From positions 1 to 64,000 of the forward strand of contig JAJEDJ010000032.1 in assembly GCA_022821545.1 (NCBI GenBank): DNA of 64,000 nt. Reading direction: 5' to 3'. This document shows, piece after piece, positions 1-64,000 of the stretch. This DNA comes from Caldilineaceae bacterium. Lineage in GTDB: Bacteria; Chloroflexota; Anaerolineae; Caldilineales; Caldilineaceae. Position 1 is the stretch's first letter, and each line of letters starts with the position of its first letter. The position numbers and the translations under genes were made by a program. The notes under the pieces are model-generated. The model was given only the letters and a program-made list of their open reading frames with translations, had not been told where the DNA came from and did not search any database.

Positions 1-1406
1 TCGCTTCGGCATCTCGTCTGGAAAGCGGGCGGGAGATCGCGTACGTGATCGACGGCAGCCTGGCGCCCGGTCAGGCGTTCGAAGTGCGGGTCGAGTTCAC
101 GCCCGGCGTGGTGGCAGGGGAAGCGCAGCCGTGGCAGATAAGGGCCGATGCCGAAGCCGCCGCGCGCGAAGCGGAGCTGCTCTTCCGCGAACGCTGGGGC
201 CCGATTCTTACGCTTCTGTTCGGCGCTCTCGGCCTGCTCTTTCTCCTGGGCGGACCGGCCGCGCTCTACTTGCTCTGGTACCGTCTGGGCCGCGACAAGC
301 CGGTCGAGATGGTCGCCGACTACCTGCCGGAGCCGCCCGACGACCTGGCCCCGGGCGTCGTCGGCACGCTTCTTGACGAACAGGCCGACATGCAGGATAT
401 CATCGCCACGCTTGTCGACCTGGCGCAGCGCAAGGTCATCAGCATCACCGAGGAGACAACGGGCAAATTCGGCGTTGCGCGCGACTTCATCTACCGCTAC
501 GAAAATCGGGATCTGCCTGTCTCCGCCTTTGAAAGTCGCCTGCTGGCCGGTCTCTTTGAACTGAGGGGGGAGGTCAGACTTTCGGACTTGAAGGACAGGT
601 TCCACAGGGAGCTGCCGGATCTGAAGGAGGCACTCTACAGCGAAGTGACCGCGCAAGGCTTTTTCGCCCGCAGCCCCGAAAAGGTGCGCAACCAGTACGG
701 TTGTCTGGGTGTGTGTCTGCTTGTCTTGGCAGGGTTGGCCGGCCTGGGACTGTGGACTCTCTTCAGCGAACTCACCGGCGCGGCCGTTCTGCCGGGCATC
801 GGACTAGGGGCAACCGCCTTCGGCTTCCTGCTGCTCTCCCGTTTCATGCCCCGCAAAACCGACCATGGCGCGGAGCTGGCCGCGCGCTGGCAGGCGTTCA
901 AAAGCTATCTGCGCGACATCGACCGCTACAGCGATCTCGAAGAACAGAAGGCGCTATGGGACCGCTGGCTGCCCTATGCCATCGCCTTTGGCGTGGATTC
1001 CCAGTACATTCGCAAATTTGAGGCGGTTGACGCGCCCGCGCCCGGCTGGTACATCCCCGACCCGACCATGTATGGCCCATACCGGCGGTGGTATTACGGG
1101 CCCGGTCCCGTTGTTGGACGGCCGCTTCGACCGGATGGCGGCGGAACGCCTGGCACGCCCTCCGGGTCCCCGGCAGGCGGCGGGCTTGGCGGAGGCCTGG
1201 GCGACGTCAGCCGCGGGCTGGGCGGCAGCTTGGCCGGCATGAGCGCCGGCCTGGGCGCGATGCTGACCAGCACCAGCGCCACCATGACCAGCCGGCCCAG
1301 CAGCTCCTCCACAGGGGGAGGCGGCTGGAGCGGCGGCGGCGGTTTCTCCGGCGGCGGCGGCTTCGGCGGTGGTGGGGGCGGAGGCGGTGGCGGTGGTTTC
1401 GGATAG
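1..1406 (+). CDS. DUF2207-type membrane protein, 5' end cut by window
   Basis: The reading frame is open to the first base, so the N-terminal part (normally a signal peptide and an extracytoplasmic beta domain) lies outside the window. A GTG at 45 is an internal codon, not the start. The visible part has a first membrane segment (about residues 57-80 counted from 45), then a cytoplasmic region rich in acidic and Pro residues typical of DUF2207, then a second hydrophobic pair near residue 225. The tail from about residue 365 is almost pure Gly/Ser/Phe/Trp, as in many DUF2207 and TPM proteins. No catalytic residues are recognisable. It heads a plus-strand series with the next three genes, which points to a membrane or envelope role. 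The family assignment rests on overall architecture. Confidence 0.8.
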
Positions 1407-1509
1407 GGCTGGAATGCGCCCGCTCTCCGCCGCATGAGAGGAAGACCAGAGGCAATGGGAGCGCTCGCTAACTTGAAGGAAGCAGCGCGAAAGCAATAAG
1501 GAGCGAACT

Positions 1510-2052
1510 ATGCGCGGTGGCGGCCGCATCGTCGGCCTGGCAACTATGGCAATATCAGCCGTCCTCTTCCTCGGCTGGACCGCAACGGTCGTTACCTCCG
1601 GCACGACCGCCGGCGGGATTGTGCTGGGACTGTTTTTGGCGCTGGTCGTGTGCGCGCCCCTGCTGGGTATCGGCTTCTATCTCTGGCGCAAGGGGCAGCA
1701 GGAAGAGACTGAGTTCGCGCAGGTCGCGCAGGAGAAGAAGATCCTCAATATGGTCCTTACCCAAGGCCAGGTGAGCGTGCAGGAGATCGTCGTCGAGCTG
1801 CAGCAGCCGCGCGCAACCGTGGAGGAGATGATCCGCAACCTGGTGGGCAAACAGCTTTTCAGCGGCGCCATCAACTGGGAGGAAGGCCTTCTCTACAGTG
1901 TCGACAGCCAGAAGCTGACGGACGGACGAAACTGCCCCAACTGCGGCGGCGAAGTAGAGCTGGCCGGCAAGGGACTGATCCAGTGCGGCTGGTGCGGCAG
2001 CGAGGTCTTCCTGACCCAGCGGGCAGCAACCCGGATGAACAGCGCAGCGTAA
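1510..2052 (+). CDS. Small membrane protein with winged-helix-like segment and C-terminal zinc ribbon
   Basis: This 180-residue protein begins with two closely spaced hydrophobic segments (about residues 8-28 and 36-57). A charged helical region (about 75-125) follows, with the spacing of a small winged-helix or PCI-like fold. It ends in a zinc ribbon with paired CPNC and CGWC motifs. The start ATG at 1510 has a preceding AAGGAG-type site (about 1497-1502). It lies 103 bases after the DUF2207 gene and before a coiled-coil gene and an SPFH gene. Membrane/zinc-ribbon proteins also accompany SPFH proteins in the Bacillus ydjFGHI locus, so a role as membrane partner is a reasonable inference. No enzymatic function can be named. 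Confidence 0.75.
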   Translation: MRGGGRIVGLATMAISAVLFLGWTATVVTSGTTAGGIVLGLFLALVVCAPLLGIGFYLWRKGQQEETEFAQVAQEKKILNMVLTQGQVSVQEIVVELQQPRATVEEMIRNLVGKQLFSGAINWEEGLLYSVDSQKLTDGRNCPNCGGEVELAGKGLIQCGWCGSEVFLTQRAATRMNSAA

Positions 2053-2146
2053 TGAATAGAGAACGGTTCAACGCCATCGCATAGCGCGACCGGTCTTCGA
2101 CCCGCGCCGTCGGCGCGCCGGAGGCCGGCCGGACAAGAGGACAAAA

Positions 2147-2680
2147 ATGACGGATTCCTTTGTGGAAAAAGCCGACGAGAACATGGGAGCCATCGAGCGG
2201 GTGCTCAAGGGGCTGCCACTGGTGCATGAGTATACCGATAAGGAGCTGCGGCGGGAGGCCGACCACCGCTTGCGCCAGCTGCTTGTGACCGAGCTGGAGC
2301 AGGATAAGCAGCGGCTCTACGACGTCCAGAAGAAACTGCTGCGCAGGGGAGGGCTGGCCTGGATCGATGACGCCGACGGCGCGATTCAGCGGCTGCAGAC
2401 GCTTATCGACCGCATCAAGACGGCCAGTTACGGCTATGCCGGTCTCTTCGCGGCCGTAAAGATCCAGGAAGAACAGCTTGACGCCCTCCACCGCTTCGAC
2501 ACGGCCCTGGCGGAGCGCGCCCAGGAGATCAGTGAGAAGATCGACCTCCTGGCAGCGCGTGCGGCCGAAGGGGAAGCGGTCGGCCCCGCCATCGAAGCCG
2601 TCAACGACAAAGTGACCGAACTTCAGCGTCTCTTCGACAAGCGCAGCCAAACGATAACAACCGCCGCAGACAGCGAATAG
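2147..2680 (+). CDS. Coiled-coil protein of unknown function
   Basis: A 177-residue soluble protein, mostly helical and rich in Glu, Lys, Arg, Leu and Ala in heptad-like patterns, without signal peptide or membrane segment. A basic stretch (KKLLRRGG, about residues 61-68) separates two helical halves. The ATG at 2147 follows a purine-rich site (GACAAGAGGACAAAA). Its position between a membrane/zinc-ribbon gene and an SPFH gene matches where PspA or similar coiled-coil partners occur in SPFH membrane-stress loci. I cannot recognise PspA itself: the protein is shorter than the usual roughly 220 residues and lacks an obvious amphipathic N-terminal helix. Function unknown. Confidence 0.7.
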   Translation: MTDSFVEKADENMGAIERVLKGLPLVHEYTDKELRREADHRLRQLLVTELEQDKQRLYDVQKKLLRRGGLAWIDDADGAIQRLQTLIDRIKTASYGYAGLFAAVKIQEEQLDALHRFDTALAERAQEISEKIDLLAARAAEGEAVGPAIEAVNDKVTELQRLFDKRSQTITTAADSE

Positions 2681-2744
2681 CCGCCCGCACGGCGTCCGGC
2701 TGCCAGCCGCTGCCCACCGGCGTCCGACAGACAGGAGAAAACTG

Positions 2745-3842
2745 ATGGCAAGAATCATTGACGTAATCGAAGCGCCGAACCAGGGCGCGCAGGAGCTCGT
2801 CGTGCGCCTGCCCGAGGTCGGCTCGGGCGACTTCCGCTTCGGCAGCCAGGTAATCGTGCGCGAGAGCCAGCGCGCCGTCTTCTACCGCGACGGCAAATCG
2901 CTGGACCTGTTCGAACCGGGCCGGCACACCATCACCACGGCCAACCTGCCGATCCTGTCGGGACTCCTGCGCATGGGCACAGGCGGCCAGGACATCTTCA
3001 CCGCCGAGGTCTTTTTCGCCAATATGCGCGAGTTCACCGACATGAAGTGGGGCACGCCGGAGCCGATCACTCTGCGCGATACCGACCTGGGCCTGGTGCG
3101 CCTGCGCGGCTTCGGCCAGTACACGATGCAGATCGCCGACCCCAAGCGCTTTGTCGACCAGTTCGTCGGCACGCAGGGGATGTACCGCACGGGCCAGATC
3201 AACGATTTTCTGCGCAGCGCCATCATCAGCCGCATGACCGACATGTGGGGCGAGAACATGACCAGCATTCTCGACCTGCCGCGGCTGTTCGACGAGCTGA
3301 GCTCGGCCATGCGCGCTACGCTGCAGGACGATTTTACCGCCATGGGCCTGGCGCTCAAGCAGTTCCGCATCGTCTCGATCAGCCCCACCGAGGAGACGGC
3401 CAAGGCGATCGACGAACGCGCCAGCATGGGCGCAATCGGCGACATGGCCGCTTACATGCAGTTCAAGACGGCGCGCGCACTGGGCGACGCGGCCCAACAG
3501 CCGGGCGGCGCCGGCGGAACCGGCGAAGGCCTGGGCCTCGGCGCGGGGATCGGTCTCGGCGCAGGCATGGCCGGCATGATCACCAACGCCATGAACGCTT
3601 CACAGGGCGCCGCACAGCCCGACGGCGGCGCGCCCAACCCGCCCGCAGCGCCGCAGCCCCCCACGCCGCCCCAGCCGCCGGCGGCGCCGGCGGTCATGAC
3701 GCTCGATCAGGCCGCCGCCTATTTGCAGGTCTCGCCCGACGACATCCAGGCCCTGATCGACGACGGCTCGCTGCAGGCCAGGCGGATCGGCAGTCAGTAC
3801 CGGATTGCCCGGAAGGCGATTGATGATTTTCTGGCGGGGTAG
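2745..3842 (+). CDS. YdjI-like SPFH/band-7 protein with C-terminal excisionase-type HTH
   Basis: 365 residues, start ATG 2745 after a CAGGAG site. Residues about 25-215 form an SPFH (stomatin/prohibitin) domain of the kind annotated as virion-core-like YdjI: AVFYRDGKSLDLFEPGRHT, then FTAEVFFAN. A Gly/Ala-rich hydrophobic hairpin (about 250-285) and a Pro/Ala/Gln linker (about 286-315) follow. The last 48 residues (from about 318) match an excisionase/MerR-like helix-turn-helix: MTLDQAAAYLQVS, then ALIDDGSLQARRIG and a final basic helix. SPFH proteins scaffold membrane microdomains. The DNA-binding-type tail is unusual and could be a protein-interaction module instead. A frameshifted copy of this tail lies at 6171-6319. 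Confidence 0.85.
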   Translation: MARIIDVIEAPNQGAQELVVRLPEVGSGDFRFGSQVIVRESQRAVFYRDGKSLDLFEPGRHTITTANLPILSGLLRMGTGGQDIFTAEVFFANMREFTDMKWGTPEPITLRDTDLGLVRLRGFGQYTMQIADPKRFVDQFVGTQGMYRTGQINDFLRSAIISRMTDMWGENMTSILDLPRLFDELSSAMRATLQDDFTAMGLALKQFRIVSISPTEETAKAIDERASMGAIGDMAAYMQFKTARALGDAAQQPGGAGGTGEGLGLGAGIGLGAGMAGMITNAMNASQGAAQPDGGAPNPPAAPQPPTPPQPPAAPAVMTLDQAAAYLQVSPDDIQALIDDGSLQARRIGSQYRIARKAIDDFLAG

Positions 3843-3885
3843 GGGGGCGCTCTGTTCCCCTGAGACAGGTTGGTTCGTGCCATAA

Positions 3886-3958
3886 CCGGCGACGCGCAGC
3901 CCCATCCCCTGCGCACGGATCGTCTTCAAGACCGCACCAATGCTTGGATCGCCGTTTG
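3886..3958 (-). pseudogene. Fragment of HigA-like antitoxin C-terminus
   Basis: Read on the minus strand, this stretch encodes NGDPSIGAVLKTIRAQGMGL followed by RVA. That is the conserved end of addiction-module antidote proteins and closely matches the end of the intact antitoxin at 7086-7373 (NPNFDTMMKIIRALGMRL followed by QIAS). There is no upstream HTH in frame and no stop at the expected position, so it is a relic. It abuts a toxin relic on the other strand at 3972. Confidence 0.55.
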
Positions 3959-3971
3959 CAGTGGCAGTCCG

Positions 3972-4128
3972 ATTCGAGTATTCTACGCACCTGATCCCAG
4001 ACGGATGGCTATGCAGTTGATGGGGCAAAAAGGGAGACGACCGGCCTCACGACAAGCACGTGCCAACTGCTGATGGCCTGTACGATGGGCAAATTGAAGA
4101 GTTGCAGAAGGAGGGCTTACTCCGATGA
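3972..4128 (+). pseudogene. Frameshifted remnant of a HigB/Gp49-like toxin gene
   Basis: Frame 1 from 3972 reads IRVFYAPDPRRMAMQLMGQK. After a one-base shift in the A-run near 4027-4031, the next frame reads GDDRPHDKHVPTADGLYDGQ and continues to EELQKEGLLR and a stop at 4126-4128. Together they match the C-terminal half of phage-derived Gp49-like (RelE-superfamily) toxins, with the R-V-F-Y-A and P-x-A-D-x-L-Y-D motifs. The N-terminal half is missing. The stop overlaps the ATG of the next relic in an ATGA, as in working toxin-antitoxin operons. Confidence 0.6.
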
Positions 4129-4410
4129 AAGGGCGTCGAAAGTTCAACGAAAAAACTGACCAATTTACTCCCAGGGACCGCAAAGTCGTCGAGGAAAAAA
4201 AGGCGAAGATACGTGCCTCGTTGCAGCGGCCGGGCAAACCCAGTGAATTTCCCAAAGCCGTCCCGAGAGTACAAGCTCGAAGATCGAACCCGGGAAGCCG
4301 TAGATAGGGCCTTCATTGCACGAGAGCTGGACGTACAACGCAACGCCGCGAGAAGTACTCCCCTGGACTTGGTGATTCTGCAGAGGTTCTTTCAAAAGGA
4401 ATCTTCTTAA
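4125..4410 (+). pseudogene. Probable decayed antitoxin gene following the toxin remnant
   Basis: From ATG 4125 the first 35 or so residues (RRKFNEKTDQFTPRDRKVVE and onward) resemble the N-terminus of XRE-family antitoxins paired with Gp49-like toxins (R-K-F-x-E, then a T-P-x-R-R motif). The frame then runs into a Pro/Arg-rich stretch. A second frame from about 4250 continues to a stop at 4408-4410 without recognisable HTH. The pattern suggests at least one frameshift and loss of the DNA-binding domain. Assignment rests on position after the toxin relic and on the short N-terminal similarity. Confidence 0.4.
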
Positions 4411-4447
4411 TCAGAATTCCTGTCACTCCCTCGCCTGGAGCAGCGCC

Positions 4448-4512
4448 TTAGCTGGCGACGCTCAGCCGCACCCCCGCGCCGATAATCTTTATTGATGACA
4501 TGTCAAGGATGA
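4448..4512 (-). pseudogene. Second fragment of a HigA-like antitoxin C-terminus
   Basis: The minus strand reads SSIKIIGAGVRLSVAS and a stop (TAA at 4450-4448). This aligns with the last residues of the intact antitoxin at 7086-7373 (MMKIIRALGMRLQIAS, stop). The nucleotide stretch around the stop also resembles the intact gene's end (TTAGCTGGCGA against CTAGCTGGCGA). Nothing upstream in this frame looks like the rest of an antitoxin. Confidence 0.4.
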
Positions 4513-4621
4513 TAACGACTTTGGCTGCGGACCCGACTGCTAACAGCCGCGCTGTTGACCGAATTCATGCCGGCTCAGACAGGAATTCCTACTTCACCAC
4601 TTTTCAGAAAGGAAAGGAACG

Positions 4622-5662
4622 ATGACAGACCGTGCAGTTTCTCGACGCGCATTTCTCAAGACGGCGGGTGTGGCGGCGTTAGGGGTAGGCTTGGCGGCCT
4701 GCCAGCCAATAGCCCCGCTCGGCGACGGTGAAGCCGCGCAGGGCGAAGTAACCGCTGCCCAGGTGACGGACCCCGAAAGCCTCGAGGCCTTCGTCCTCGG
4801 CGCGAAGGCGCGTATCGAGGCGATCACAGACATGAACGAAGGCGCGAAGCTCAGGGAAGAGCTGAAAACCGAGGGCTACTGGAAATCCGGCTCGACCTTC
4901 CTCATCATCTTCCTCAAGACCGGAGAACCGTTCATTCACGGGAACGATCGTGAAGCGGAAAGCAAAAACCTGCTCGACGTCGAGGACGAACGCGGCACCA
5001 AGGTCGTCCAGGAACTCTTCGCGGCCGCCGCCCTGGGCGGCGGTTTCGTCGAATACCACGACGAGGGGCCGAAGACGGCATACGCCGTCGAATACACCTC
5101 CGGGATCACCGCAAGGAAATTCGTGCTGGTCGGCGGCTACTCGCAGGACGTCTCCCATGTCCAGGTCGAGATCGCGGATCTCCCCAAGCCCCCCGTCACC
5201 GCGTCGGAAGTGGTGGACCGCGAGACACTCATCGCTTTTGTCGAAGCGGCGGCGGAGGCCTACCAACAGGCCGTCATGTCCGAAGGCTATAGCGCCCTCA
5301 CCGGGGTCAGAAACGCCTTCCGGGTCGAGGGAGGGGACTGGAAGTCAGGCTCCATCTACCTGTATGTCGTGAGTGGCGGGGGTGTCACCCTGTTTCACGG
5401 CTCCGAGCCGTTTCGCGAAGGCAAACCCACGGACATGACGCGGACGGACTCCAAAGGGGTGAGGTTCGCCGAGTTGCTGATTGGAGTCGCACGGCGCGAA
5501 GGTAAGAGTTTTCTGCGCTATCACTACGATAACCCGGCCATCGAAGGAGACGAGGAGACCGGTTCCCCGAAGCTCGGCTACGCGGTGAGCTTCCCGGTGC
5601 CCAACTCGGAACAGAGGGCCGTCGTCGGCTCCGGCATCTATATCGACACAGACGAGGAGTAA
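4622..5662 (+). CDS. Tat-exported lipoprotein with two Cache-like repeats
   Basis: 346 residues, ATG 4622 after AAAGGAAAGGA. The N-terminus carries a twin-arginine motif (SRRAFLK) and then a lipobox (GLAAC), so the protein is predicted to be Tat-exported and lipid-anchored outside the membrane. The mature part holds two similar halves (about residues 55-190 and 205-340), each with WKSGS, a beta strand and an F/L-x-H-G motif (GEPFIHGN in the first, VTLFHGSEP in the second). This layout fits single-Cache small-molecule sensor domains. There is no kinase or methyl-accepting domain, so it would be a stand-alone binding lipoprotein. The ligand is unknown. It sits alone between relic regions. Confidence 0.7.
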   Translation: MTDRAVSRRAFLKTAGVAALGVGLAACQPIAPLGDGEAAQGEVTAAQVTDPESLEAFVLGAKARIEAITDMNEGAKLREELKTEGYWKSGSTFLIIFLKTGEPFIHGNDREAESKNLLDVEDERGTKVVQELFAAAALGGGFVEYHDEGPKTAYAVEYTSGITARKFVLVGGYSQDVSHVQVEIADLPKPPVTASEVVDRETLIAFVEAAAEAYQQAVMSEGYSALTGVRNAFRVEGGDWKSGSIYLYVVSGGGVTLFHGSEPFREGKPTDMTRTDSKGVRFAELLIGVARREGKSFLRYHYDNPAIEGDEETGSPKLGYAVSFPVPNSEQRAVVGSGIYIDTDEE

Positions 5663-5780
5663 ACCTCGGCGCAGGAGACCTCGCGCCCCCGATGCGGGGC
5701 CTCTCTTGCGGCAGGTTCGGTACAGGGTTTCATTACGATGTCGGTCACGACGACATCGGCTCCATCCTCAGCCCCACCCC

Positions 5781-6143
5781 TCAATACAGCTCCGGGCGTC
5801 TGTCGGCGAAAATCGGGATCTTTTGCCGCGTCGCTTCCACCGTCTCCAGGTCGATGCGCACCGTCAGCAGGGCCTCGGTCTCGCCGCCCTCGATCAGCGT
5901 CTCGCCCCACGGATCGATCACCGCCGACGCGCCGAAAAAGCTAACGTCCTCCGTTGTGCCCACGCGGTTGCATGCGGCCACAAACCACTGGTTCTCGATC
6001 GCCCGGCTGCGCAGCAGCGTGCGCCAGTGCATACGCCGCGGGTGCGGCCACGCGGCCGGCAGGATCATCAGACGCGCTCCCTCCAACGCGTAGCGTCGGA
6101 ACAGATCGGGGAAACGCAGGTCGTAGCAGATCGCCAGCCCCAC
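5781..6143 (-). pseudogene. Truncated nitrilase copy (C-terminal part only)
   Basis: Encodes about 120 residues nearly identical to the C-terminal part of the intact nitrilase at 8773-9570. It starts at GLAICYDLRFP (the catalytic Cys segment) and ends with the same ADRRPELY stop. By eye there are about 16 base differences over roughly 365 bases, mostly silent. The N-terminal region with the catalytic Glu and Lys is absent, and the frame is closed by a stop just upstream. It cannot form an active enzyme. The copy ends sharply near 6143, shortly before a relic of the SPFH gene's HTH tail on the opposite strand. Confidence 0.85.
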
Positions 6144-6170
6144 GTCAGTGAGCAGAATCCGCGCCCGGCC

Positions 6171-6319
6171 GTAATGCCACTGGAACAGACAGCCGACTAC
6201 CTCCAGGTTCGCCCTACGACATCCAGGCGCTGATCGACGATAGTTCGCTGCCGGCGAAGCGGGTCGGCAGCCAGTGCCGCAATGCCAGGAAGGCGTTCGT
6301 TGACCTTTTGGCGGATTAG
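6171..6319 (+). pseudogene. Frameshifted relic of the SPFH gene's HTH tail
   Basis: The sequence reads VMPLEQTADYLQV, then, after a one-base deletion near 6210, PYDIQALIDDSSLPAKRVGS and a continuation to a final LLAD and stop TAG at 6317-6319. This matches the end of the intact SPFH protein (VMTLDQAAAYLQVSPDDIQA and so on to FLAG, stop at 3840-3842). No SPFH domain precedes it. With the nitrilase fragment it forms a mosaic of pieces from two genes that now lie about 5 kb apart. Confidence 0.75.
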
Positions 6320-6390
6320 GGAGAATAGGGGTTGTGCTGTTGTAGGGTACTCAACCCCGTCTCAAAAGCTATAGAGTAGTGCGATCGAGG

Positions 6391-6418
6391 CAAAAGCAGA
6401 GCGTTAGCTCTGTTTTTG
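6391..6418 (+). terminator. Rho-independent terminator, possibly bidirectional
   Basis: CAGAGC (6397-6402), loop GTTA, GCTCTG (6407-6412), flanked by AAAA on the left and TTTTT on the right. The A and T tracts extend the stem, so it could stop transcription in both directions. No intact gene ends directly upstream, which suggests it belonged to a gene now decayed. Confidence 0.6.
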
Positions 6419-6643
6419 TTTCCGGGAAAGTTGCGAGAAGTCGCAGTCAGATGGTGTCAGCGGACAGGCTGATTAGGGTCAGCTTTGTGTCAGGAACCTC
6501 GGCTTCCGATGATGTATTGTCAGAAGAATAGCCAAGTCGGCGGATATCTGGGCCGAAGCAGTTTCCACCAACAGTTCTGGTAAGGCGTATAAAAACCGCA
6601 AGGAGTTAAACCAACACTAACACGCAACCAAATGGGGACAATT

Positions 6644-6958
6644 ATGGCTGACATCAACACGAAACAGAATAAGGAAGAATTGTTGAAAATGGTTTCAGAA
6701 GTCCTCCAATCGAACAACGCCAACCGCCGACGTGCTCGGGCTCAACGTACTAGAGTTTCATTAAGCCTGAAGCGAAAGCGTACTCGGACTCAAAGATTGA
6801 CAATGTCATCACGCCGGCAATACGACAGCCGGAAAGTTAGTGCCATCGGCTTCTATCCTTTCGATCCTTCGTACTTGTTTTGCGGTATGGGGAGTGTCCC
6901 GAACTACAAGAAAAAAAGATACGCGCGACTAAGGCATAGGGTTTCTCTGATAGGATAA
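6644..6958 (+). CDS. Doubtful small basic protein
   Basis: An open frame of about 104 codons from ATG 6644 (an in-frame ATG also exists at 6632). The product is very rich in Arg, Lys and Ser (RRRARAQRTRVSLSLKRKRT), without recognisable domain. An AAGGAG lies near 6599-6604 but is too far upstream to serve either start well. It may be a relic or a chance frame. No neighbour supports a function. Confidence 0.2.
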   Translation: MADINTKQNKEELLKMVSEVLQSNNANRRRARAQRTRVSLSLKRKRTRTQRLTMSSRRQYDSRKVSAIGFYPFDPSYLFCGMGSVPNYKKKRYARLRHRVSLIG

Positions 6959-7085
6959 TAGTTTCCTGTTTCACACTCCAATTCCAGACTACGGGGGTGA
7001 AACGAAGCCATTCTTTCCAATGCCCATTGCGAGAAAAGGAACAGTTGACCAGAAATCCTTTAGCTCCCGTGCTTCGGGCGCCGCA

Positions 7086-7373
7086 CTAGCTGGCGATCTG
7101 CAGTCGCATTCCGAGCGCGCGAATAATCTTCATCATCGTGTCGAAGTTGGGGTTGCCGTTTTCGGAGAGAGCTTTATACAGCCCCTCGCGGGTCATGCCG
7201 ACCTCGCGCGCCAGTTGGCTCATGTTGCGGGCGCGGGCTATGTCGCTGAGAGCGGCGCGAATCAGACGTCCGTCCCCCAGATCTTCTTCGAAAGCCGCCT
7301 CAAGATAGAGGCGGGCATCCTCCTCAGTGCGCAGATGATCTGTGACATCCCAGCGGGTGAATGTCTCAGCCAT
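7086..7373 (-). CDS. higA: HigA-like antitoxin (addiction-module antidote, HTH)
   Basis: 95 residues, minus strand, three bases after the toxin gene's stop. The first 45 residues match the N-terminal part of addiction-module antidote proteins (RWDVTDHL, then DARLYLEAAFEED). Residues about 50-95 form an XRE-type helix-turn-helix (MSQLAREVGMTREGLYKALS) ending in the family signature NGNPNFDTMMKIIRALGMRL. Such proteins bind and neutralise the HigB/RelE-type toxin and repress their own operon. Toxin-first order is characteristic of higBA. Two fragments of related antitoxins occur at 3886-3958 and 4448-4512. The symbol is a family-level assignment. Confidence 0.85.
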   Translation of the reverse strand: MAETFTRWDVTDHLRTEEDARLYLEAAFEEDLGDGRLIRAALSDIARARNMSQLAREVGMTREGLYKALSENGNPNFDTMMKIIRALGMRLQIAS

Positions 7374-7376
7374 GGC

Positions 7377-7670
7377 TTATCCCCAATCTTCTGCCAGTCG
7401 CCTGGCGCGCTCTATATCGCGGGTTTGCATGCCCTTTTGACCGCCGCAGAGCAGAACAACGATTTTTGCGCCGTCGCGTATATAGTAGAGTCGATAACCA
7501 GGTCCGTAATGGACACGCATTTCGAATATGCCTCCGCCAACAGACTTTACATCACCAAAGTGGCCAAGCGTGACATTTCTCAAACGGGCGTTAATGCGGG
7601 CAACCGCACGGTGGTCCCGTAACCTTTGAACCCACCGCTTGAATGTAACACTTTCGACGACCTCTATCAC
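7377..7670 (-). CDS. higB: HigB-like toxin (RelE superfamily, Gp49/killer-protein type)
   Basis: 97 residues from GTG 7670. Characteristic segments are F-x-x-W-x-x-x-L-R-D (FKRWVQRLRD), ARINARLRNVTLGHFGDVKS, and the core MRVHYGPGYRLYYI followed by LCGGQKG. This is the signature of the addiction-module killer-protein branch of RelE/HigB ribosome-dependent mRNA interferases. Length is normal for the family and all segments are present, so the gene looks intact. It is followed after three bases by the antitoxin. An inverted repeat just upstream (7680-7695) is the likely autoregulatory operator. Confidence 0.85.
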   Translation of the reverse strand: MIEVVESVTFKRWVQRLRDHRAVARINARLRNVTLGHFGDVKSVGGGIFEMRVHYGPGYRLYYIRDGAKIVVLLCGGQKGMQTRDIERARRLAEDWG

Positions 7671-7679
7671 ACCAACAGT

Positions 7680-7695
7680 GTGAACTGTGGTTCAC
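7680..7695 (-). promoter_or_regulatory. Operator-like inverted repeat upstream of higBA
   Basis: GTGAAC, TGTG, GTTCAC: a perfect 6-base inverted repeat 10 bases upstream of the toxin start. On the minus strand a TTGACA (about 7704-7709) lies just beyond it, so the repeat falls inside the presumed promoter. HigA proteins bind such palindromes to repress their operon. The assignment is by position. Confidence 0.5.
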
Positions 7696-7845
7696 GATCT
7701 GTCAAGTGATTTATCTATTGGTACTGCAAGGCGCATCTTAGATTTGGGGTTGACAGGTGAAGCGGGCTGCAGAATGCAGCGTAACTCCCCAGAGGTAGTC
7801 CGAAACTCACCCCCTTCTGGGATGCATCACTGTAGTCCTCCGAAT

Positions 7846-7895
7846 TTGACAACAACGTCAATACGTGCTATGATATATTTCCCAAAATTGGGAAA
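7846..7895 (+). promoter_or_regulatory. Strong sigma-70 promoter with operator-like inverted repeat at the start site
   Basis: A perfect -35 TTGACA (7846-7851), a 17-base spacer and a -10 TATGAT (7869-7874) are followed at the expected transcription start by TTTCCCAA, AA, TTGGGAAA (7878-7895), a perfect 8-base inverted repeat. A repressor bound there would block initiation. The downstream gene is the orphan at 8036-8635, about 140 bases away. Confidence 0.65.
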
Positions 7896-8035
7896 ATGCG
7901 GGGCTTGATTCGTATAGTACTTTAAGAATCGAATATGGAGTGGCTAGTCGGCACAGAGCAGTGTCGGGCAGAAAGAGACTGTGGCAGCAGTCACAGTACT
8001 CAGTTGTTTTCGGTCACCACACAAAGGATGCGCCT

Positions 8036-8635
8036 ATGGAACACATCAGCACGACAAATGCTATCGGCGCAACATTCAACTACTCTAAGGAGGACATTTT
8101 GAGATTAGCAAGTCCTATGAGGCTGTATAGTGGCAGTTGGGGTGCTTGGGTGATGGGGAAAAATGTGAAGCCGGGGACGCTGATCTGGCTTCGTACGCGT
8201 AACGGAAAATCTTGGTTTTCTGAAGTCCAGAGAGTGTTGTGGGAAGGACCATCGAAATTCACTGGTGATCTAGGGGCCATTTGCGAAAGAATGGACATAG
8301 CCCTGGACAACAGCTGTATCGTATTCGAGCTATTGTCAGACTTACTTTCGCAGTTAGAAGAAATCAACGCACAATCAACAGCAAGAATCAAACAGTTAGA
8401 AACAACTTGGCAAGGGCAAACTGAAACGCCGGCGTCGATGATGCCTGTACGTGACCCGATGCCCTTACCAGACATGGGATTCAAATCAGACGTAAAGCAT
8501 GACAGTATTCGCGACAGGGGAATCCTGGCAGATTATCGGGAAGAGCGAATTCGTCGTCAAAAGAAACGCATTCCCTCCCAGATTGCTGGACTTAACGACT
8601 ATTCCCGATTGTACGGCGGGGATTCGGCGTATTAA
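8036..8635 (+). CDS. Orphan protein of unknown function
   Basis: 199 residues from ATG 8036, chosen because AAAGGA lies seven bases upstream. The frame stays open as far as 7940 but has no better start. The protein has no signal peptide or membrane segment. Its middle (about residues 85-120) is a predicted helical, coiled-coil-like region (LSQLEEINAQSTARIKQLET). The C-terminus is basic (EERIRRQKKRIPS) and then Tyr/Gly-rich. I recognise no family. It has a strong promoter with operator-like repeat upstream and a strong terminator downstream, so it looks like a monocistronic regulated gene. Its base composition is more AT-rich than neighbours, which hints at acquisition. Confidence 0.55.
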   Translation: MEHISTTNAIGATFNYSKEDILRLASPMRLYSGSWGAWVMGKNVKPGTLIWLRTRNGKSWFSEVQRVLWEGPSKFTGDLGAICERMDIALDNSCIVFELLSDLLSQLEEINAQSTARIKQLETTWQGQTETPASMMPVRDPMPLPDMGFKSDVKHDSIRDRGILADYREERIRRQKKRIPSQIAGLNDYSRLYGGDSAY

Positions 8636-8686
8636 GCTAAGCTGCCGGAAGAGGCAGGCAACGAATCTTTAGGAAAAGATAGATCG

Positions 8687-8728
8687 AACGGCGGGGGATC
8701 GCTTGATTGCCCCCGCCGTTTGCTTTTT
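8687..8728 (+). terminator. Strong rho-independent terminator
   Basis: AACGGCGGGGG (8687-8697) pairs perfectly with CCCCCGCCGTT (8710-8720) across a 12-base loop, followed by TGCTTTTT. It ends the transcript of the orphan gene at 8036-8635. Confidence 0.85.
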
Positions 8729-8772
8729 CTCGATTTGATCGTGCCCTAGTTAATGATAATGAATCAACCCCC

Positions 8773-9570
8773 TCAATACAGCTCCGGCCGTCTGTCGGCG
8801 AAAATCGGGATCTTTTGCCGCGTCGCTTCCACTGTATCCAGGTCGATGCGCACGGTCAGCAGCGCCTCGGTCTCGCCGCCCTCGATCAGCGTCTCTCCCC
8901 ACGGATCGATCACCGCCGACGCGCCGAAAAAGCTCACGTCCTCCGTCGTGCCCACGCGGTTGCATGCGGCCACAAACCACTGGTTCTCGATCGCCCGACT
9001 GCGCAGCAGCGTGCGCCAGTGCATACGCCGCGGGTGCGGCCACGCCGCCGGCAGGATCAGCAGACGCGCGCCCTCCAACGCGTAGCGCCGGAACAGCTCG
9101 GGGAAACGCAGATCATAACAGATCGCCAGCCCCGCGCAGCCCCACGGCAGCTCGTGCATGGCGCCCGACTCTCCCGGCGCCAGGTACTTCTCCTCACTCA
9201 TCAGCCGGAAAAGGTGCATCTTCCTGTAGCTGGCGGCCAGCCTGCCCTCCGGGCTGTAGAGGACCATCGTATTGTAGAACTGGTCCCCCTCGCTCTCCAG
9301 CATCGAGCCGGTCAGCCAGACATGGTTGTCCCTTGCCAGGGTGGCGAAGCGCCCGAACCAGCCGCCGTCACCGGCCTCGGCGGCCAGGGGCGACGCATAG
9401 GCCGCCGCGTTTTCCAGGTCGATAGAGCTATGCCACAGCTCCGGCAGCACAACCAGATCGCTGCCGCGGCCGGCCGCATCGGCGATGAACGCCTCCGCGC
9501 GCTCGAAGTTGCGCTCCGGTTCGCCGAACAGACTGTCCATCTGCACCAGGGTAAGAACGAATTCAGACAT
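8773..9570 (-). CDS. Nitrilase-superfamily carbon-nitrogen hydrolase
   Basis: 265 residues with the complete catalytic triad: Glu44 in VVLPELW, Lys117 in YRKMHLF and Cys151 in AICYDLRFPE. The layout is that of the amidase/omega-amidase and carbamoylase branches, which hydrolyse C-N bonds of amides rather than nitriles. The substrate cannot be told from sequence. Length is normal and the protein is presumably cytosolic. It lies alone on the minus strand, 94 bases downstream of a VOC gene that may share its transcript. A partial, nearly identical copy of its 3' part lies at 5781-6143. Confidence 0.9.
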   Translation of the reverse strand: MSEFVLTLVQMDSLFGEPERNFERAEAFIADAAGRGSDLVVLPELWHSSIDLENAAAYASPLAAEAGDGGWFGRFATLARDNHVWLTGSMLESEGDQFYNTMVLYSPEGRLAASYRKMHLFRLMSEEKYLAPGESGAMHELPWGCAGLAICYDLRFPELFRRYALEGARLLILPAAWPHPRRMHWRTLLRSRAIENQWFVAACNRVGTTEDVSFFGASAVIDPWGETLIEGGETEALLTVRIDLDTVEATRQKIPIFADRRPELY

Positions 9571-9633
9571 AATTTGGTATACCTTTCCGAGATTTCGAGA
9601 ATCGGTGGCCGGCGGCCCGCGAACTTACCGACC

Positions 9634-9660
9634 GCTGACCACCAGTCACTGACCACTGAA
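9634..9660. repeat. Short intergenic repeat of TGACCACTG type
   Basis: The gap between the nitrilase and VOC genes contains CTGACCACC, AGTCACTGACCACTGA. The same words recur in a longer array at 13288-13366. Confidence 0.5.
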
Positions 9661-9664
9661 GTTA

Positions 9665-10036
9665 TCAAACGTGCTGATCGACGAGAATTGGATTGCCGTC
9701 GGGGTCCACGATCACAAAACTCGCCGGGCCCGTTGTCGTTTCGTCGGCCTCGCTGGCAAACTCGATCCCGTCCGCTTTCAGCCTTTGCTGAATCTCCCTC
9801 ACATCGGTAAAGCTGTCGAGAGGCTGCGCCGAACTGTCCCAGCCGGGATTGAAGGTCAGGATATTCTTTTCGAACATGCCCTGAAAGAGGCCGATCACGC
9901 AGCTGGGGCACTTCATTATGAGCCAGCCCTCGTTTGCGTCACCGCCGAACACCTCAAAACCGAGCCTTTCGTAAAAGGCCTTCGAGACCGCAATATCCTT
10001 GACTGTCAGGCTAACCGAAAAACTGCCTAAATCCAT
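9665..10036 (-). CDS. VOC-family (glyoxalase/bleomycin-resistance fold) protein
   Basis: 123 residues in the single-module VOC layout: an N-terminal strand and helix (FSVSLTVKDIAVSKAFYERL), a central strand region with FGGDANEGWLIM, and the C-terminal FVIVDPDGNPILVDQH. The DPDGNP motif near the end is characteristic. Metal-binding His/Glu residues are not clearly complete, so it may be a binding or resistance protein rather than a glyoxalase. It lies on the minus strand between a membrane protein gene and the nitrilase. Function beyond the fold is unknown. Confidence 0.8.
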   Translation of the reverse strand: MDLGSFSVSLTVKDIAVSKAFYERLGFEVFGGDANEGWLIMKCPSCVIGLFQGMFEKNILTFNPGWDSSAQPLDSFTDVREIQQRLKADGIEFASEADETTTGPASFVIVDPDGNPILVDQHV

Positions 10037-10120
10037 TTTATGGCTCCACTCTCTCCTGCAGATCTGACTGCAATCATAAGGGCTATGAACTCGTTTTGTC
10101 CACTACCCGCGCCGCGCCGC

Positions 10121-10951
10121 TCACTGCGTTTCCTCCGGATCCGGCAACACCTCCACCGCCGCGCCGGGCGCGGGACCGCCGTATTCGCCCAGCCTGCGCG
10201 CGCGAGCTACGCTCTCGGAACTCTGACTGCGCGCACGGGACTGAGTGGACGCGGCGTCGACATTCAGCTTGCGGCTGGGAAGCGGACGCGTTGACCGCCA
10301 GATCAACCACGCGCCCAGCAGGGGCAACAGCGCCGGCCACAGTCGCAGCGGAAGATTCTGTTGACCCAGGCCAACCGAAAAAAGAAAGAGGCCCAACAGC
10401 ACCAGCACGGAGCCGGGAACCAGCGCCCACCACAGCTGCCACCGCTGTCCCAGGAGGTAGAGCAGGAAAAAGACCGCGCCCAGGCCAATGAAGAGGACAG
10501 TGCCCAATACCGACGGGTCCTCGGTCAGACTGCTCAGGGCGATCGTGCCGCCTAACATCAGCATGAATCCGCCCGGAATGATCGCCCACCAGCGCTCTGC
10601 CCGGTCCAGCAGATAGATGTGGGCGAACGCGATGGCCTGGCCGACGAACAGAACGCCGGCCGTGATGCGCTGGTCCAGCGCGGGCAGGGTGGAGAGGTAG
10701 ACCATCGCCGCCAGGGCGATCAGCGTCCAGCCGGGGATCAGGCGCCACCAGTTGTCGCGGGCCGAAAGATAGCCGCCGACAAACAGGAGCGCGAGGAGGC
10801 CGAGCAGCGCGGCCGCCCCATATTGAACGTAGGGTTCAAAGTGGACAAAGACGTCAAAGTTAAACAGCAGCAGTCCAACGCCCGCCAGCGCCAGCAACAC
10901 GCCCCAGATCAGGTTGTTGACGCGGTTGTCGCTGCTCTTGGCGGTCATCAA
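10121..10951 (-). CDS. Multi-pass membrane protein with internal repeats
   Basis: 276 residues with about eight hydrophobic segments in the first 215 residues and a hydrophilic Ser/Arg-rich then acidic tail. A short unit recurs three times before membrane segments: WWRLIPGWTLIALA (about residue 67), WWAIIPGGFMLMLGG (about 120) and WWALVPGSVLVLLG (about 173). This implies triplication of a two-helix unit. No transporter or enzyme family is recognised. It starts 12 bases after the molybdenum hydroxylase large-subunit gene and probably shares its transcript. Confidence 0.7.
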   Translation of the reverse strand: MMTAKSSDNRVNNLIWGVLLALAGVGLLLFNFDVFVHFEPYVQYGAAALLGLLALLFVGGYLSARDNWWRLIPGWTLIALAAMVYLSTLPALDQRITAGVLFVGQAIAFAHIYLLDRAERWWAIIPGGFMLMLGGTIALSSLTEDPSVLGTVLFIGLGAVFFLLYLLGQRWQLWWALVPGSVLVLLGLFLFSVGLGQQNLPLRLWPALLPLLGAWLIWRSTRPLPSRKLNVDAASTQSRARSQSSESVARARRLGEYGGPAPGAAVEVLPDPEETQ

Positions 10952-10963
10952 CTGGGCTCCTGA

Positions 10964-13267
10964 TCAGCCACCGGCAGCCGGCATCCCATCGCTGGCCGCC
11001 ATGCCGCGCCAGACCGTCTCCGGCGTAAACGGCAGCACATCGTACCAGATGCCGAGCGCATCGTGCAGCGCCGCCGCGATGGCCGGCGCCGTCGGCAGAA
11101 AGGGCATCTCCGCCATCCCGCGCGCGCCCAGCGGCCCCTGCGGATCCGGCAGCTCCAGGATCACGGGCACGATCTCCTCGGCGACGTCGGCCACGCCGGG
11201 GATCAGATAGTTGCTCAAATGGGGCGTGATCGTGATTCCCTCCTCCTGCAGGTAGTTCTCCAGCAGTGTCCAGCCGATGGACTGGGCCACCGCTCCCTCT
11301 ATCTGCCCCTCCACATGCTGCGGATGAACCGCCTTGCCCACGTCGTTGACGCTGATCAGCCGCTTGACCGTCACGTGCCCGGTCTCCCGGTCAACCGCAA
11401 CGTCGGCCACCTGCGCGCAATATCCGTAGGTGATGTTGGGATCGCAGGCGCCCGTCTCGCGATCGAAAGGGGTCGTGGCCCGCGGATGATAGACAAACTC
11501 CGCCCGCGCCGGGCGTTCCTCATCCCGCCACAGCGCCATCGCCCGGTCGGCCGCGCCCTGAATCGCGTTGCCGGCCATAAAGGTCATGCGACTGGCGGAG
11601 CTGCTGCCGCTCGAGCCGGTCACGTCGGTGTCCTCCGCCTCCAACTCCACCTGCTCCGGCGAAAGCCCCAACATCTCCGCGGTCATGAGGATGAAAGCGG
11701 TGTGCGCGCCCTGCCCCACCTCGGCGCCGACGCAGCCGACGCGCGCCCGTTCGACCCTCTCCTCGCCGTGCAGCTCCACCCAGGCCGTGCAGTGCTCCGG
11801 GAAGCCGAAACTGTAGCCCACGTTCTTATAGGAGACGGCGATCCCCCGGCCGTGCGCGATGCGGCCGCGCGAAGAGTCAAGGCTCGTGGTCAGCAGCCCG
11901 TTGCCACCGTTCGCCGGCGCGCCGCCGGCCGTTGCAGCCGCAACCGACCACTGGCCGTCGCGCTCTTGCCAGCCGCCCTGCCGCGCCGCCTCGGCCAGCA
12001 CCTCTTCGGTCGTACAGCCGGCGGGGACCGGGCTGCCGGTGACCAGGGTCGAGCCGTCGCGCAGGATGTTGCGCATCCGGAATTCAACCGGGTCCATGTT
12101 CAGGGCATGCGCCAGCTTGGTCATCTGCATCTCGGCGGCGAAGTGCGCCTGCGGCCCGCCGAAACCGCGAAATGCGCCGCCCGGACAGTTGTTGGTATAA
12201 ACGGTACGCGCATCCACGTGCGCGTTCGGAATCTCATAAGGGCCCAGGCACATCAGCGTGGCGTTCGCCAGGACCTTGGTACTGGTGTAGGCGTAAGCGC
12301 CCGAGTCGCTGGTCAAATCCATCTGCGCCGCCGCGATCCTGCCCTCTCTGGTCGCCCCCCACTTGGCGCGAATGACGAAGGCATGCCGCTTGTGGTGCCC
12401 GATGATCGACTCCTCCCGGCTCCACACGGTCTTCACGGGGCGCCCCGTCTTCCACGCGGCCAGCGCCAGCGGGATCTGGACCGACATATCCTCCCGCCCG
12501 CCAAAGGCCCCGCCGACAGCGGGGTAGCGCACCACGATCCGGTCCGCCGGCAGGTCGAGAGCATGGGAGATCTGTTCCTGGTCCTCGTGCATCCACTGCC
12601 CGGCGACGATGACCTCGATACGGCCGTCGGCGCGCACGCGGGCGAGGCCGGCCTCCGGCTGCAGATAGGCGTGTTCCTGCGGGTGCGTGCTGTAGACGCC
12701 CTCTACGCACACGGCGGCCTGAGCAAAGCCGGCATCGATATCCCCGCAGCGCAGGCGGTGCCTGACGAGCAGATTCGACTGTCTGTCCCGCCCTTCTTCG
12801 TAGGGAAAGTTGCTGAAAGGGTGGGGATGCAGCGGCTGTGCGCCGGCTGCCAGCGCCTGCTCCGTGCTGGTGATGACCGGCAGCGCTTCATACTCGATGT
12901 CGAGCAGCCGCGCCGCCGCCTCAGCCTGCGCCGCGGTCTCGGCCACTATCAGCGCCACCTTGTCCCCTTCCCAGCGTACGACCTCTGCCTGGGGCGTACT
13001 CCCCAGCCCGCACAGCACTGGCTGATCCGGCATCACCAGACCGTACTCGTTCACCGGCACGTCCGCCGCCGTCAGTACGGCGATGACGCCCTCCGCCGCC
13101 GCGGCCCGCTCCGTATCCATGCGGACAATACGCGCGTGGGGCACGCCGGCAAAGACGATCTTCAACCACGCCTGGCCGGGCAGGTCGATGTCCGCCGGGT
13201 AGGCAGCCTGTCCGGTCACCTTCTCGGCGGCGTCAAAACGGGGTATGCTGCTACCGACTGCGCGCAT
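10964..13267 (-). CDS. Molybdopterin-binding large subunit of a xanthine dehydrogenase-family hydroxylase
   Basis: 767 residues from ATG 13267, with GAGGT upstream. Recognised segments in order: the N-terminal a/b-hammerhead ([19 protein letters not shown]), [22 protein letters not shown] at the cofactor pocket, and near the end [18 protein letters not shown] with the catalytic Glu. The AFRGFGG form is of xanthine dehydrogenase type, not the Cys-containing loop of form I CO dehydrogenase. It should hydroxylate a heterocycle or aldehyde with water as oxygen source. Its FAD and 2Fe-2S partner is the fused protein at 14611-16041, with a GNAT and an acyltransferase gene between them. The substrate is not deducible. 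Confidence 0.9.
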
Positions 13268-13287
13268 CAAAATACCTCAAAGGCAAT

Positions 13288-13366
13288 ACTGTCTACTGAC
13301 CACTACCTACTGACCACTAACCACCGATCACTGCGGTTCTGACCACTGCAGTTCTGTCCACTGCAG
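13288..13366. repeat. Degenerate array of CTGACCACT / CACTGCAGTT words
   Basis: The gap between the large-subunit and acyltransferase genes is built from imperfect repeats: CTACTGACCACTA twice, ACCGATCACTGCGGTT, CTGACCACTGCAGTT and CTGTCCACTGCAGTT. Similar words occur at 9634-9660 and, more degraded, in several other gaps. The array ends at the stop of the acyltransferase gene. Confidence 0.7.
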
Positions 13367-13367
13367 T

Positions 13368-14108
13368 TCAAAACCACTCCGGATTTTGAGCCGGTATCCC
13401 GCGGTAATAGGCCCGAATCTCTTCGATCTGCGTTTCCATATCACCGCTCGGCCGGATAGTCGGACCGATACCCGCGACGCGCCGTTCAAAGTCGGCGTAG
13501 GCCAGGGTGATGGGCGCTCCCGAACCGTGAGCGATACGGTAGAAGCCGGTCTTCCAGCGCTCTACTTTTTTGCGTGTCCCCTCCGGCGTGAGAACCAGCA
13601 CGAACTTCTCGCTGCGGTTCATTTCGTCGATAACCTGCTGCGCAAGATCGCCGGGCGCCTGGCGATTCACCGGTATGGCGCCCATCCAGCGCATGAGACC
13701 GCCCAAGGGGTGATCGCAGGCTTCTCTCTTGACCATCCAACGGCAATCCAGCCCGGTGGCCAGAAAGAATCCAACCGCCAGCACGGCATCCCAGTGGGAG
13801 GTGTGAGGAGCGCCGATGATTACCAGCTTGGACACGTCGGGCAGCTGGCCCTCGATGCGCCAGCCGAGCAGTCTGTACAACAACCGGCCGATCGCGCGGG
13901 TCAGCCAGTTCCCGCGCCGCGGCAACGAGGGCGACATCACCAGATCCGCGCTGTGCGTGTCGACCAGCGGCTCCGGCCCCAGCCAGCCCCACTCTCCCAC
14001 ACTTGGCGAGGATGAAAGCAGCTTTCTTCTTTCCCGGCGGAAGAGAACAACGAGAAAGAAGATTCCGAGGAGAAAGAAAACGTCACTCCGCATTCCTTTT
14101 CTGATCAT
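13368..14108 (-). CDS. PlsC-like 1-acylglycerol-3-phosphate acyltransferase family protein
   Basis: 246 residues from ATG 14108. The start is chosen because GAGGGGG lies upstream; ATG 14093 is an alternative. An N-terminal membrane helix (VFFLLGIFFLVVLF) is followed by the acyltransferase core: PHTSHWDAV, which holds the H-x4-D motif, and TPEGTRKK, which corresponds to the third acyltransferase block. The family transfers acyl chains to lysophospholipids or similar acceptors at the membrane. The gene overlaps the end of the GNAT gene by 26 bases. It lies inside the molybdenum hydroxylase operon, where its role is unclear. Confidence 0.8.
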   Translation of the reverse strand: MIRKGMRSDVFFLLGIFFLVVLFRRERRKLLSSSPSVGEWGWLGPEPLVDTHSADLVMSPSLPRRGNWLTRAIGRLLYRLLGWRIEGQLPDVSKLVIIGAPHTSHWDAVLAVGFFLATGLDCRWMVKREACDHPLGGLMRWMGAIPVNRQAPGDLAQQVIDEMNRSEKFVLVLTPEGTRKKVERWKTGFYRIAHGSGAPITLAYADFERRVAGIGPTIRPSGDMETQIEEIRAYYRGIPAQNPEWF

Positions 14109-14601
14109 AGATGCGAAACCCCCTCTTCTGGTAGTTAGGCAACGCCGCCGGATGGTCCAACGTGCAGGTGTGGACCCAGACCCGCTGCGGGCCAAGCGCC
14201 CACGCGCGGCGGATCGCCGCCGTCAGCAACGCGCCCCCCACACCCTGGCCGACAAATGGAGGCAGCAGCCCGAAATAGGCCAGTTCGACCTGCTTTTTTC
14301 CATCCTCGCGCTGCTCATCCAGCTCAAAATAGCCGGCCGGCGTCCCCTGCACATATCCGATCCATGTCTGCATCCCGGGCCGCTCCACCCAGGCCTGCCA
14401 CTGTTCTGCCGTCCAAGGCAGACGCGTCGTCCACGAATATGCCCGCCCCACCTCGGTATAGAAAAAGCGATTCAGCGCGGGGAAAGCCAGCTCCGCCCGG
14501 CGCACGGCAAAAGGTTCCGCGGGCGGCCGCGCCGGCCGCAGCTCCTCCGCGCCGGTCATCTCCAGATAGTAGGTGATTACTTCGTTTCCGTCCGTTCCCA
14601 T
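14083..14601 (-). CDS. GNAT-family N-acetyltransferase
   Basis: 172 residues. The acetyl-CoA-binding motif A is visible as PPFVGQGVGGALLTAAIRRA, preceded by VELAYFGLLP and followed by the C-terminal strand (RVWVHTCTLDHPAALPNYQK, then RGFRIY). This fits the GNAT fold complete to its end. Small-molecule or protein substrate unknown. It starts 9 bases after the stop of the FAD/2Fe-2S subunit gene, so it is co-transcribed with the hydroxylase genes. Confidence 0.85.
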   Translation of the reverse strand: MGTDGNEVITYYLEMTGAEELRPARPPAEPFAVRRAELAFPALNRFFYTEVGRAYSWTTRLPWTAEQWQAWVERPGMQTWIGYVQGTPAGYFELDEQREDGKKQVELAYFGLLPPFVGQGVGGALLTAAIRRAWALGPQRVWVHTCTLDHPAALPNYQKRGFRIYDQKRNAE

Positions 14602-14610
14602 CTACTCGGC

Positions 14611-16041
14611 TCACTCCTCTCCCCTCACTCCTCGCCCTGCCGCCACCACCGCGTCCAGGATCTTGCGATAACCGGTGCAGCGGCACAGGTTGCCCGTCAG
14701 CGCCTCCTGCGCCTCCAGGCGGTTGGGGTTGGAACGCTCCGCCAGCAGCGCCGCCGCCGACATCACGATCCCCGGCGTACAGAATCCGCACTGCACGCCG
14801 CCGCTCTCGATCAGCGCCTGCTGCACACTGTGCAACAGCTCCGCCGACTCCGCTGACGAACCGGTCAACCCCTCGACTGTCACGACCTCGCTGCCCGCCG
14901 CCCGCTCCGCCGGCACGAGACAGGCCATGACGGCCATGCCGTCCAGGTAAACTGTGCAGGCCCCGCATTCACCCTCCGCGCAGCCCTCTTTCACGCCAAC
15001 AAAACCCGCGGCACGCAGGCTGTCCAGCAGCGTCATGCCGCCTTCAAGTTCGACAGCGCTGCCGTTGACGGTTGCTGCGGCGCGCGGCCCCGTCGAGACC
15101 GGCCAGCGGCCCTGCGTATCGCCCCACAGCGTCACCGGCGTCTCCAGCCACCCCTCCCGCTCGCGCCCATCCCGCAGCTGGCGCAGCAGGCGGGCGACCA
15201 GCGTCTCCACCATCGCGGCCCGGTATGAAGCGCTGCCGCGCAGATCGTCGATCGGCCGCGCCTGCGCTGCCGCCAGCCGCGCCGCCTCCTCTATCGTCTC
15301 CTCGGTCAGCGTTCTGCCTACCAAAAACGCTTCGGCCTCTGACGCCCGCGCCACCGTCGGCGCTACCGCGCCCAGCGCAACTGCCGCATGGGTGACCTCT
15401 GCCGAGCCCCAGTCCTCCCCGCCGCAGGCAACTGAACCGGCCACGCTCAATATGCTGATCGCCTGCGCGCGCCGCAGCCCCAGCTTGATAAAGTTCCCCC
15501 GCCGCGCCGGACCGGGCAAGGGAATGGAGATGCGCGTGAGCATCTCGTCGTCCGCCAGGTCCACTTGGCGCACGCCGCGGAAAAAGCGGGCCAGCGGCAG
15601 CGTGCGGCTGCCGCGCGCCGCACTCTCGAGGCGGACGCTGGCGTCCAGCGCCAGCAGCGGCACAATCGAGTCGTTGGCCGGGCTGGCGGTGACCAGGTTG
15701 CCCGCCACCGTCGCCCGGTTCCGAATCTGCGGCGCGCCGATCTCCCAGCACGCCCGCGCCAGCGGGAACGCCCCCTCCACGACCGCCCGGCTGCGAACGC
15801 ACTGGTTATGCGTCACCAGGGGACCCAGATGGAGCGCGCCGTCCTCTTCCCAAATGTCGGCCAGGCCGGGTATACGCGTCAGATCGATCAACCCCGCCCG
15901 GGCGCCGTCGGCGGCGCCGGCGCGCGCCAGATCGATAAGGAGGTCGGTGCCGCCGGCGATGAACCGGGCCGCGGCGCCGTGTTCCGCCTTCAACTTCAAG
16001 GCATCTGTCAATGTAAGGGGAGATGTGCAGAAACGGTACAT
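14611..16041 (-). CDS. Fused FAD-binding and [2Fe-2S] subunit of a molybdenum hydroxylase
   Basis: 476 residues. Residues 1 to about 290 are a CoxM/CutM-type FAD domain with GGTDLLIDLARAG and ATVAGNLVTASPANDS flavin loops. Residues about 310-476 are a CoxS/CutS-type iron-sulfur subunit with both clusters' ligands: GCAEGECGACTVYL for the plant-type cluster and QCGFCTPGI plus NLCRCTGY for the second. In most relatives these are two separate genes; here they are one polypeptide in the order FAD then 2Fe-2S. It would carry electrons from the Mo subunit at 10964-13267 to FAD. It follows the LLM gene by 19 bases. Its last codons lie in a repeat-like CT-rich stretch. Confidence 0.9.
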   Translation of the reverse strand: MYRFCTSPLTLTDALKLKAEHGAAARFIAGGTDLLIDLARAGAADGARAGLIDLTRIPGLADIWEEDGALHLGPLVTHNQCVRSRAVVEGAFPLARACWEIGAPQIRNRATVAGNLVTASPANDSIVPLLALDASVRLESAARGSRTLPLARFFRGVRQVDLADDEMLTRISIPLPGPARRGNFIKLGLRRAQAISILSVAGSVACGGEDWGSAEVTHAAVALGAVAPTVARASEAEAFLVGRTLTEETIEEAARLAAAQARPIDDLRGSASYRAAMVETLVARLLRQLRDGREREGWLETPVTLWGDTQGRWPVSTGPRAAATVNGSAVELEGGMTLLDSLRAAGFVGVKEGCAEGECGACTVYLDGMAVMACLVPAERAAGSEVVTVEGLTGSSAESAELLHSVQQALIESGGVQCGFCTPGIVMSAAALLAERSNPNRLEAQEALTGNLCRCTGYRKILDAVVAAGRGVRGEE

Positions 16042-16060
16042 TTCAGCCTACCGAGAGCAA

Positions 16061-17071
16061 CTAAAACCCACCCGCAAAGGTATCGATCATCAGCCTGACG
16101 TCGCCCAGGGGGTAGAGAATCGGGCAGGTGGCGCCGTTGTCCATATACTCGCGCACCTTTTTCTTCACCTCCTCCGGCGTACCGCTGGCGGTGATGCGCG
16201 TGACCAGTTCGTCCGACACCAGAGGCATCGCTTTTCGCACCTGCTCCCTTGTCGCCGGCCAGCCCAGAATCGACTGAATCCGCTCCACAACCTCCGGCTT
16301 GACCCCGCTTGCCTGGGCGATATGTGGCTGCTGGCCCAGATACTGGGTGAGCAGCTCGCGCGCGCCGTCCAGCGCCGTCTGCCGGTCCTCGTGTACTGAG
16401 CAGACGATCAGCTGCGGGCGGTCGATCTCGTCCAGGCTGCGCCCGGCCCGTTTGGCGCCCGCCTCCAGCCGCTCAAGCGCCATCTGATTGTAGTCCGGCG
16501 GCACACAGTAGTTCAACACCGCGCCGTCGGCGATCTCCCCGGTCAGCTCCATCATCTTCGGCCCGGTCGCGCCGATCATCACCGGAACGTTGCGCGGCGC
16601 CTGGCGTCCATGCACGACATCCAACTCGATACCGTTCACTTGGTGAAATTCGCCCTCGAATGTGACATTTTCCATCGCAAGCAGACGCCGCACCACCTCC
16701 ACCGTCTCCCGCATCGCTTTCAACGGTCTGCGGCGGCTGATGCCGACATTTTTGGCAAGCGGGTCCCACCACGCGCCGACGCCGCAGATTACGCGGTCCG
16801 GCGCCAGGTCATCAAGGGTCAGAAAAGTGGCCGCCAGCAGCCCGATGTTGCGCGTCCAGTTGTTGATCACGCCGGACCCGATCCGGATGCGCTCGGTGAC
16901 CGCGGCGAAGGCGGCCATCGGCACGATCGCATCCCGCACCAGCCGGCTTTCCGCCTGCCAGACCGCCTCAAACCCCTTCTCCTCCGCGTAGCGCACGTGC
17001 TCCATCCCCTCACGGATCGAATGTTTATCCTGCAGATAGAGCGCTACGCGCGTGTGCTCTGGCGCGGTCAT
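16061..17071 (-). CDS. LLM-class F420-dependent oxidoreductase (Mer-like)
   Basis: 336 residues of the luciferase-like TIM-barrel fold: [11 protein letters not shown] at the N-terminus, [30 protein letters not shown], then [20 protein letters not shown] and [20 protein letters not shown]. The G-V-G-A-W and I-G-A-T-G-P-K-M motifs are typical of the 5,10-methylenetetrahydromethanopterin reductase-like branch, which uses coenzyme F420. The presence of cofD and an FbiB-like gene on the adjacent divergent strand supports F420 use. It is probably the first gene of the molybdenum hydroxylase operon. Confidence 0.9.
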
Positions 17072-17272
17072 GGAGATTCCTGAAATCGTGCGGTCTGCGT
17101 GCGGCGAATTAAGTAGTGCGCCTCTATGGATCTACCGTCCCCCAGTGGACGCGTCCACCCAAAGATGGGAACTTTCCACCAACCATGCCTGCATTGTACA
17201 CGTGTCACAATCGAGCGTCAAAGACGCCGGAATTCTCGGCGCCTCCTGCCGGCCTCCGCGCCGCCCAACACA

Positions 17273-17301
17273 TTTCTACTGCCACCTGTCCGTGCTATAA
17301 T
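17273..17301 (+). promoter_or_regulatory. Promoter placing transcription start at or near the ATG of the nitroreductase gene
   Basis: A perfect -10 TATAAT (17296-17301) with a weak -35 TTTCTA (17273-17278) 17 bases upstream. The ATG at 17310 begins eight bases after the -10 box, and no ribosome-binding site fits between, so the mRNA is probably leaderless. Confidence 0.6.
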
Positions 17302-17309
17302 GCCGTCCC

Positions 17310-17993
17310 ATGCACAAACAGCGCACCGTGTCAGCGGACCTGAGCGACGACCACCGCGCCCGGCGCCGGTCAGATTGGGCCGCCGGGGGCGACGACGGCT
17401 GGTTCTGGCAGCTTGTCCGCGGGCGCAGGTCTGTCCGCCGCTACCTGCCCGATCCGGTCGAGCGGGGGCTGCTGGAAACGCTGTTGACCGCCGCAGTCTG
17501 GGCGCCTTCAGCCCACAACCGCCAGCCCTGGCGTTTTTGCGTTGTCACCACAGACCCGGTCAAGCAGGCGTTGAGCGACCGCATGGGCGCGCGCTGGCAC
17601 GCAGATCTCAGCGCCGACGGCGTCGACGCCGCCGTCATCGAGCGGCGGGTCCGCATCAGTCATGCCCGCATCACCGGCGCGCCCGCGCTCGTCGCGGCCT
17701 CCCTCTCCCTGGAGGGCATGGATGACTACCCGGACCGGCGCCGCCAGGAGGCTGAATGGCTGATGGCCGTGCAGAGCACCGCCCTGGCCTGCCAGAACCT
17801 GCTCCTGGCAGCCCACCAGTACGGCCTGGCCGCCTGCTGGATGTGCGCGCCCCTCTTCGTGCCCGACCTGGTGCGAGACGTCCTCGACCTGCCGGAAAGC
17901 TGGCATCCGCAGGCGCTGATCACGCTCGGCTACGCCGCCGAAGAAAAGGAGCGGGAGCGCCTGCCGCTGGCCGAACGGGTAACCTGGCGCTGA
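17310..17993 (+). CDS. Nitroreductase-family FMN protein, FbiB C-terminal-domain-like
   Basis: 227 residues. Core motifs: [35 protein letters not shown], and in the C-terminal half [19 protein letters not shown] and [11 protein letters not shown]. This matches flavin reductases related to the C-terminal domain of mycobacterial FbiB, which reduces dehydro-F420-0. The cofD gene begins 40 bases after its stop, so a role in F420 maturation is the best inference. The CofE-type ligase domain present in FbiB is absent here. A stand-alone nitroreductase of other function is the alternative. Confidence 0.8.
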
Positions 17994-18033
17994 ACCGCGC
18001 ATCGTTCAATCCACACTTGGAAAAACGTCTCCC

Positions 18034-18993
18034 ATGGCCCCCAAACTGGCGAACTGTTCCCCGGTCGTGGCCCTCGCCGGCGGTGTCGGCGGCGCCAAAT
18101 TCGCGGCCGGTCTGCAGGAAACTCTGCCCCCGGGCGCGCTGACCGTCATCGTCAACACCGGTGACGATTTCGAGCACTGGGGCCTCACCATCTGCCCCGA
18201 TATCGACACCGTCCTCTACGGGCTGGCCGGCGTCAACAACCCCCAGACGGGCTGGGGCCGCGCCGACGAAACCTGGGACGTGCTCGCCGAGATGGAGCGC
18301 CTCGGCGGGGAGGGCTGGTTCCGCCTCGGCGACAAGGACGTGGCCCTCCATCTGCTCCGCAACCAGTGGCTCAAAGCCGGCGTCAATCTGACCGAAGTCA
18401 CCGACCGCCTGCGCCAGGCTCTCGGCGTGCCCTCCCGCGTCCTGCCGATGTGCAACGAGCCGGTGCGCACGCTCGTGCATACCGACGAGGGCGATCTTCC
18501 CTTCCAGGACTATTTCGTGCGCCGCCGCTGCGAACCGACCTTCCGGGGCCTCACCTTTGTCGGCGCCGGCAAAGCGGAGCTCGCCCCCGACGCGGCCGAG
18601 GCGCTCCGGGCCGCGGCACAGATCATCATCTGCCCAAGCAATCCCTATCTGAGCGTCGACCCGATCCTGTCGGTGCCCGGTCTGAGCCAGCTGGTGCGCG
18701 CAAGCGACGCGCCGGTCGTGGCGGTCAGCCCGATCGTCGGCGGCCGGGCGGTCAAGGGGCCGGTAGCCAAGATGATGCGCGAGATGGGCCATCTCAATCA
18801 CCTGCCGCTCACCATCGTCGAGCACTACGCCGGTCTCCTGGACGGGTTCGTCCTCGACCGGCAGGACCGGGCCGAGGAAAGCCGGCTTCCCCTGCCCGCG
18901 CTGACGACCGATACGATCATGACCGACCTGCCCTCCAAACAGCGCCTGGCGGCAGAGGTCCTGCAGTTCAGCCGGTCGCTCATGGGCGGCTGA
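18034..18993 (+). CDS. cofD: 2-phospho-L-lactate transferase (F420 biosynthesis)
   Basis: 319 residues of the CofD/FbiA family: the N-terminal nucleotide/phosphate loop ALAGGVGGAKFAAGLQ, then VNTGDDFEHWGLTICPDIDT (binding of the deazaflavin Fo and metal), GWFRLGDKDVALHLLRNQWL, and IICPSNPYLSVDPIL followed by AVSPIVGGRAVKGP. The enzyme joins the phospholactate-type moiety to Fo in the first committed step of F420 assembly. Length is normal and all motifs are present. It shares a transcript with the upstream nitroreductase gene. F420 would serve the LLM oxidoreductase encoded divergently. Confidence 0.93.
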   Translation: MAPKLANCSPVVALAGGVGGAKFAAGLQETLPPGALTVIVNTGDDFEHWGLTICPDIDTVLYGLAGVNNPQTGWGRADETWDVLAEMERLGGEGWFRLGDKDVALHLLRNQWLKAGVNLTEVTDRLRQALGVPSRVLPMCNEPVRTLVHTDEGDLPFQDYFVRRRCEPTFRGLTFVGAGKAELAPDAAEALRAAAQIIICPSNPYLSVDPILSVPGLSQLVRASDAPVVAVSPIVGGRAVKGPVAKMMREMGHLNHLPLTIVEHYAGLLDGFVLDRQDRAEESRLPLPALTTDTIMTDLPSKQRLAAEVLQFSRSLMGG

Positions 18994-19140
18994 TTTCGTT
19001 TTCTGCAGGTCGATCAACTGTACACCCCCCAAAACGCGACTTTCGCCGATTTGCGGCACCTGATATGATAGTTGCATAGTGCCACACCTGTCCGCTATCT
19101 TTACGGGGTAGCGGAGCGTTTGCTATGTAAGGAGAGTTTT

Positions 19141-20193
19141 GTGCCGATGCGTATAGAATCGAAGTTTGCGCAACCTGTTCGCCATATTGGCTTGAGGGGA
19201 TCGGTCTTGCGTGTTCTGGCGCTGTGTGCGGGCGCGCTGTTTCTGGCCGGCTGCGGACTTTTTCCCGGCGCGGAGGCCACGTCCACGCCGACGCGCCCGA
19301 TGGCGGCAGTTGTCCCCACGTTCACACCCACGCCTGAAGGCGCTATGGCTGCGCAAGAGTCAGGGGGCGGCGCGACAACTCAGCAGGCCGCGCCGGCAGC
19401 GGCGCAGCAGCAGGCTCCACAGCCTACCGATACGCCGGCGCCCACCGATACGCCAGTGCCCACGGTGGCGCGCTTTACGGTCAAGCCTGACCTGACCGCC
19501 GCGAACGTCAACGTGCGGACGGGGCCGAGCACGGGGTTCCCCATCATCGGCACCGTCACAAGAGGGGCGCAGTTCGATATCAGCGGCAGAAACCAGGAGA
19601 ACACATGGTTGCAGTTCTTCTTCAGCGGACAGCCGGGTTGGATTTTCTCCGGCCTGGTCAATGTGGAGAACGCGCAACTGATCACGCTGGCGCAGAACAT
19701 CCCGGCCACGCCTACGCCGGTCCCGGCAACACCTACGCCGGTGCCGCCCACTCCGGTCCCCGCGCCAGTCCATGTAGACCACTGTGCCGGGATTGGCGGC
19801 GATGGCTGCAAATTCTGGCTGCGGGATACTGATCCTGCAGACAACGGTGGAGGGGAATTGAAGCTTCTCATCGGCTTCGTTCATGGGTGGCGTAACGATG
19901 AGGTCCAAGTTCATGGCGGTTACTTTGTTGAATTGCAGAAGGACGGGGTCCAGGTCGCTGGGTTTGATCACAACACGCGCGGCGGGACGTCGATCATCGA
20001 GGGGCCGAAGGGCCGAGTGTACAATTACGACAAGTCCGTTTCCGCAAGCCAGTTGCCGGGTGGGAACGTGGCTGGCAACTACACAATCTGGGTAAAAGAC
20101 GGCAACGGTGAGCGGGACAGCCAGAACTATAACTTCACCCTGCATGGAAACCAGGGTTTAGTGTGGCTGGTATTTGATCAGCGACCGAGATAA
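19141..20193 (+). CDS. SH3b-domain lipoprotein
   Basis: 350 residues from GTG 19141, chosen for the AAGGAGAG at 19129-19136. A basic N-terminus and hydrophobic helix end in a lipobox (LAGCG), so the protein is anchored outside the membrane. A Thr/Pro/Ala/Gln-rich linker follows, then a bacterial SH3 domain (NVNVRTGPSTGFPIIGTVTR, about residues 120-185). A Pro/Thr repeat linker and a C-terminal domain of about 140 residues without recognised family complete it. SH3b domains often bind peptidoglycan or cell-surface polymers. A TATGAT -10 box lies at 19064-19069 and a 7-base inverted repeat (TCCGCTA/TAGCGGA) in the leader. Confidence 0.8.
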   Translation: MPMRIESKFAQPVRHIGLRGSVLRVLALCAGALFLAGCGLFPGAEATSTPTRPMAAVVPTFTPTPEGAMAAQESGGGATTQQAAPAAAQQQAPQPTDTPAPTDTPVPTVARFTVKPDLTAANVNVRTGPSTGFPIIGTVTRGAQFDISGRNQENTWLQFFFSGQPGWIFSGLVNVENAQLITLAQNIPATPTPVPATPTPVPPTPVPAPVHVDHCAGIGGDGCKFWLRDTDPADNGGGELKLLIGFVHGWRNDEVQVHGGYFVELQKDGVQVAGFDHNTRGGTSIIEGPKGRVYNYDKSVSASQLPGGNVAGNYTIWVKDGNGERDSQNYNFTLHGNQGLVWLVFDQRPR

Positions 20194-20205
20194 GGAGGCA
20201 GAACG

Positions 20206-21624
20206 ATTACGACAGAGGTTGCGCGACAGCGGCTGCCCACTTTCACCAAGGCAATCTACGGGCTGGGCGATTGGGGCGCGGCCTCAGCTTCGACGGCCCG
20301 CACGCTTTTCTGGCTCTACTTCACCGTCAGCGTGGTGGGAGTGGACGTGGGCCTGGCGGGTGTTGCCTTCATTATCGGCCGGTTCTGGGACGGTATCAAC
20401 GACCCGCTGGTCGGCATCATCAGCGACCGGTTCCGCAGCCGCTGGGGCCGCCGGCGCCCGTTCATGCTGCTGGGCGCGCTGCCCTTTGGGGTCGGCTTCT
20501 TTCTCATGTTCAGCCCGCCCCCGTTCGAGGGGAATGTGGCGGCGGCCCTCTACTACGCGTTCATCTTCATCCTCTATGACACCGCCTTCACGATCGTCAA
20601 CGCGCCCTACGCAGCTCTCACCGCGGAACTGAGCGAAGATTACGACGAGCGGGCCAGCCTGGCCGGTTGGCGCATGGGGAACTCGATCTTCGTTTCCCTG
20701 TTGACGGCCGGGCTGTTCAAATTGCTGGCAGAGGGTCTTTTCGCAAGCTGGTTCAGCGGGCCGGACGCGTTGCGCAACGGCTACGCGGTGGCCGGCGCGC
20801 TGTGGGGGCTGGTCGTCGTCGCGTCGCCTCTGCTGGTGGTGGCCTTCATACGCGAGCCGGAGCGGGAGCTGCCGAAGGAGGAAGGCCGGCCCGACTTCAT
20901 TCAGATCACCAAAGAGGTGTTCGCCAACCGACCTTTCCGCATCGGCGCCGCGATCTACGTACTGGCGTTCAGCGCGGTCGACATCATCACCGCCGTGTTC
21001 GTCTGGTTCCTGATCTATTACATGCAGCTGAAACCGCCGATCGACAGCCTGGTCCTGGCGGCTGTGCTCGGTGTGGCCTTCCTCTCGATGCCGCTGACGG
21101 TGCGGCTGATGCAGCGGTACGGAAAGAGCCGCACGTACACACGCATGATGATTTTCTGGGCGGTGGTCATGGCTGTCATCAGCCTGTTGCCGCCGGGGAA
21201 TGCTACGCTGATTCTGATCGCGGCAGCCGTTGCCGGCATCGGATACGGCGCGGCCAACGCCACGCCCTGGGCGATCGTGGCCGACATCATCGAAGAGGAC
21301 GAGTGGCACAGCGGTCAGCGCCGCGAGGGGGTCTACTCGGCCTACCTGGTCACTTTCCGCAAGATCACCACCGCCTTCGCGGTCGGATTCATCGTGCCGC
21401 AGGTTCTGGCCGCCACCGGCTTCATCGAGGGCGCGGCCGAGACGCAGCCAGAGGCTGCGGTGCTGGCTCTGCGCATCTTCATGGGCGCGGTGCCGGCCGT
21501 TCTGTTGATTCTGTCGATGTTTGCGGCGGCGCGCTATCCGCTGGACCGGGCCGCGCATGACGAACTGCGGCGCAAGCTGGCTTTGCGGCGGGCGGAAGAG
21601 TCAGCTTCGGGGGCCAGGGGTTAG
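20206..21624 (+). CDS. GPH-type sugar/cation symporter (MFS superfamily), probable ATT start
   Basis: 472 residues if translation starts at ATT 20206, seven bases after GGAGG (20194-20198). The previous gene's stop TAA (20191-20193) is in the same frame. Between it and the first ATG/GTG/TTG (GTG 20332) lie residues the family always has: FTKAIYGLGDWGAASASTAR, then LFWLYFTVSVVG. So the true start is near 20206. The body shows GRFWDGINDPLVGIISDRFR and RWGRRRPFMLLGALPFG, typical of melibiose/glucuronide carriers, and about 12 membrane segments. It imports a glycoside or related solute with a cation. No catabolic partner is adjacent. Confidence 0.88.
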   Translation: MTTEVARQRLPTFTKAIYGLGDWGAASASTARTLFWLYFTVSVVGVDVGLAGVAFIIGRFWDGINDPLVGIISDRFRSRWGRRRPFMLLGALPFGVGFFLMFSPPPFEGNVAAALYYAFIFILYDTAFTIVNAPYAALTAELSEDYDERASLAGWRMGNSIFVSLLTAGLFKLLAEGLFASWFSGPDALRNGYAVAGALWGLVVVASPLLVVAFIREPERELPKEEGRPDFIQITKEVFANRPFRIGAAIYVLAFSAVDIITAVFVWFLIYYMQLKPPIDSLVLAAVLGVAFLSMPLTVRLMQRYGKSRTYTRMMIFWAVVMAVISLLPPGNATLILIAAAVAGIGYGAANATPWAIVADIIEEDEWHSGQRREGVYSAYLVTFRKITTAFAVGFIVPQVLAATGFIEGAAETQPEAAVLALRIFMGAVPAVLLILSMFAAARYPLDRAAHDELRRKLALRRAEESASGARG

Positions 21625-21698
21625 GGAACTGCAGTTTTTGGTCGTCGGTTTCCAGTGAACGGCGAACGGCAGTTGCTGGAAGGATCCAGGCCCTGAAT

Positions 21699-23015
21699 TC
21701 AGGCTTCCGTGCGTTCGATGCGGGCGCCGACGGCGCGCAGTTTTTCATCCACACGCTGGTATCCACGATCGATCTGTTCGATATTGCCGATGATTGTGCG
21801 GCCCTCGGCGCTGAGCGCGGCGAGGACAAGAGCCATGCCGGCGCGGATGTCGGGGCTGCTGACCTCCTGGCCGACGAGCCGGGACGGGCCGACGACGACA
21901 ATGCGGTGGGGGTCGCAGACGATGATCTGCGCGCCCATGGCCACCAGTTTGTCGACGAAATAGAGGCGGCTTTCGAACATTTTCTCGTGAATCAGGACGG
22001 TACCCTGGGCCTGGCTGGCAACGACGACGGCGATGCTCATCACGTCGGGCGGGAAGGCGGGCCAGGGGGCGTCGTCGATTTTGGGGATGGCGCCGCCGAA
22101 GTCGGGGCAGACACGCAGGTCCTGCTCGTCGGGCAGGATGAGTGAATAGCCGGTTAAGGCGGCCTGGGGGTCCTCCTGCAGGCGCATTTGTACGCCCAGC
22201 CGCTGGCAGAAGACCATCTCCAGCATACGCAGATGGTCCGGGGCGACGTTGGCGATGCGCAGCTCCCCGCGGGTGATTGCGCCGAGACCGATGAAGCTGC
22301 CGACCTCCATATAGTCCGGGCCGACGGTGGCGCTGGCGCCGTGCAGCCGCGCCTGGCCGTGGACGTGCAGGGTATTGCTGCCGATGCCTTCAATGGGGCA
22401 GCCCATGGCGACCAGCAGGCGGCACAGTTCCTGCACGTGCGGTTCGCTGGCGGTATTGCGCAGAATGGTCGTGCCCTGGGCCAGGGAGGCGGCCATCACG
22501 GCGTTCTGGGTGGCGGTCACGGATGCTTCGTCCAGCAGGATATCGGCGCCGCGCAGTCTGCCGGGCGCCGTCAGTTCGAAGCGGCCGCTGTTGGGACGGG
22601 CAAAAGAGGCGCCGAGCTGTTCGAAGACCAACAGGTGGGTGTCGATGCGGCGCCGGCCGATATCATCCCCGCCGGCAGCGCCCTGGACCTGGAAGGCGCC
22701 CCGCCGGGCCAGGAGAGGCCCCATCAGGTTCAGCCCGCCGCGGATGCGCCCGAACAGCCGCGCGTCCGGCGCGTGGCCGTGCAGCTTGTCGGCACGCAGC
22801 GTGAGCCGGTTGCCTTCCTTGCGCACGTAGACGCCCAGCCCTTCCAGAATGGTCAACATTGCGGCAATGTCGTCGATCTGCGGGACATTCTCCAGAGTGA
22901 CCGTCTCGTCGGTGAGCAGGGATGCGGCGATGAGGGGGAAGGAGGCGTTCTTGTTGCCGCTGACGTTAACCGTCCCCTCGATGCGGCGGCCGCCCTGGAT
23001 GGCGAATGAGGCCAT
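21699..23015 (-). CDS. murA: UDP-N-acetylglucosamine 1-carboxyvinyltransferase
   Basis: 438 residues covering the whole EPSP-synthase-like fold. The enzyme transfers enolpyruvate from PEP to UDP-GlcNAc, the first committed step of peptidoglycan synthesis. Visible landmarks: [11 protein letters not shown] with the catalytic Lys, [51 protein letters not shown] with the catalytic Asp, and [13 protein letters not shown] with the conserved Arg. The loop Cys (Cys115 in E. coli, P-G-G-C-x-I-G) is replaced by Asp117 here, as in mycobacteria and chlamydiae. That change is known to make MurA insensitive to fosfomycin. It is a single gene, convergent with the upstream transporter. Confidence 0.95.
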
Positions 23016-23376
23016 GCTTTCTCCTTTGGTCGTTACACAGTGCAGACGATGTGCCTGCTGATACCCGCGACACCAGGATGGGCCGGCAAGATTGTCGTTG
23101 GAAAAAGCGGAAAAAACACCGCGTGTCGGCCGCCGTTTTCCTGATCCATCCCCCTGCCATGCAGATCACAGGTCAGTCAATTGTAGAACGGTCTACCCTT
23201 CCCGTCTAATCCGTTTACGGAACAGTTTTGGAGGCTTCGTGATCGAAGAAGCAGGCCGCTGCCGTTCGCGTATTTGCGACGAATGTGATAAAATCAGAAG
23301 GCTAAACTGTGATGCAGAAACGCCAATTTGAGGACGGAATCGGGATGGGTTTGCCTGGCCGAACCGGGAAGCGTTT
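23016..23376. other. Intergenic region between divergent murA and a membrane protein gene
   Basis: Both flanking genes are transcribed outward, so their promoters should be here. An extended -10-like TGTGATAAAAT (23284-23294) is oriented towards the gene at 23377. I see no RNA gene, repeat or small coding region with support. Confidence 0.4.
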
Positions 23377-24342
23377 GTGGGTATCATAGACAGTATTTCA
23401 ACCGGCTACCGCTTTGTCAGCCAGCGTCCCGGCCTGCTGCTGTTGCCGCTGCTGCTGGACGCGCTGCTGTGGATTCTGCCCCGTTGGAGCATCAGCCCCC
23501 TGTTGGGTAGGCTGGCCGATTTCTACACGGAACTGGCTGAGGACCCGCAGCTGACGGTGGGAAGTCCGGTTCCTCTGGACCAGATGAGCGAGATACTTGA
23601 ACTGTTCGGCGAGACGAGCAATCTGGCCCAGTTTCTGGTCAACGGCCTGCTCTATCGCGTGCCGAGCCTGCTGGCGACGCTGCCCGGCATAAAGGGAACC
23701 CATCCCAGCGTCGAAGTCGACTCGATCGCCGCGGCCGGCCTGCTGTCACTGCTCTTTAGCCTGGCCGGTCTGCTGATCGGCGCGACCTATATGAATCTGC
23801 TGGCCCAAAATCTACCGATCGGCGAGGCGCAGAAGGAGCTCTCGCTCAACCTGCTGGCGGGCCGCATCGTCCGCCACTGGCTGCGCACGATCGGATTCCT
23901 GGTCTTCTTCGGCCTCGGCCTGATGATGATCTACATTCCCGGGGTGATTGGGGTCACAGTGCTGGCGCTGATCAGCCCGGTGCTGGGCTCGGGGGCGTTG
24001 TTCCTGTTCGTCGGCCTGATTATGGTAATCCTGCTCTATCTCTATTTTGTGACGACGGCACTGGTTCTGGACGATCTGGCGATTGGGAGCGCGGTACGCC
24101 GCAGCATCCACCTGGTGCGGAAAAACTTCTGGCACACTGTCGGGTTTGTTCTGCTGACAACGCTGATTTCTACGGGCATGGCGTTGCTTTTCCGCCAGAT
24201 CACCCAGTGGCATACGTTGGGCGTGGCATTCGCCACGTTGGGGAATACTTTCATCGGCACGGGGCTGGCGATGTCACTGCTTGTCTTTTACCGGACGCGC
24301 ATTCTGGCTATGCAACAGGAAGAATCGGAAAGTTTTGCCTGA
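23377..24342 (+). CDS. Predicted integral membrane protein
   Basis: 321 residues from GTG 23377. Six or so membrane segments: one near residue 20, a pair around 120-145, then a cluster of four between 165 and 300. The segment LVLDDLAIGSAVRRSIHLVR before the last pair resembles DUF-type or glycerophosphodiesterase-associated membrane domains in which long helices alternate with amphipathic ones. No transport or enzyme motif is recognised. It lies upstream of gyrB on the same strand, separated by about 170 bases that include a GC-rich stretch, so co-transcription is possible but not shown. Confidence 0.65.
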   Translation: MGIIDSISTGYRFVSQRPGLLLLPLLLDALLWILPRWSISPLLGRLADFYTELAEDPQLTVGSPVPLDQMSEILELFGETSNLAQFLVNGLLYRVPSLLATLPGIKGTHPSVEVDSIAAAGLLSLLFSLAGLLIGATYMNLLAQNLPIGEAQKELSLNLLAGRIVRHWLRTIGFLVFFGLGLMMIYIPGVIGVTVLALISPVLGSGALFLFVGLIMVILLYLYFVTTALVLDDLAIGSAVRRSIHLVRKNFWHTVGFVLLTTLISTGMALLFRQITQWHTLGVAFATLGNTFIGTGLAMSLLVFYRTRILAMQQEESESFA

Positions 24343-24468
24343 CGCTTTGTCAGCGCGCACAGAGAGTTGCAGAGGGTCCCTGTTCTCCCCAGGCAGACAC
24401 CGGCCTATCCGGCCTGATGACAGGCTCAGAAAGGTTGACCGCAGCCGACGAGGATGTAACGGGGTTGA

Positions 24469-26469
<2,001 letters not shown>

Positions 26470-26489
26470 ACGCGGCGACGACAAACGCA

Positions 26490-26517
26490 AGGCCCGACTG
26501 CATGGTCGGGCCTTTTT
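26490..26517 (+). terminator. Rho-independent terminator of gyrB
   Basis: AGGCCCGAC (26490-26498), loop TGCATG, GTCGGGCCT (26505-26513), then TTTT. A perfect 9-base stem 20 bases after the gyrB stop. Confidence 0.93.
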
Positions 26518-26624
26518 GTATCTGCCGATTTTCAGTTTTTTGTTTCTAGCCTTTTGGTGAACACCAGTGGTTGACGGACAGTGGATGGCAGAGCAGCTAC
26601 TTTCCGTCAGAGAAAGAGAGAGGC

Positions 26625-26963
26625 ATGGCGACGATAGATTTCAAGAAGTATCAGACGGAATCCCGCAAGACATGGAGCCTGGTCCACACCGATCATGCGA
26701 TTGTGTATCCGACGCTGGGGCTTGTGAATGAAGCGGGTGAAGTGGCGGGAAAGATCAAGAAGATTTTTCGTGACAAAGAGGGTGTCATCTCAGATGCCGA
26801 CCGGGCGGCATTGAAGAGCGAGTTGGGAGACGTACTCTGGTACCTGACTCAGATCTGCACGGAGCTGGATCTTGCGCTGGAGGAGGTGGCCGAGCAGAAC
26901 ATCGAGAAGCTTTTCGACCGGTTGGAGCGGGGCGTCATCCGCGGGGAAGGCGATATACGCTGA
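26625..26963 (+). CDS. MazG-like nucleotide pyrophosphohydrolase
   Basis: 112 residues from ATG 26625, with AGAGAGAGG upstream. The helical all-alpha NTP pyrophosphatase core is visible: YPTLGLVNEAGEVAGKIKKI holds the E-x-x-E metal ligands, and LKSELGDVLWYLTQICTELD holds the second E-x-x-D pair. Such small proteins hydrolyse (d)NTPs to monophosphates, often damaged or non-canonical ones. It is a single gene, convergent with rpoD; an inverted repeat (26987-27040) separates them. Confidence 0.88.
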   Translation: MATIDFKKYQTESRKTWSLVHTDHAIVYPTLGLVNEAGEVAGKIKKIFRDKEGVISDADRAALKSELGDVLWYLTQICTELDLALEEVAEQNIEKLFDRLERGVIRGEGDIR

Positions 26964-26986
26964 AGACGAGGAGGGAGGAACACCAG

Positions 26987-27040
26987 GAGTGAGAAGTGAG
27001 AGACTGAGGTCAGTCAGTGCAGTTCTCTCACTTCTCACTC
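26987..27040. repeat. Intergenic inverted repeat between convergent genes
   Basis: GAGTGAGAAGTGAGAGACTG (26987-27006) is the near-perfect reverse complement of 27020-27040, with a short loop. It lacks a T tract. Related arms occur at 53073-53166, 62837-62868 and 14609-14635, so it belongs to a dispersed family. Confidence 0.75.
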
Positions 27041-27061
27041 ATCTTCACTCTCTCCTCGCTG

Positions 27062-28336
27062 TTAGAGGTAGTCGCGCAGTCTGCGGCTGCGGCTGGGGTG
27101 GCGCAGGCGACTGAGCGCCTGGGCTTCGATCTGGCGGATCCGTTCACGCGTGACGCCGAACTTTCTGCCGACCTCTTCGAGGGTATAGTTGTAGCCGTCG
27201 ACCAATCCGAAGCGGAGCTGCAGGATGCGCACCTCGCGGGGTGTAAGGCTCTGGAAGATCTCGTCGATCACCTCCCGCAGGATCTGACGGCCGGCGGAGT
27301 CTTGCGGGCTGTCTGCGTCCTCGTCCTCGATAAAGTCGCCCAGGTAGCTGTCTTCTTCCTCTCCGACCGGCATTTCGAGACTGAGGGGCCGCTGGCTGAC
27401 GCGCATGATGTGCTCGACTTTACGCGGGGTGACGCCCAGCTCCTCGGCGATCTCTTCGGTGGTCGGGTCGCGGCCCAACTCCTGCACGAGCTGGCGGCTG
27501 GTGCGGGTCAGGCGATTGATCTGCTCGTACATATGCACCGGCACGCGGATTGTGCGCCCCTGGTCGGCGATTGCGCGAGTGACAGCCTGCCGGATCCACC
27601 AGGTGGCATAGGTGCTGAACTTATAGCCCCGGCAATAGTCGAACTTCTTGACGGCGCGAATGAGACCGATATTGCCTTCCTGGATCAGGTCGAGGAAGGG
27701 AACGCCGCGGCCGACATACTTTTTGGCGACGCTGACGACCAGGCGGCTGTTCGCCTTGATCAGATGCTCCTGTGCGGAGCGGCCGTCGCGAACCAGCCAG
27801 AGCAACTGTTCACGCTCCTCCCATTCGACCTGCTCGTGATCGAGACGGTGCCGGGAATCGCGTCCTGCCTCCATGCGTTTGGCAAGATCGACCTCTTCGG
27901 CGGCGGTCAGCAAGGGGACGCGGCCGATCTCCTTAAGATAAAGGCTGATAGAGTCGTCGATCTCGATCTGGCTCAGATCAAATTCGTCCTCTTCCGCGCT
28001 TTCGGCCGCATCTTTCTTCTCTTCGGTGGGAACTTCCTCTTTGGCCTGCCCGACGGAAATGCCCTGATCAAGCAGCGATGCGAAGATGTCGTCCAGTTGC
28101 TCAACATCGTTTTCGGCTTCGGGCATGACTTGCAGAACTTCATCGTAGCTGACAAAGCCCTTTTCGCGGCCCAGTTTGAGCAGATGGGCGAGAGTCTCCT
28201 GTGGACTGGAAAACTGCAATCCAGCCTGCGCCGTGCCATTCTCAGACACGGCTGTGCCATTTTCGGACACGGATGTATTCGAATCCGCATTGTGCTCTTG
28301 AGTCAGTTCCTTTGTCATAAGCATTTCTTCAGCCAT
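27062..28336 (-). CDS. rpoD: Primary sigma factor (sigma-70 family)
   Basis: 424 residues from ATG 28336, with AGAGGTG upstream. It has a short region 1.1-like N-terminus ([20 protein letters not shown]), region 1.2 ([20 protein letters not shown]), the hallmark region 2 ([36 protein letters not shown]), region 3 and region 4.2 ([20 protein letters not shown]). These are the features of a group 1 housekeeping factor. The acidic stretch between 1.1 and 1.2 is short. The symbol sigA would be equivalent. The gene is single and convergent with the MazG-like gene. Confidence 0.95.
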
Positions 28337-28557
28337 CGTCACCTCTTTTCGTGAAATGAATAAGCGCTGTTCGCGGCAAGCCGGACACGAAACGGCCGGG
28401 CGACGTCGTTGGCGCGTAGTAATTCTCCAGTACTGGTCAACTTACCATAGAGAGATGAAGCTCTTCCGTAGAGAACATCTCAAATGGCCCGGATACGATC
28501 GGGGTAGATCGTGAGGGGTACTTCTCAAGCGACCCCTGCCAACTGTGTGCGAAAGGG

Positions 28558-29550
28558 TCACGCTGGAAGTTTGAAATTCCAGATGCCGTCCGTTTGCCCA
28601 TACTTGCGGGCGCAGGACGGACACTGAAGCAGTGACGGGCCGAGGGCAGCCAGAGGATGGGCTGCGCAGGACGGACAGCGGAACAGTTGGGCCGGGTCGA
28701 CTTCGCCCGGATCGACTTCACTCTGCGGCCTATCCGCGGGGCCTGGCGCAGCCGCGCGCACGAAGACGCTGGGCGCGAGGGGGAATCTGCCGCCGATGTG
28801 GAAGAGACGGCTGTCCAGACCAGCGAGCAGACGGGCCGGCAGGGTTCTTTTGAGCGCCGGCAGGCGAAAATGGGATGCGCCAAATCGTTCATCCACGCGC
28901 AGGCCGGCGTTTTTCATTTTTGCGGCCATCCAGCCGGGATGAAAGTCGAAATTCATGGCGACGAACTCCAGCGGCGCCCGGTCAAAGGGCGACCATTGCT
29001 GTCGACGAGTAAGCCAGCGCAGGACCGCCTTCAGGTTGCGCTTGTTGGCGTATTCGAGCACGGCCGTACTGCGTTGATGTAGAAGCGGCTGCAGCTGGGC
29101 CAGTGCGGCCGGCACATCGGCCAGATGGTGCATCACCCGCACCATGACGAGCGCGTCAAGCGCGCCGGCGGCCAGGGGCATCTGGTAGAGATTGCCGGCG
29201 ACAAAGACAAACCGCGGGTCGTGCCCCCATCTATGTACGGCGTCGGCCAGCATAGTGCGGCTGTAGTCGAAGAGCACGATCTGATTGTAGCCGAGGTAAA
29301 GATCGGCCAGGCGGCCAAAGCCGGCCCCGATTTCGGCGATACGTCCGCCCTGCGGGGGCAGAAGACGTTTCAGAGCTATCCGTTCGACGGCATCCTCGTA
29401 CTCGCGTCCCTGGCCTTCCCAGAAATCCTTGCGGTAGCCGCTGCCCTCATAGTCGATCACCGGGACACCGGCGGGCGCGGTGGCGTCTGCCTTGCTATTC
29501 GGCTCATCGATTGCTGTGCAGTTCGCTGCAGCCAGGTTGTTTGCCGACAT
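28558..29550 (-). CDS. Class I SAM-dependent methyltransferase with C-terminal zinc-ribbon-like domain
   Basis: 330 residues. The Rossmann methyltransferase core spans about 40-170: GRIAEIGAGFGRLADLYLG (motif I), ALDALVMVRVMHHLADVPAA (motif IV region). The C-terminal 45 residues carry two CPSC knuckles (FRCPSCAAHPLA and LLQCPSCARKYGQT) ending in GIWNF, as in Trm112-like or PqqA-associated ribbons. Such architecture occurs in methyltransferases acting on small molecules or lipids; the substrate is unknown. It is monocistronic, with a near-perfect parS-like site about 100 bases upstream of its start. Confidence 0.85.
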   Translation of the reverse strand: MSANNLAAANCTAIDEPNSKADATAPAGVPVIDYEGSGYRKDFWEGQGREYEDAVERIALKRLLPPQGGRIAEIGAGFGRLADLYLGYNQIVLFDYSRTMLADAVHRWGHDPRFVFVAGNLYQMPLAAGALDALVMVRVMHHLADVPAALAQLQPLLHQRSTAVLEYANKRNLKAVLRWLTRRQQWSPFDRAPLEFVAMNFDFHPGWMAAKMKNAGLRVDERFGASHFRLPALKRTLPARLLAGLDSRLFHIGGRFPLAPSVFVRAAAPGPADRPQSEVDPGEVDPAQLFRCPSCAAHPLAALGPSLLQCPSCARKYGQTDGIWNFKLPA

Positions 29551-29653
29551 GCGGGCCGCTCCACGGCGATCAGGAATTCAACACGTAAACTGATGCGACG
29601 GGTCCGCCTTCCCTCTGACGCATCCATTATAGGGACGGATTCGAAGCTGCGAA

Positions 29654-29669
29654 TGTTTCATGTGAAACA
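29654..29669. promoter_or_regulatory. parS-like ParB-binding site, one mismatch
   Basis: TGTTTCATGTGAAACA differs from the bacterial parS consensus TGTTTCACGTGAAACA only at position 8. It lies in a non-coding stretch upstream of the methyltransferase gene. A perfect site is at 41588-41603. Confidence 0.65.
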
Positions 29670-29837
29670 ACCACAGGATCTGGTATCGAATGACTTTGAG
29701 AAAGTATGCGCCCCGCGCGCATTCGTACAGTATAGCACGCGGATTGAGCAATTTCAATACCCTTTCGAGATTTTCCATTACAAATTGTTTGGGTTTCATC
29801 GCCATGGAATCCGCCCTGTGGACGGCTCACACGCCTT

Positions 29838-29867
29838 TTGACAGTCCTCTTGACAGTTCTTTTGACA
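29838..29867 (+). repeat. Three TTGACA words at 12-base intervals
   Basis: TTGACAG occurs at 29838, 29850 and 29862 in an imperfect 12-base tandem repeat (C/T-T-T-T-G-A-C-A-G-T/C). None has a -10 box at the right distance, so these are not simple promoters. They lie about 30 bases upstream of the OsmC promoter. Confidence 0.6.
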
Positions 29868-29894
29868 GCACTGCCACAGCTTTGAAAAGGCGAT

Positions 29895-29923
29895 TTGCCG
29901 TCTGAGGGCGCCCCGCCTACAAT
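29895..29923 (+). promoter_or_regulatory. Probable sigma-70 promoter of the OsmC-family gene
   Basis: TTGCCG (29895-29900), 17 bases, TACAAT (29918-29923). It gives a leader of about 135 bases before the ATG at 30068. Confidence 0.5.
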
Positions 29924-30067
29924 TAAGCTCCACCGTTAAGCCTCTCTGTAACGGTTCCTGGCGGCCAGGTTGGCGCGCTGGCGTTGATTTGTCAGCCGCG
30001 TACGAAAGACCTGCCTGCGTGGGAAATCTGAAAGCGTCAAATCAGCGTCAAATCGAGGAGAGAAAAC

Positions 30068-30541
30068 ATGGGAGATGTCGCGTATCGCTCGAAAGTGCGC
30101 ATTGAGCGTGTGAAAGGGCCGCTGCGCAGGGCGTTTCTGCCGGCCGAGGAGGAGCATACGAAGTTCGGCGTCCATTCGGAAGTGGCCGAACATTACGGTG
30201 TGGACACCGCCATCCACGAGCCGCATGCCACCACGCTTGACTATGTCAATGCAGCCACAGGCGGCTGACTGACCGGCACCTTCGGGGGCGCGCTGGAGGC
30301 GCGTAAGATACCTGCGGGCGACGGCTTTCTGACGGCCGACGTAGAAGCTGAGATCGAAAAAGACGGCAACGTACTGATTATCAAACGGATCCACGCCACA
30401 TACACATTGAAAGTGGCTCCTGATCAGCGGGAAACGGCGGAACGGGTACACGGGTTCCATGCGCAGTTCTGCCCCGTGGCGCGCAGTCTCGAAGGCAGTA
30501 TCGACATCTCCACCGAACTGCGTATGGTCGATCTCGATTGA
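30068..30541 (+). CDS. OsmC-family protein with in-frame UGA at the conserved Cys: candidate selenoprotein
   Basis: ATG 30068 follows GAGGAG. The frame runs 66 codons to ATTLDYVNAATGG, meets TGA at 30266-30268, and continues in the same frame with LTGTFGGALEARKIPAGDGF to a TGA stop at 30539-30541, 157 residues in all. Both halves belong to one OsmC domain: after the UGA come IKRIHATYTLKV and the second Cys in FHAQFCPVARSLEG. In Cys homologues of this subfamily the motif reads T-G-G-C-L-T-G-T-F, so the UGA falls on the redox Cys. A hairpin suited to a bacterial SECIS follows. OsmC-like selenoproteins are known from metagenomes. SelA/B/D and tRNA-Sec are not in the window. A nonsense mutation is the alternative. 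Confidence 0.75.
30289..30303 (+). promoter_or_regulatory. Candidate bacterial SECIS hairpin
   Basis: CGCGC (30289-30293), loop TGGAG, GCGCG (30299-30303): a perfect 5-base stem, extendable by one G-U pair. The loop begins 25 bases after the in-frame UGA and has a G in its second position. This agrees with the known bacterial SECIS pattern (apical loop about 16-37 bases after UGA, G among the first two loop bases). The region is GC-rich, so a hairpin by chance is possible. Confidence 0.5.
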
Positions 30542-30610
30542 AATCGGGATACCTGTCGTTCGTGACCTGCTGCGGAACCCGGATCGAGTGCAATTCGGAT
30601 ACAATGGCGC

Positions 30611-30639
30611 TTGACAGCGCGGCAGCCGCGTGCTAGACT
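30611..30639 (+). promoter_or_regulatory. Consensus sigma-70 promoter for a small RNA unit
   Basis: Perfect TTGACA (30611-30616), a 17-base spacer and TAGACT (30634-30639). Transcription should start near 30646. The best -35/-10 pair seen in the window apart from 7846-7874. Confidence 0.75.
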
Positions 30640-30645
30640 GTCATT

Positions 30646-30820
30646 CAAAGTGAGTTTTCCACTGAAGAAGGAAGCATGAGCCCAAACAGCACCTGCTGTA
30701 CCCAATTGAGGAGGCGTCCCCGGCAATAACCAGACGGCCGTCTGGGCATTTGCGCGTGGGCCCGGTTCCTCAGCGGGAATCAGCCGATTGCAAAGCTCCC
30801 CGGACGGGGGGCTTTTTTTG
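30646..30820 (+). ncRNA. Unidentified structured RNA of about 175 nt, or argC leader with attenuator
   Basis: Bounded by a consensus promoter and a strong terminator (AGCTCCCC at 30794-30801, loop GGAC, GGGGGGCT at 30806-30813, then T7), with no convincing reading frame. Predicted pairings: ACAGC/GCTGT around 30687-30700; UGAGGA (from about 30707) with UCCUCA (to about 30772); inside it GCAA/UUGC and the perfect hairpin CCAGAC-GGCC-GUCUGG (30730-30745). The size and single long interrupted hairpin would suit 6S RNA, but I cannot confirm the family. It lies 130 bases before argC, so an attenuated leader is the alternative. No T-box or known riboswitch motif was seen. Confidence 0.55.
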
Positions 30821-30871
30821 TACCGCCTCTTAAGGGCACAGCGGCAGCGCATTCAACAAACGCAGGCAATT

Positions 30872-30894
30872 GGTATACATTATCGGTGTACATT
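30872..30894 (+). promoter_or_regulatory. Direct repeat in the argC promoter region
   Basis: GGTATACATT (30872-30881) and GGTGTACATT (30885-30894), 13 bases apart and about 55 bases before the argC start. It lies after the terminator of the upstream RNA and may be a regulator site or overlap the argC promoter. It does not match the E. coli ARG box well. Confidence 0.4.
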
Positions 30895-30949
30895 CCGGGG
30901 CGGCTCGAGATCCGATTGGTACCCGTCCCGAACGAGAGGGAGAGAGGAG

Positions 30950-31984
30950 ATGCATAAGGCAGGAATCGCCGGCGCTACAGGCTATATCGGGTATGAGCTG
31001 ATCACCTTGATTCACCGGCATCCGGAGCTTGAAGTGGGCTGGTTGACGAGCGAGCGCAATGCCGGCAAGCGCTTCGACCAGATCTTCAGTACGCCGTGGG
31101 ACTACCCGTTGATAAACCTTGAGAGTGCCTATCTGCGCACAGATGAGGTGGATGTCGTTTTTTTGTGTCTGCCGCATGCGGAGTCGATGGAGGCGGTGAG
31201 ACGCTTCTATGGCGGCGGTGTGCGGGTAATCGACCTGAGCGCCGATTTTCGCCTGAAAGACGTAGATGTCTATGAACGCTGGTACGGCGTCGAACACAGC
31301 GCGCCGGAGCTGTGCGCCGAGGCCCGCTACGGACTGTGCGAGCTGTACCGCAGCCAGCTGGACGGCGCGCAGTTGATCGCCAACCCCGGCTGCTATCCCA
31401 CCAGCGTCAATCTGGGACTGTACCCGCTGGCCAAGGCGGGTTGGCTGGGGGAACGGGTGATTATCGACAGCATGAGCGGCGTATCGGGAGCCGGCCGCAA
31501 GACGAATCTGACCTACCAGTTCGTTGAGGCCAACGAAAACATCACACCTTACAACGTCGGCCACCGTCACCGGCACATCGCTGAAATGGAGCAGGTTCTG
31601 GGAGCGGCCAACGGAGGGAAGCGCGGCCACCGGTTTCTTTTCACGCCCCATCTTGTGCCGGTCAACCGGGGTATTCTGAGCACGATGTACGTGGATGTGC
31701 CCGCCGGGGTGACAGAGGAGCGTATCCGCGAACTTTATGCGGAGAACTACGCCGGTGAGCCATTTATCCACTTGTTGCCTCAGGGCGAACAGGCCAGCCT
31801 GGCCCACACGGCCGGAACAAATCGCTGCGCCATCGGCATAACGCAGGCTGATCCGTTGCTGCCGGATGGGGGTGAGTATGTCATCACCGCCTCGATCGAC
31901 AATTTGATCAAAGGGGGCAGCGGACAGGCAGTTCAGAACTACAACATCTCCGTAGGGTTGGACGAGACCGCGGGATTGCTGTAA
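30950..31984 (+). CDS. argC: N-acetyl-gamma-glutamyl-phosphate reductase
   Basis: 344 residues from ATG 30950, preceded by GAGAGAGGAG. An NADP-binding Rossmann start (AGIAGATGYIGYELI), the catalytic Cys in IANPGCYPTSVNLGLYPL, and GVSGAGRKTNLTYQF plus GHRHRHIAEMEQVL in the substrate domain identify ArgC, which reduces acetylglutamyl phosphate to the semialdehyde in arginine synthesis. It heads a plus-strand series with an rRNA methyltransferase gene, argB, argD, an ArgA-like gene and carA. Upstream lie the structured RNA unit and a direct repeat at 30872-30894 that may be regulatory. Confidence 0.95.
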   Translation: MHKAGIAGATGYIGYELITLIHRHPELEVGWLTSERNAGKRFDQIFSTPWDYPLINLESAYLRTDEVDVVFLCLPHAESMEAVRRFYGGGVRVIDLSADFRLKDVDVYERWYGVEHSAPELCAEARYGLCELYRSQLDGAQLIANPGCYPTSVNLGLYPLAKAGWLGERVIIDSMSGVSGAGRKTNLTYQFVEANENITPYNVGHRHRHIAEMEQVLGAANGGKRGHRFLFTPHLVPVNRGILSTMYVDVPAGVTEERIRELYAENYAGEPFIHLLPQGEQASLAHTAGTNRCAIGITQADPLLPDGGEYVITASIDNLIKGGSGQAVQNYNISVGLDETAGLL

Positions 31985-32108
31985 CCGCTCTGCTGAGTAG
32001 CCAGTTGTCAGTGTTTGGTGACTGTACACAACCATTCGCCATGGTGTCGCCAAGAGACGGCGTGCTGACCCCGGCAGACATGCATGTCCCTGGGAAAACC
32101 GGAAACAA

Positions 32109-32891
32109 GTGGATTCAGGCCAGGCGTTGAGCAAGCAAGAAACAGTCACTTTCCTGGAGGGCAAGATCTCGGTGGCCGCGGCCCTGCGTTCCCCCTACCG
32201 TACCGTTCACCGCGTGCTGCTGCGGGCAGACCGGGAGGACCGGACAGTGCGCTGGCTGCAACACCGGGCGCGGGAGGCCGATGTGCCGGTGGTCCAGGTG
32301 GGCGCGGCGGAAATTGACGCCGTTACCCAGGGCAACTCCCACGGCGGCATTGCGGCCGAGGCAGGGCAACGACAGTTTGTCCGCCTGGAAGAGTTGCTGC
32401 CGCGCGGGAATGGACCGGCATTTGTCGTGATGCTGGACGGCATCGAAGATCCCTTCAACTTCGGTCAGTCGCTGCGGGCGCTGTACGCGATGGGCGCGCA
32501 CGGTGTTGCGCTGCGGCCGCGCAATTGGATGAGCGCAGCGGCAACTGTGGCGCGGGCCTCGGCCGGCGCGTCGGAGCTGATGCCAATGGCGGTTGCCGAG
32601 ACGGTTGCGGAGGCGGCGGCTTTCTACCGCGAGCGAGGGTTGATGGTGGCCTGCGCCCAGAAGGAGCACGCGCTGCCGATAGATGAGGCCGATCTGACCG
32701 CCCCCCTCTTTCTGCTGGTAGGCGGGGAGAAGCGGGGCGTTACCCGGTCGTTTGCGAAGCAGGCCGACGTAGGCTTGCAGGTTCCGTACGACCGGGTCAG
32801 TTACGAGCCGTCTCTGGGCACGACGGCGGCGGCGGCGGCGCTGGCATACGAGGTAATGCGACAGAGAAAGCATGCGCGGCGCGCTGTGTGA
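32109..32891 (+). CDS. TrmH/SpoU-family RNA 2'-O-methyltransferase
   Basis: 260 residues (GTG 32109; TTG 32127 is possible). An N-terminal substrate-binding region of about 95 residues precedes the SPOUT domain with its three motifs: LDGIEDPFNFGQSLRALYAM (motif 1, with the conserved N-x-G-x-x-x-R reading here as N-F-G-Q-S-L-R), FLLVGGEKRGVTRSF (motif 2) and VPYDRVSYEPSLGTTAAAAA (motif 3, more divergent than usual). It should methylate a ribose in rRNA or tRNA. It lies inside the arginine operon with no evident link to the pathway. Confidence 0.87.
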   Translation: MDSGQALSKQETVTFLEGKISVAAALRSPYRTVHRVLLRADREDRTVRWLQHRAREADVPVVQVGAAEIDAVTQGNSHGGIAAEAGQRQFVRLEELLPRGNGPAFVVMLDGIEDPFNFGQSLRALYAMGAHGVALRPRNWMSAAATVARASAGASELMPMAVAETVAEAAAFYRERGLMVACAQKEHALPIDEADLTAPLFLLVGGEKRGVTRSFAKQADVGLQVPYDRVSYEPSLGTTAAAAALAYEVMRQRKHARRAV

Positions 32892-32954
32892 ATCACGCGC
32901 CCGTCCGCTCTCGCAGCGAGCATCTGTGCGCCAACCACGGCACGAGGCAACTTT

Positions 32955-33788
32955 ATGAACCTGAGTGAAACTGACACACTTGCCGTTGGCCCGGCGCAGG
33001 AGAAGGGGCGCCGCGTCGTCATCCTCAAGATCGGTGGAAACGAGTTGGACGACGAGGCCTTTCTGTTTGGCCTGGTGCAGGCGGTAAAGAGTTTGCAGCA
33101 GGACGGCAAGAGCCCGATTGTCGTACATGGGGGCGGCAAGACGATCGCCGACTTCCAGAAGCGGTTGGGGCTGGAGCCCCGCTTTATCGAGGGGCTGCGG
33201 GTTACGGATGAGGAGAGCCTGGATGTCGCGGAGATGGTGCTCAGCGGCCTGATGAACAAGCGGATCGTGCGCCAGTTTGTGAACGAGGATGTGCGGGCCG
33301 TCGGCATCAGCGGAGTGGACGACGGCACGGTCTATGTGGAAAAGATGTGGCATCCGCAGGGCGACCTGGGCCGTGTGGGCGAGGTCCAGGACGTTGACAC
33401 CGGTCTGCTGACCACCCTGTTGGAGGCGGATGTCGTGCCCGTTATCAGCCCCATCAGCGTGGGCGCATTCGACGGCCTCAGTTATAACGTCAACGCCGAC
33501 CATGTTGCGGCGGCGATCGCGGCGGCAATGGGCGCGATCAAGTTGATCTTTGTCAGCAATGTGCCCGGTGTTCTGATCGCCGGGCGGGTTGTGCGGGGCA
33601 TCACTGCGGACCAGTGCGAGGAGTGGATCGCCGAGGGGAGCATCAGCGGCGGCATGGTGCCGAAGGTCAGGAGTGCGGTTGACGCGGTCAGGCGCGGCGT
33701 TACACAGGCGGTTATCACGAATTTGGCCGGTGTCCAGGAGGACGGTGGAACCGGAATCATTGGAGCTGCAGGGGTCAGTGATCGGTGA
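32955..33788 (+). CDS. argB: Acetylglutamate kinase
   Basis: 277 residues. Amino-acid-kinase fold with VILKIGGNELDD at the N-terminus, PIVVHGGGKTIADFQKRLGL, GLRVTDEESLDVAEMVLSG, GLSYNVNADHVAAAIAAAM and GSISGGMVPKVRSAVDA. These are the phosphate- and substrate-binding motifs of ArgB, which phosphorylates N-acetylglutamate. The length near 270 and a short N-terminal extension without the kinked helix of arginine-sensitive forms suggest, but do not prove, an arginine-insensitive enzyme. It lies between the methyltransferase gene and argD. Confidence 0.93.
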   Translation: MNLSETDTLAVGPAQEKGRRVVILKIGGNELDDEAFLFGLVQAVKSLQQDGKSPIVVHGGGKTIADFQKRLGLEPRFIEGLRVTDEESLDVAEMVLSGLMNKRIVRQFVNEDVRAVGISGVDDGTVYVEKMWHPQGDLGRVGEVQDVDTGLLTTLLEADVVPVISPISVGAFDGLSYNVNADHVAAAIAAAMGAIKLIFVSNVPGVLIAGRVVRGITADQCEEWIAEGSISGGMVPKVRSAVDAVRRGVTQAVITNLAGVQEDGGTGIIGAAGVSDR

Positions 33789-33927
33789 TCAATGGCAGGT
33801 AACGCCACTCGCAGACGTTTTTTGGGATATGGGATAGTGAGAAAACCCTTGGCTTGCCTCAAATCGGATGGCGGATAGAGAATGGCTGAGCGGTTGGCGA
33901 AAAAATAAGACCCTTCAGGAGGAGAAA

Positions 33928-35115
33928 GTGAACGCAGAGGAAATTATTCAGGCCGAAAAGGACTACGTGCTTGGCGTATTCGGGCGGCCCCCGTTTGTGC
34001 TGACGGAAGGCGAAGGCTGCACGGTGTATGACAGCACGGGCAAGGCCTATCTGGACCTGGTGGCCGGCATTGCGGTGAACGTTCTCGGCTACAACGACGC
34101 CGAGGTGGAAGAGGCGATCAAGGAGGCCGCGTCCACCGGCATGTACCATACAAGCAATCTGTATCACACCGAGCCGCACACGCGCTTGGCGAAGAAACTG
34201 TGCGAGTCCAGCTTCGCCGACAAGGTGCATTTCTGCCTGTGCGGGGCAAGCGCAAACGAAGGCGCCTTCAAGTTCGCCCGCCGCTACGCCCGCGAGCACG
34301 GCCACGAGGACAAGTATGAGATCCTGGCCTTCAGCGACGCCTTTCACGGACGGTTGTTCGGGGCGCTGGCGGCCACGCCGCGTGAAAAGTACCAGCAGCC
34401 GTTCGAGCCGCTGATGCCAGGCGTGCGCTTCGCCGCGTTCAACGACCTGGATGACGCACGCTCCCAGATGAGCGACAAGGTGTGCGCGATAATCGTCGAA
34501 CCGATCCAGGGCGAAGGCGGAATCAACCCGGCCACGCCCGAGTTTTTGCAGGGGTTGCGGGCGCTGGCGGACGAATACGGCGCGCTCCTGATCTTTGACG
34601 AGGTGCAGTGCGGCCTGGGGCGCAGCGGTGACCTGTGGGCCTATCAGGGCTATGGCGTCGAGCCGGACCTGATGAGCACGGCCAAGCCGCTGGCCGGCGG
34701 CCTCCCCATCGGCGCAATCATGATGAAACAGAAGGTGGCGGATACGATCCATGCCGGCGATCATGCCAGCACTTTTGCCGGCAACCCCTTCACCACGCAC
34801 GTAGCTTCCACGGTGGTGGACCGGGTGTCGCAGCCGGAATTTCTGGCAGACGTGAAGGAAAAAGGCGAGTATCTCATGGAGCTGCTGGCCGAGTTGAACA
34901 GCCCCCATATTCTTGAGATCCGAGGTAAAGGCCTGATCGTTGGCATAGAAATGGACATTGAGGCCGGACCGCTCATGGAGAAGGGGTACGAAGCCGGACT
35001 GCTGCTGTTGAGCGCGGGCGATAAGATTTTGCGTTTCGTGCCGCCGCTGACGATCAGTAAAGAGGAGCTGGCCCAAGCCGTGTCGAAGCTGGGCGCAATC
35101 CTGCAGGAGATGTGA
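33928..35115 (+). CDS. argD: Acetylornithine aminotransferase
   Basis: 395 residues from GTG 33928, following CAGGAGGAG. Class III PLP aminotransferase: YLDLVAGIAVNVLGYNDAEV, FCLCGASANEGAFKFARRYA, AFSDAFHGRLFGALAAT, ALLIFDEVQCGLGRSGDLWA (PLP-ring Asp and neighbours) and LMSTAKPLAGGLPIGAIM with the Schiff-base Lys. Substrate motifs fit acetylornithine/succinyldiaminopimelate transaminases. The operon context (argC, argB before it) supports ArgD. The next gene starts 73 bases after its stop. Confidence 0.93.
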   Translation: MNAEEIIQAEKDYVLGVFGRPPFVLTEGEGCTVYDSTGKAYLDLVAGIAVNVLGYNDAEVEEAIKEAASTGMYHTSNLYHTEPHTRLAKKLCESSFADKVHFCLCGASANEGAFKFARRYAREHGHEDKYEILAFSDAFHGRLFGALAATPREKYQQPFEPLMPGVRFAAFNDLDDARSQMSDKVCAIIVEPIQGEGGINPATPEFLQGLRALADEYGALLIFDEVQCGLGRSGDLWAYQGYGVEPDLMSTAKPLAGGLPIGAIMMKQKVADTIHAGDHASTFAGNPFTTHVASTVVDRVSQPEFLADVKEKGEYLMELLAELNSPHILEIRGKGLIVGIEMDIEAGPLMEKGYEAGLLLLSAGDKILRFVPPLTISKEELAQAVSKLGAILQEM

Positions 35116-35188
35116 CGCCGACGACCTGTGGCCAGTGGTCGGTGAACTTCGCTCACCGCGACGTTCCCGGCCGCTGGCAACCGAGGTT

Positions 35189-35839
35189 ATGAACGAAATC
35201 CGCATACGGCCGGCCGCTGAAGAAGACATCGCTGACATTGCCGCGCTGGTCAATGGCTTTGCGGCGGAAAACCTGATGCTGCCACGCACCGAGGAGAGCA
35301 TTCTGCAGTCGCTGCCGGACTGGCTGGTGGCTGCGGGGGACGGGTTCCGGCTGCTTGGATGCGGCTCCCTGGTCCCCCTGACCGAGCAACTGGTGGAGAT
35401 ACGCTCGCTGGCGGTGGCGCCGCAGGGGCAGGGAAAGGGTATCGGCCGGCGGATCGTGGAGGAGCTGGTCCGGATGGCGACCGCACGCGGGTACGCCCAG
35501 ATCTGTGCGCTCACCCTGGAGGAAGGGTTCTTCGAAAAGCTCGGCTTTGAGGTTGTGGACCGCTGGAGCATCAGCCCCAAGCTGTGGCAGGACTGTATCT
35601 ACTGCCCCAAATTTCACCACTGTGATGAGGTGGCGGTGGCGCGCAGTCTGACTGACAGCCCTGTTAAACAAGCCCAAGCCGCCCAGACTGCGGCCTCGCC
35701 TCTGCTCAAGTGGCAGGCCTGGCAGCCCTTGAAGCTGGCATACAGGCACTCAAACAACGAACCGGGAACGCAAGGAACCGTGAACCGCAAACCGATCCAG
35801 TTGCAAGGAAAACCGCCGTCCGGGGAGGAGGAACAGTGA
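35189..35839 (+). CDS. GNAT acetyltransferase, probable N-acetylglutamate synthase (ArgA-type)
   Basis: 216 residues from ATG 35189. The GNAT core covers about 1-150: [40 protein letters not shown] (acetyl-CoA loop) and [20 protein letters not shown]. It resembles the stand-alone acetyltransferase domain of ArgA, which makes N-acetylglutamate for the pathway served by the neighbours. The motif [20 protein letters not shown], with its Cys pairs, is typical of this group. The C-terminal 50 residues are Ala/Gln/Pro-rich and look unstructured. Its stop overlaps the GTG of carA. Confidence 0.82.
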
Positions 35840-37050
35840 GGGCCGCGCTTGCCCTGGCCAATGGCCGCATCTTCGAAGGCGAAGGCTTCGGCGCCCGGAC
35901 GACCGTGGTAGGGGAGGTTGTCTTCAATACCAGTCTGACCGGGTATCAGGAGGTGTTGACCGATCCCTCTTACCGCGGCCAGATGGTCTGCATGACCGTG
36001 CCCCACGTGGGCAACACCGGCGTGAACCGCGAGGACGTGGAGAGCGACCGGCCCCAGGTGACCGCGTTCATCGTGCGCGAGGTCAGCCCGGTTGTGTCCA
36101 ACTGGCGCGCCAACGAAAACCTGGGGAGCTATCTTGAACGGCATAACATACCCGGCCTTAGCCAGGTGGATACACGCGCGCTGACCCGTCTGCTGCGCGA
36201 GGAGGGCGTGCTGCACGGCGCGCTCTGCACTGACGGCAGCCGCACACAGGACGAGCTGATCGAGCTTGCCCGCGGCTGGGAGGGGTTGGACGGCCGCGAT
36301 CTGGTGCAGGAGGTGACGTGTGAGGAGCCGTTCCACTGGAGCGACGAGACGGAGGGCGAATGGACGCCGGTCGCATCCGGCGATGCTGCGTCCGGCCCGT
36401 GGCTGGAGGAGGTCGGGCACGCTTCTCCGCTGGTGGTCGCCTATGATTTCGGCATGAAGCACAACATTTTGCGCCGCCTGGCCAGCCACAATCTGCGGGT
36501 GGCGGTTGTGCCGGCCGATACGCCCGCCCAGGAGGTTCTGGATCTGGATCCCGACGGGATCTTTCTCAGCAACGGGCCGGGCGACCCGGCCGGCGTGCCA
36601 TATGCGGCCAGGGCGGTTGCGAGGTTATTGGAGAGCGGCCGGCCGATGTTCGGCATCTGTCTGGGGCATCAGATCATCGGACTGGCGCTGGGGGCGGAGA
36701 CCTTCAAGCTGAAGTTCGGCCACCATGGCGGCAACCAGCCGGTCAGCGACGTGGACAGCTCGAACATCCAGATCACGGCGCAGAACCACAATTACGCCGT
36801 CGACCAGGAAACGCTGCCGGACAACGTGGAGGTCACGCATCTCAATCTGAATGACGGCACACTGGAGGGGATGCGGCTCAGCGATCGCCCCGTCTTCTGC
36901 GTCCAATATCACCCGGAAGCCAGCCCCGGCCCCCACGACGCAGATCTGCTCTTCGCTCGCTTTGCGCAGACGGTGCATCAGTTCCACGCGGACAGGCGGA
37001 AATCCGGTGTACAGGAGCCGGCAGTTCGCGGTCTTTCGGCCGGCAGCTGA
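35836..37050 (+). CDS. carA: Carbamoyl-phosphate synthase small (glutaminase) subunit
   Basis: 404 residues from GTG 35836, overlapping the previous stop by four bases (GTGA) and preceded by GGAGGAGG. The N-terminal CPSase small domain shows [20 protein letters not shown]. The class I glutaminase domain has the Cys nucleophile in [16 protein letters not shown] and the His/Glu in [20 protein letters not shown]. It frees ammonia from glutamine for carbamoyl phosphate, needed for arginine and pyrimidines. carB is not adjacent. The last 25 residues after the glutaminase domain are not conserved. Confidence 0.95.
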
Positions 37051-37069
37051 AAACTGCAAAAGTCGGCAT

Positions 37070-38290
37070 TTACTCGTCCTCCGACGCACCGCTTTGGCTC
37101 AAGGTACCCGATCTGGTCAGGTGAGTCAGCAGCTTCCTTCGGCTTACTTCACTCCGCTCCTCGGGCGACATACTTTCCCATTCCTCTCGCTCCTTTTGCA
37201 TTCTCTCTTTCTCTTCAGGATCGATGGGGAAGAGTTCGCTCATTTTCGGTCGCTTTCCCTGTGCGGAAACCTCCATATCGGCGGGGATTTCCAGGCCAGC
37301 GGCCTCCATTACTTCGCCGGCGACGAAAATGGGGCTTTGTGTGCGCATGGCGAGGGCAATGGCGTCGCTGGGCCGGGCGTCGACGTCAACTTTGCCGTCG
37401 CCATTCAGGGCGTGTACGGTAGCAAAAAAGGTCTCGTTTTCCAGGGCGGATACCGCCACCGATTCGATGCGCACGTCGGCCTTGCCCAGAAGGTCGGCCA
37501 TGAAGCTGAACGTCATCGGTCGGAAAAGCTTCTTCTCTTGTAAACTGAGGGCGATATCGGCCGCCTCGTGAGGGCCAATCCAGACCGCCAGCAGGCGGCG
37601 CCTGTTTTCATCCGTAAGAACCAGTATTCTGTGGTCTTTTTCAGGGTCCGGCGTCACGACGTCGAGTACGGTCACGGGGATCATCTGATTGCTCCTGTTC
37701 TGTTGGGCGACGGCTGGTCTCGGTTGCCATTCAGCGAAATTCGAACGCAGCTGGTCGCGCAGTTTGCGGCGGGACTTGTGCAGACGCCCTTTGACGGCGG
37801 GCACGCTGATCTGCAGGAGAGCGGCGACCTCGCGCACACTCAGCTGCTCAAAGTAGTAGAGAAGGACGGCATCCCGGTTTGGCGGTGACAGCTGAGCAAT
37901 GGCCGCCAGGATCAGGCGGTGCGTCTCTCTGGCTTCCGCCTCTTCTTGCGGTTGTGGGGCGCTGTCGGGAAACGGCAGCGAATCGAAGCTGCGTCCGCCG
38001 CTCAGCAGCTCGAGCGATAGAGTTTCCACCCGCGGTCTGCGCAGATGGTTTTTGCACAGATTGACGACGATGCCGCATAGCCAGGCGCGAAAGCTGTCCG
38101 GCTTGCGCAAACGATCCAGCGAGAGATAGGTATGCAGGACGGCTTCCTGGGTCAACTCCAGCCCTTGCTCCCGGTCGCCGACGATGCCAATCGCCAGTGA
38201 GAGAGCGATGGGCTGGTGCCGCAGGATAAGTTCATCAAATGCCTGCCGCTCACCCTGTTGGGCGCGGCGCACAAGTTCGCCGTCCGTCAT
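37070..38290 (-). CDS. ECF-type sigma factor fused to a bifunctional nuclease (DUF151) domain
   Basis: 406 residues in one frame. Residues 1 to about 180 are a sigma-70 ECF-like factor: region 2 (MTDGELVRRAQQGERQAFDE, then FRAWLCGIVVNLCKNHLRR) and region 4 (LLYYFEQLSVREVAALLQIS). From about residue 200 (MIPVTVLDVV) a complete BFN domain follows: VWIGPHEAADIALSLQEKKL, RPMTFSFMADLLGKAD, DVDARPSDAIALAMRTQSPI. BFN proteins bind or cleave nucleic acid in plants and bacteria. The tail from about 335 is highly charged, with an EKERMQKEREEWE helix. The gene is convergent with carA, and its promoter region is shared divergently with the PA14 lipoprotein. A sequence error joining two genes seems unlikely because the linker is in frame without overlap. 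Confidence 0.88.
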   Translation of the reverse strand: MTDGELVRRAQQGERQAFDELILRHQPIALSLAIGIVGDREQGLELTQEAVLHTYLSLDRLRKPDSFRAWLCGIVVNLCKNHLRRPRVETLSLELLSGGRSFDSLPFPDSAPQPQEEAEARETHRLILAAIAQLSPPNRDAVLLYYFEQLSVREVAALLQISVPAVKGRLHKSRRKLRDQLRSNFAEWQPRPAVAQQNRSNQMIPVTVLDVVTPDPEKDHRILVLTDENRRRLLAVWIGPHEAADIALSLQEKKLFRPMTFSFMADLLGKADVRIESVAVSALENETFFATVHALNGDGKVDVDARPSDAIALAMRTQSPIFVAGEVMEAAGLEIPADMEVSAQGKRPKMSELFPIDPEEKERMQKEREEWESMSPEERSEVSRRKLLTHLTRSGTLSQSGASEDE

Positions 38291-38331
38291 CTATACCGCC
38301 GACGGTTATTCGATTCGACTGAGCCTTAACT

Positions 38332-38360
38332 GTCTTTCACCTGTAGTTTAGTGGTATAAT
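38332..38360 (+). promoter_or_regulatory. Probable promoter of the PA14 lipoprotein gene
   Basis: A perfect TATAAT at 38355-38360 with a weak -35 (TGTCTT or GTCTTT near 38331-38337) at 17-18 bases. It would give a leader of about 190 bases. Confidence 0.4.
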
Positions 38361-38554
38361 TCTAGCAGATGGTTACCACGCGCTCATTTGACGACCCAGT
38401 TGCGCATTAAACGAGATCTGTGGGAACGTTACCCCTGCCTACGCTCGTTTCTTCTGAACATCATACTCTTGTTTTTCTGGTCTGCTGCCCCGCCTCGGCG
38501 CTGACATTGCAAATCGGAAGCGCAATTCACAATTCGCGCAGGAGTAAAACCAGA

Positions 38555-40297
38555 ATGAAGACCGATAACCCCCTCTCAGGAACCACCTGCCGGCTTGTCG
38601 TCCAACACCTCACGCCAGTTCGGTTCGGCCTTCTGGCTCTGATGGCGCTCGTGGTCAGCGCCTGCACCCCGACGGGGTACAGCCCGCCGGTCGGTGTGCC
38701 TACGCGGGCCGTTGTCGAGAGAGCGAGCGGTGAACCAACTATCGCCATTTCGCCAACCTCGGGCTCCGCCGGCGTCTATGTACAGGTTACCGGCGAGAAT
38801 TGGCCGGATGGCAGCCTGGTCTTGATCGCACTCCGCGATGAACGCGGCCGCAGCGGCATCCTCGCTGCCAGCACTGCGGACACGGCCGGCACGATCAGCA
38901 CAGGTTTTCTCTACCCGATCAGCCCGCGCTGGCTGGACGCAGGCACGCATACCGTGCTTGCATACACGTCCGACGGAAAGCACGAGGCGACCGCGCTCTT
39001 CCAGACCGGCGATGACGTGGAGATGACTGAAACCGAGCCCGCTACGGCCGACACAACGACGGCGCAAGAAGCGGTGACTGCAACGCCTACACAAACAGCA
39101 TCGCCCACGGTTGCGCCTACGTCCACACCATCGGCGACACCGACGTTCACGCCTGTTCCCACGCCGACGCCGCTCATCATCACCGATTGGCGCGGCGATT
39201 ACTGGAACAATCCAAATCAGTCGGGACCGCCGCTGCTCACCCGCAACGACCTGGTGATCTTCTTCAATTGGGGAGAAGGAACGGCGGCCAGCAACTTGGG
39301 CGAGGATCATTTCAGCGCTCGCTGGCAGCGTACCCTTAACTTCGACGCCGGCATCTATCGCTTTAATATCGAAGTCGATGACGGATTCCGGCTTTACATC
39401 GACAACGTTCTTGTGTTGGATGAGTGGGAAGAGGGCGCCGCGCGTACCTACACGGTTGACGTGCCCCTCAGTACAGGATTGCACAACATTCAGGTGGACT
39501 ACTTCGAACGCACGGGGGTGGCCCTGATGCGTTTCTGGTGGGAGCGCAACGACTCGTTCAGCGGCTGGAAGGGAGAATACTTCGGTAACCGCGCCTTGCA
39601 GGGGAACCCGGTGCTGGTGCGGGATGAACCGCAGATCGATTTCAACTGGGGCGAGGGCAGACCGGCGGAGAATCTGCCCGCCGATCATTTTTCCGCCCGC
39701 TGGCAGAGGCGCGTCTCCTTTGAACCCGGCACCTATCGCTTCTTCCTGCGGATCGATGACGGCGCTCGCGTCTACCTGGACAGTCAACTGATTCTCGACG
39801 CATGGGAGGATGGCGCCGACCGTACAGTCAATGTTGATGTGACCCTGCCGGCCGGTGAGCGAGCCCTCCAGATCGATTATTTCGAGAGTTCCGGCGCGGC
39901 ACGCGTCAGCTTCTGGTGGCAGCTCGCGCCAACGCCGACGCCTACGCCAACTGAAACGCTGGAACCGACGGCCACGGAGACGCCGACACCAACCGATGCG
40001 CCGGAACTACCTCCCACCGAGACACCGACCGGGGCACCGACTGCGACACCGACGCCAACCGATACGCCGGAACCACCTCCCGCTGAAACGCCGACACCAA
40101 CCGCTACGCCAGAACCGGTTCCCACCGAGACACCGACTGAAACGCCAACGCCAACCGATACGCCTGAACCGACTCCCACTGAAACGCCAACGCCGACTGA
40201 GACGCCGACTGAGACGTCCCCAAAGCCTCCACCGGCCGACACTTCGGAGGATGCGACGCCCACACCAACACCGACGCAAGATTCTCAGTCCGGATAA
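38555..40297 (+). CDS. Lipoprotein with two PA14-like domains and a Thr/Pro/Glu repeat tail
   Basis: 580 residues from ATG 38555, with CAGGAG upstream. A signal segment ends in a lipobox-like VVSACTP. A small beta domain (about 50-150, [20 protein letters not shown]) is followed by a Thr-rich linker and two PA14-like domains (about 210-330 and 345-465). Each has ITDWRGDYW or WKGEYFGN at its start, [18 protein letters not shown]-x-R-x-Y-x-D and a final FWW. PA14 domains bind carbohydrate. The last 110 residues are degenerate [10 protein letters not shown] repeats. It is a cell-surface protein, perhaps glycan-binding. Nucleotide repeats in the tail invite slippage and length variation. Confidence 0.87.
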
Positions 40298-40317
40298 TAA
40301 CGGAGGAGGGCCGCGCC

Positions 40318-41214
40318 GTGGCACACAAATACTCGGTTATCCTGGTCACGCTGGCAAGCGACGGTGGTAACGTCTGGGAAAAGCCGCGAGAGGTACTGGA
40401 AACGGTGGCCGAAGCCGGCTACGATGGCGTCGATCTGGATGCGGAGCCGGACCGGATAGAGCCGCGGTTGTTCAATGAGGTGGCGTCGATGGCGGCGTCC
40501 CTGGGTCTGAAGATACCGGCGCTCATCTGCGCCTGGGGCGGCTGGCACGCCGGAGAAGTCCGCGATCTTGCGTCCGGTGATGAGTCGGCGCGCAGCTACG
40601 CGGTGCGCTATACCAAGAAATGCGTTGACCTGGCCGCCAGTCTCGACGAGCCGCCCCTCATCGAAATTGCCGCCGTCCCACCCCAAAGTGAGTACCCCGT
40701 CACGAGCGTGCCGCGACCCGTCCTGCGGCGCAACTTTGTGAAATCAACGCGTGAAATCGGCGCCTACGCCGCGCCGCGCGGTGTCCGAGTGGCGATTGAA
40801 CCGATCAACCGCTTTGAGGGTTATGCCGGCTTCCTCAACAGCATTGTGGAGGCGAAGAGCATCGCGGCCGAGGTCGGAGCGGACAACGTAGGCGTGCTTG
40901 CCGACTTCTTTCACGTCAATATCGAGGATGGCGCCCTGACCGATACGTTGCGATTGGCCGGTGACAGCCTCATGAGTATTCATCTGGCCGACAACAACCG
41001 CCAAGCGCCAGGAACCGGGCATATTGATTTTCTGCAGGTGGTCAGGACGCTGAATGCGATGGGGTACAGCGGCTATCTGTCGCTCGATGCCGTGCCGGCC
41101 AGGCCGGATTGGAAGACTCTGGTAAAGAGCTCGATCCACTTTATGAAACAGATGGAGCAGACAGCCGCCCTCCAGGAACGAATCGCCGGCGCCGAGCGCA
41201 TCGCCGGTGGATAG
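40318..41214 (+). CDS. Sugar phosphate isomerase/epimerase-like TIM-barrel protein
   Basis: 298 residues from GTG 40318, with GGAGGAGG upstream. AP-endonuclease-2/xylose-isomerase-like barrel: AEAGYDGVDLDAEPDR near the N-terminus, GVRVAIEPINRFEGYAGFLN with the metal-binding Glu, VGVLADFFHVNIEDGALTDT with Asp and His ligands, and SIHLADNNRQAPGTGHIDF. These are features of the hydroxypyruvate isomerase, tagatose epimerase and inosose dehydratase group. The substrate is not assignable. It begins the catabolic region and is followed by a strong terminator at 41254, so it may be monocistronic. Confidence 0.87.
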   Translation: MAHKYSVILVTLASDGGNVWEKPREVLETVAEAGYDGVDLDAEPDRIEPRLFNEVASMAASLGLKIPALICAWGGWHAGEVRDLASGDESARSYAVRYTKKCVDLAASLDEPPLIEIAAVPPQSEYPVTSVPRPVLRRNFVKSTREIGAYAAPRGVRVAIEPINRFEGYAGFLNSIVEAKSIAAEVGADNVGVLADFFHVNIEDGALTDTLRLAGDSLMSIHLADNNRQAPGTGHIDFLQVVRTLNAMGYSGYLSLDAVPARPDWKTLVKSSIHFMKQMEQTAALQERIAGAERIAGG

Positions 41215-41253
41215 AAACACATTCTGAGAAGAAAAAACACAACAGCGTTCACT

Positions 41254-41287
41254 CCTGGCTGACGTGGCTCGCGTCAGCCAGGCTTTT
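41254..41287 (+). terminator. Rho-independent terminator
   Basis: CCTGGCTGACG (41254-41264), loop TGGCTCG, CGTCAGCCAGG (41272-41282), then CTTTTT. A perfect 11-base stem 40 bases after the isomerase gene. Confidence 0.92.
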
Positions 41288-41587
41288 TCCCGATTCCGTG
41301 ACGACACCGCCAGCAGGACCGCCCCTTATCACGACTATTCATTGGTTCTCCACTCTTGATTACCGGCTGTCAACCCTCTGAGCCGCTTAACCTTCGACAA
41401 CTGTGCTCGCGAGCGCGGCAGAGCGCCCATACACTGCCCGCGGACCAGAGAGGCGACTGAGCGAAGGAAATGTGTCCGCGGAAATCGTCCGCATGTCAAA
41501 GTGAGCGAGGTCTGCCCCCGCAGCCGATGTCGCCAAACTGCTGTGGCTGCATACGCCAGTAAAGATTATACTACGCTGGCGGGGCCT

Positions 41588-41603
41588 TGTTTCACGTGAA
41601 ACA
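41588..41603. promoter_or_regulatory. Perfect parS consensus site (ParB binding)
   Basis: TGTTTCACGTGAAACA, a full match to the 16-base parS palindrome conserved across most bacteria. It lies in a 487-base non-coding gap (41215-41701), which otherwise holds only the terminator at 41254-41287. parS sites cluster near the replication origin, where ParB loads and recruits SMC. ParA/ParB genes are not in this window. Confidence 0.85.
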
Positions 41604-41701
41604 GTGGGCCGAAGGGGCGCCTTGCGCTCCCTGTTTACCCGCTGCGTAACGGTCGTCGTCACCTACAGACCGTTACGAATGGTTGCGGGAGGAGATAAGC
41701 G

Positions 41702-42502
41702 ATGCCTTCATATGAACTTGCGGAGCAGGTTGCCATTGTCAGCGGCGCCGGCCAGGGGATGGGGCGCGCCATTGCGCTACGCCTGGCGCGCGAAGGCGCG
41801 GCGGTAGCTGTAGCTGACATCGATCAGGAGTCCGCCATGCGGGTGGCGGCAGAGATCGAGGCGCAGGACGGAAGGGCTCTGTCCCTGCAGGTCGATGTCA
41901 CCAGCCGGGCCGATACCGAGCGGATGGTGGCCGGGTGCGCCGACCGTTTCGGGCGCATCGATATCATGGTCAACAACGCCGGTGTGCTGGCCGTCACTCC
42001 CGTGCTGGAGTTGGACGACAGCGCATGGGACTGGCAGATGAACGTCAATGCCAAGGGCGTGTTGTACTGCTCGCAGGCCGCGGCACGCAGGATGATCGCC
42101 CAAGGCGAGGGCGGCCGTATCATCACCATCGCCTCCACTGCCGGCAAGATCCCGTCCGGGAAAGACGTACCCATTGCCGGATACGTCGCCAGCAAACACG
42201 CAGCGGTCGGACTGAGCAAACAGATGGCGCTGGAGCTGGCCCGCTACAACATTCTGGTGAACTGTGTATTCCCCGGTATCGTTGAATCAGAGATGCTGCA
42301 GGTTGTGCATGGAGAGATTGCCAAGCTGGAAAGTGTACCGGAGGAGGAGATACGGGCGCGCGCGCTGGCTACGGTCCCGTTGGGCTATTTCCAGTCTCCG
42401 CAAAAGGTGGCAAATATGGTGGCCTTCCTGTGCTCGACAGACGCAGACTATTCGGTTGGCTCGGTCTTCGATGTTACGGGCGGAGCGTTTCCGTATTACT
42501 AA
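41702..42502 (+). CDS. Short-chain dehydrogenase/reductase
   Basis: 266 residues. Classical SDR: cofactor loop SGAGQGMGRAIALRLAREGA with Asp after beta-2 (ADIDQ, favouring NAD), VNNAGVLAVTPV, the active-site Ser in ITIASTAGKIP, and Y-x-x-x-K in AGYVASKHAAVGLS. The C-terminal FDVTGGAFPYY is typical. It oxidises or reduces a hydroxyl or keto group of a small metabolite, perhaps a sugar or polyol. The next gene is a second SDR, after a 237-base gap holding a tandem repeat. Confidence 0.92.
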   Translation: MPSYELAEQVAIVSGAGQGMGRAIALRLAREGAAVAVADIDQESAMRVAAEIEAQDGRALSLQVDVTSRADTERMVAGCADRFGRIDIMVNNAGVLAVTPVLELDDSAWDWQMNVNAKGVLYCSQAAARRMIAQGEGGRIITIASTAGKIPSGKDVPIAGYVASKHAAVGLSKQMALELARYNILVNCVFPGIVESEMLQVVHGEIAKLESVPEEEIRARALATVPLGYFQSPQKVANMVAFLCSTDADYSVGSVFDVTGGAFPYY

Positions 42503-42594
42503 CCCGGCAGGTAAGCCGCCTGCGCTCCCAGGGCGCGAAAATAGCAGTTGCAGATTCCCCCTGCGGCGCGGTATGATGTGCATGGTCGCGCACT

Positions 42595-42626
42595 TATATA
42601 GCATTACGGCTATATAGCATTGCGGC
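42595..42626. repeat. Tandem 16-base repeat
   Basis: TATATAGCATTACGGC (42595-42610) directly followed by TATATAGCATTGCGGC (42611-42626), one mismatch. It is flanked by GTGCATG on both sides. It lies between the two SDR genes; purpose unknown. Confidence 0.7.
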
Positions 42627-42739
42627 TGTGCATGAAACACTCCTTCAGCTTGTTACAAGCAGGCGGTCCTTCTCCTCCAGTCCTTCAACTTTCCATGAGG
42701 AGTACCTCTTCTCAACGCGGATGGAGCGCTGAAATCCCT

Positions 42740-43516
42740 ATGGCAGACCGGGACATGTTCGACCTCACTGGGCGGAATGCGCTCGTCACCGGCGGAGGGC
42801 GCGGGCTGGGCAAGGCGATGGCCATCGGACTGGCGCAGTATGGAGCCAACATCGCCATCGTCGACGTCGACCTGGAAACGGCACAGGCCACAGCCGAAGA
42901 GATCAGGGCGCTGGGCGTGCAGTCGCTGGCCTTGTATGGTGATGTGCGGAGCGAGAAGGATGCGCAGCGGACTGTGCATGAGGTTTGCGAGAATTTGGGC
43001 AGCCTCGACATTTTGCTCAACAACGCCGGCGTCGCGACGGTGGAAGCGGCTGAGACACTCAGCCTGGACGACTTTAAGCGCGTCTACGACATCGACGTGA
43101 CAGGCGTGTTTATCTTCTCTAAAGCCGCCTACGGGCCGATGGCGCGACAAGGGCGCGGCAACATCATCAACATCGCCAGCATGGCCGGTATCAGCGCGCT
43201 GGAACCGCAGAAGCACATGCATTACAACTCGGCCAAGGCCGCGGTCATCATGATCACCAAGTCGCTGGCCGCAGAGTGGGCGGGCGCCGGTATCCGCGTC
43301 AATGCTCTCGCGCCGGGCTACATGATCACGCCGCCGGTGATCGAGATGCGGGCGGAGGATCCGGAACGGTGGGAGCACTGGATGTCCAGGGTGCCGATGG
43401 GCCGCGCCGGAGAACCGCCTGAGTTGCAAGGCGCTGTCATCTACCTGGCATCTGACGCTTCGAGTTACATGACCGGGAACATCATGGTCATTGACGGCGG
43501 CTATACCTGCTTATGA
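42740..43516 (+). CDS. Short-chain dehydrogenase/reductase (second)
   Basis: 258 residues from ATG 42740 (a longer open frame back to 42620 lacks support). FDLTGRNALVTGGGRGLGKA holds the cofactor loop, IAIVDVDLETAQ the NAD-type Asp, LLNNAGVATVE the NNAG motif, INIASMAGISALEP the Ser, and MHYNSAKAAVIMITKSLAAE the Tyr and Lys. The end is SSYMTGNIMVIDGGYTCL, complete. The two neighbouring SDRs differ enough to have distinct substrates. Relatives include gluconate 5-dehydrogenase-like enzymes. It precedes an ABC importer, which may bring in its substrate. Confidence 0.92.
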   Translation: MADRDMFDLTGRNALVTGGGRGLGKAMAIGLAQYGANIAIVDVDLETAQATAEEIRALGVQSLALYGDVRSEKDAQRTVHEVCENLGSLDILLNNAGVATVEAAETLSLDDFKRVYDIDVTGVFIFSKAAYGPMARQGRGNIINIASMAGISALEPQKHMHYNSAKAAVIMITKSLAAEWAGAGIRVNALAPGYMITPPVIEMRAEDPERWEHWMSRVPMGRAGEPPELQGAVIYLASDASSYMTGNIMVIDGGYTCL

Positions 43517-43782
43517 GTTGTTCGATGCGCTTCAGCTTCGCTCGTTGAGCGCGTTGAAGAAAGGGGGTTCACAACATCAGACTGTCTGCTTGTTCGTAGC
43601 GTGGTGGGCACTCTTTGGGGCCGCTCATCGTCGTAACAGTTTTGGTTCTGCAAAAGGTTCCGCTCTGTCGAGATCAATAGCGCGAAATTCTGTGAGTCTG
43701 TTAGTCCGTTTGGCGATTTCCACTGGCTTTTCATTGGCAAAGTAATCGTGCAGCACTAACAAGATCCAGGAGGATCAGAGCA

Positions 43783-45384
43783 ATGACTCAGACCAAAGGA
43801 CGGTATCTTGTATGCATGATCGCGGCCTTCGCGGTTCTGCTGGGCGCCTGCCAGCCTGTCGCTACGCCCGCCTCGGACGCCGACATGCCTGCCGAGAAGA
43901 AGACCCTCGTCTACGCCGCCATCAGAGAGTGGCGCAGCCTGGAAGCGTTTCAGGCCTATGACGAAGTGCAGGCGCCCGGCCTGCGCAATGTGATCGAGGT
44001 GCTGTTGGATCGCGATCCTGTTACGAACGAGTTGATCCCCGAGCTTGCCACCTCCTTCGAGCCGATCGATGAATTGACGTGGCGGTTCACGATTCGCGAA
44101 GGGGTGACCTTCCACGACGGCTCGCCTCTGAACGCTGAGGCCGCTGCCTATGCCATCAACCATCAGTGGAGCGAAGAGAACGCCTTTCCGGTTCGCGGCT
44201 TCATGGGGCCACAAATAACGGCCGAGGCCGTAGACGAGTACACTGTCCACGTGATGACGGCCTCGCCGGACCCAATACTGCCCAACCGCATGCACATCCA
44301 GGGCGTCTCATCAATGCGACAGCTTCTTGAGGAGCCGGACCAATATCCTCTCGTGCCGATCGGCACCGGTCCGTACAAGTTCAAAGAGTTCAGAGCGGGG
44401 GACGCGCTCATCCTCGAAGCCAACCATGACTGGTGGGGCCTCGACCCCGCCCAGGGCGCGCGCGGCGCGATCAACTTTGATGAACTGGTCTTTCTCTATC
44501 GCGCCGAGGATGCCGTTCGGCTGGCGCAGGTGAAGACCGGAGAAGCTGACATCGCCCAGTGGATTTCGGCGGAGAGCTGCCAGGAGGCCGAAGCCGCTGA
44601 CGGAATCGGCTGCCGCAGCCAGGTCAGTGTCGAGACTCTTTGGATGCGAATGGATCTGGAACCCCCGCGTGAAGGCACGGCCTTTGGCGATCAGCGGGTC
44701 AGGCTGGCATTCCAATTGGCCGTCGACTACGAAATCATCCTCGACACCATTCTGGGCGGCCAGGCCACGATCGCCCGCCAGATGGTTGGCCCTTCCGCGA
44801 CCGGTTACAACGAGAATCTGGAGCCATACGGCTATGACCCGGAGAGAGCCAAGCAGCTTCTGGACGAAGCGGCAGCCGATGGCGTGCCTGTCTATGAAAC
44901 CGAGTTCGTGAACGCCAGTCTCAGCGGCTGGTTCGCGCGCAGCGAGGAACTGCACCAAGCTGTGAACGGCTACCTGCAGGAACTTGGCCTCAACGTCGTA
45001 CTGGAGGTGTCGGAGCTTGATCCCTTCCTCGAGAAGGTCGGCGTTCGACCCCCGCCCGGACGCGGCAGATATTTTTACGTCGGACCGCACGGGAATGAGC
45101 TTTACGACTTCGCTCTTTCACTTGGAGGCCATCTCTCCTGTGGAAGTCCCTTCGCCGCCGGCTGTTTCCCTGAACTCGATGAGATGGCTGAAGCTGCCGG
45201 ACCGCTGACGGGCGCAGAGCGCGACCAGGCCCTGCAGGATATTGCCCAGCTCGTCCATGATGAGGTCTATGCTGGCGCCGTTGCGCATCTGGACCTCTCC
45301 TATGCCGTGAATGACTGCCTCAACTGGGATGTTCCGCTGGGGCATCGGGCGCTGGCCAAGGATATGGAAAATACGTGTGATTGA
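43783..45384 (+). CDS. ABC transporter substrate-binding lipoprotein, family 5 (peptide/opine type)
   Basis: 533 residues. A signal peptide with lipobox LLGACQP anchors it outside the membrane. SBP family 5 landmarks: PELATSFEPIDELTWRFTIR and EGVTFHDGSPLNAEAAAYAI in the N-terminal lobe, PVRGFMGPQ, VPIGTGPYKFKEFRAGDALI, and DQRVRLAFQLAVDYEIILDT. The family feeds dipeptides, opines, nickel or sugars to DppBCDF-type importers. Its permease and ATPase genes follow directly (45565-49642). AGGAGGA precedes the ATG. Confidence 0.93.
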   Translation: MTQTKGRYLVCMIAAFAVLLGACQPVATPASDADMPAEKKTLVYAAIREWRSLEAFQAYDEVQAPGLRNVIEVLLDRDPVTNELIPELATSFEPIDELTWRFTIREGVTFHDGSPLNAEAAAYAINHQWSEENAFPVRGFMGPQITAEAVDEYTVHVMTASPDPILPNRMHIQGVSSMRQLLEEPDQYPLVPIGTGPYKFKEFRAGDALILEANHDWWGLDPAQGARGAINFDELVFLYRAEDAVRLAQVKTGEADIAQWISAESCQEAEAADGIGCRSQVSVETLWMRMDLEPPREGTAFGDQRVRLAFQLAVDYEIILDTILGGQATIARQMVGPSATGYNENLEPYGYDPERAKQLLDEAAADGVPVYETEFVNASLSGWFARSEELHQAVNGYLQELGLNVVLEVSELDPFLEKVGVRPPPGRGRYFYVGPHGNELYDFALSLGGHLSCGSPFAAGCFPELDEMAEAAGPLTGAERDQALQDIAQLVHDEVYAGAVAHLDLSYAVNDCLNWDVPLGHRALAKDMENTCD

Positions 45385-45564
45385 GCGCCGGTGGATGGTG
45401 GCTGAATCAGCCACTATCCACTGTTCACTTCGATTGCCGTCAAGGGCCGACGCCATCCCCAGGCCCTTGACGGCCGTAGAATCGGGTCAGGACAACGCTC
45501 AGGAGACGTATGAGGCGCTTGTATGCGCGAGTAGCTCTTCCTTGCCAGCATAAGGAGTGTCCAC

Positions 45565-46482
45565 ATGGCCCGCTACGTGGCTCGACGACTTATCCAGTCG
45601 CTCCTCGTCCTCGTGGTTGTCCTGACCCTTGTCTTCTTCGCAGGCCGCGTCATCGGCAATCCGGCCGCCCTTATCCTGGGGCCTGAGGCGCGCGCAGAGG
45701 ATGTGAAAACACTTGAGGAACGCTTCGGCTACGACCAGCCGGCGCTTGTGCAGTTCGGGCGCTATGCACGCGGCGTTGTTTCCGGAGATTTCGGCAACTC
45801 GTGGTGGCAGAGAAGACCGGCGCTGCCCATGGCGCTGGAACGGGTTCCCGCCACCCTGAAACTCGCCGCGGTGACCATGTTGTTTGCGTTGCCGCTGGCA
45901 ATGATCCTGGGTTCGCTGGCGGCCTGGAAACCCGGTTCTCCGATAGACAAAGGGGTCAACGTGATCTCGCTGACCGGCGCGTCGGCGGTTGACTTCTGGA
46001 TCGGGTTGATGCTGATTCTCTTCTTCGCCGTTCAGTTGAGATTGCTGCCAACGTCAGGCTCCGGTTCGTTGAAGTTCATCATCTTGCCGGCCCTGACGTT
46101 GTCGCTGAGGCCGCTGGGCCGGGTCGCGCAGGTAACGCGCAGCGCCATGCTGGATCAACTGAGCAAACCTTACATCAAGACCGCACGCGCAAAGGGATAC
46201 AGAGAGAGGAAAATCGTATTAGGCCAGGCGCTCAAGAATGCCTTCATCCCGATTATCACCCTGTCAGGCGACGAGGCAATCTCCACACTCAACGGCGCGG
46301 TGGTCGTTGAGACCGTCTTCGCCTGGCCCGGCTTAGGGCTTCTGATCGTCTCGGCTGTGACGAACCGGGACCTGCCGCTCATCGAGGCATTGGTATTTGT
46401 CATCGCGATTATGATTATCGTCACAAATCTCCTGGTTGACCTTACCTATTCGTATCTGGATCCAAGAGTGCGCTACGGCTAG
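45565..46482 (+). CDS. ABC transporter permease, DppB/OppB type
   Basis: 305 residues, with six membrane segments. ARYVARRLIQSLLVLVVVLT is the first helix. The characteristic GNPAALILGPEARAEDV, YDQPALVQFGRYARGVVSGD, and the permease EAA loop (YIKTARAKGYRERKIVLGQA, then LKNAFIPII) are present. It pairs with the fused permease-ATPase gene starting 12 bases downstream. ATG 45565 follows AAGGAG. Confidence 0.93.
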   Translation: MARYVARRLIQSLLVLVVVLTLVFFAGRVIGNPAALILGPEARAEDVKTLEERFGYDQPALVQFGRYARGVVSGDFGNSWWQRRPALPMALERVPATLKLAAVTMLFALPLAMILGSLAAWKPGSPIDKGVNVISLTGASAVDFWIGLMLILFFAVQLRLLPTSGSGSLKFIILPALTLSLRPLGRVAQVTRSAMLDQLSKPYIKTARAKGYRERKIVLGQALKNAFIPIITLSGDEAISTLNGAVVVETVFAWPGLGLLIVSAVTNRDLPLIEALVFVIAIMIIVTNLLVDLTYSYLDPRVRYG

Positions 46483-46494
46483 AAAAGGAGGCGT

Positions 46495-48540
46495 GTGCCC
46501 GCTCCACATCAGATGACCGCCGGCGACCGGCCAGCGGAGCGAGATTCAGGCGAGGCTGCCCGCAACTTAACCGTCCGAAAGTTGCTGCGCGCGCTTTGGC
46601 GGGACAAGCTGATGCTCTTCCCGCTGTTCTTTCTTGTTGCGCTGATCGTGGCTGCAGTGGGAGCCGATCTCCTCGCCCCGCACGACCCGTTCGACCAGAA
46701 CTTGCGCTCGCGCAATGTTCCGCCTATGGCCTCGCACGCGTCCGAGACATCGAGCTTCCCCTATCTGCTCGGCGCCGACCCTCTGGGACGCGACCTGTTC
46801 AGCCGCCTGATTTATGGCGCGCGCGTCTCGCTCGCCGTCGGTCTGTCGAGCGTAATGGCTTCCGGCACGCTTGGAATCCTGTTGGGATTGATGGCAGGCT
46901 ACCATCGCGGCTGGCTGGACGACCTCGTCATGCGCGGTGTGGACGTACTGATGGGCATACCGGGTCTGCTGCTGGCGCTTTTCATCCTTTTCCTGGTCGG
47001 CACCGGCTTCTGGAACCTGGTTATCGTATTCGCACTGACGCGCTGGATGATCTATGCGCGCGTGACGCGTGGACTGACACTCTCATTTCGCGAGCAGCCG
47101 TTCGTGGAAGGAGCGCAAACGATCGGCTGTAGTGACAGCCGCATCATCTTTCGACATATCCTGCCCAATCTGGCGTCGCCAATTCTGGTGTTGGCGACGC
47201 TTGAGATCGCTATCGTGATCCTCGCCGAGGCCGGTTTGAGTTTTCTGGGTATGGGGATCCAGCCGCCTGCGCCCACGTGGGGCCGCATGGTCGCCGAAGG
47301 CCGCGATTATATCACTAGTGCATGGTGGCTGATCACCTTTCCCGGCCTCGCAATCCTGCTTACGGCGTTGTCTCTTAATCTCACGGCGGCGTGGCTGCGC
47401 ATGGTCAGCGACCCTGTGCAGCGCTGGCGGTGGTTTATGGGACGACCTGAGTCGCGCCATGAAGCGGATACCGAGATCGCCTTAGCGAATGGCGGGACGC
47501 AGAGAAGCCGCACAGACATAGAGAGCTCCGAACCGGCGCAGCGGCCGACGGCCAACAACGATCATTTGCTCGAAGTTATCGACCTGCGGGTCAACTTCCG
47601 CACGCCCGATGGCCTTCTCAATGCCGTGAACGGGATCAGTTACACGCTGAACCGGGGCCAAACACTTGCCATTTTGGGCGAGTCAGGCTCAGGCAAGACG
47701 GTGAGCGCCGAAGCTGTTATGGGTATTCTCGATAGCCCGCCCGCGTTCGTGACCGGTGGATCAGTTCTCTTCGATGGCATCGACCTGCTGCAGGTCAGCC
47801 CGTCGCGGCGGCGACGGCTCTGCGGCGAGAGTATCGCAATGATTTTCCAAGATCCTTTGAGCGCTCTGAACCCAGCCTACACCGTCGGCTCCCAGATTGC
47901 CGGGATGTTCCAGGAGCATCGCGGGACATCGAAACGTGAAGCCACTGCCAAAGCAATTGAACTGATGGATCGGGTGCGTATTCCATCTGCCCGCGAACGA
48001 GCGCATGACTATCCGCACCAGTTTTCAGGCGGTATGCGGCAACGGGTGATGATCGCCTCGGCCATTGCATTGGATCCCGCTCTGCTCATCGCCGATGAGC
48101 CTACGACCGCTCTTGATGTCACGGTGCAGGCGCAGATCATGGAGTTGCTGGCCGAGATCCAGTTGGAGACGGGCATGGGCTTGATCCTCATCACGCATGA
48201 TTTGGGCGTGGTGGCAGACGTTGCCGATAACGTGGCTGTGATGTATGCCGGCAAAATCGTGGAAACCGGTCCGATTGAGGACATCTACGGCTGTCCGGCG
48301 CATCCGTACACCAAAGGGCTTTTGGAATCGGCGCCGCGGGTGGATCGGAAGATGGATTCGCTGCGGCAGATCAGCGGAGCGCCGCCCAACCTTCGCTTCA
48401 TTCCGTCGGGGTGCCCTTTCCATCCGCGCTGCGCGTATGTGATTGACCGCTGCTTGGTCGAACCGCCGCCGCTTTATGAGGTCCGGCATGAACGCAGCGC
48501 CTCATGCCATCGTTTCGAGGATGTCATGTATGTCAACTGA
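46495..48540 (+). CDS. Fused ABC permease (DppC type) and ATPase (DppD type)
   Basis: 681 residues in one frame from GTG 46495, with AAGGAGG upstream. Residues about 20-310 are a DppC-like permease: [20 protein letters not shown], the EAA loop [20 protein letters not shown] and [20 protein letters not shown]. After a hydrophilic linker (about 315-350), residues about 355-681 are an ATPase: Walker [15 protein letters not shown], signature [12 protein letters not shown], Walker [14 protein letters not shown], and the C-terminal oligopeptide-transporter tail with CPFHPRCAY. These are normally separate genes. Fusions of this kind exist in several phyla. It works with the permease before and the ATPase after. 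Confidence 0.93.
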
Positions 48541-49642
48541 CAGCATGCGCCGCCGAGCCGACATCCGCAGAGCCGAGAAAGAACAGGGAGAGGACGCAAC
48601 AGGGACGCAATCCGGGCCTCTCGGTGAGGCGGCGGAGCCTTTGCTCAGGGTCAAAGATCTCGTAAAGTATTATCCTACGGAACGGAAGGGGTTTTTGGGC
48701 GCTCGGCGTGGAGCGATAAAGGCGGTTGACGGTGTAAGTTTCGACTTGCACCGAGGCGAGACGCTCGGGCTGGTTGGTGAAACCGGTTGTGGGAAGTCCA
48801 CAATTGCCAGAACGTTAATGCGTCTGGAGGAACCGACTGGCGGCGCAGCGTATTTCAAAGGACGTGATCTTTTTACCCTGTCGAAAGCGTCGTTACAGTC
48901 CCTGCGACGCGAGATACAGATGGTTTTCCAGGACCCCTTCGCGTCGCTGAACCCGCGCATGGAAGTGGGCCAGATCATCGCCGAGCCGTGGGTCGTACAC
49001 CCTGGCATCGTGCCGAAGGAAGAGCAGAGACGGCGAGTCAGCGCCCTGCTTGAGCGTGTCGGGTTGCTGGCAACGGATGCTCACCGCTATCCGCATGAGT
49101 TTTCGGGTGGGCAGCGCCAGCGCATCGGGATCGCCCGGGCCCTGGCCTTACAACCGGATCTGATTATCTGCGATGAACCTGTCTCCGCGCTTGACGTTTC
49201 GGTGCAGGCGCAGGTTATAAATCTGTTGGCGGAACTCCAAGCCGAACTGGGGCTGTCCTACATCTTCATTGCCCACGACCTAGCAGTTGTGCGGCAGATC
49301 TCTGATCGCGTCGCAGTCATGCATCTGGGCCGGATTGTAGAGATCGGCGGCGAGGATGAAATCTACGCGCGGCCAACGCATCCCTACACGCAGGCCCTGC
49401 TCTCGGCGGCGCCGGCGCCGAATCCGGTGGGCCGTAAAGAAAGGAAGCGCATTGTGCTGGAGGGGGAGCTGCCAAGTCCTGTGAATCCGCCTTCAGGTTG
49501 CACGTTTCGAACCCGTTGCTGGAAAGCCGAGTCGATCTGCAGCCAGGATCGTCCACAGCTCATTGATCGATTTAACCATGGCCATCCGAGCGCCTGCCAC
49601 TTCGCCGAGTTGCAGATTTTGCCGGCAGCGGGAATGGCCTGA
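48530..49642 (+). CDS. ABC transporter ATPase, DppF/OppF type
   Basis: 370 residues from ATG 48530, overlapping the previous gene by 11 bases. Walker [22 protein letters not shown]-loop [14 protein letters not shown], signature [17 protein letters not shown], Walker [20 protein letters not shown], and the C-terminal tail [15 protein letters not shown] that carries the conserved Cys pair. It completes the importer begun at 43783. The N-terminal 40 residues are charged and not conserved. Confidence 0.93.
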
Positions 49643-49838
49643 CGCAAACGCCGGTGGTCGGTGGTGTGGCTATCCATTGTTGCGGTTTCCTTGCGCCAGT
49701 TCCAAACCCGCCTTGGACTCGGCAAGGGAAAAGTAGCGGACTCTCATCCATGTGTCCGAGCGTTGAGGCACGACCGGATTTCCATCATTCAAGCAGCGGA
49801 CTACCCTACACAAGAACCATGAAAGGAGAACGTGTACC

Positions 49839-50258
49839 ATGGCAGACGGAATGAGGTACGTATTCAAGGTAACCGATGTTCCCCTGATCCAGTCCCCTGA
49901 CGGCACCATGCAGGACAGCGTCATGATCACCGAGGACACATGCGGCTCGGATCAGTACACGGCTGGCCTGTTCTGGGTGCGCCCGGGCACGCACGGCCAC
50001 TCCGATGTGCATCCGGGTCAGGACGAGGTCTACTACATCATCTCAGGGCGCGGCATCCTGCACCTGGAAGGGGTGGAACATCGAATGGAGGCGGGGGATG
50101 TCGTCTTCGTGCCGAAAGGTCACGAACACTCTGTCTCCAACGACGGTGATGAGGTGCTCAGCCTCTTCTGGGCGATTGGCGAGGCATGGAACAAGCTGCC
50201 GGAGATCCGGGACGAACTCAGCACGTGGCCTGAGATCCCCGCGGACCAGAATTGGTAA
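49839..50258 (+). CDS. Cupin-domain protein
   Basis: 139 residues. A single cupin barrel with metal-site motif 1 as GTHGHSDVHPGQDEVYYIIS (G-x5-H-x-H-x-E type, His/His/Glu present) and motif 2 as EAGDVVFVPKGHEHSVSN (final His present). Such small cupins act as isomerases, dioxygenases or sensors. GAAAGGAG precedes the ATG. It lies between two ABC importer sets next to a Gfo/Idh/MocA oxidoreductase, which points to carbohydrate or acid metabolism. No specific reaction can be named. Confidence 0.88.
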   Translation: MADGMRYVFKVTDVPLIQSPDGTMQDSVMITEDTCGSDQYTAGLFWVRPGTHGHSDVHPGQDEVYYIISGRGILHLEGVEHRMEAGDVVFVPKGHEHSVSNDGDEVLSLFWAIGEAWNKLPEIRDELSTWPEIPADQNW

Positions 50259-50321
50259 ACGGCGGCTGGCAATCGGTAGTGGGCAGGTCTTACACCGGCA
50301 AATGACGACTGGGGTTTGAAG

Positions 50322-51356
50322 ATGGTCCGATTCTGCATCTTCGGGGCCGGCCAAATGGGAAACCGCCACGCGCGCACGTTGGCGGAACATCCCAAGGCGG
50401 AGGTACACAGCGTCTGCGACCTCCTGCCGGACGCCGCGGCCGGGCTGGCCGGACGCCACCGCGCCATAGCCATGTCCGACCGGGAGACCGCACTGGCCGA
50501 CCCGGCGGTGGACGCGGTGGTCATCACCACACCGGCAAGCTCGCATGCGGAGCTGGTGGTCGCGGCCGCACGCGCCGGCAAGGCGATCTTCTGCGAAAAG
50601 CCGCTGGCGGAAGACATTCCCACTGCGCGCGCTGCGGTCGAAGAGGTCAGAAAGGCGGGCGTGTCGAGTTTCATGGGCTTCATGAAACGGTTCGAGCCAA
50701 GCCACCTGGCCTTGATTCAGGCGGTGAAGGCCGGTGAAATCGGTGACGTCGAACTGGTGCTGCTGACCAACCGCGATCCGAAAGTGACGCTTCTCGAACT
50801 CAGCCAGCAGACACATCACACGGCGCCCTACACGTTGCTGCGTGAATCGACCGTGCATGACTTCGATCTGGCGCGCGCTTTGCTGGACGATGAACCGGTG
50901 GAGGTCTACGTGGCGGCCTCGAGTCTGGTGGAGCCGGAACTTGGCAGATTGGGCGAGGTCGACGCTGCCATGACGACGCTCAAGACCGGCCGCGGGGCAC
51001 TCTGCCACATCAACAATATCTGGCGCACGACCTACGGTTATGACCAGCGGCTGGAAGTGCATGGCGTCAAGGGGATGCTGCGGGCGGAGAACCGGCCGGA
51101 AACCAGCCTGGTGCGCTACACGGCCGCCGGCGCGCTGCACGACAGGCTGCACTCCGGTCCCGCCGACGGTTCACAGTTCTACCTGCACAAGTATGCTGAG
51201 GCCTATCCGGCTGAGATGAACCATTTCGTCGAGTCGCTGGAGGAGGGCAGGCGGCCCATGGTCAGTGTGGAAGACGGTTACCGTTCACAACTCCTGGTCG
51301 AGGCCGCAGTGGAATCATTGAGGACGAACCGTCCCGTGCAGGTCGTGGAACGGTAA
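50322..51356 (+). CDS. Gfo/Idh/MocA-family oxidoreductase
   Basis: 344 residues from ATG 50322 (TTG 50316 possible). NAD(P)-binding Rossmann start FCIFGAGQMGNRHARTLAEH, AVDAVVITTPASSHAELVVA, and the signature IFCEKPLAEDIPTARAAVEE with the catalytic Lys. The C-terminal beta domain carries RESTVHDFDLARALL. Members oxidise inositols, sugars and their derivatives. It lies directly before the second ABC importer's binding protein, so it may act on the imported compound. Confidence 0.92.
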   Translation: MVRFCIFGAGQMGNRHARTLAEHPKAEVHSVCDLLPDAAAGLAGRHRAIAMSDRETALADPAVDAVVITTPASSHAELVVAAARAGKAIFCEKPLAEDIPTARAAVEEVRKAGVSSFMGFMKRFEPSHLALIQAVKAGEIGDVELVLLTNRDPKVTLLELSQQTHHTAPYTLLRESTVHDFDLARALLDDEPVEVYVAASSLVEPELGRLGEVDAAMTTLKTGRGALCHINNIWRTTYGYDQRLEVHGVKGMLRAENRPETSLVRYTAAGALHDRLHSGPADGSQFYLHKYAEAYPAEMNHFVESLEEGRRPMVSVEDGYRSQLLVEAAVESLRTNRPVQVVER

Positions 51357-51406
51357 AGTACTGGCCAACCATTTATCAGAAGGTTATTCAAGGAGGAGTC
51401 GGACAA

Positions 51407-52978
51407 ATGTATGCCAATAAGCCAAAATTGCTTGTCTTTGCAGTTGTCGTTTTCGCGATCCTGCTGGCCGCGTGTCAGCCGGTTGCGACAGAGCCGATGA
51501 TGGCGGATGCGGGAAGCATGCTGCCGCTTGAGAAGGTGCGCTTCGGTCTGCCGGGCGCGCTGACACACTTCGACCCGGCGCTGCCCGGTGAGACGTCGGA
51601 AGGCTCGACGATCAAGATGATCAGCGGGCAGCTGCTCCGTCTTGATCAGTACGGTGTGCCGCAGCCGGACCTGGCCGAATCAGTGGATGTTTCGGACGAT
51701 GGCCTGGTCTATACCTTCACGCTGCGCGAGAACCTGATGTACTCGGATGGCACGCCGGTTACCGTCGAGGATGTTGTTTTCACCTGGGAGCGGATTAAGG
51801 ACGCGCCGCCGACCGATAAAGGCCCGATTGCCAATGTCGTCAGCGTGGAGGCAACGGATGACAGGACCGTGGTGTGGACGTTGAGCATAGCCGAACCCTC
51901 GCTCCCGTTCTGGTTTGGACGCACCGGCTTCTCGGTTCATCCCCAGGCCCAGGTAGAGGCCGACCCGGACGGCTATTTCCGCAGCCCGGTCAGCGCCGGC
52001 CCCTACTATGTCGCCGCGGGCGAGCCCGGCGATCCGGTGGTGACGCTGAAGGAGAATCCCAACTACCAGCTCGGCCCGATGGCGGTGAAGGAGCTAGAGC
52101 TGCACTGGGTGCCCGACCCCACTTCGCGCTCGCTGCTGCTGGCTACGGGCGAGCTGGATTATGTTTACGAACTGCCGCCGCAGGCGCGTGACACCTTCCC
52201 GCCGGAGGTTGAGACCTTCGTCGTGGCGCTGGGCGGTGTTTTTCACCTGAGCATCAACCAGCAGATCTCCGAAGATCACTGCCTGTCCAATCGCGACGTG
52301 CGCGAGGCCATTTCGCTGGCCATCGACCGCTCCGAGATCAATGAACGGGCGCTGTTGGGCATCTCGCCGCCGGTCATCGGGTACTTCTACACCGGCCAGC
52401 CCCTTGATGTCGGCATTCTGCCGAACGGGGGCGCGCAGGACCTGGAGGCGGCCAAGGCGTTGATGGCGGGCACGCCCTGGGCGGACGGCGGCTGCTCCTT
52501 CACTGTGACGACCTACGGGCCGCGGCCAGGATACGTAGAGGGAATTCTGGTGTTCGCCGAGCAGCTCAAGGCGCTCAACATGGAGGTAACCCCGGACGGC
52601 CAGGAGGTTGGCGTGGCGCTGGACATCATGGCCAACTCGCCTGATTATCACGCCGGCTGGGCCGTAACAGGCAACAACGGCGGGCCGCCGGAGAGCTACC
52701 TGCGCAACCAGTTCCTCGACGGCTTCTGGGCGCAGCGGTCGCGCATCGATGATGCGGAGATGAAGCGGCTGTTTGATGAACTGGGCCAGACGGTTGACCA
52801 GGCCGCCCGCGAGGATCTCATCCGCCAGATCCAGTACCGGGGCTACGAAGTGCAGTCGATCATCCCCTGCTGTGAACGCTCGGTGATGGGCGGCAGCCGC
52901 GTCGGTCAGAATGCGGTCAGGACTGTGACAGGCGCCTCGCACTTCATCGTCGTGCCCCTGGCAGACGTGGAAGAATAA
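51407..52978 (+). CDS. ABC transporter substrate-binding lipoprotein, family 5 (second set)
   Basis: 523 residues, with signal peptide and lipobox LLAACQP. SBP family 5 features: PDLAESVDVSDDGLVYTFTL, REN-x-M-Y-S-D-G-T-P-V-T and VEDVVFTWERIKDAP in the N-terminal lobe, SPVSAGPYYVAAGEPGDPVV, and DVREAISLAIDRSEINERAL. AAGGAGGAG precedes the ATG. It belongs with the two permeases and two ATPases at 53167-56845. The Cys pair near the C-terminus (IIPCCERS) is unusual. The ligand is unknown. Confidence 0.93.
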   Translation: MYANKPKLLVFAVVVFAILLAACQPVATEPMMADAGSMLPLEKVRFGLPGALTHFDPALPGETSEGSTIKMISGQLLRLDQYGVPQPDLAESVDVSDDGLVYTFTLRENLMYSDGTPVTVEDVVFTWERIKDAPPTDKGPIANVVSVEATDDRTVVWTLSIAEPSLPFWFGRTGFSVHPQAQVEADPDGYFRSPVSAGPYYVAAGEPGDPVVTLKENPNYQLGPMAVKELELHWVPDPTSRSLLLATGELDYVYELPPQARDTFPPEVETFVVALGGVFHLSINQQISEDHCLSNRDVREAISLAIDRSEINERALLGISPPVIGYFYTGQPLDVGILPNGGAQDLEAAKALMAGTPWADGGCSFTVTTYGPRPGYVEGILVFAEQLKALNMEVTPDGQEVGVALDIMANSPDYHAGWAVTGNNGGPPESYLRNQFLDGFWAQRSRIDDAEMKRLFDELGQTVDQAAREDLIRQIQYRGYEVQSIIPCCERSVMGGSRVGQNAVRTVTGASHFIVVPLADVEE

Positions 52979-53072
52979 TCAGTCGGCGGCGGCTCGCGGT
53001 CGTTAGAGGCCGCGGGCCGCGCGGCTGCGAGCGAGGGACGCAAAGGGCGTCCCGGCCCAGGCAGCCCAATGT

Positions 53073-53166
53073 GAGGAGTGAGCGAGATGGCCAGACAGAC
53101 AAGAAATGCTCTGCGACTACACAGAGCAGCCGTCCTCGCTCCCCTCTCTTCTCCTCTCTCACTCCT
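53073..53166. repeat. Intergenic inverted repeat (GAGGAGTGAG family)
   Basis: GAGGAGTGAGCGAG (53073-53086) and, at the far end, CTCTCTCACTCCT (to 53165), with CT-rich sequence between. Same family as 26987-27040 and 62837-62868. It occupies the leader of the permease gene and leaves no clear ribosome-binding site. Confidence 0.55.
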
Positions 53167-54150
53167 ATGATGACGGCGTCACCTGGCAGTTTGGCTGATA
53201 GGACGCTGCGCCTGCTCAGGCACCCCGTGCTGCGGCGGCTGGCGCAGGCGTTTTTCGTCGCCTTTCTGTTGATGGTCTTCGCCTTCCTGCTGATCCGTCT
53301 GATCCCCGGTGATCCGGCCATGATCCTGCTGGGGGATGAGGCCACGGAGGAGGATGTGATCGCCTACCGTAAGCTGCTGGGGATTGACGGTTCGATTCCG
53401 AGTCAGTTCGGGCGCTACGTCTCCAACTTGGCGCGCGGCGACTTCGGTGTCTCGATTCGTTCGCGCGAACAGGTTCTGTCGATCGTACAAAAGCGGCTGC
53501 CGATCTCGCTGTGGCTGACGGTAACGACCATCTTCATGACGGTCCTGCTGGCGCTGCCGCTTGGTGTCGCGGCCGCGCTCTACCGCCGCACATGGTTCGG
53601 ACACGCCTTTCAGATCGGGGCCTCGGTTCTGGTGGCGACGCCGGTCTTTTTTTCCGGGCTGGTCCTCATCCTCCTGTTCGCCGTTCAGGCCAACCTGGCG
53701 CCTATCGCCGGCTATCATGCCGGATTTCCGGCCAACCTCTATTATCTTTGGCTGCCGGCGCTCACGATCAACTTTGTTCTGGTGCCGGTCCTCGCCCGCA
53801 TTCTCCAATCTTCGATTGTCGAGACGAGCTCGGAGGAGTTCGTGGAGGCCGCGATCATCCGAGGCACGCAGGGATGGCGCTTCTACTGGCGCTATCTGCT
53901 GCGACCGTCGCTGGCGCCGACGATCGCCGCGCTGGGCTACTTTGCGGCGACCGTTGTCAGCTACGCCGTTATCATTGAAATCATCTTCAATTTGCCAGGG
54001 ATCGGCATGACACTTGTCGACGCCGTGCGCAATCGCGACTATCCTCTGGTGCAGGGGATCGTCTTCCTGAGCGGTCTGCTGGTGGTCGGGCTGACGTTTA
54101 TGGCCGATCTGGTCAACGGCTGGCTTGATCCGCGGGCGAAGATACGATGA
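53167..54150 (+). CDS. ABC transporter permease, DppB/OppB type (second set)
   Basis: 327 residues from ATG 53167 or the adjacent ATG 53170. VFAFLLIRLIPGDPAMILLG, EATEEDVIAYRKLLGIDGSI, the periplasmic segment ARGDFGVSIRSREQV, and the EAA loop EEFVEAAIIRGTQGWRFYWR identify a DppB-like subunit. Six membrane segments. Its stop overlaps the start of the next permease by four bases (ATGA). Confidence 0.92.
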   Translation: MMTASPGSLADRTLRLLRHPVLRRLAQAFFVAFLLMVFAFLLIRLIPGDPAMILLGDEATEEDVIAYRKLLGIDGSIPSQFGRYVSNLARGDFGVSIRSREQVLSIVQKRLPISLWLTVTTIFMTVLLALPLGVAAALYRRTWFGHAFQIGASVLVATPVFFSGLVLILLFAVQANLAPIAGYHAGFPANLYYLWLPALTINFVLVPVLARILQSSIVETSSEEFVEAAIIRGTQGWRFYWRYLLRPSLAPTIAALGYFAATVVSYAVIIEIIFNLPGIGMTLVDAVRNRDYPLVQGIVFLSGLLVVGLTFMADLVNGWLDPRAKIR

Positions 54151-55022
54151 CTCCTGGAAGCATTGGCGTCTCGCCTGTTGGCCGCCTGCGTCGGGTTGAG
54201 CTGCGCCGCCGCTGGCGTCAGCTCAACGCCGAAAGCCGCTGGGGGCTGGTCATCCTGGCGCTTATCCTGGTGCTCAGCATCTTCGTCCCGCTATTGAGCC
54301 CCAATGACGCCTACGAGTTCGTCGATCTTCCGCTGCAGCCGCCCAGCGCGGCGCTCCCCTTTGGCAGCGATCATCTGGGACGCGATCTGCTCGTGCGCGT
54401 GTTTGCGGCTGCGCGGCTTGACATTGCCCTGGCGATCCTGGGTGTAAGCGTGCCGATCGTAATCGGCACCTTCATTGGCACGCTGGCGGGCACAACGCGC
54501 AACCCTATCGCCGAGACCGTTTGGGACGGCCTTGTCAACGCGCTGACGGCGTTCCCGGAGATCATCCTGGTGCTGGGAATCGTGGCCATGGTGGGCGCGG
54601 ACGTGCGCGGCCTGCTGATCGCGATCTGGATATCGCGCTGGGCCCAGTATGCCCGCATCGCGCGCGCCAAATCACTGGCGCTGCGCGATGCCGAGTTCGT
54701 ACAGGCCGCGCAGGTGCTGGGCTATTCGCAGATGCGTATCCTCGTCCGCCATATCATGCCCAACGTCTTTTCCGAGGCGCTGGCCTATGCTCTCAGCGAC
54801 TTCATCTTCATCATTGTCATCATCGGCGGCCTCTCCTTTCTCGGGCTGGGCGTGAATCCGCCCACGCCGGAGTGGGGCGCGATGCTGGCCGAGGGGCGAC
54901 TCTATCTGCGGACCGAGCCGTGGCTGATCCTGTTCCCCGGCTTTTTCCTTTCATTGACGGCCATCGGCGTGGCCCTGCTTGCGCGGGGCTTGGAACGGAT
55001 CAGTAAGGGTGAGGATGAGTGA
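54147..55022 (+). CDS. ABC transporter permease, DppC/OppC type (second set)
   Basis: 291 residues. LPFGSDHLGRDLLVRVFAAA, the EAA loop EFVQAAQVLGYSQMRILVRH, and LSFLGLGVNPPTPEWGAMLA are the DppC hallmarks. It starts in a four-base overlap with the preceding permease and overlaps the following ATPase by eight bases, so translation is coupled. Unlike the first importer, permease and ATPase are separate genes here. Confidence 0.93.
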   Translation: MTPGSIGVSPVGRLRRVELRRRWRQLNAESRWGLVILALILVLSIFVPLLSPNDAYEFVDLPLQPPSAALPFGSDHLGRDLLVRVFAAARLDIALAILGVSVPIVIGTFIGTLAGTTRNPIAETVWDGLVNALTAFPEIILVLGIVAMVGADVRGLLIAIWISRWAQYARIARAKSLALRDAEFVQAAQVLGYSQMRILVRHIMPNVFSEALAYALSDFIFIIVIIGGLSFLGLGVNPPTPEWGAMLAEGRLYLRTEPWLILFPGFFLSLTAIGVALLARGLERISKGEDE

Positions 55023-56013
55023 AATAAAGCCTCTACTGGAAGTCAAGGATCTTTGCATCAGTTTTCGCAAGGGAGGCGGCAGAAAGCTCCCTGTGGTCGA
55101 CGCTGCCAACCTCAGTCTGAACCGGCGGAAGGCGGTCGGCATCGTCGGCGAATCCGGCTCCGGCAAAACGATGTTGTGCCGGGCACTGATCGGCACGCTC
55201 CCGCGTCACGGCGCCGGGATCGTTTCGGGCACAGTTCGCTTTGACGGGCAGGAGCTGGCCGGCGCGCCTGAGCGCGTCTGGCGCGGCATTCGCGGCCGCG
55301 AGATCGGCTACATTCCGCAAAGCTCGCTGGCCGGACTCAACCCTGTGCTGACCGTCGAGACCCAACTGGTTGAGTCGATCACGGCGGCGGGGTCGCTCAG
55401 CCGGCAGCAGGCCAGGCAGGAGGCGGTTGCGCTGCTCGAACAGGTGCAGATCCCCAGAGCGCAACAGGTGCTCCAGGCCCGGTCGCACCAGCTTTCCGGA
55501 GGTATGCGCCAGCGGGTCATGATCGCAGCAGCCATCGCCCAGGCGCCCAAACTACTGATCGCGGACGAGCCCACCACGGCCCTTGACGTAACAATCCAGC
55601 GCGAGATTCTGAGCCTGATCACCCAGCTGCGCCAGGAGCTGAACATGGCCTTGATCCTGGTCTCCCATGATCTGGCGGTAATTGAGGAGTCCTGCGACGA
55701 CGTAATGGTCATGTACGCGGGCGCTTCGGTCGAGGCCGGCCCGGTGGCGGCGCTGTCGAATGCGCCCCGCCACCCCTACACAAGGGCCCTGCGCGTCTCC
55801 CGCGTCGACCGGGCGGCGCCGGGGCAGGACCTGGAGGCGATCCCCGGTGATGCCGCGTCGGTTGGCTCGTGGCCGGCGGGATGCCGTTTCTGGCCGCGCT
55901 GTGCGCTGGCCGACGAGGACTGCCGGCGCGATCCCCAGCCGGCGCTTATGCCGGCTGCACAACAGCTTTCCGCCTGCATTCACGCCGAACGCTTGTCGGA
56001 ATTGGAACAGTAA
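55015..56013 (+). CDS. ABC transporter ATPase, DppD type (second set)
   Basis: 332 residues from ATG 55015. Walker [22 protein letters not shown]-loop IPQSSLAGLNPVLTVET, signature [20 protein letters not shown], Walker [20 protein letters not shown], and the tail CRFWPRCALADEDC. GAGG precedes the ATG inside the previous gene. It supplies ATP hydrolysis together with the next gene. Confidence 0.93.
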   Translation: MSEIKPLLEVKDLCISFRKGGGRKLPVVDAANLSLNRRKAVGIVGESGSGKTMLCRALIGTLPRHGAGIVSGTVRFDGQELAGAPERVWRGIRGREIGYIPQSSLAGLNPVLTVETQLVESITAAGSLSRQQARQEAVALLEQVQIPRAQQVLQARSHQLSGGMRQRVMIAAAIAQAPKLLIADEPTTALDVTIQREILSLITQLRQELNMALILVSHDLAVIEESCDDVMVMYAGASVEAGPVAALSNAPRHPYTRALRVSRVDRAAPGQDLEAIPGDAASVGSWPAGCRFWPRCALADEDCRRDPQPALMPAAQQLSACIHAERLSELEQ

Positions 56014-56023
56014 GAGATCGGAT

Positions 56024-56845
56024 ATGGCTGCCCTTACCGCTCACGCCGGGGAGAAGCTGCAAGAGAACGCCGCGGACGGTCCCCTATTGGAGGGGAAGGA
56101 TATCTCTGTTACGTTCGGCCGCGGCACAGAGGCGTTCGACGCCGTGCGCGCGGCCAGCGTCACCCTCTATGGCGGCGAGGCAGTGGGCATTGTCGGCGAG
56201 AGCGGGAGCGGGAAAACGACGCTGGCGCGAGTTCTGGTCGGACTGCAAAGGCCCAGCGCGGGCGAAGTCTGGTTGGAGGGTGAACGGCTCTACAGCGCGG
56301 CGGCCGAGCGGCGCCTGCCGCGGAGCGAGCGCTGGAAGACCCAGATGATCTTCCAGGACCCTTACTCATCGCTCAACCCGCGCATGAGGGTCTGGCAGGC
56401 GGTAGCGGAGGCGGTGCAGGTGTGGCACAATTTGCCGAGAGCGGCGGCCAGGGTGGAGGCCCTGCGGCTGCTGCATACCATGGGCATCAGCGACGACCAG
56501 GCCCGGCAGTTCCCTAAATCATTATCAGGGGGACAGCGTCAGCGGGTGAGCGTGGCGCGGGCCCTGGCCCCCGGCCCGAAGGTGCTTATCGCCGACGAGC
56601 CAACCTCCTCTATCGACCAGTCGGCGCAGGCGCAACTGTTGAACTTGCTGCGCCACCTCCAATCGGAGCGGGGACTGGCGATCATTTTCATTTCGCACGA
56701 CCTGGGCCTGGTGCGCTATCTGACCTCACGCGTCTACGTGATGCAGAAGGGCGATATCGTGGAGGCGGGGGAAACCCAAGCCGTTATGGAGCAGCCGCAA
56801 CATTCTTACACCCAACTGCTTATCAACTCGATTCCGGGACGTTGA
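56024..56845 (+). CDS. ABC transporter ATPase, DppF type (second set)
   Basis: 273 residues from ATG 56024, 10 bases after the preceding stop. Walker [22 protein letters not shown]-loop MIFQDPYSSLNPRMRV, signature SLSGGQRQRVSVARALAPGP, and Walker B VLIADEPTSSIDQSAQAQL, with Ser-Ile in place of the usual A-L-D. It ends shortly after the H-loop and lacks the usual Cys-containing oligopeptide tail, so it is shorter than its counterpart at 48530. Confidence 0.92.
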   Translation: MAALTAHAGEKLQENAADGPLLEGKDISVTFGRGTEAFDAVRAASVTLYGGEAVGIVGESGSGKTTLARVLVGLQRPSAGEVWLEGERLYSAAAERRLPRSERWKTQMIFQDPYSSLNPRMRVWQAVAEAVQVWHNLPRAAARVEALRLLHTMGISDDQARQFPKSLSGGQRQRVSVARALAPGPKVLIADEPTSSIDQSAQAQLLNLLRHLQSERGLAIIFISHDLGLVRYLTSRVYVMQKGDIVEAGETQAVMEQPQHSYTQLLINSIPGR

Positions 56846-56902
56846 AACGGTAATGGCCCGTGGCAAATGCAACTGCTTGCCACAGGGTGATAAGGAGGAT
56901 CT

Positions 56903-58135
56903 ATGGCTATTAACAGCGATTCCTCGCTTGATCAACTTCTGATCTCGCCCGATATATTCAGCGACCCGTACCCCATCTACCATCAACTGCGCGAAGAGAG
57001 TCCGGTCCACTGGAGCGATGTCTGGGGTTGTTGGGTGCTGACGCGCTACGCCGACGTAGTTGCGGTACTGCGCGATTACCGCCGTTATACCAACGTGGGG
57101 CGCATCGCCGCGTTTCTGGATCAACTTCCGGTGAGCGTGCGCGCGCAGATTCGCCCGCTCTACGACAACTTCACGGTCGGGATGCCGAACACCGACCCGC
57201 CAGAGCATACGCGGGTGCGCGGGCTGGTGAACACGGCCTTTACCGCACGCGTCGTTGAGGGTATGCGGCCGCGGGTGCAGGAGATCGTGGACAGCCTGCT
57301 CGATCAGGCGGAGGGCGGCGGCGAGATAGAGGTGATCGGAAGTTTCGCCTACCCGCTGCCGGCGATCGTGATAGCTGAGACGCTGGGCGTACCGGCGGAG
57401 GATCGGGACCAGTTCAAAGAGTGGTCGGACGACATCGTCGCCTTTCATGGCACCGGGCGCCCTCATATCGAGACGATCATGAAGAGCACGGACGCGCTGC
57501 TTGAAACAAGGGCGTGGCTCCTGCGGCTGATCGAGGCGCGGCGGAAACAGCCGCAGGATGACCTGATCAGCGCGCTGGTGGCTGCGGAGGAGCGGGGCGA
57601 CATGCTGAGCGAGACCGAGCTGGTCGCCACCTGCATCACGTTGCTGACGGCCGGTCATGAGACGACCACCGGACTGATCGGGAATGGGCTACTGGCGTTG
57701 CTGCGCCATCCGGATCAGTTGCGCAAGCTGCGGGAGGACCCTGCCCTGATCGGAACAGCGGTGGAGGAATTTCTGCGCTTCGACACCTCATTCCTGCGCG
57801 CCTGGCGTCTAACCGCAGAAGATGTCGAGATCGGTGGAAAGCGGATTCCCAAGGGGCAGACTCTTTCACTGATGCTGGGGGCGGCAAACAGGGATCCGGC
57901 CCAATTCGATCATCCCGACCGGCTGGATATCACGCGCGAGCCGAACCTGCACACATCTTTCGGCTGGGGCATCCACTTCTGCGCCGGCGCGCCGCTCGCC
58001 CGCCGCGAGGCCGAAATTGCGTTCACCACCCTGCTGCGCCGCTTTCCACATATGAAACTGGACGAGGAAGGTGTCGAATGGCAGCAGAATAACACATTTC
58101 ACAATCTGAAGAGCTTGCCGGTCATTTTGCAGTAA
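56903..58135 (+). CDS. Cytochrome P450
   Basis: 410 residues. Class I-type bacterial P450, soluble. The I-helix oxygen-activation motif is LLTAGHETTTGLIGNGL, and the E-x-x-R region lies in TAVEEFLRFDTSFLRAWRLT. The heme loop FGWGIHFCAGAPLARREAEI carries the thiolate Cys. AAGGAGG precedes the ATG. It inserts oxygen into an organic substrate and needs a ferredoxin and reductase, neither of which is adjacent. It lies after the second importer and before a VOC gene, so a role in oxidising the imported compound is plausible. Confidence 0.95.
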   Translation: MAINSDSSLDQLLISPDIFSDPYPIYHQLREESPVHWSDVWGCWVLTRYADVVAVLRDYRRYTNVGRIAAFLDQLPVSVRAQIRPLYDNFTVGMPNTDPPEHTRVRGLVNTAFTARVVEGMRPRVQEIVDSLLDQAEGGGEIEVIGSFAYPLPAIVIAETLGVPAEDRDQFKEWSDDIVAFHGTGRPHIETIMKSTDALLETRAWLLRLIEARRKQPQDDLISALVAAEERGDMLSETELVATCITLLTAGHETTTGLIGNGLLALLRHPDQLRKLREDPALIGTAVEEFLRFDTSFLRAWRLTAEDVEIGGKRIPKGQTLSLMLGAANRDPAQFDHPDRLDITREPNLHTSFGWGIHFCAGAPLARREAEIAFTTLLRRFPHMKLDEEGVEWQQNNTFHNLKSLPVILQ

Positions 58136-58162
58136 ACGAGTGTCCTTGAGGAGGATGAAACG

Positions 58163-58549
58163 ATGTTCAAAATCATAGACAACCATGTTTCAGTGGATGT
58201 CGCTGATCTGGAGGCAACGCGAAGCTACCTGGAAGAACATTGCGGCCTGAACAAGCTCAGAGAGGTCAACCGGCCAGGGCTGACGATTGCCTGGTATCCC
58301 GGCCTGGAGCTGTGGCAGGCGACCGAGGACGCGACGCCCGGCATTGTCAAGCATGTCGCCTGGCAGGTTGATGACATCGACGCCGCGGTCGCCGATCTGA
58401 AGGCAACGGGGGTTACTTTTGACACAGAGGAGATCCAGCAGATCGACGTAGACGTGGTGGACACCGGCGAGACTGTGCGCTACATTTTTTTCTCAACGCC
58501 GGTCGGATTGCAAGGCGAACTTTATGAAGTCAAACCGCCGCGCGACTGA
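58163..58549 (+). CDS. VOC-family protein
   Basis: 128 residues. Single VOC module: MFKIIDNHVSVDVADLEATR, YLEEHCGLNKL, HVAWQVDDIDAAVADLKATG and FFSTPVGLQGELYEVKPP. The His early in the first strand, the His in HVAW and the Glu near the end fit a metal site as in glyoxalase/dioxygenase-type members. GAGGAGG precedes the ATG. It lies 27 bases after the P450 and is likely co-transcribed with it. Confidence 0.88.
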   Translation: MFKIIDNHVSVDVADLEATRSYLEEHCGLNKLREVNRPGLTIAWYPGLELWQATEDATPGIVKHVAWQVDDIDAAVADLKATGVTFDTEEIQQIDVDVVDTGETVRYIFFSTPVGLQGELYEVKPPRD

Positions 58550-58614
58550 GCCTCATTGGCCGCTAACCGGCGGCCAGACACACATCACTGGCCGCTGGCC
58601 ACAAAGGAAATGAC

Positions 58615-59661
58615 ATGATAACAAAAACCGCGGATGAGCTTCATTCCCTGGTCAAACGGATCCTGCTGGCCGCCGGCGCGGACGAGCGCAACGCCGAGGA
58701 GGTGGCCCAACACCTGGTGCTGTCCAACCTCAGCGGCGTGGACACGCACGGCATCTGGCCCTTGCCGATCTACGTGGCCGGCATACAGGCCGACGAGATC
58801 TTTCCCGCGGCCAAGCCGGCGATCCTGCAGGAGACTGCCACCAGCGCACTAGTAACCGGCAACTGGACTTTCGGCCACGTCGCCGCCAAATTTGCGATGG
58901 AGCTGGCGATCAGCAAGGCCAAAACGCAGAACGTGGCGGTGGTCGGCATGGTGCAGTTGCACCACATCGGCCGGCTGGGCCACTACGTGGAGATGGCGGC
59001 CGCCGACAATATGATCGGCATGGTATGGGCCGGGGGATACGGTGAAGTCACGCCCGCAACAGTCCCCTACGGCGGCAAGAGCCGCGTACTGCACACCAAC
59101 CCGATCTCGGTCGGGCTGCCGGCCGGCGAAGAGTCGACGATGATGTTCGACTGGGCCACCACCGCCCTCTCCGGCGTCAAAGTCGACAATGCCTACCATC
59201 GCGGCGAACAACTCCCCCCGAACAGCATCGTTGACAAGGATGGCGTCCCAACCACCAATCCGGACGACTTTTTCGCGGGCGGCGGGCACCTGCCGTTCGG
59301 CGCGCACAAAGGCTATACCCTGATGATGGCCGCCGAGTACCTGGGGCGGATCTTCACCGGCGCGGACAGCTACGTGGAAGCGGGGCGGGCCGGCGCCATC
59401 ATGCTCCACCAGGGTGTCACGATGATAGCGATCAAGGCGGACCTGTTCCAGCCCTTCGCCGAATATGCCGAACGTGCGGACGAGATGGAGCGGCGTGTGC
59501 GTGCGGTGCCGCCGGCGCCGGGATTCGATGAGGTGCTGGCGCCGGGCGATATGGAGGCGCGCACGCGGGAACAGAGACGGCGTGAGGGCATTCCAATCGC
59601 CGATGATATCTGGCAGTCCTTCACCGAGGCAGCCGCATCGGTGGGTGTGGAAATCGCGTAA
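58615..59661 (+). CDS. Ldh-family (malate/L-sulfolactate/ureidoglycolate-type) dehydrogenase
   Basis: 348 residues. Members of this NAD(P)-dependent family oxidise 2-hydroxyacids. Visible: NAEEVAQHLVLSNLSGVDTH with the catalytic-site GVDTHG start, VAVVGMVQLHHIGRLGHYVE, TVPYGGKSRVLHTNPISVGL and FFAGGGHLPFGAHKGYTLMM. The N-P-I and P-F-G-x-H-K-G motifs are diagnostic. The exact substrate is unknown. AAAGGAAATGAC precedes the ATG. A palindromic element (59671-59776) follows its stop. Confidence 0.92.
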   Translation: MITKTADELHSLVKRILLAAGADERNAEEVAQHLVLSNLSGVDTHGIWPLPIYVAGIQADEIFPAAKPAILQETATSALVTGNWTFGHVAAKFAMELAISKAKTQNVAVVGMVQLHHIGRLGHYVEMAAADNMIGMVWAGGYGEVTPATVPYGGKSRVLHTNPISVGLPAGEESTMMFDWATTALSGVKVDNAYHRGEQLPPNSIVDKDGVPTTNPDDFFAGGGHLPFGAHKGYTLMMAAEYLGRIFTGADSYVEAGRAGAIMLHQGVTMIAIKADLFQPFAEYAERADEMERRVRAVPPAPGFDEVLAPGDMEARTREQRRREGIPIADDIWQSFTEAAASVGVEIA

Positions 59662-59670
59662 ATTCAGATG

Positions 59671-59776
59671 GCGCAAAACTGCGCTGCGCAAAGCAGTGTT
59701 CAGGCATTGCCATGCGGCAATAGCGGCAGCGGCAATGGCTGCGCATGAGGCAAAGCGATGCGCAGCAGTTTTGCGC
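59671..59776. mobile_element. Palindromic MITE-like element, copy 1
   Basis: About 106 bases with perfect 12-base terminal inverted repeats, GCGCAAAACTGC (59671-59682) and GCAGTTTTGCGC (59765-59776). The inside is also largely self-complementary. A second copy, matching its reverse complement, is at 61588-61701. The pair flanks the RraA and sugar-permease genes. No transposase is encoded. Confidence 0.7.
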
Positions 59777-59791
59777 ATAAAGGAGATCACA

Positions 59792-60487
59792 ATGACGAAC
59801 CCGCAACTCTCAGCCGAAACCATCGCGGCGCTCCGCCGGATCGACAGCGCCACGATCGCCAATGCCATCGAACATTTCGAGGTGCGCGATCCGGTCACCG
59901 GCTATGCTTCCCTGGAACTACAATGTCAGTTCCCCGAGCAGGGGCCGATGGTCGGATTCGCGGTGACCGCCACGCAAGACACAACCAGCGCCGGCGACGA
60001 CAGGCCCAATCGCCTGCACGACGTCCTGGACATGGTCGCCGCCGCGCCCAAACCGGCCGTCCTGGCCGTCCAGTACACGGGCGGGGACCGCATGCGCAGC
60101 TGTCTGGCCGGCGATATGTTCTGCTCTGCGCTGCAGAAGCTGGGCGGGGTCGGCATTGTGACCGATCTGGGGAGCCGGGACTTTCAGGGCATCGCGCAGC
60201 GCGCGCCGGGGTTCCAGCTCTTCTGCGCCGGCGCTGTGGTCTCGCACGGATACGGCGCCTATACCAATACGGGCACAACAATTTCGATTTACGGGCTGAC
60301 AATTCAGCCCGGCGACCTGTTGCACGGGGACGCCAACGGTGTCGTCTCAATTCCTCTCTCTATCGCCGAAGAGGTCGTCGAACAGGCGCAACGCGTCCTG
60401 GAGGTGGAGCGATCCTACTTTGATTTCCTTGCCAGCGACGAGTACAGCTACGAGGGGTTGAAGAAACGCATGGGGCGCGACGAATAG
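59792..60487 (+). CDS. RraA-like protein (4-hydroxy-4-methyl-2-oxoglutarate aldolase family)
   Basis: 231 residues from ATG 59792, with AAAGGAG upstream. RraA/HMG-aldolase fold: IDSATIANAIEHFEVRDPVT, SCLAGDMFCSALQKLGGVGI, VTDLGSRDFQGIAQRAPGFQ with the R-D pair that binds metal and substrate, and GDLLHGDANGVVSIPLSIAE. Such proteins cleave 4-hydroxy-2-oxo acids or decarboxylate oxaloacetate. It lies between the Ldh-family dehydrogenase and a ribose-type importer, suggesting hydroxyacid or sugar-acid breakdown. The palindromic element ends 15 bases before its ATG. Confidence 0.9.
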   Translation: MTNPQLSAETIAALRRIDSATIANAIEHFEVRDPVTGYASLELQCQFPEQGPMVGFAVTATQDTTSAGDDRPNRLHDVLDMVAAAPKPAVLAVQYTGGDRMRSCLAGDMFCSALQKLGGVGIVTDLGSRDFQGIAQRAPGFQLFCAGAVVSHGYGAYTNTGTTISIYGLTIQPGDLLHGDANGVVSIPLSIAEEVVEQAQRVLEVERSYFDFLASDEYSYEGLKKRMGRDE

Positions 60488-60544
60488 CGGCCCGTCCGCC
60501 CGCATCTCCGGTTACATTTGAGCAGGACCCAGAGGAGAGTCCAG

Positions 60545-61561
60545 ATGACGGCGAACCAGACGCCGACTACACGCGGTGAATCGGCGCGCGCCCGCGTCCG
60601 GGAACTGATGGCGCACCGTGAGTCCGGCGTATTCCTGGCCCTGGTGATCTTCTTTGTGGTCATGTACACGGTTTCCCCGATATTTCGGAGGCCCTTCAAC
60701 CTGACCACGATTCTCAGGCAGATTTCGGTCACATCGATCGTGGCGATGGGCCAGACACTGGTGATCGTATCGGGCGCGTTCGATCTGTCGCAGGGATCGA
60801 TAGCCGGCCTAGCCGCGATGGTCACGGCCAAACTGTGGAAAAACGCAGGTCTTGATCCGCCCATCGCCATTATCGGGGGGTTGGGGGTCGGCGTACTGTG
60901 CGGCTTTCTCAACGGCGTCTTGGCGGCTCGCTTTCGCCTTCATCCGATTGTGATGACGCTTGCCACCGGCGCGGTCTTTCTCGGAGTCAATTTCTATATC
61001 ACACGCGGGGAGTCGATCATCGGCCTGCCCGACGGCCTCACCTGGCTGGGCAGGGGGCTTATCGGCCCCGTGCCGGCTCTGATCGTCCTTATGTTTATCG
61101 TCGCCTTTCTCATGCACATCTTGTTGACGCGGACACTCTTCGGTCTGCGCGTGCGCATGATCGGCGGCAACTTGAAAGCCAGTCAGGATGTGGGCATGAA
61201 TGTCGAACGCATCCGCGTCGGCATCTTCACCCTCAGCGGCTTTCTTTCGGCGTTGGGCGGGATCGTCCTGCTGGGCCGGGTGGGCAATGCGCTGCCGCAG
61301 ATCGGCCAGGGGCTGCTCTTCCCGGTGGTCACGGCCGCGATCGTGGGGGGCACGCTGTTGACCGGCGGCGTTGGCTCGATGGCGGGCACGTTAATCGGCG
61401 CCGCCATCATGGGGATTGCCCGCAATTCTCTCGTCGTCCTGCAGCTGAACATCTATCTGCAGGATATCGTGCAGGGCTTGTTGGTGGTGTTGGCCCTGCT
61501 GATCGACCAGTTCCGGCGAGGAGAATTAAACTGGCGCATCATTTTGGGCCGCGATCGTTGA
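60545..61561 (+). CDS. Sugar ABC transporter permease (RbsC type)
   Basis: 338 residues from ATG 60545, with AGAGGAGAG upstream. Ribose/xylose-type permease: FNLTTILRQISVTSIVAMGQ, TLVIVSGAFDLSQGSIAGLA, GFLNGVLAARFRLHPIVMTL, FGLRVRMIGGNLKASQDVGM and GTLLTGGVGSMAGTLIGAAI. Eight to ten membrane segments. It works with the binding protein at 61800 and the ATPase at 62890. The second palindromic element follows its stop. Confidence 0.93.
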   Translation: MTANQTPTTRGESARARVRELMAHRESGVFLALVIFFVVMYTVSPIFRRPFNLTTILRQISVTSIVAMGQTLVIVSGAFDLSQGSIAGLAAMVTAKLWKNAGLDPPIAIIGGLGVGVLCGFLNGVLAARFRLHPIVMTLATGAVFLGVNFYITRGESIIGLPDGLTWLGRGLIGPVPALIVLMFIVAFLMHILLTRTLFGLRVRMIGGNLKASQDVGMNVERIRVGIFTLSGFLSALGGIVLLGRVGNALPQIGQGLLFPVVTAAIVGGTLLTGGVGSMAGTLIGAAIMGIARNSLVVLQLNIYLQDIVQGLLVVLALLIDQFRRGELNWRIILGRDR

Positions 61562-61587
61562 CCGGGGCCAAGCCTGGTGTCCGGTAT

Positions 61588-61701
61588 GCGCAAAACTGCT
61601 GTGTATTGCTTTGCCTGATGCACAGCCATTGCGGCTGTCGCGATGCGATTGCCGAATGGCAATGCCCGAACACAGCATAGCGCAGCCGGGTTTGCTGCGC
61701 A
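61588..61701. mobile_element. Palindromic MITE-like element, copy 2
   Basis: Starts with the same GCGCAAAACTGC (61588-61599) and ends near CGGGTTTGCTGCGC. The interior resembles the reverse complement of copy 1 at 59671-59776 with scattered differences (for example ATTGCTTTGCCTGATGC against ATCGCTTTGCCTCATGC). Its right terminal repeat is degraded. Confidence 0.65.
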
Positions 61702-61799
61702 CCGGCGTAAGGAGGTGGCGATAGAAAAAGATCGAAATGCGTACCGAGTCGCACTGCAGGACTGGATAGATTGTCTTTAGGACACAGGAGGAAAAAGTC

Positions 61800-62819
61800 A
61801 TGAAGCGTTTGTTATTCGGTATAGCGTTGATAGTGCTGCTGGCTGTGGGGTTGGCTGCCTGCACCATGCCGGAAACGGTGGTTGTTGAGAGGGAACCGGA
61901 TTGCGGCGACACCGAGCGCTATATCGTCAGCGCGCCGCTGGTGCATCCTTACATTACAGCCTGGCAGGGCGGCGCCGAGTCCGCTGCGGAGGAGCTTGGC
62001 GTGGAAATCGTCTTCCTGGCGCCGGCTGAATATAGCCCTGAGAAACAGTTGGATATGACGGAGTCCGCGCTCTCACTGCCCTGCATCGCCGGCCTCAGCG
62101 TGATGACGGGCGTGCCGGATATCATGGAAGGTATCCTGGCCCAGGCCAAAGAGAGAGGACTTGGCACCACCCAGAATGCCTCCTGCTCCGAGGCGGTCAA
62201 TGCCGACGTCTGCATGGCGACCGACTTCTACACGGCCGGCGCGACTGTAGCCGAACGGCTGGTTGAACTAATGGGCGGCGAAGGCAATGTGGTGGTTGCC
62301 TTTGGCGAGCCTGGCAATGTGGTCGATAAGGACCGCCAAGCCGGGCTTGAGGACTACTTCGCCGAACATGCGCCGGACATCAAAGTGATCGGCGTGCTGA
62401 TCGACTGCGACAACCCGGAGGGCACGGTCCGCTGCGCGGAAGAGGCCCTGGTCACCTATCCTGAAATGGATGCCTACTACTCGCTCGGCAACCTGAATTC
62501 GGTAGGCGCGACGGTGGCCTTCCCCGACGCTGGCCGCGACGATGTTATCGTTACGGGCGTGGACGACGCGCCGGAGATCGTCGAAGGCATCCGCAATGGA
62601 ACCGTCTCCTTCACCTACGTTCAGCAGCCTTATGGTCAGGGTTACCTGGCGGTCTACATTCCGTGGATGATAAAGCACCAGGGCGTGCAGGCTACCACCC
62701 AGTATCTTGACACCCGCATCACGCTTGTCGACCAGTCCAACATCGACAGCTACCAGGATACGATGAAGCAGAATTTCCTGGAGATCAAGGAGATAGTCGA
62801 AACGGAGATTATGCAGTAA
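61800..62819 (+). CDS. Sugar ABC transporter substrate-binding lipoprotein
   Basis: 339 residues with signal peptide and lipobox GLAACT. Periplasmic-binding-protein type I fold (RbsB-like): YIVSAPLVHPYITAWQGGAE, ATDFYTAGATVAERLVELMG, YSLGNLNSVGATVAFPDAGR, and TGVDDAPEIVEGIRNGTVSF. CACAGGAGGA precedes the ATG. It delivers a sugar or sugar-like ligand to the permease at 60545. Several Cys residues in the mature part (for example PDCGD, NASCSEA, VCMATD) could form disulfides. Confidence 0.92.
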   Translation: MKRLLFGIALIVLLAVGLAACTMPETVVVEREPDCGDTERYIVSAPLVHPYITAWQGGAESAAEELGVEIVFLAPAEYSPEKQLDMTESALSLPCIAGLSVMTGVPDIMEGILAQAKERGLGTTQNASCSEAVNADVCMATDFYTAGATVAERLVELMGGEGNVVVAFGEPGNVVDKDRQAGLEDYFAEHAPDIKVIGVLIDCDNPEGTVRCAEEALVTYPEMDAYYSLGNLNSVGATVAFPDAGRDDVIVTGVDDAPEIVEGIRNGTVSFTYVQQPYGQGYLAVYIPWMIKHQGVQATTQYLDTRITLVDQSNIDSYQDTMKQNFLEIKEIVETEIMQ

Positions 62820-62836
62820 GGGAAGTAAGGAATCTC

Positions 62837-62868
62837 GAGGAGTGGGAAGATTTCTCTTCTCACTCCTC
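62837..62868. repeat. Intergenic hairpin repeat (GAGGAGTGAGAAG family)
   Basis: GAGGAGTGGGAAGA (62837-62850), loop TTTC, TCTTCTCACTCCTC (62855-62868): a 14-base stem with one mismatch. It lies between the binding-protein and ATPase genes and could modulate their relative expression. Confidence 0.7.
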
Positions 62869-62889
62869 AAAGCAACTGTGAGTATACCC

Positions 62890-63648
62890 ATGAGCATTGA
62901 GCACGCGGTTGAGATGCGAGGAATCTCAAAGAGATTTGGCAACGTCCAGGCGCTCAATCGCGTCGACTTGGAGTTGCGACGCGGGGAGCTGTTGGGTCTG
63001 GTGGGCGACAATGCGGCTGGAAAGTCTACGCTGATGAAGACGCTATATGGAGCGGTGCTTCCGGACGCAGGCGAGATTTTCATCGAAGGGCAGAAGGCCG
63101 CGCTGCGCAATCCACGCGACGCCCAGGCCCTGGGCCTGGCGATGATATACCAGGATCTGGCCGTCTTCAACAATCTGGACGTTGCCGCCAATGTCTTCAC
63201 CGGGCGGGAGTACACCAGGCGAGTCCTTGGCATCACTTTTCTCGACAAGAAAAGGATGTACAACGAGTCGGAAGCGCTGCTGTCGCGGCTGCGCATCAAT
63301 ATCAGTTCTCCCAAGCTGCTGGTCGAGAGGATGTCCGGGGGTCAGCGCCAGATGGTGGCTGTTGCGCGGGCCATCGGTTTTGATGCCACGATTCTGATCA
63401 TGGATGAGCCGACAGCCGCTTTGGGGGTGAAGGAGGCCAACACCTTGCTGGACCTTATGTCTGAGCTGCGCGATCAAGGAATTTCGATCATCCTGATCAC
63501 GCATCGCATTAGCGATGTGCTGTCTATCGGGGATCGAGTGATGGTGCTGAAGGGCGGGGAAAGGCAGGGGATCCTCAACGTTGAAGATTCAACGCTGGAG
63601 GATGTTGAGTACCTGATCGTACGGGGGCGGCCTGACGGCAGCGGCTAG
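62890..63648 (+). CDS. Sugar ABC transporter ATPase, single-domain
   Basis: 252 residues from ATG 62890. Walker A GLVGDNAAGKSTLMKTLYGA, Q-loop MIYQDLAVFNNLDVAANVFT, signature ERMSGGQRQMVAVARAIGF, Walker B ILIMDEPTAALGVKEANTLL and the H-loop LITHRISDV. RbsA proteins usually have two such domains (about 500 residues). This one is half size and complete, as in some xylose- and fructose-type importers, so it would act as a homodimer. No ribosome-binding site is obvious. Confidence 0.92.
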   Translation: MSIEHAVEMRGISKRFGNVQALNRVDLELRRGELLGLVGDNAAGKSTLMKTLYGAVLPDAGEIFIEGQKAALRNPRDAQALGLAMIYQDLAVFNNLDVAANVFTGREYTRRVLGITFLDKKRMYNESEALLSRLRINISSPKLLVERMSGGQRQMVAVARAIGFDATILIMDEPTAALGVKEANTLLDLMSELRDQGISIILITHRISDVLSIGDRVMVLKGGERQGILNVEDSTLEDVEYLIVRGRPDGSG

Positions 63649-63825
63649 TGGTTTGCGCTCCACCCTCCCCATCAGCCAATCGACAGTTTCTCAATCGAGG
63701 ATTTCAAAGAACTACTGCAACTGAATCTCGTCAGCGTCTTTGCCGCCTGGATCTTGAAGCCGCCACCCGCTCGCGATTATCTTCCGCTCTCTCCTCGGAA
63801 TCCCATCTCTTTACCAGAGTTGACT

Positions 63826-64000
63826 TCAACTATCCGGAGTGACCTGATGGAGCGGCTCCAGCCCCTTGGAGACCCGCTCCACGTTGTCGGCTGCGGCCTG
63901 ACCGCGGCGCTGCGCGGTCTCCCTTGTTACGCCGGCGACGTGCGGGGTGCAGTACATGTTGTCCATCTGCAGCAGTGGGTGGGAGCTCGGAAGCGGCTCG
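63826..64000 (-). CDS. D-2-hydroxyacid dehydrogenase, C-terminal end (cut by window)
   Basis: The minus strand reads EPLPSSHPLLQMDNMYCTPH, then VAGVTRETAQRRGQAAADNV and on to a stop at 63828-63826, open to the window edge. The E-P-L-P-x-x-H-P-L-L and T-P-H-V-A-G-x-T motifs include the catalytic His region of the NAD-dependent 2-hydroxyacid dehydrogenase family (SerA, GyaR and relatives). Only the last 57 or so residues are visible. It is convergent with the sugar importer and may act on a related hydroxyacid. Confidence 0.88.
   Translation of the reverse strand, partial: EPLPSSHPLLQMDNMYCTPHVAGVTRETAQRRGQAAADNVERVSKGLEPLHQVTPDS

Follow-up and report, generated by a model that had tools for sequence, protein, structure and literature searches.

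Does the UGA codon that interrupts an OsmC-family gene of a Caldilineaceae genome end translation, or is it read as selenocysteine (Sec)? The gene lies in a stretch of 64,000 nucleotides, referred to as the window below. The original prediction had named it a candidate selenoprotein and had proposed three computational tests, namely a search of the same genome for the Sec machinery, an alignment of homologues at the UGA column, and a search for a bacterial SECIS element (bSECIS) downstream; the interpretation is supported by all three. We consider it very probable that the gene encodes a working selenoprotein of the OsmC/Ohr superfamily; the UGA at position 30266 would be decoded as Sec via SelB and a hairpin, and Sec67 would be the peroxidatic residue. 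We infer Sec insertion from the reading frame, the protein family, the machinery, the conservation of the UGA, a Sec/Cys pair, and a hairpin under selection.

Table 1. Features of the OsmC-family gene and of the region preceding argC (positions in the window)
Feature	Position	Strand	Remarks
Shine-Dalgarno-like GAGGAGAG	30055-30062	+	basis: sequence
OsmC-family selenoprotein gene (predicted)	30068-30541	+	157 aa, Sec at codon 67; ATG 30068, terminal TGA 30539-30541
Sec UGA codon (predicted), codon 67	30266-30268	+	position of peroxidatic Cys of OsmC/Ohr
bSECIS-type hairpin GCGCGC-UGGAG-GCGCGU	30288-30304	+	6 bp and possible closing U-G pair in loop
TGC codon for second Cys, C135 (FCPVARS)	30470-30472	+	predicted resolving residue
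Candidate arginine attenuator	30611-30822	+	between OsmC-family gene and argC (30950)
Promoter-like TTGACA-17-TAGACT	30611-30639	+	sequence
Leader-peptide ORF, 17 aa, arginine-rich MSPNSTCCTQLRRRPRQ	30676-30729	+	conserved
Terminator-like hairpin with T-run (intrinsic terminator)	30792-30815	+	sequence

The interrupted reading frame

The TGA at 30266-30268 is the single in-frame interruption of the gene, and homologous coding sequence is found on both sides of it. If this codon is translated through, the Pfam OsmC match (PF02566) spans it, covering residues 56-150 with 46.2 bits at a cut-off of 27.5. Frame and domain match thus bear out the claim of a frame broken only by TGA, with OsmC sequence before and after. 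The second conserved Cys, which was said to be kept, is present as well: codon 135 is TGC, and columns 67 and 135, which hold the two redox Cys/Sec residues, are invariant in alignment A1. None of the NCBIfam subfamilies reached its cut-off for the translated-through protein (TIGR03562 scored 20 bits, 85.8 being required). The closest named relatives are Caldilineaceae MAGs, with identities of up to 98%; in plasmid and viral sequence collections, relatives of the gene were not found. A comparison of the ORFs at 13 loci placed argC 3' of the gene within the genus, and inspection of these listings by eye made no shared gene neighbours evident in other families.

Selenocysteine machinery of the genome

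The assembly (4.87 Mb in 58 contigs, 98.9% complete) contains all four components that were to be looked for: selA (547 bits for the joined pieces), selB (325 bits), selD (331 bits, G000:C30:80938-81933, L021), and a tRNA-Sec (67.6 bits) with the anticodon TCA, that is, UCA in the RNA. A set as complete as this speaks for Sec insertion being active in the organism. The selD gene has an in-frame TGA of its own within the motif ACAGUASKLPP, at what we take to be the catalytic position; the predicted selenoprotein genes of the genome therefore number two or more.

The tRNA also bears on the possibility that a variant code or a suppressor tRNA has UGA read as Trp or Cys instead of Sec. This proposal could draw on one homologue with TGG at the codon, although that copy (L095, see below) looks decayed. 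It has to contend with a tRNA-Sec whose anticodon is UCA, with UGA codons which apparently end genes in the normal way, for example at 10964 and 32889, and with the frozen hairpin described below, which is needed for Sec but not for a reassigned codon. We therefore judge it very unlikely. Both stop codons had appeared as read-through candidates in a scan of the window. At the top candidate, 10964 on the minus strand, a gene for a molybdopterin-binding dehydrogenase subunit ends normally and another gene follows in frame; the one at 32889 ends an rRNA methyltransferase-like gene, which is followed by argB. Neither yields a selenoprotein.

Among the 37 genomes of the class with a close homologue, all but G251 (36 genomes) contain selB at E ≤ 1e-50; in G251, selA was detected at 1e-163. 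As most genomes of the class have selB (334 of 396), its co-occurrence with the gene is weak evidence, a consistency check and not a proof. The OsmC-family gene and selB are also found together in three single-contig genomes (G226, G291, G379); binning error is therefore no explanation.

UGA and Cys among the homologues

In the 396 genomes of the class, each of the 37 close homologues spanning this codon (58-99% identical; the G066 fragment, which does not extend to it, was excluded) has TGA there, and none has Cys. A second, distant copy in G116 likewise has one TGA. Among main-group representatives with less than 90% nucleotide identity, the known non-TGA copies L095 and L096 having been set aside beforehand, TGA occupies the same codon in 42 of 42 cases, which is not chance. 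TGA also occurs in other classes of the phylum, for which a sample of 400 genomes was used, and nearly all relatives in the phylum share both this codon and the same RNA signal. TGC is found at the column in L096 and in the fragment L106, which come from two species of one genus in another family. Judged by their sequences, these and the TGA forms make up a Sec/Cys pair in which Cys homologues are few. Hence, UGA and Cys do alternate at this column, as had been asked, with Cys being rare and confined to that genus.

These alignments also decide about a pseudogene or a sequencing error, in which the TGA would be a nonsense mutation of a TGC, TGT or TGG codon. Damaged copies do exist. In L095 (G661:C49:15837-16208) the Sec codon is TGG, the profile match is partial and starts only at position 31, and one of the six hairpin pairs is broken; because of the unmatched N-terminal part and the broken pair we regard it as a decayed copy, in a genome where selA is still present. 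Moreover, L041 (G051) and the G157 copy contain an additional TAA or TAG. Against this, the same TGA is present in dozens of species and in independent assemblies, with the protein conserved on both sides, and its conservation across families of the phylum refutes decay as a general account. Neither of two findings that had been named in advance as speaking for damage was made: sister species of the genus have neither further stops nor frameshifts, and independently assembled genomes show TGA, not TGC or TGT, at the codon. We regard the probability of this explanation as practically nil.

Two groups of sequences lie outside the main set. L098-L101 (about 100 bits; further matches in the phylum at 87-102 bits) represent a second, distant OsmC subfamily with the motif GGUMYGTLARAL, in which UGA occupies the same column; three of the four copies examined have a bSECIS-like hairpin of different sequence. 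L069 (JAHWYA010000186.1), from a MAG labelled Anaeromyxobacter, is a TGA form with 55% identity and identical SECIS stem codons, which is due either to horizontal transfer or to mis-binning.

A hairpin frozen at synonymous sites

The original prediction had placed a 5-base hairpin with a G in its loop at an allowed distance from the UGA. The hairpin, the G, and the spacing were found as described; the size was not, the stem having six base pairs instead of five. Counted with these 6 bp, the loop is UGGAG, and 25 nt separate the UGA from its first base. According to the published bSECIS model, a loop of 3-9 nt with a G in its first two positions sits on a stem of 4-16 bp at 16-37 nt from the UGA, with an MFE of at most -7.5 (PMC13188914). 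The hairpin of the window lies within all of these limits if counted with a loop of 3 nt (GGA), 7 bp, a distance of 26 nt, and -9.8 kcal/mol. In our scan, for which a stem of at least 5 bp was required, the model was satisfied by 41 of 41 representatives; after synonymous recoding, however, an average of 11.6 out of 41 sequences still passed at some place. Because of this pass rate, the model has limited specificity by itself, and what counts is the frozen position.

The consensus is GCGCGC-UGGAR-GCGCGY, encoded by the codons GGC GCG CTG GAR GCG CGY. All six stem pairs form in each of the 41 representatives (below 90% nucleotide identity). In a control of 500 synonymous recodings, all six were retained in 2.4 of the 41 on average and never in more than 7. 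Among 72 columns with conserved residues, synonymous identity is 95-100% at codons 74, 75, 76, and 78, compared with about 35% expected, and the best column outside codons 74-79 reaches 68%. Codon 77 (GAA or GAG), which lies in the loop, is free, and either choice permits a U-A or U-G closing pair. Where the stem varies, on either side, the exchanges (G-C/G-U, C-G/U-G) preserve pairing. The representatives have ancestors in common, so that these counts cannot be treated as independent; third positions on both flanks of the hairpin, however, vary freely and provide a built-in control. The hairpin is frozen at synonymous sites from the Caldilineaceae through other classes of the phylum to the MAG labelled Anaeromyxobacter. 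The Cys form L096 retains five of the six pairs and has an altered loop; a different hairpin can nevertheless be drawn for it. Thus, the search after the UGA yielded an element within the published bSECIS constraints whose synonymous sites are under strong selection.

Predicted fold and active site

The AlphaFold2 model has a pLDDT of 79.8, with low confidence at residues 29-54. The central helix, residues 56-78, contains Sec67, whereas Cys135 falls between the helices 118-134 and 136-141. The best structural matches in the PDB are OsmC/Ohr proteins (1qwi, 1nye, 1n2f, 6eb4; Foldseek E 1e-5 to 1e-6, 10-22% identity within the structurally matched part), so that the model predicts an OsmC fold. 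By sequence, no PDB entry matched at E ≤ 0.001, the best solved OsmC protein having E 0.047. In a weak profile alignment (E 0.75), Sec67 is opposite the Cys of 2opl in the motif GCLT. From what is known of Ohr/OsmC proteins, we take positions 67 and 135 to be the peroxidatic and the resolving residue. The claim that the UGA falls on the reactive Cys agrees with the Pfam match, the weak 2opl alignment, and this family knowledge, on which the assignment of Sec67 to the peroxidatic Cys position rests; at this column L096 and L106 have TGC.

The model is also relevant to the idea of a purposeful stop, whereby the product would be a 66-residue peptide or the UGA would serve regulated termination, the rest being made separately, for example from the TTG at 30407. 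UGA is a normal stop codon. Moreover, its decoding as Sec depends on selenium supply, and some truncated product is therefore to be expected. A purposeful stop, however, would leave the conserved hairpin without evident purpose, the predicted helix 56-78 of the fold passes through the codon, and the reading frame of the Cys form L096 is continuous. We hold such a stop to be highly improbable.

If the UGA is decoded as Sec, SelB bound to the hairpin at 30288-30304 would bring Sec-tRNA(UCA) to the UGA at 30266, and the product would be a 157-residue protein of OsmC fold with Sec67 and Cys135. We infer a peroxidase role, based as it is on the fold and these residues; chemistry and substrate are proposed by analogy with OsmC/Ohr. 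Sec67 would attack hydroperoxides as the peroxidatic residue, and Cys135 would then resolve the oxidised selenium before a thiol reductant restores the enzyme.

Relation to known OsmC proteins

The Sargasso Sea survey of 2005 reported three sequences of OsmC-like selenoproteins (COG1765/PF02566) and the GOS survey of 2008 five, with the motif UxxT (PMC1088965, PMC2398784); a 2026 review lists them as well, and a bacterial SECIS lies downstream (PMC1088965, PMC2398784, PMC13188914). The gene described here likewise belongs to the OsmC family, has a predicted Sec where the redox Cys would be, and is provided with a downstream bacterial SECIS. Its motif reads U-L-T-G-T (UxT or UxxxT), as against the UxxT of those papers. 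With the Cys-containing Ohr/OsmC thiol peroxidases it shares the predicted fold and a pair of redox residues that lie apart, one of which, the first, is in the central helix; here, in contrast, Sec replaces the first Cys, and the subfamily is a distinct one. The genome's own Cys-containing OsmC paralogue (G000:C24:150703, L070) matches PF02566 too, with 54 bits; it belongs to a different subfamily (AHAGCYSMFLSALL) and is without an in-frame stop. Tentatively, and with rather more doubt than confidence, one may think of a distinct OsmC selenoprotein subfamily in which Sec is ancestral and dominant in Chloroflexota, the Cys forms being rare secondary replacements whose SECIS has begun to decay.

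A literature search of partial coverage found no paper describing an OsmC-like selenoprotein gene in Chloroflexota, and a search on Sec in sponge-associated Caldilineaceae found nothing relevant. The statement that no case had been described in this lineage is thus uncontradicted, although OsmC-like selenoproteins as such, rare as they are, have long been known. Annotations of MAGs from this group probably miss the gene or give it as a truncated OsmC. The gene set shows a bacterial SECIS within a coding region with unusual clarity, since Cys forms and a decayed copy can be set beside it, and it points to a peroxide defence that depends on selenium in these uncultured bacteria.

A candidate arginine attenuator upstream of argC

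The region between the OsmC-family gene and argC drew attention as a candidate attenuator (Table 1). Rfam gave no match over threshold for 30611-30822, and no paper on an arginine leader upstream of argC was found in the literature covered. Of 10 aligned loci, 8 show conservation of the DNA of this region, and an LRRRxRQ peptide, in this or a variant form, is present together with a T-run in at least nine distinct Caldilineaceae sequences. The arrangement resembles an attenuator through which stalled ribosomes would control the arginine operon.
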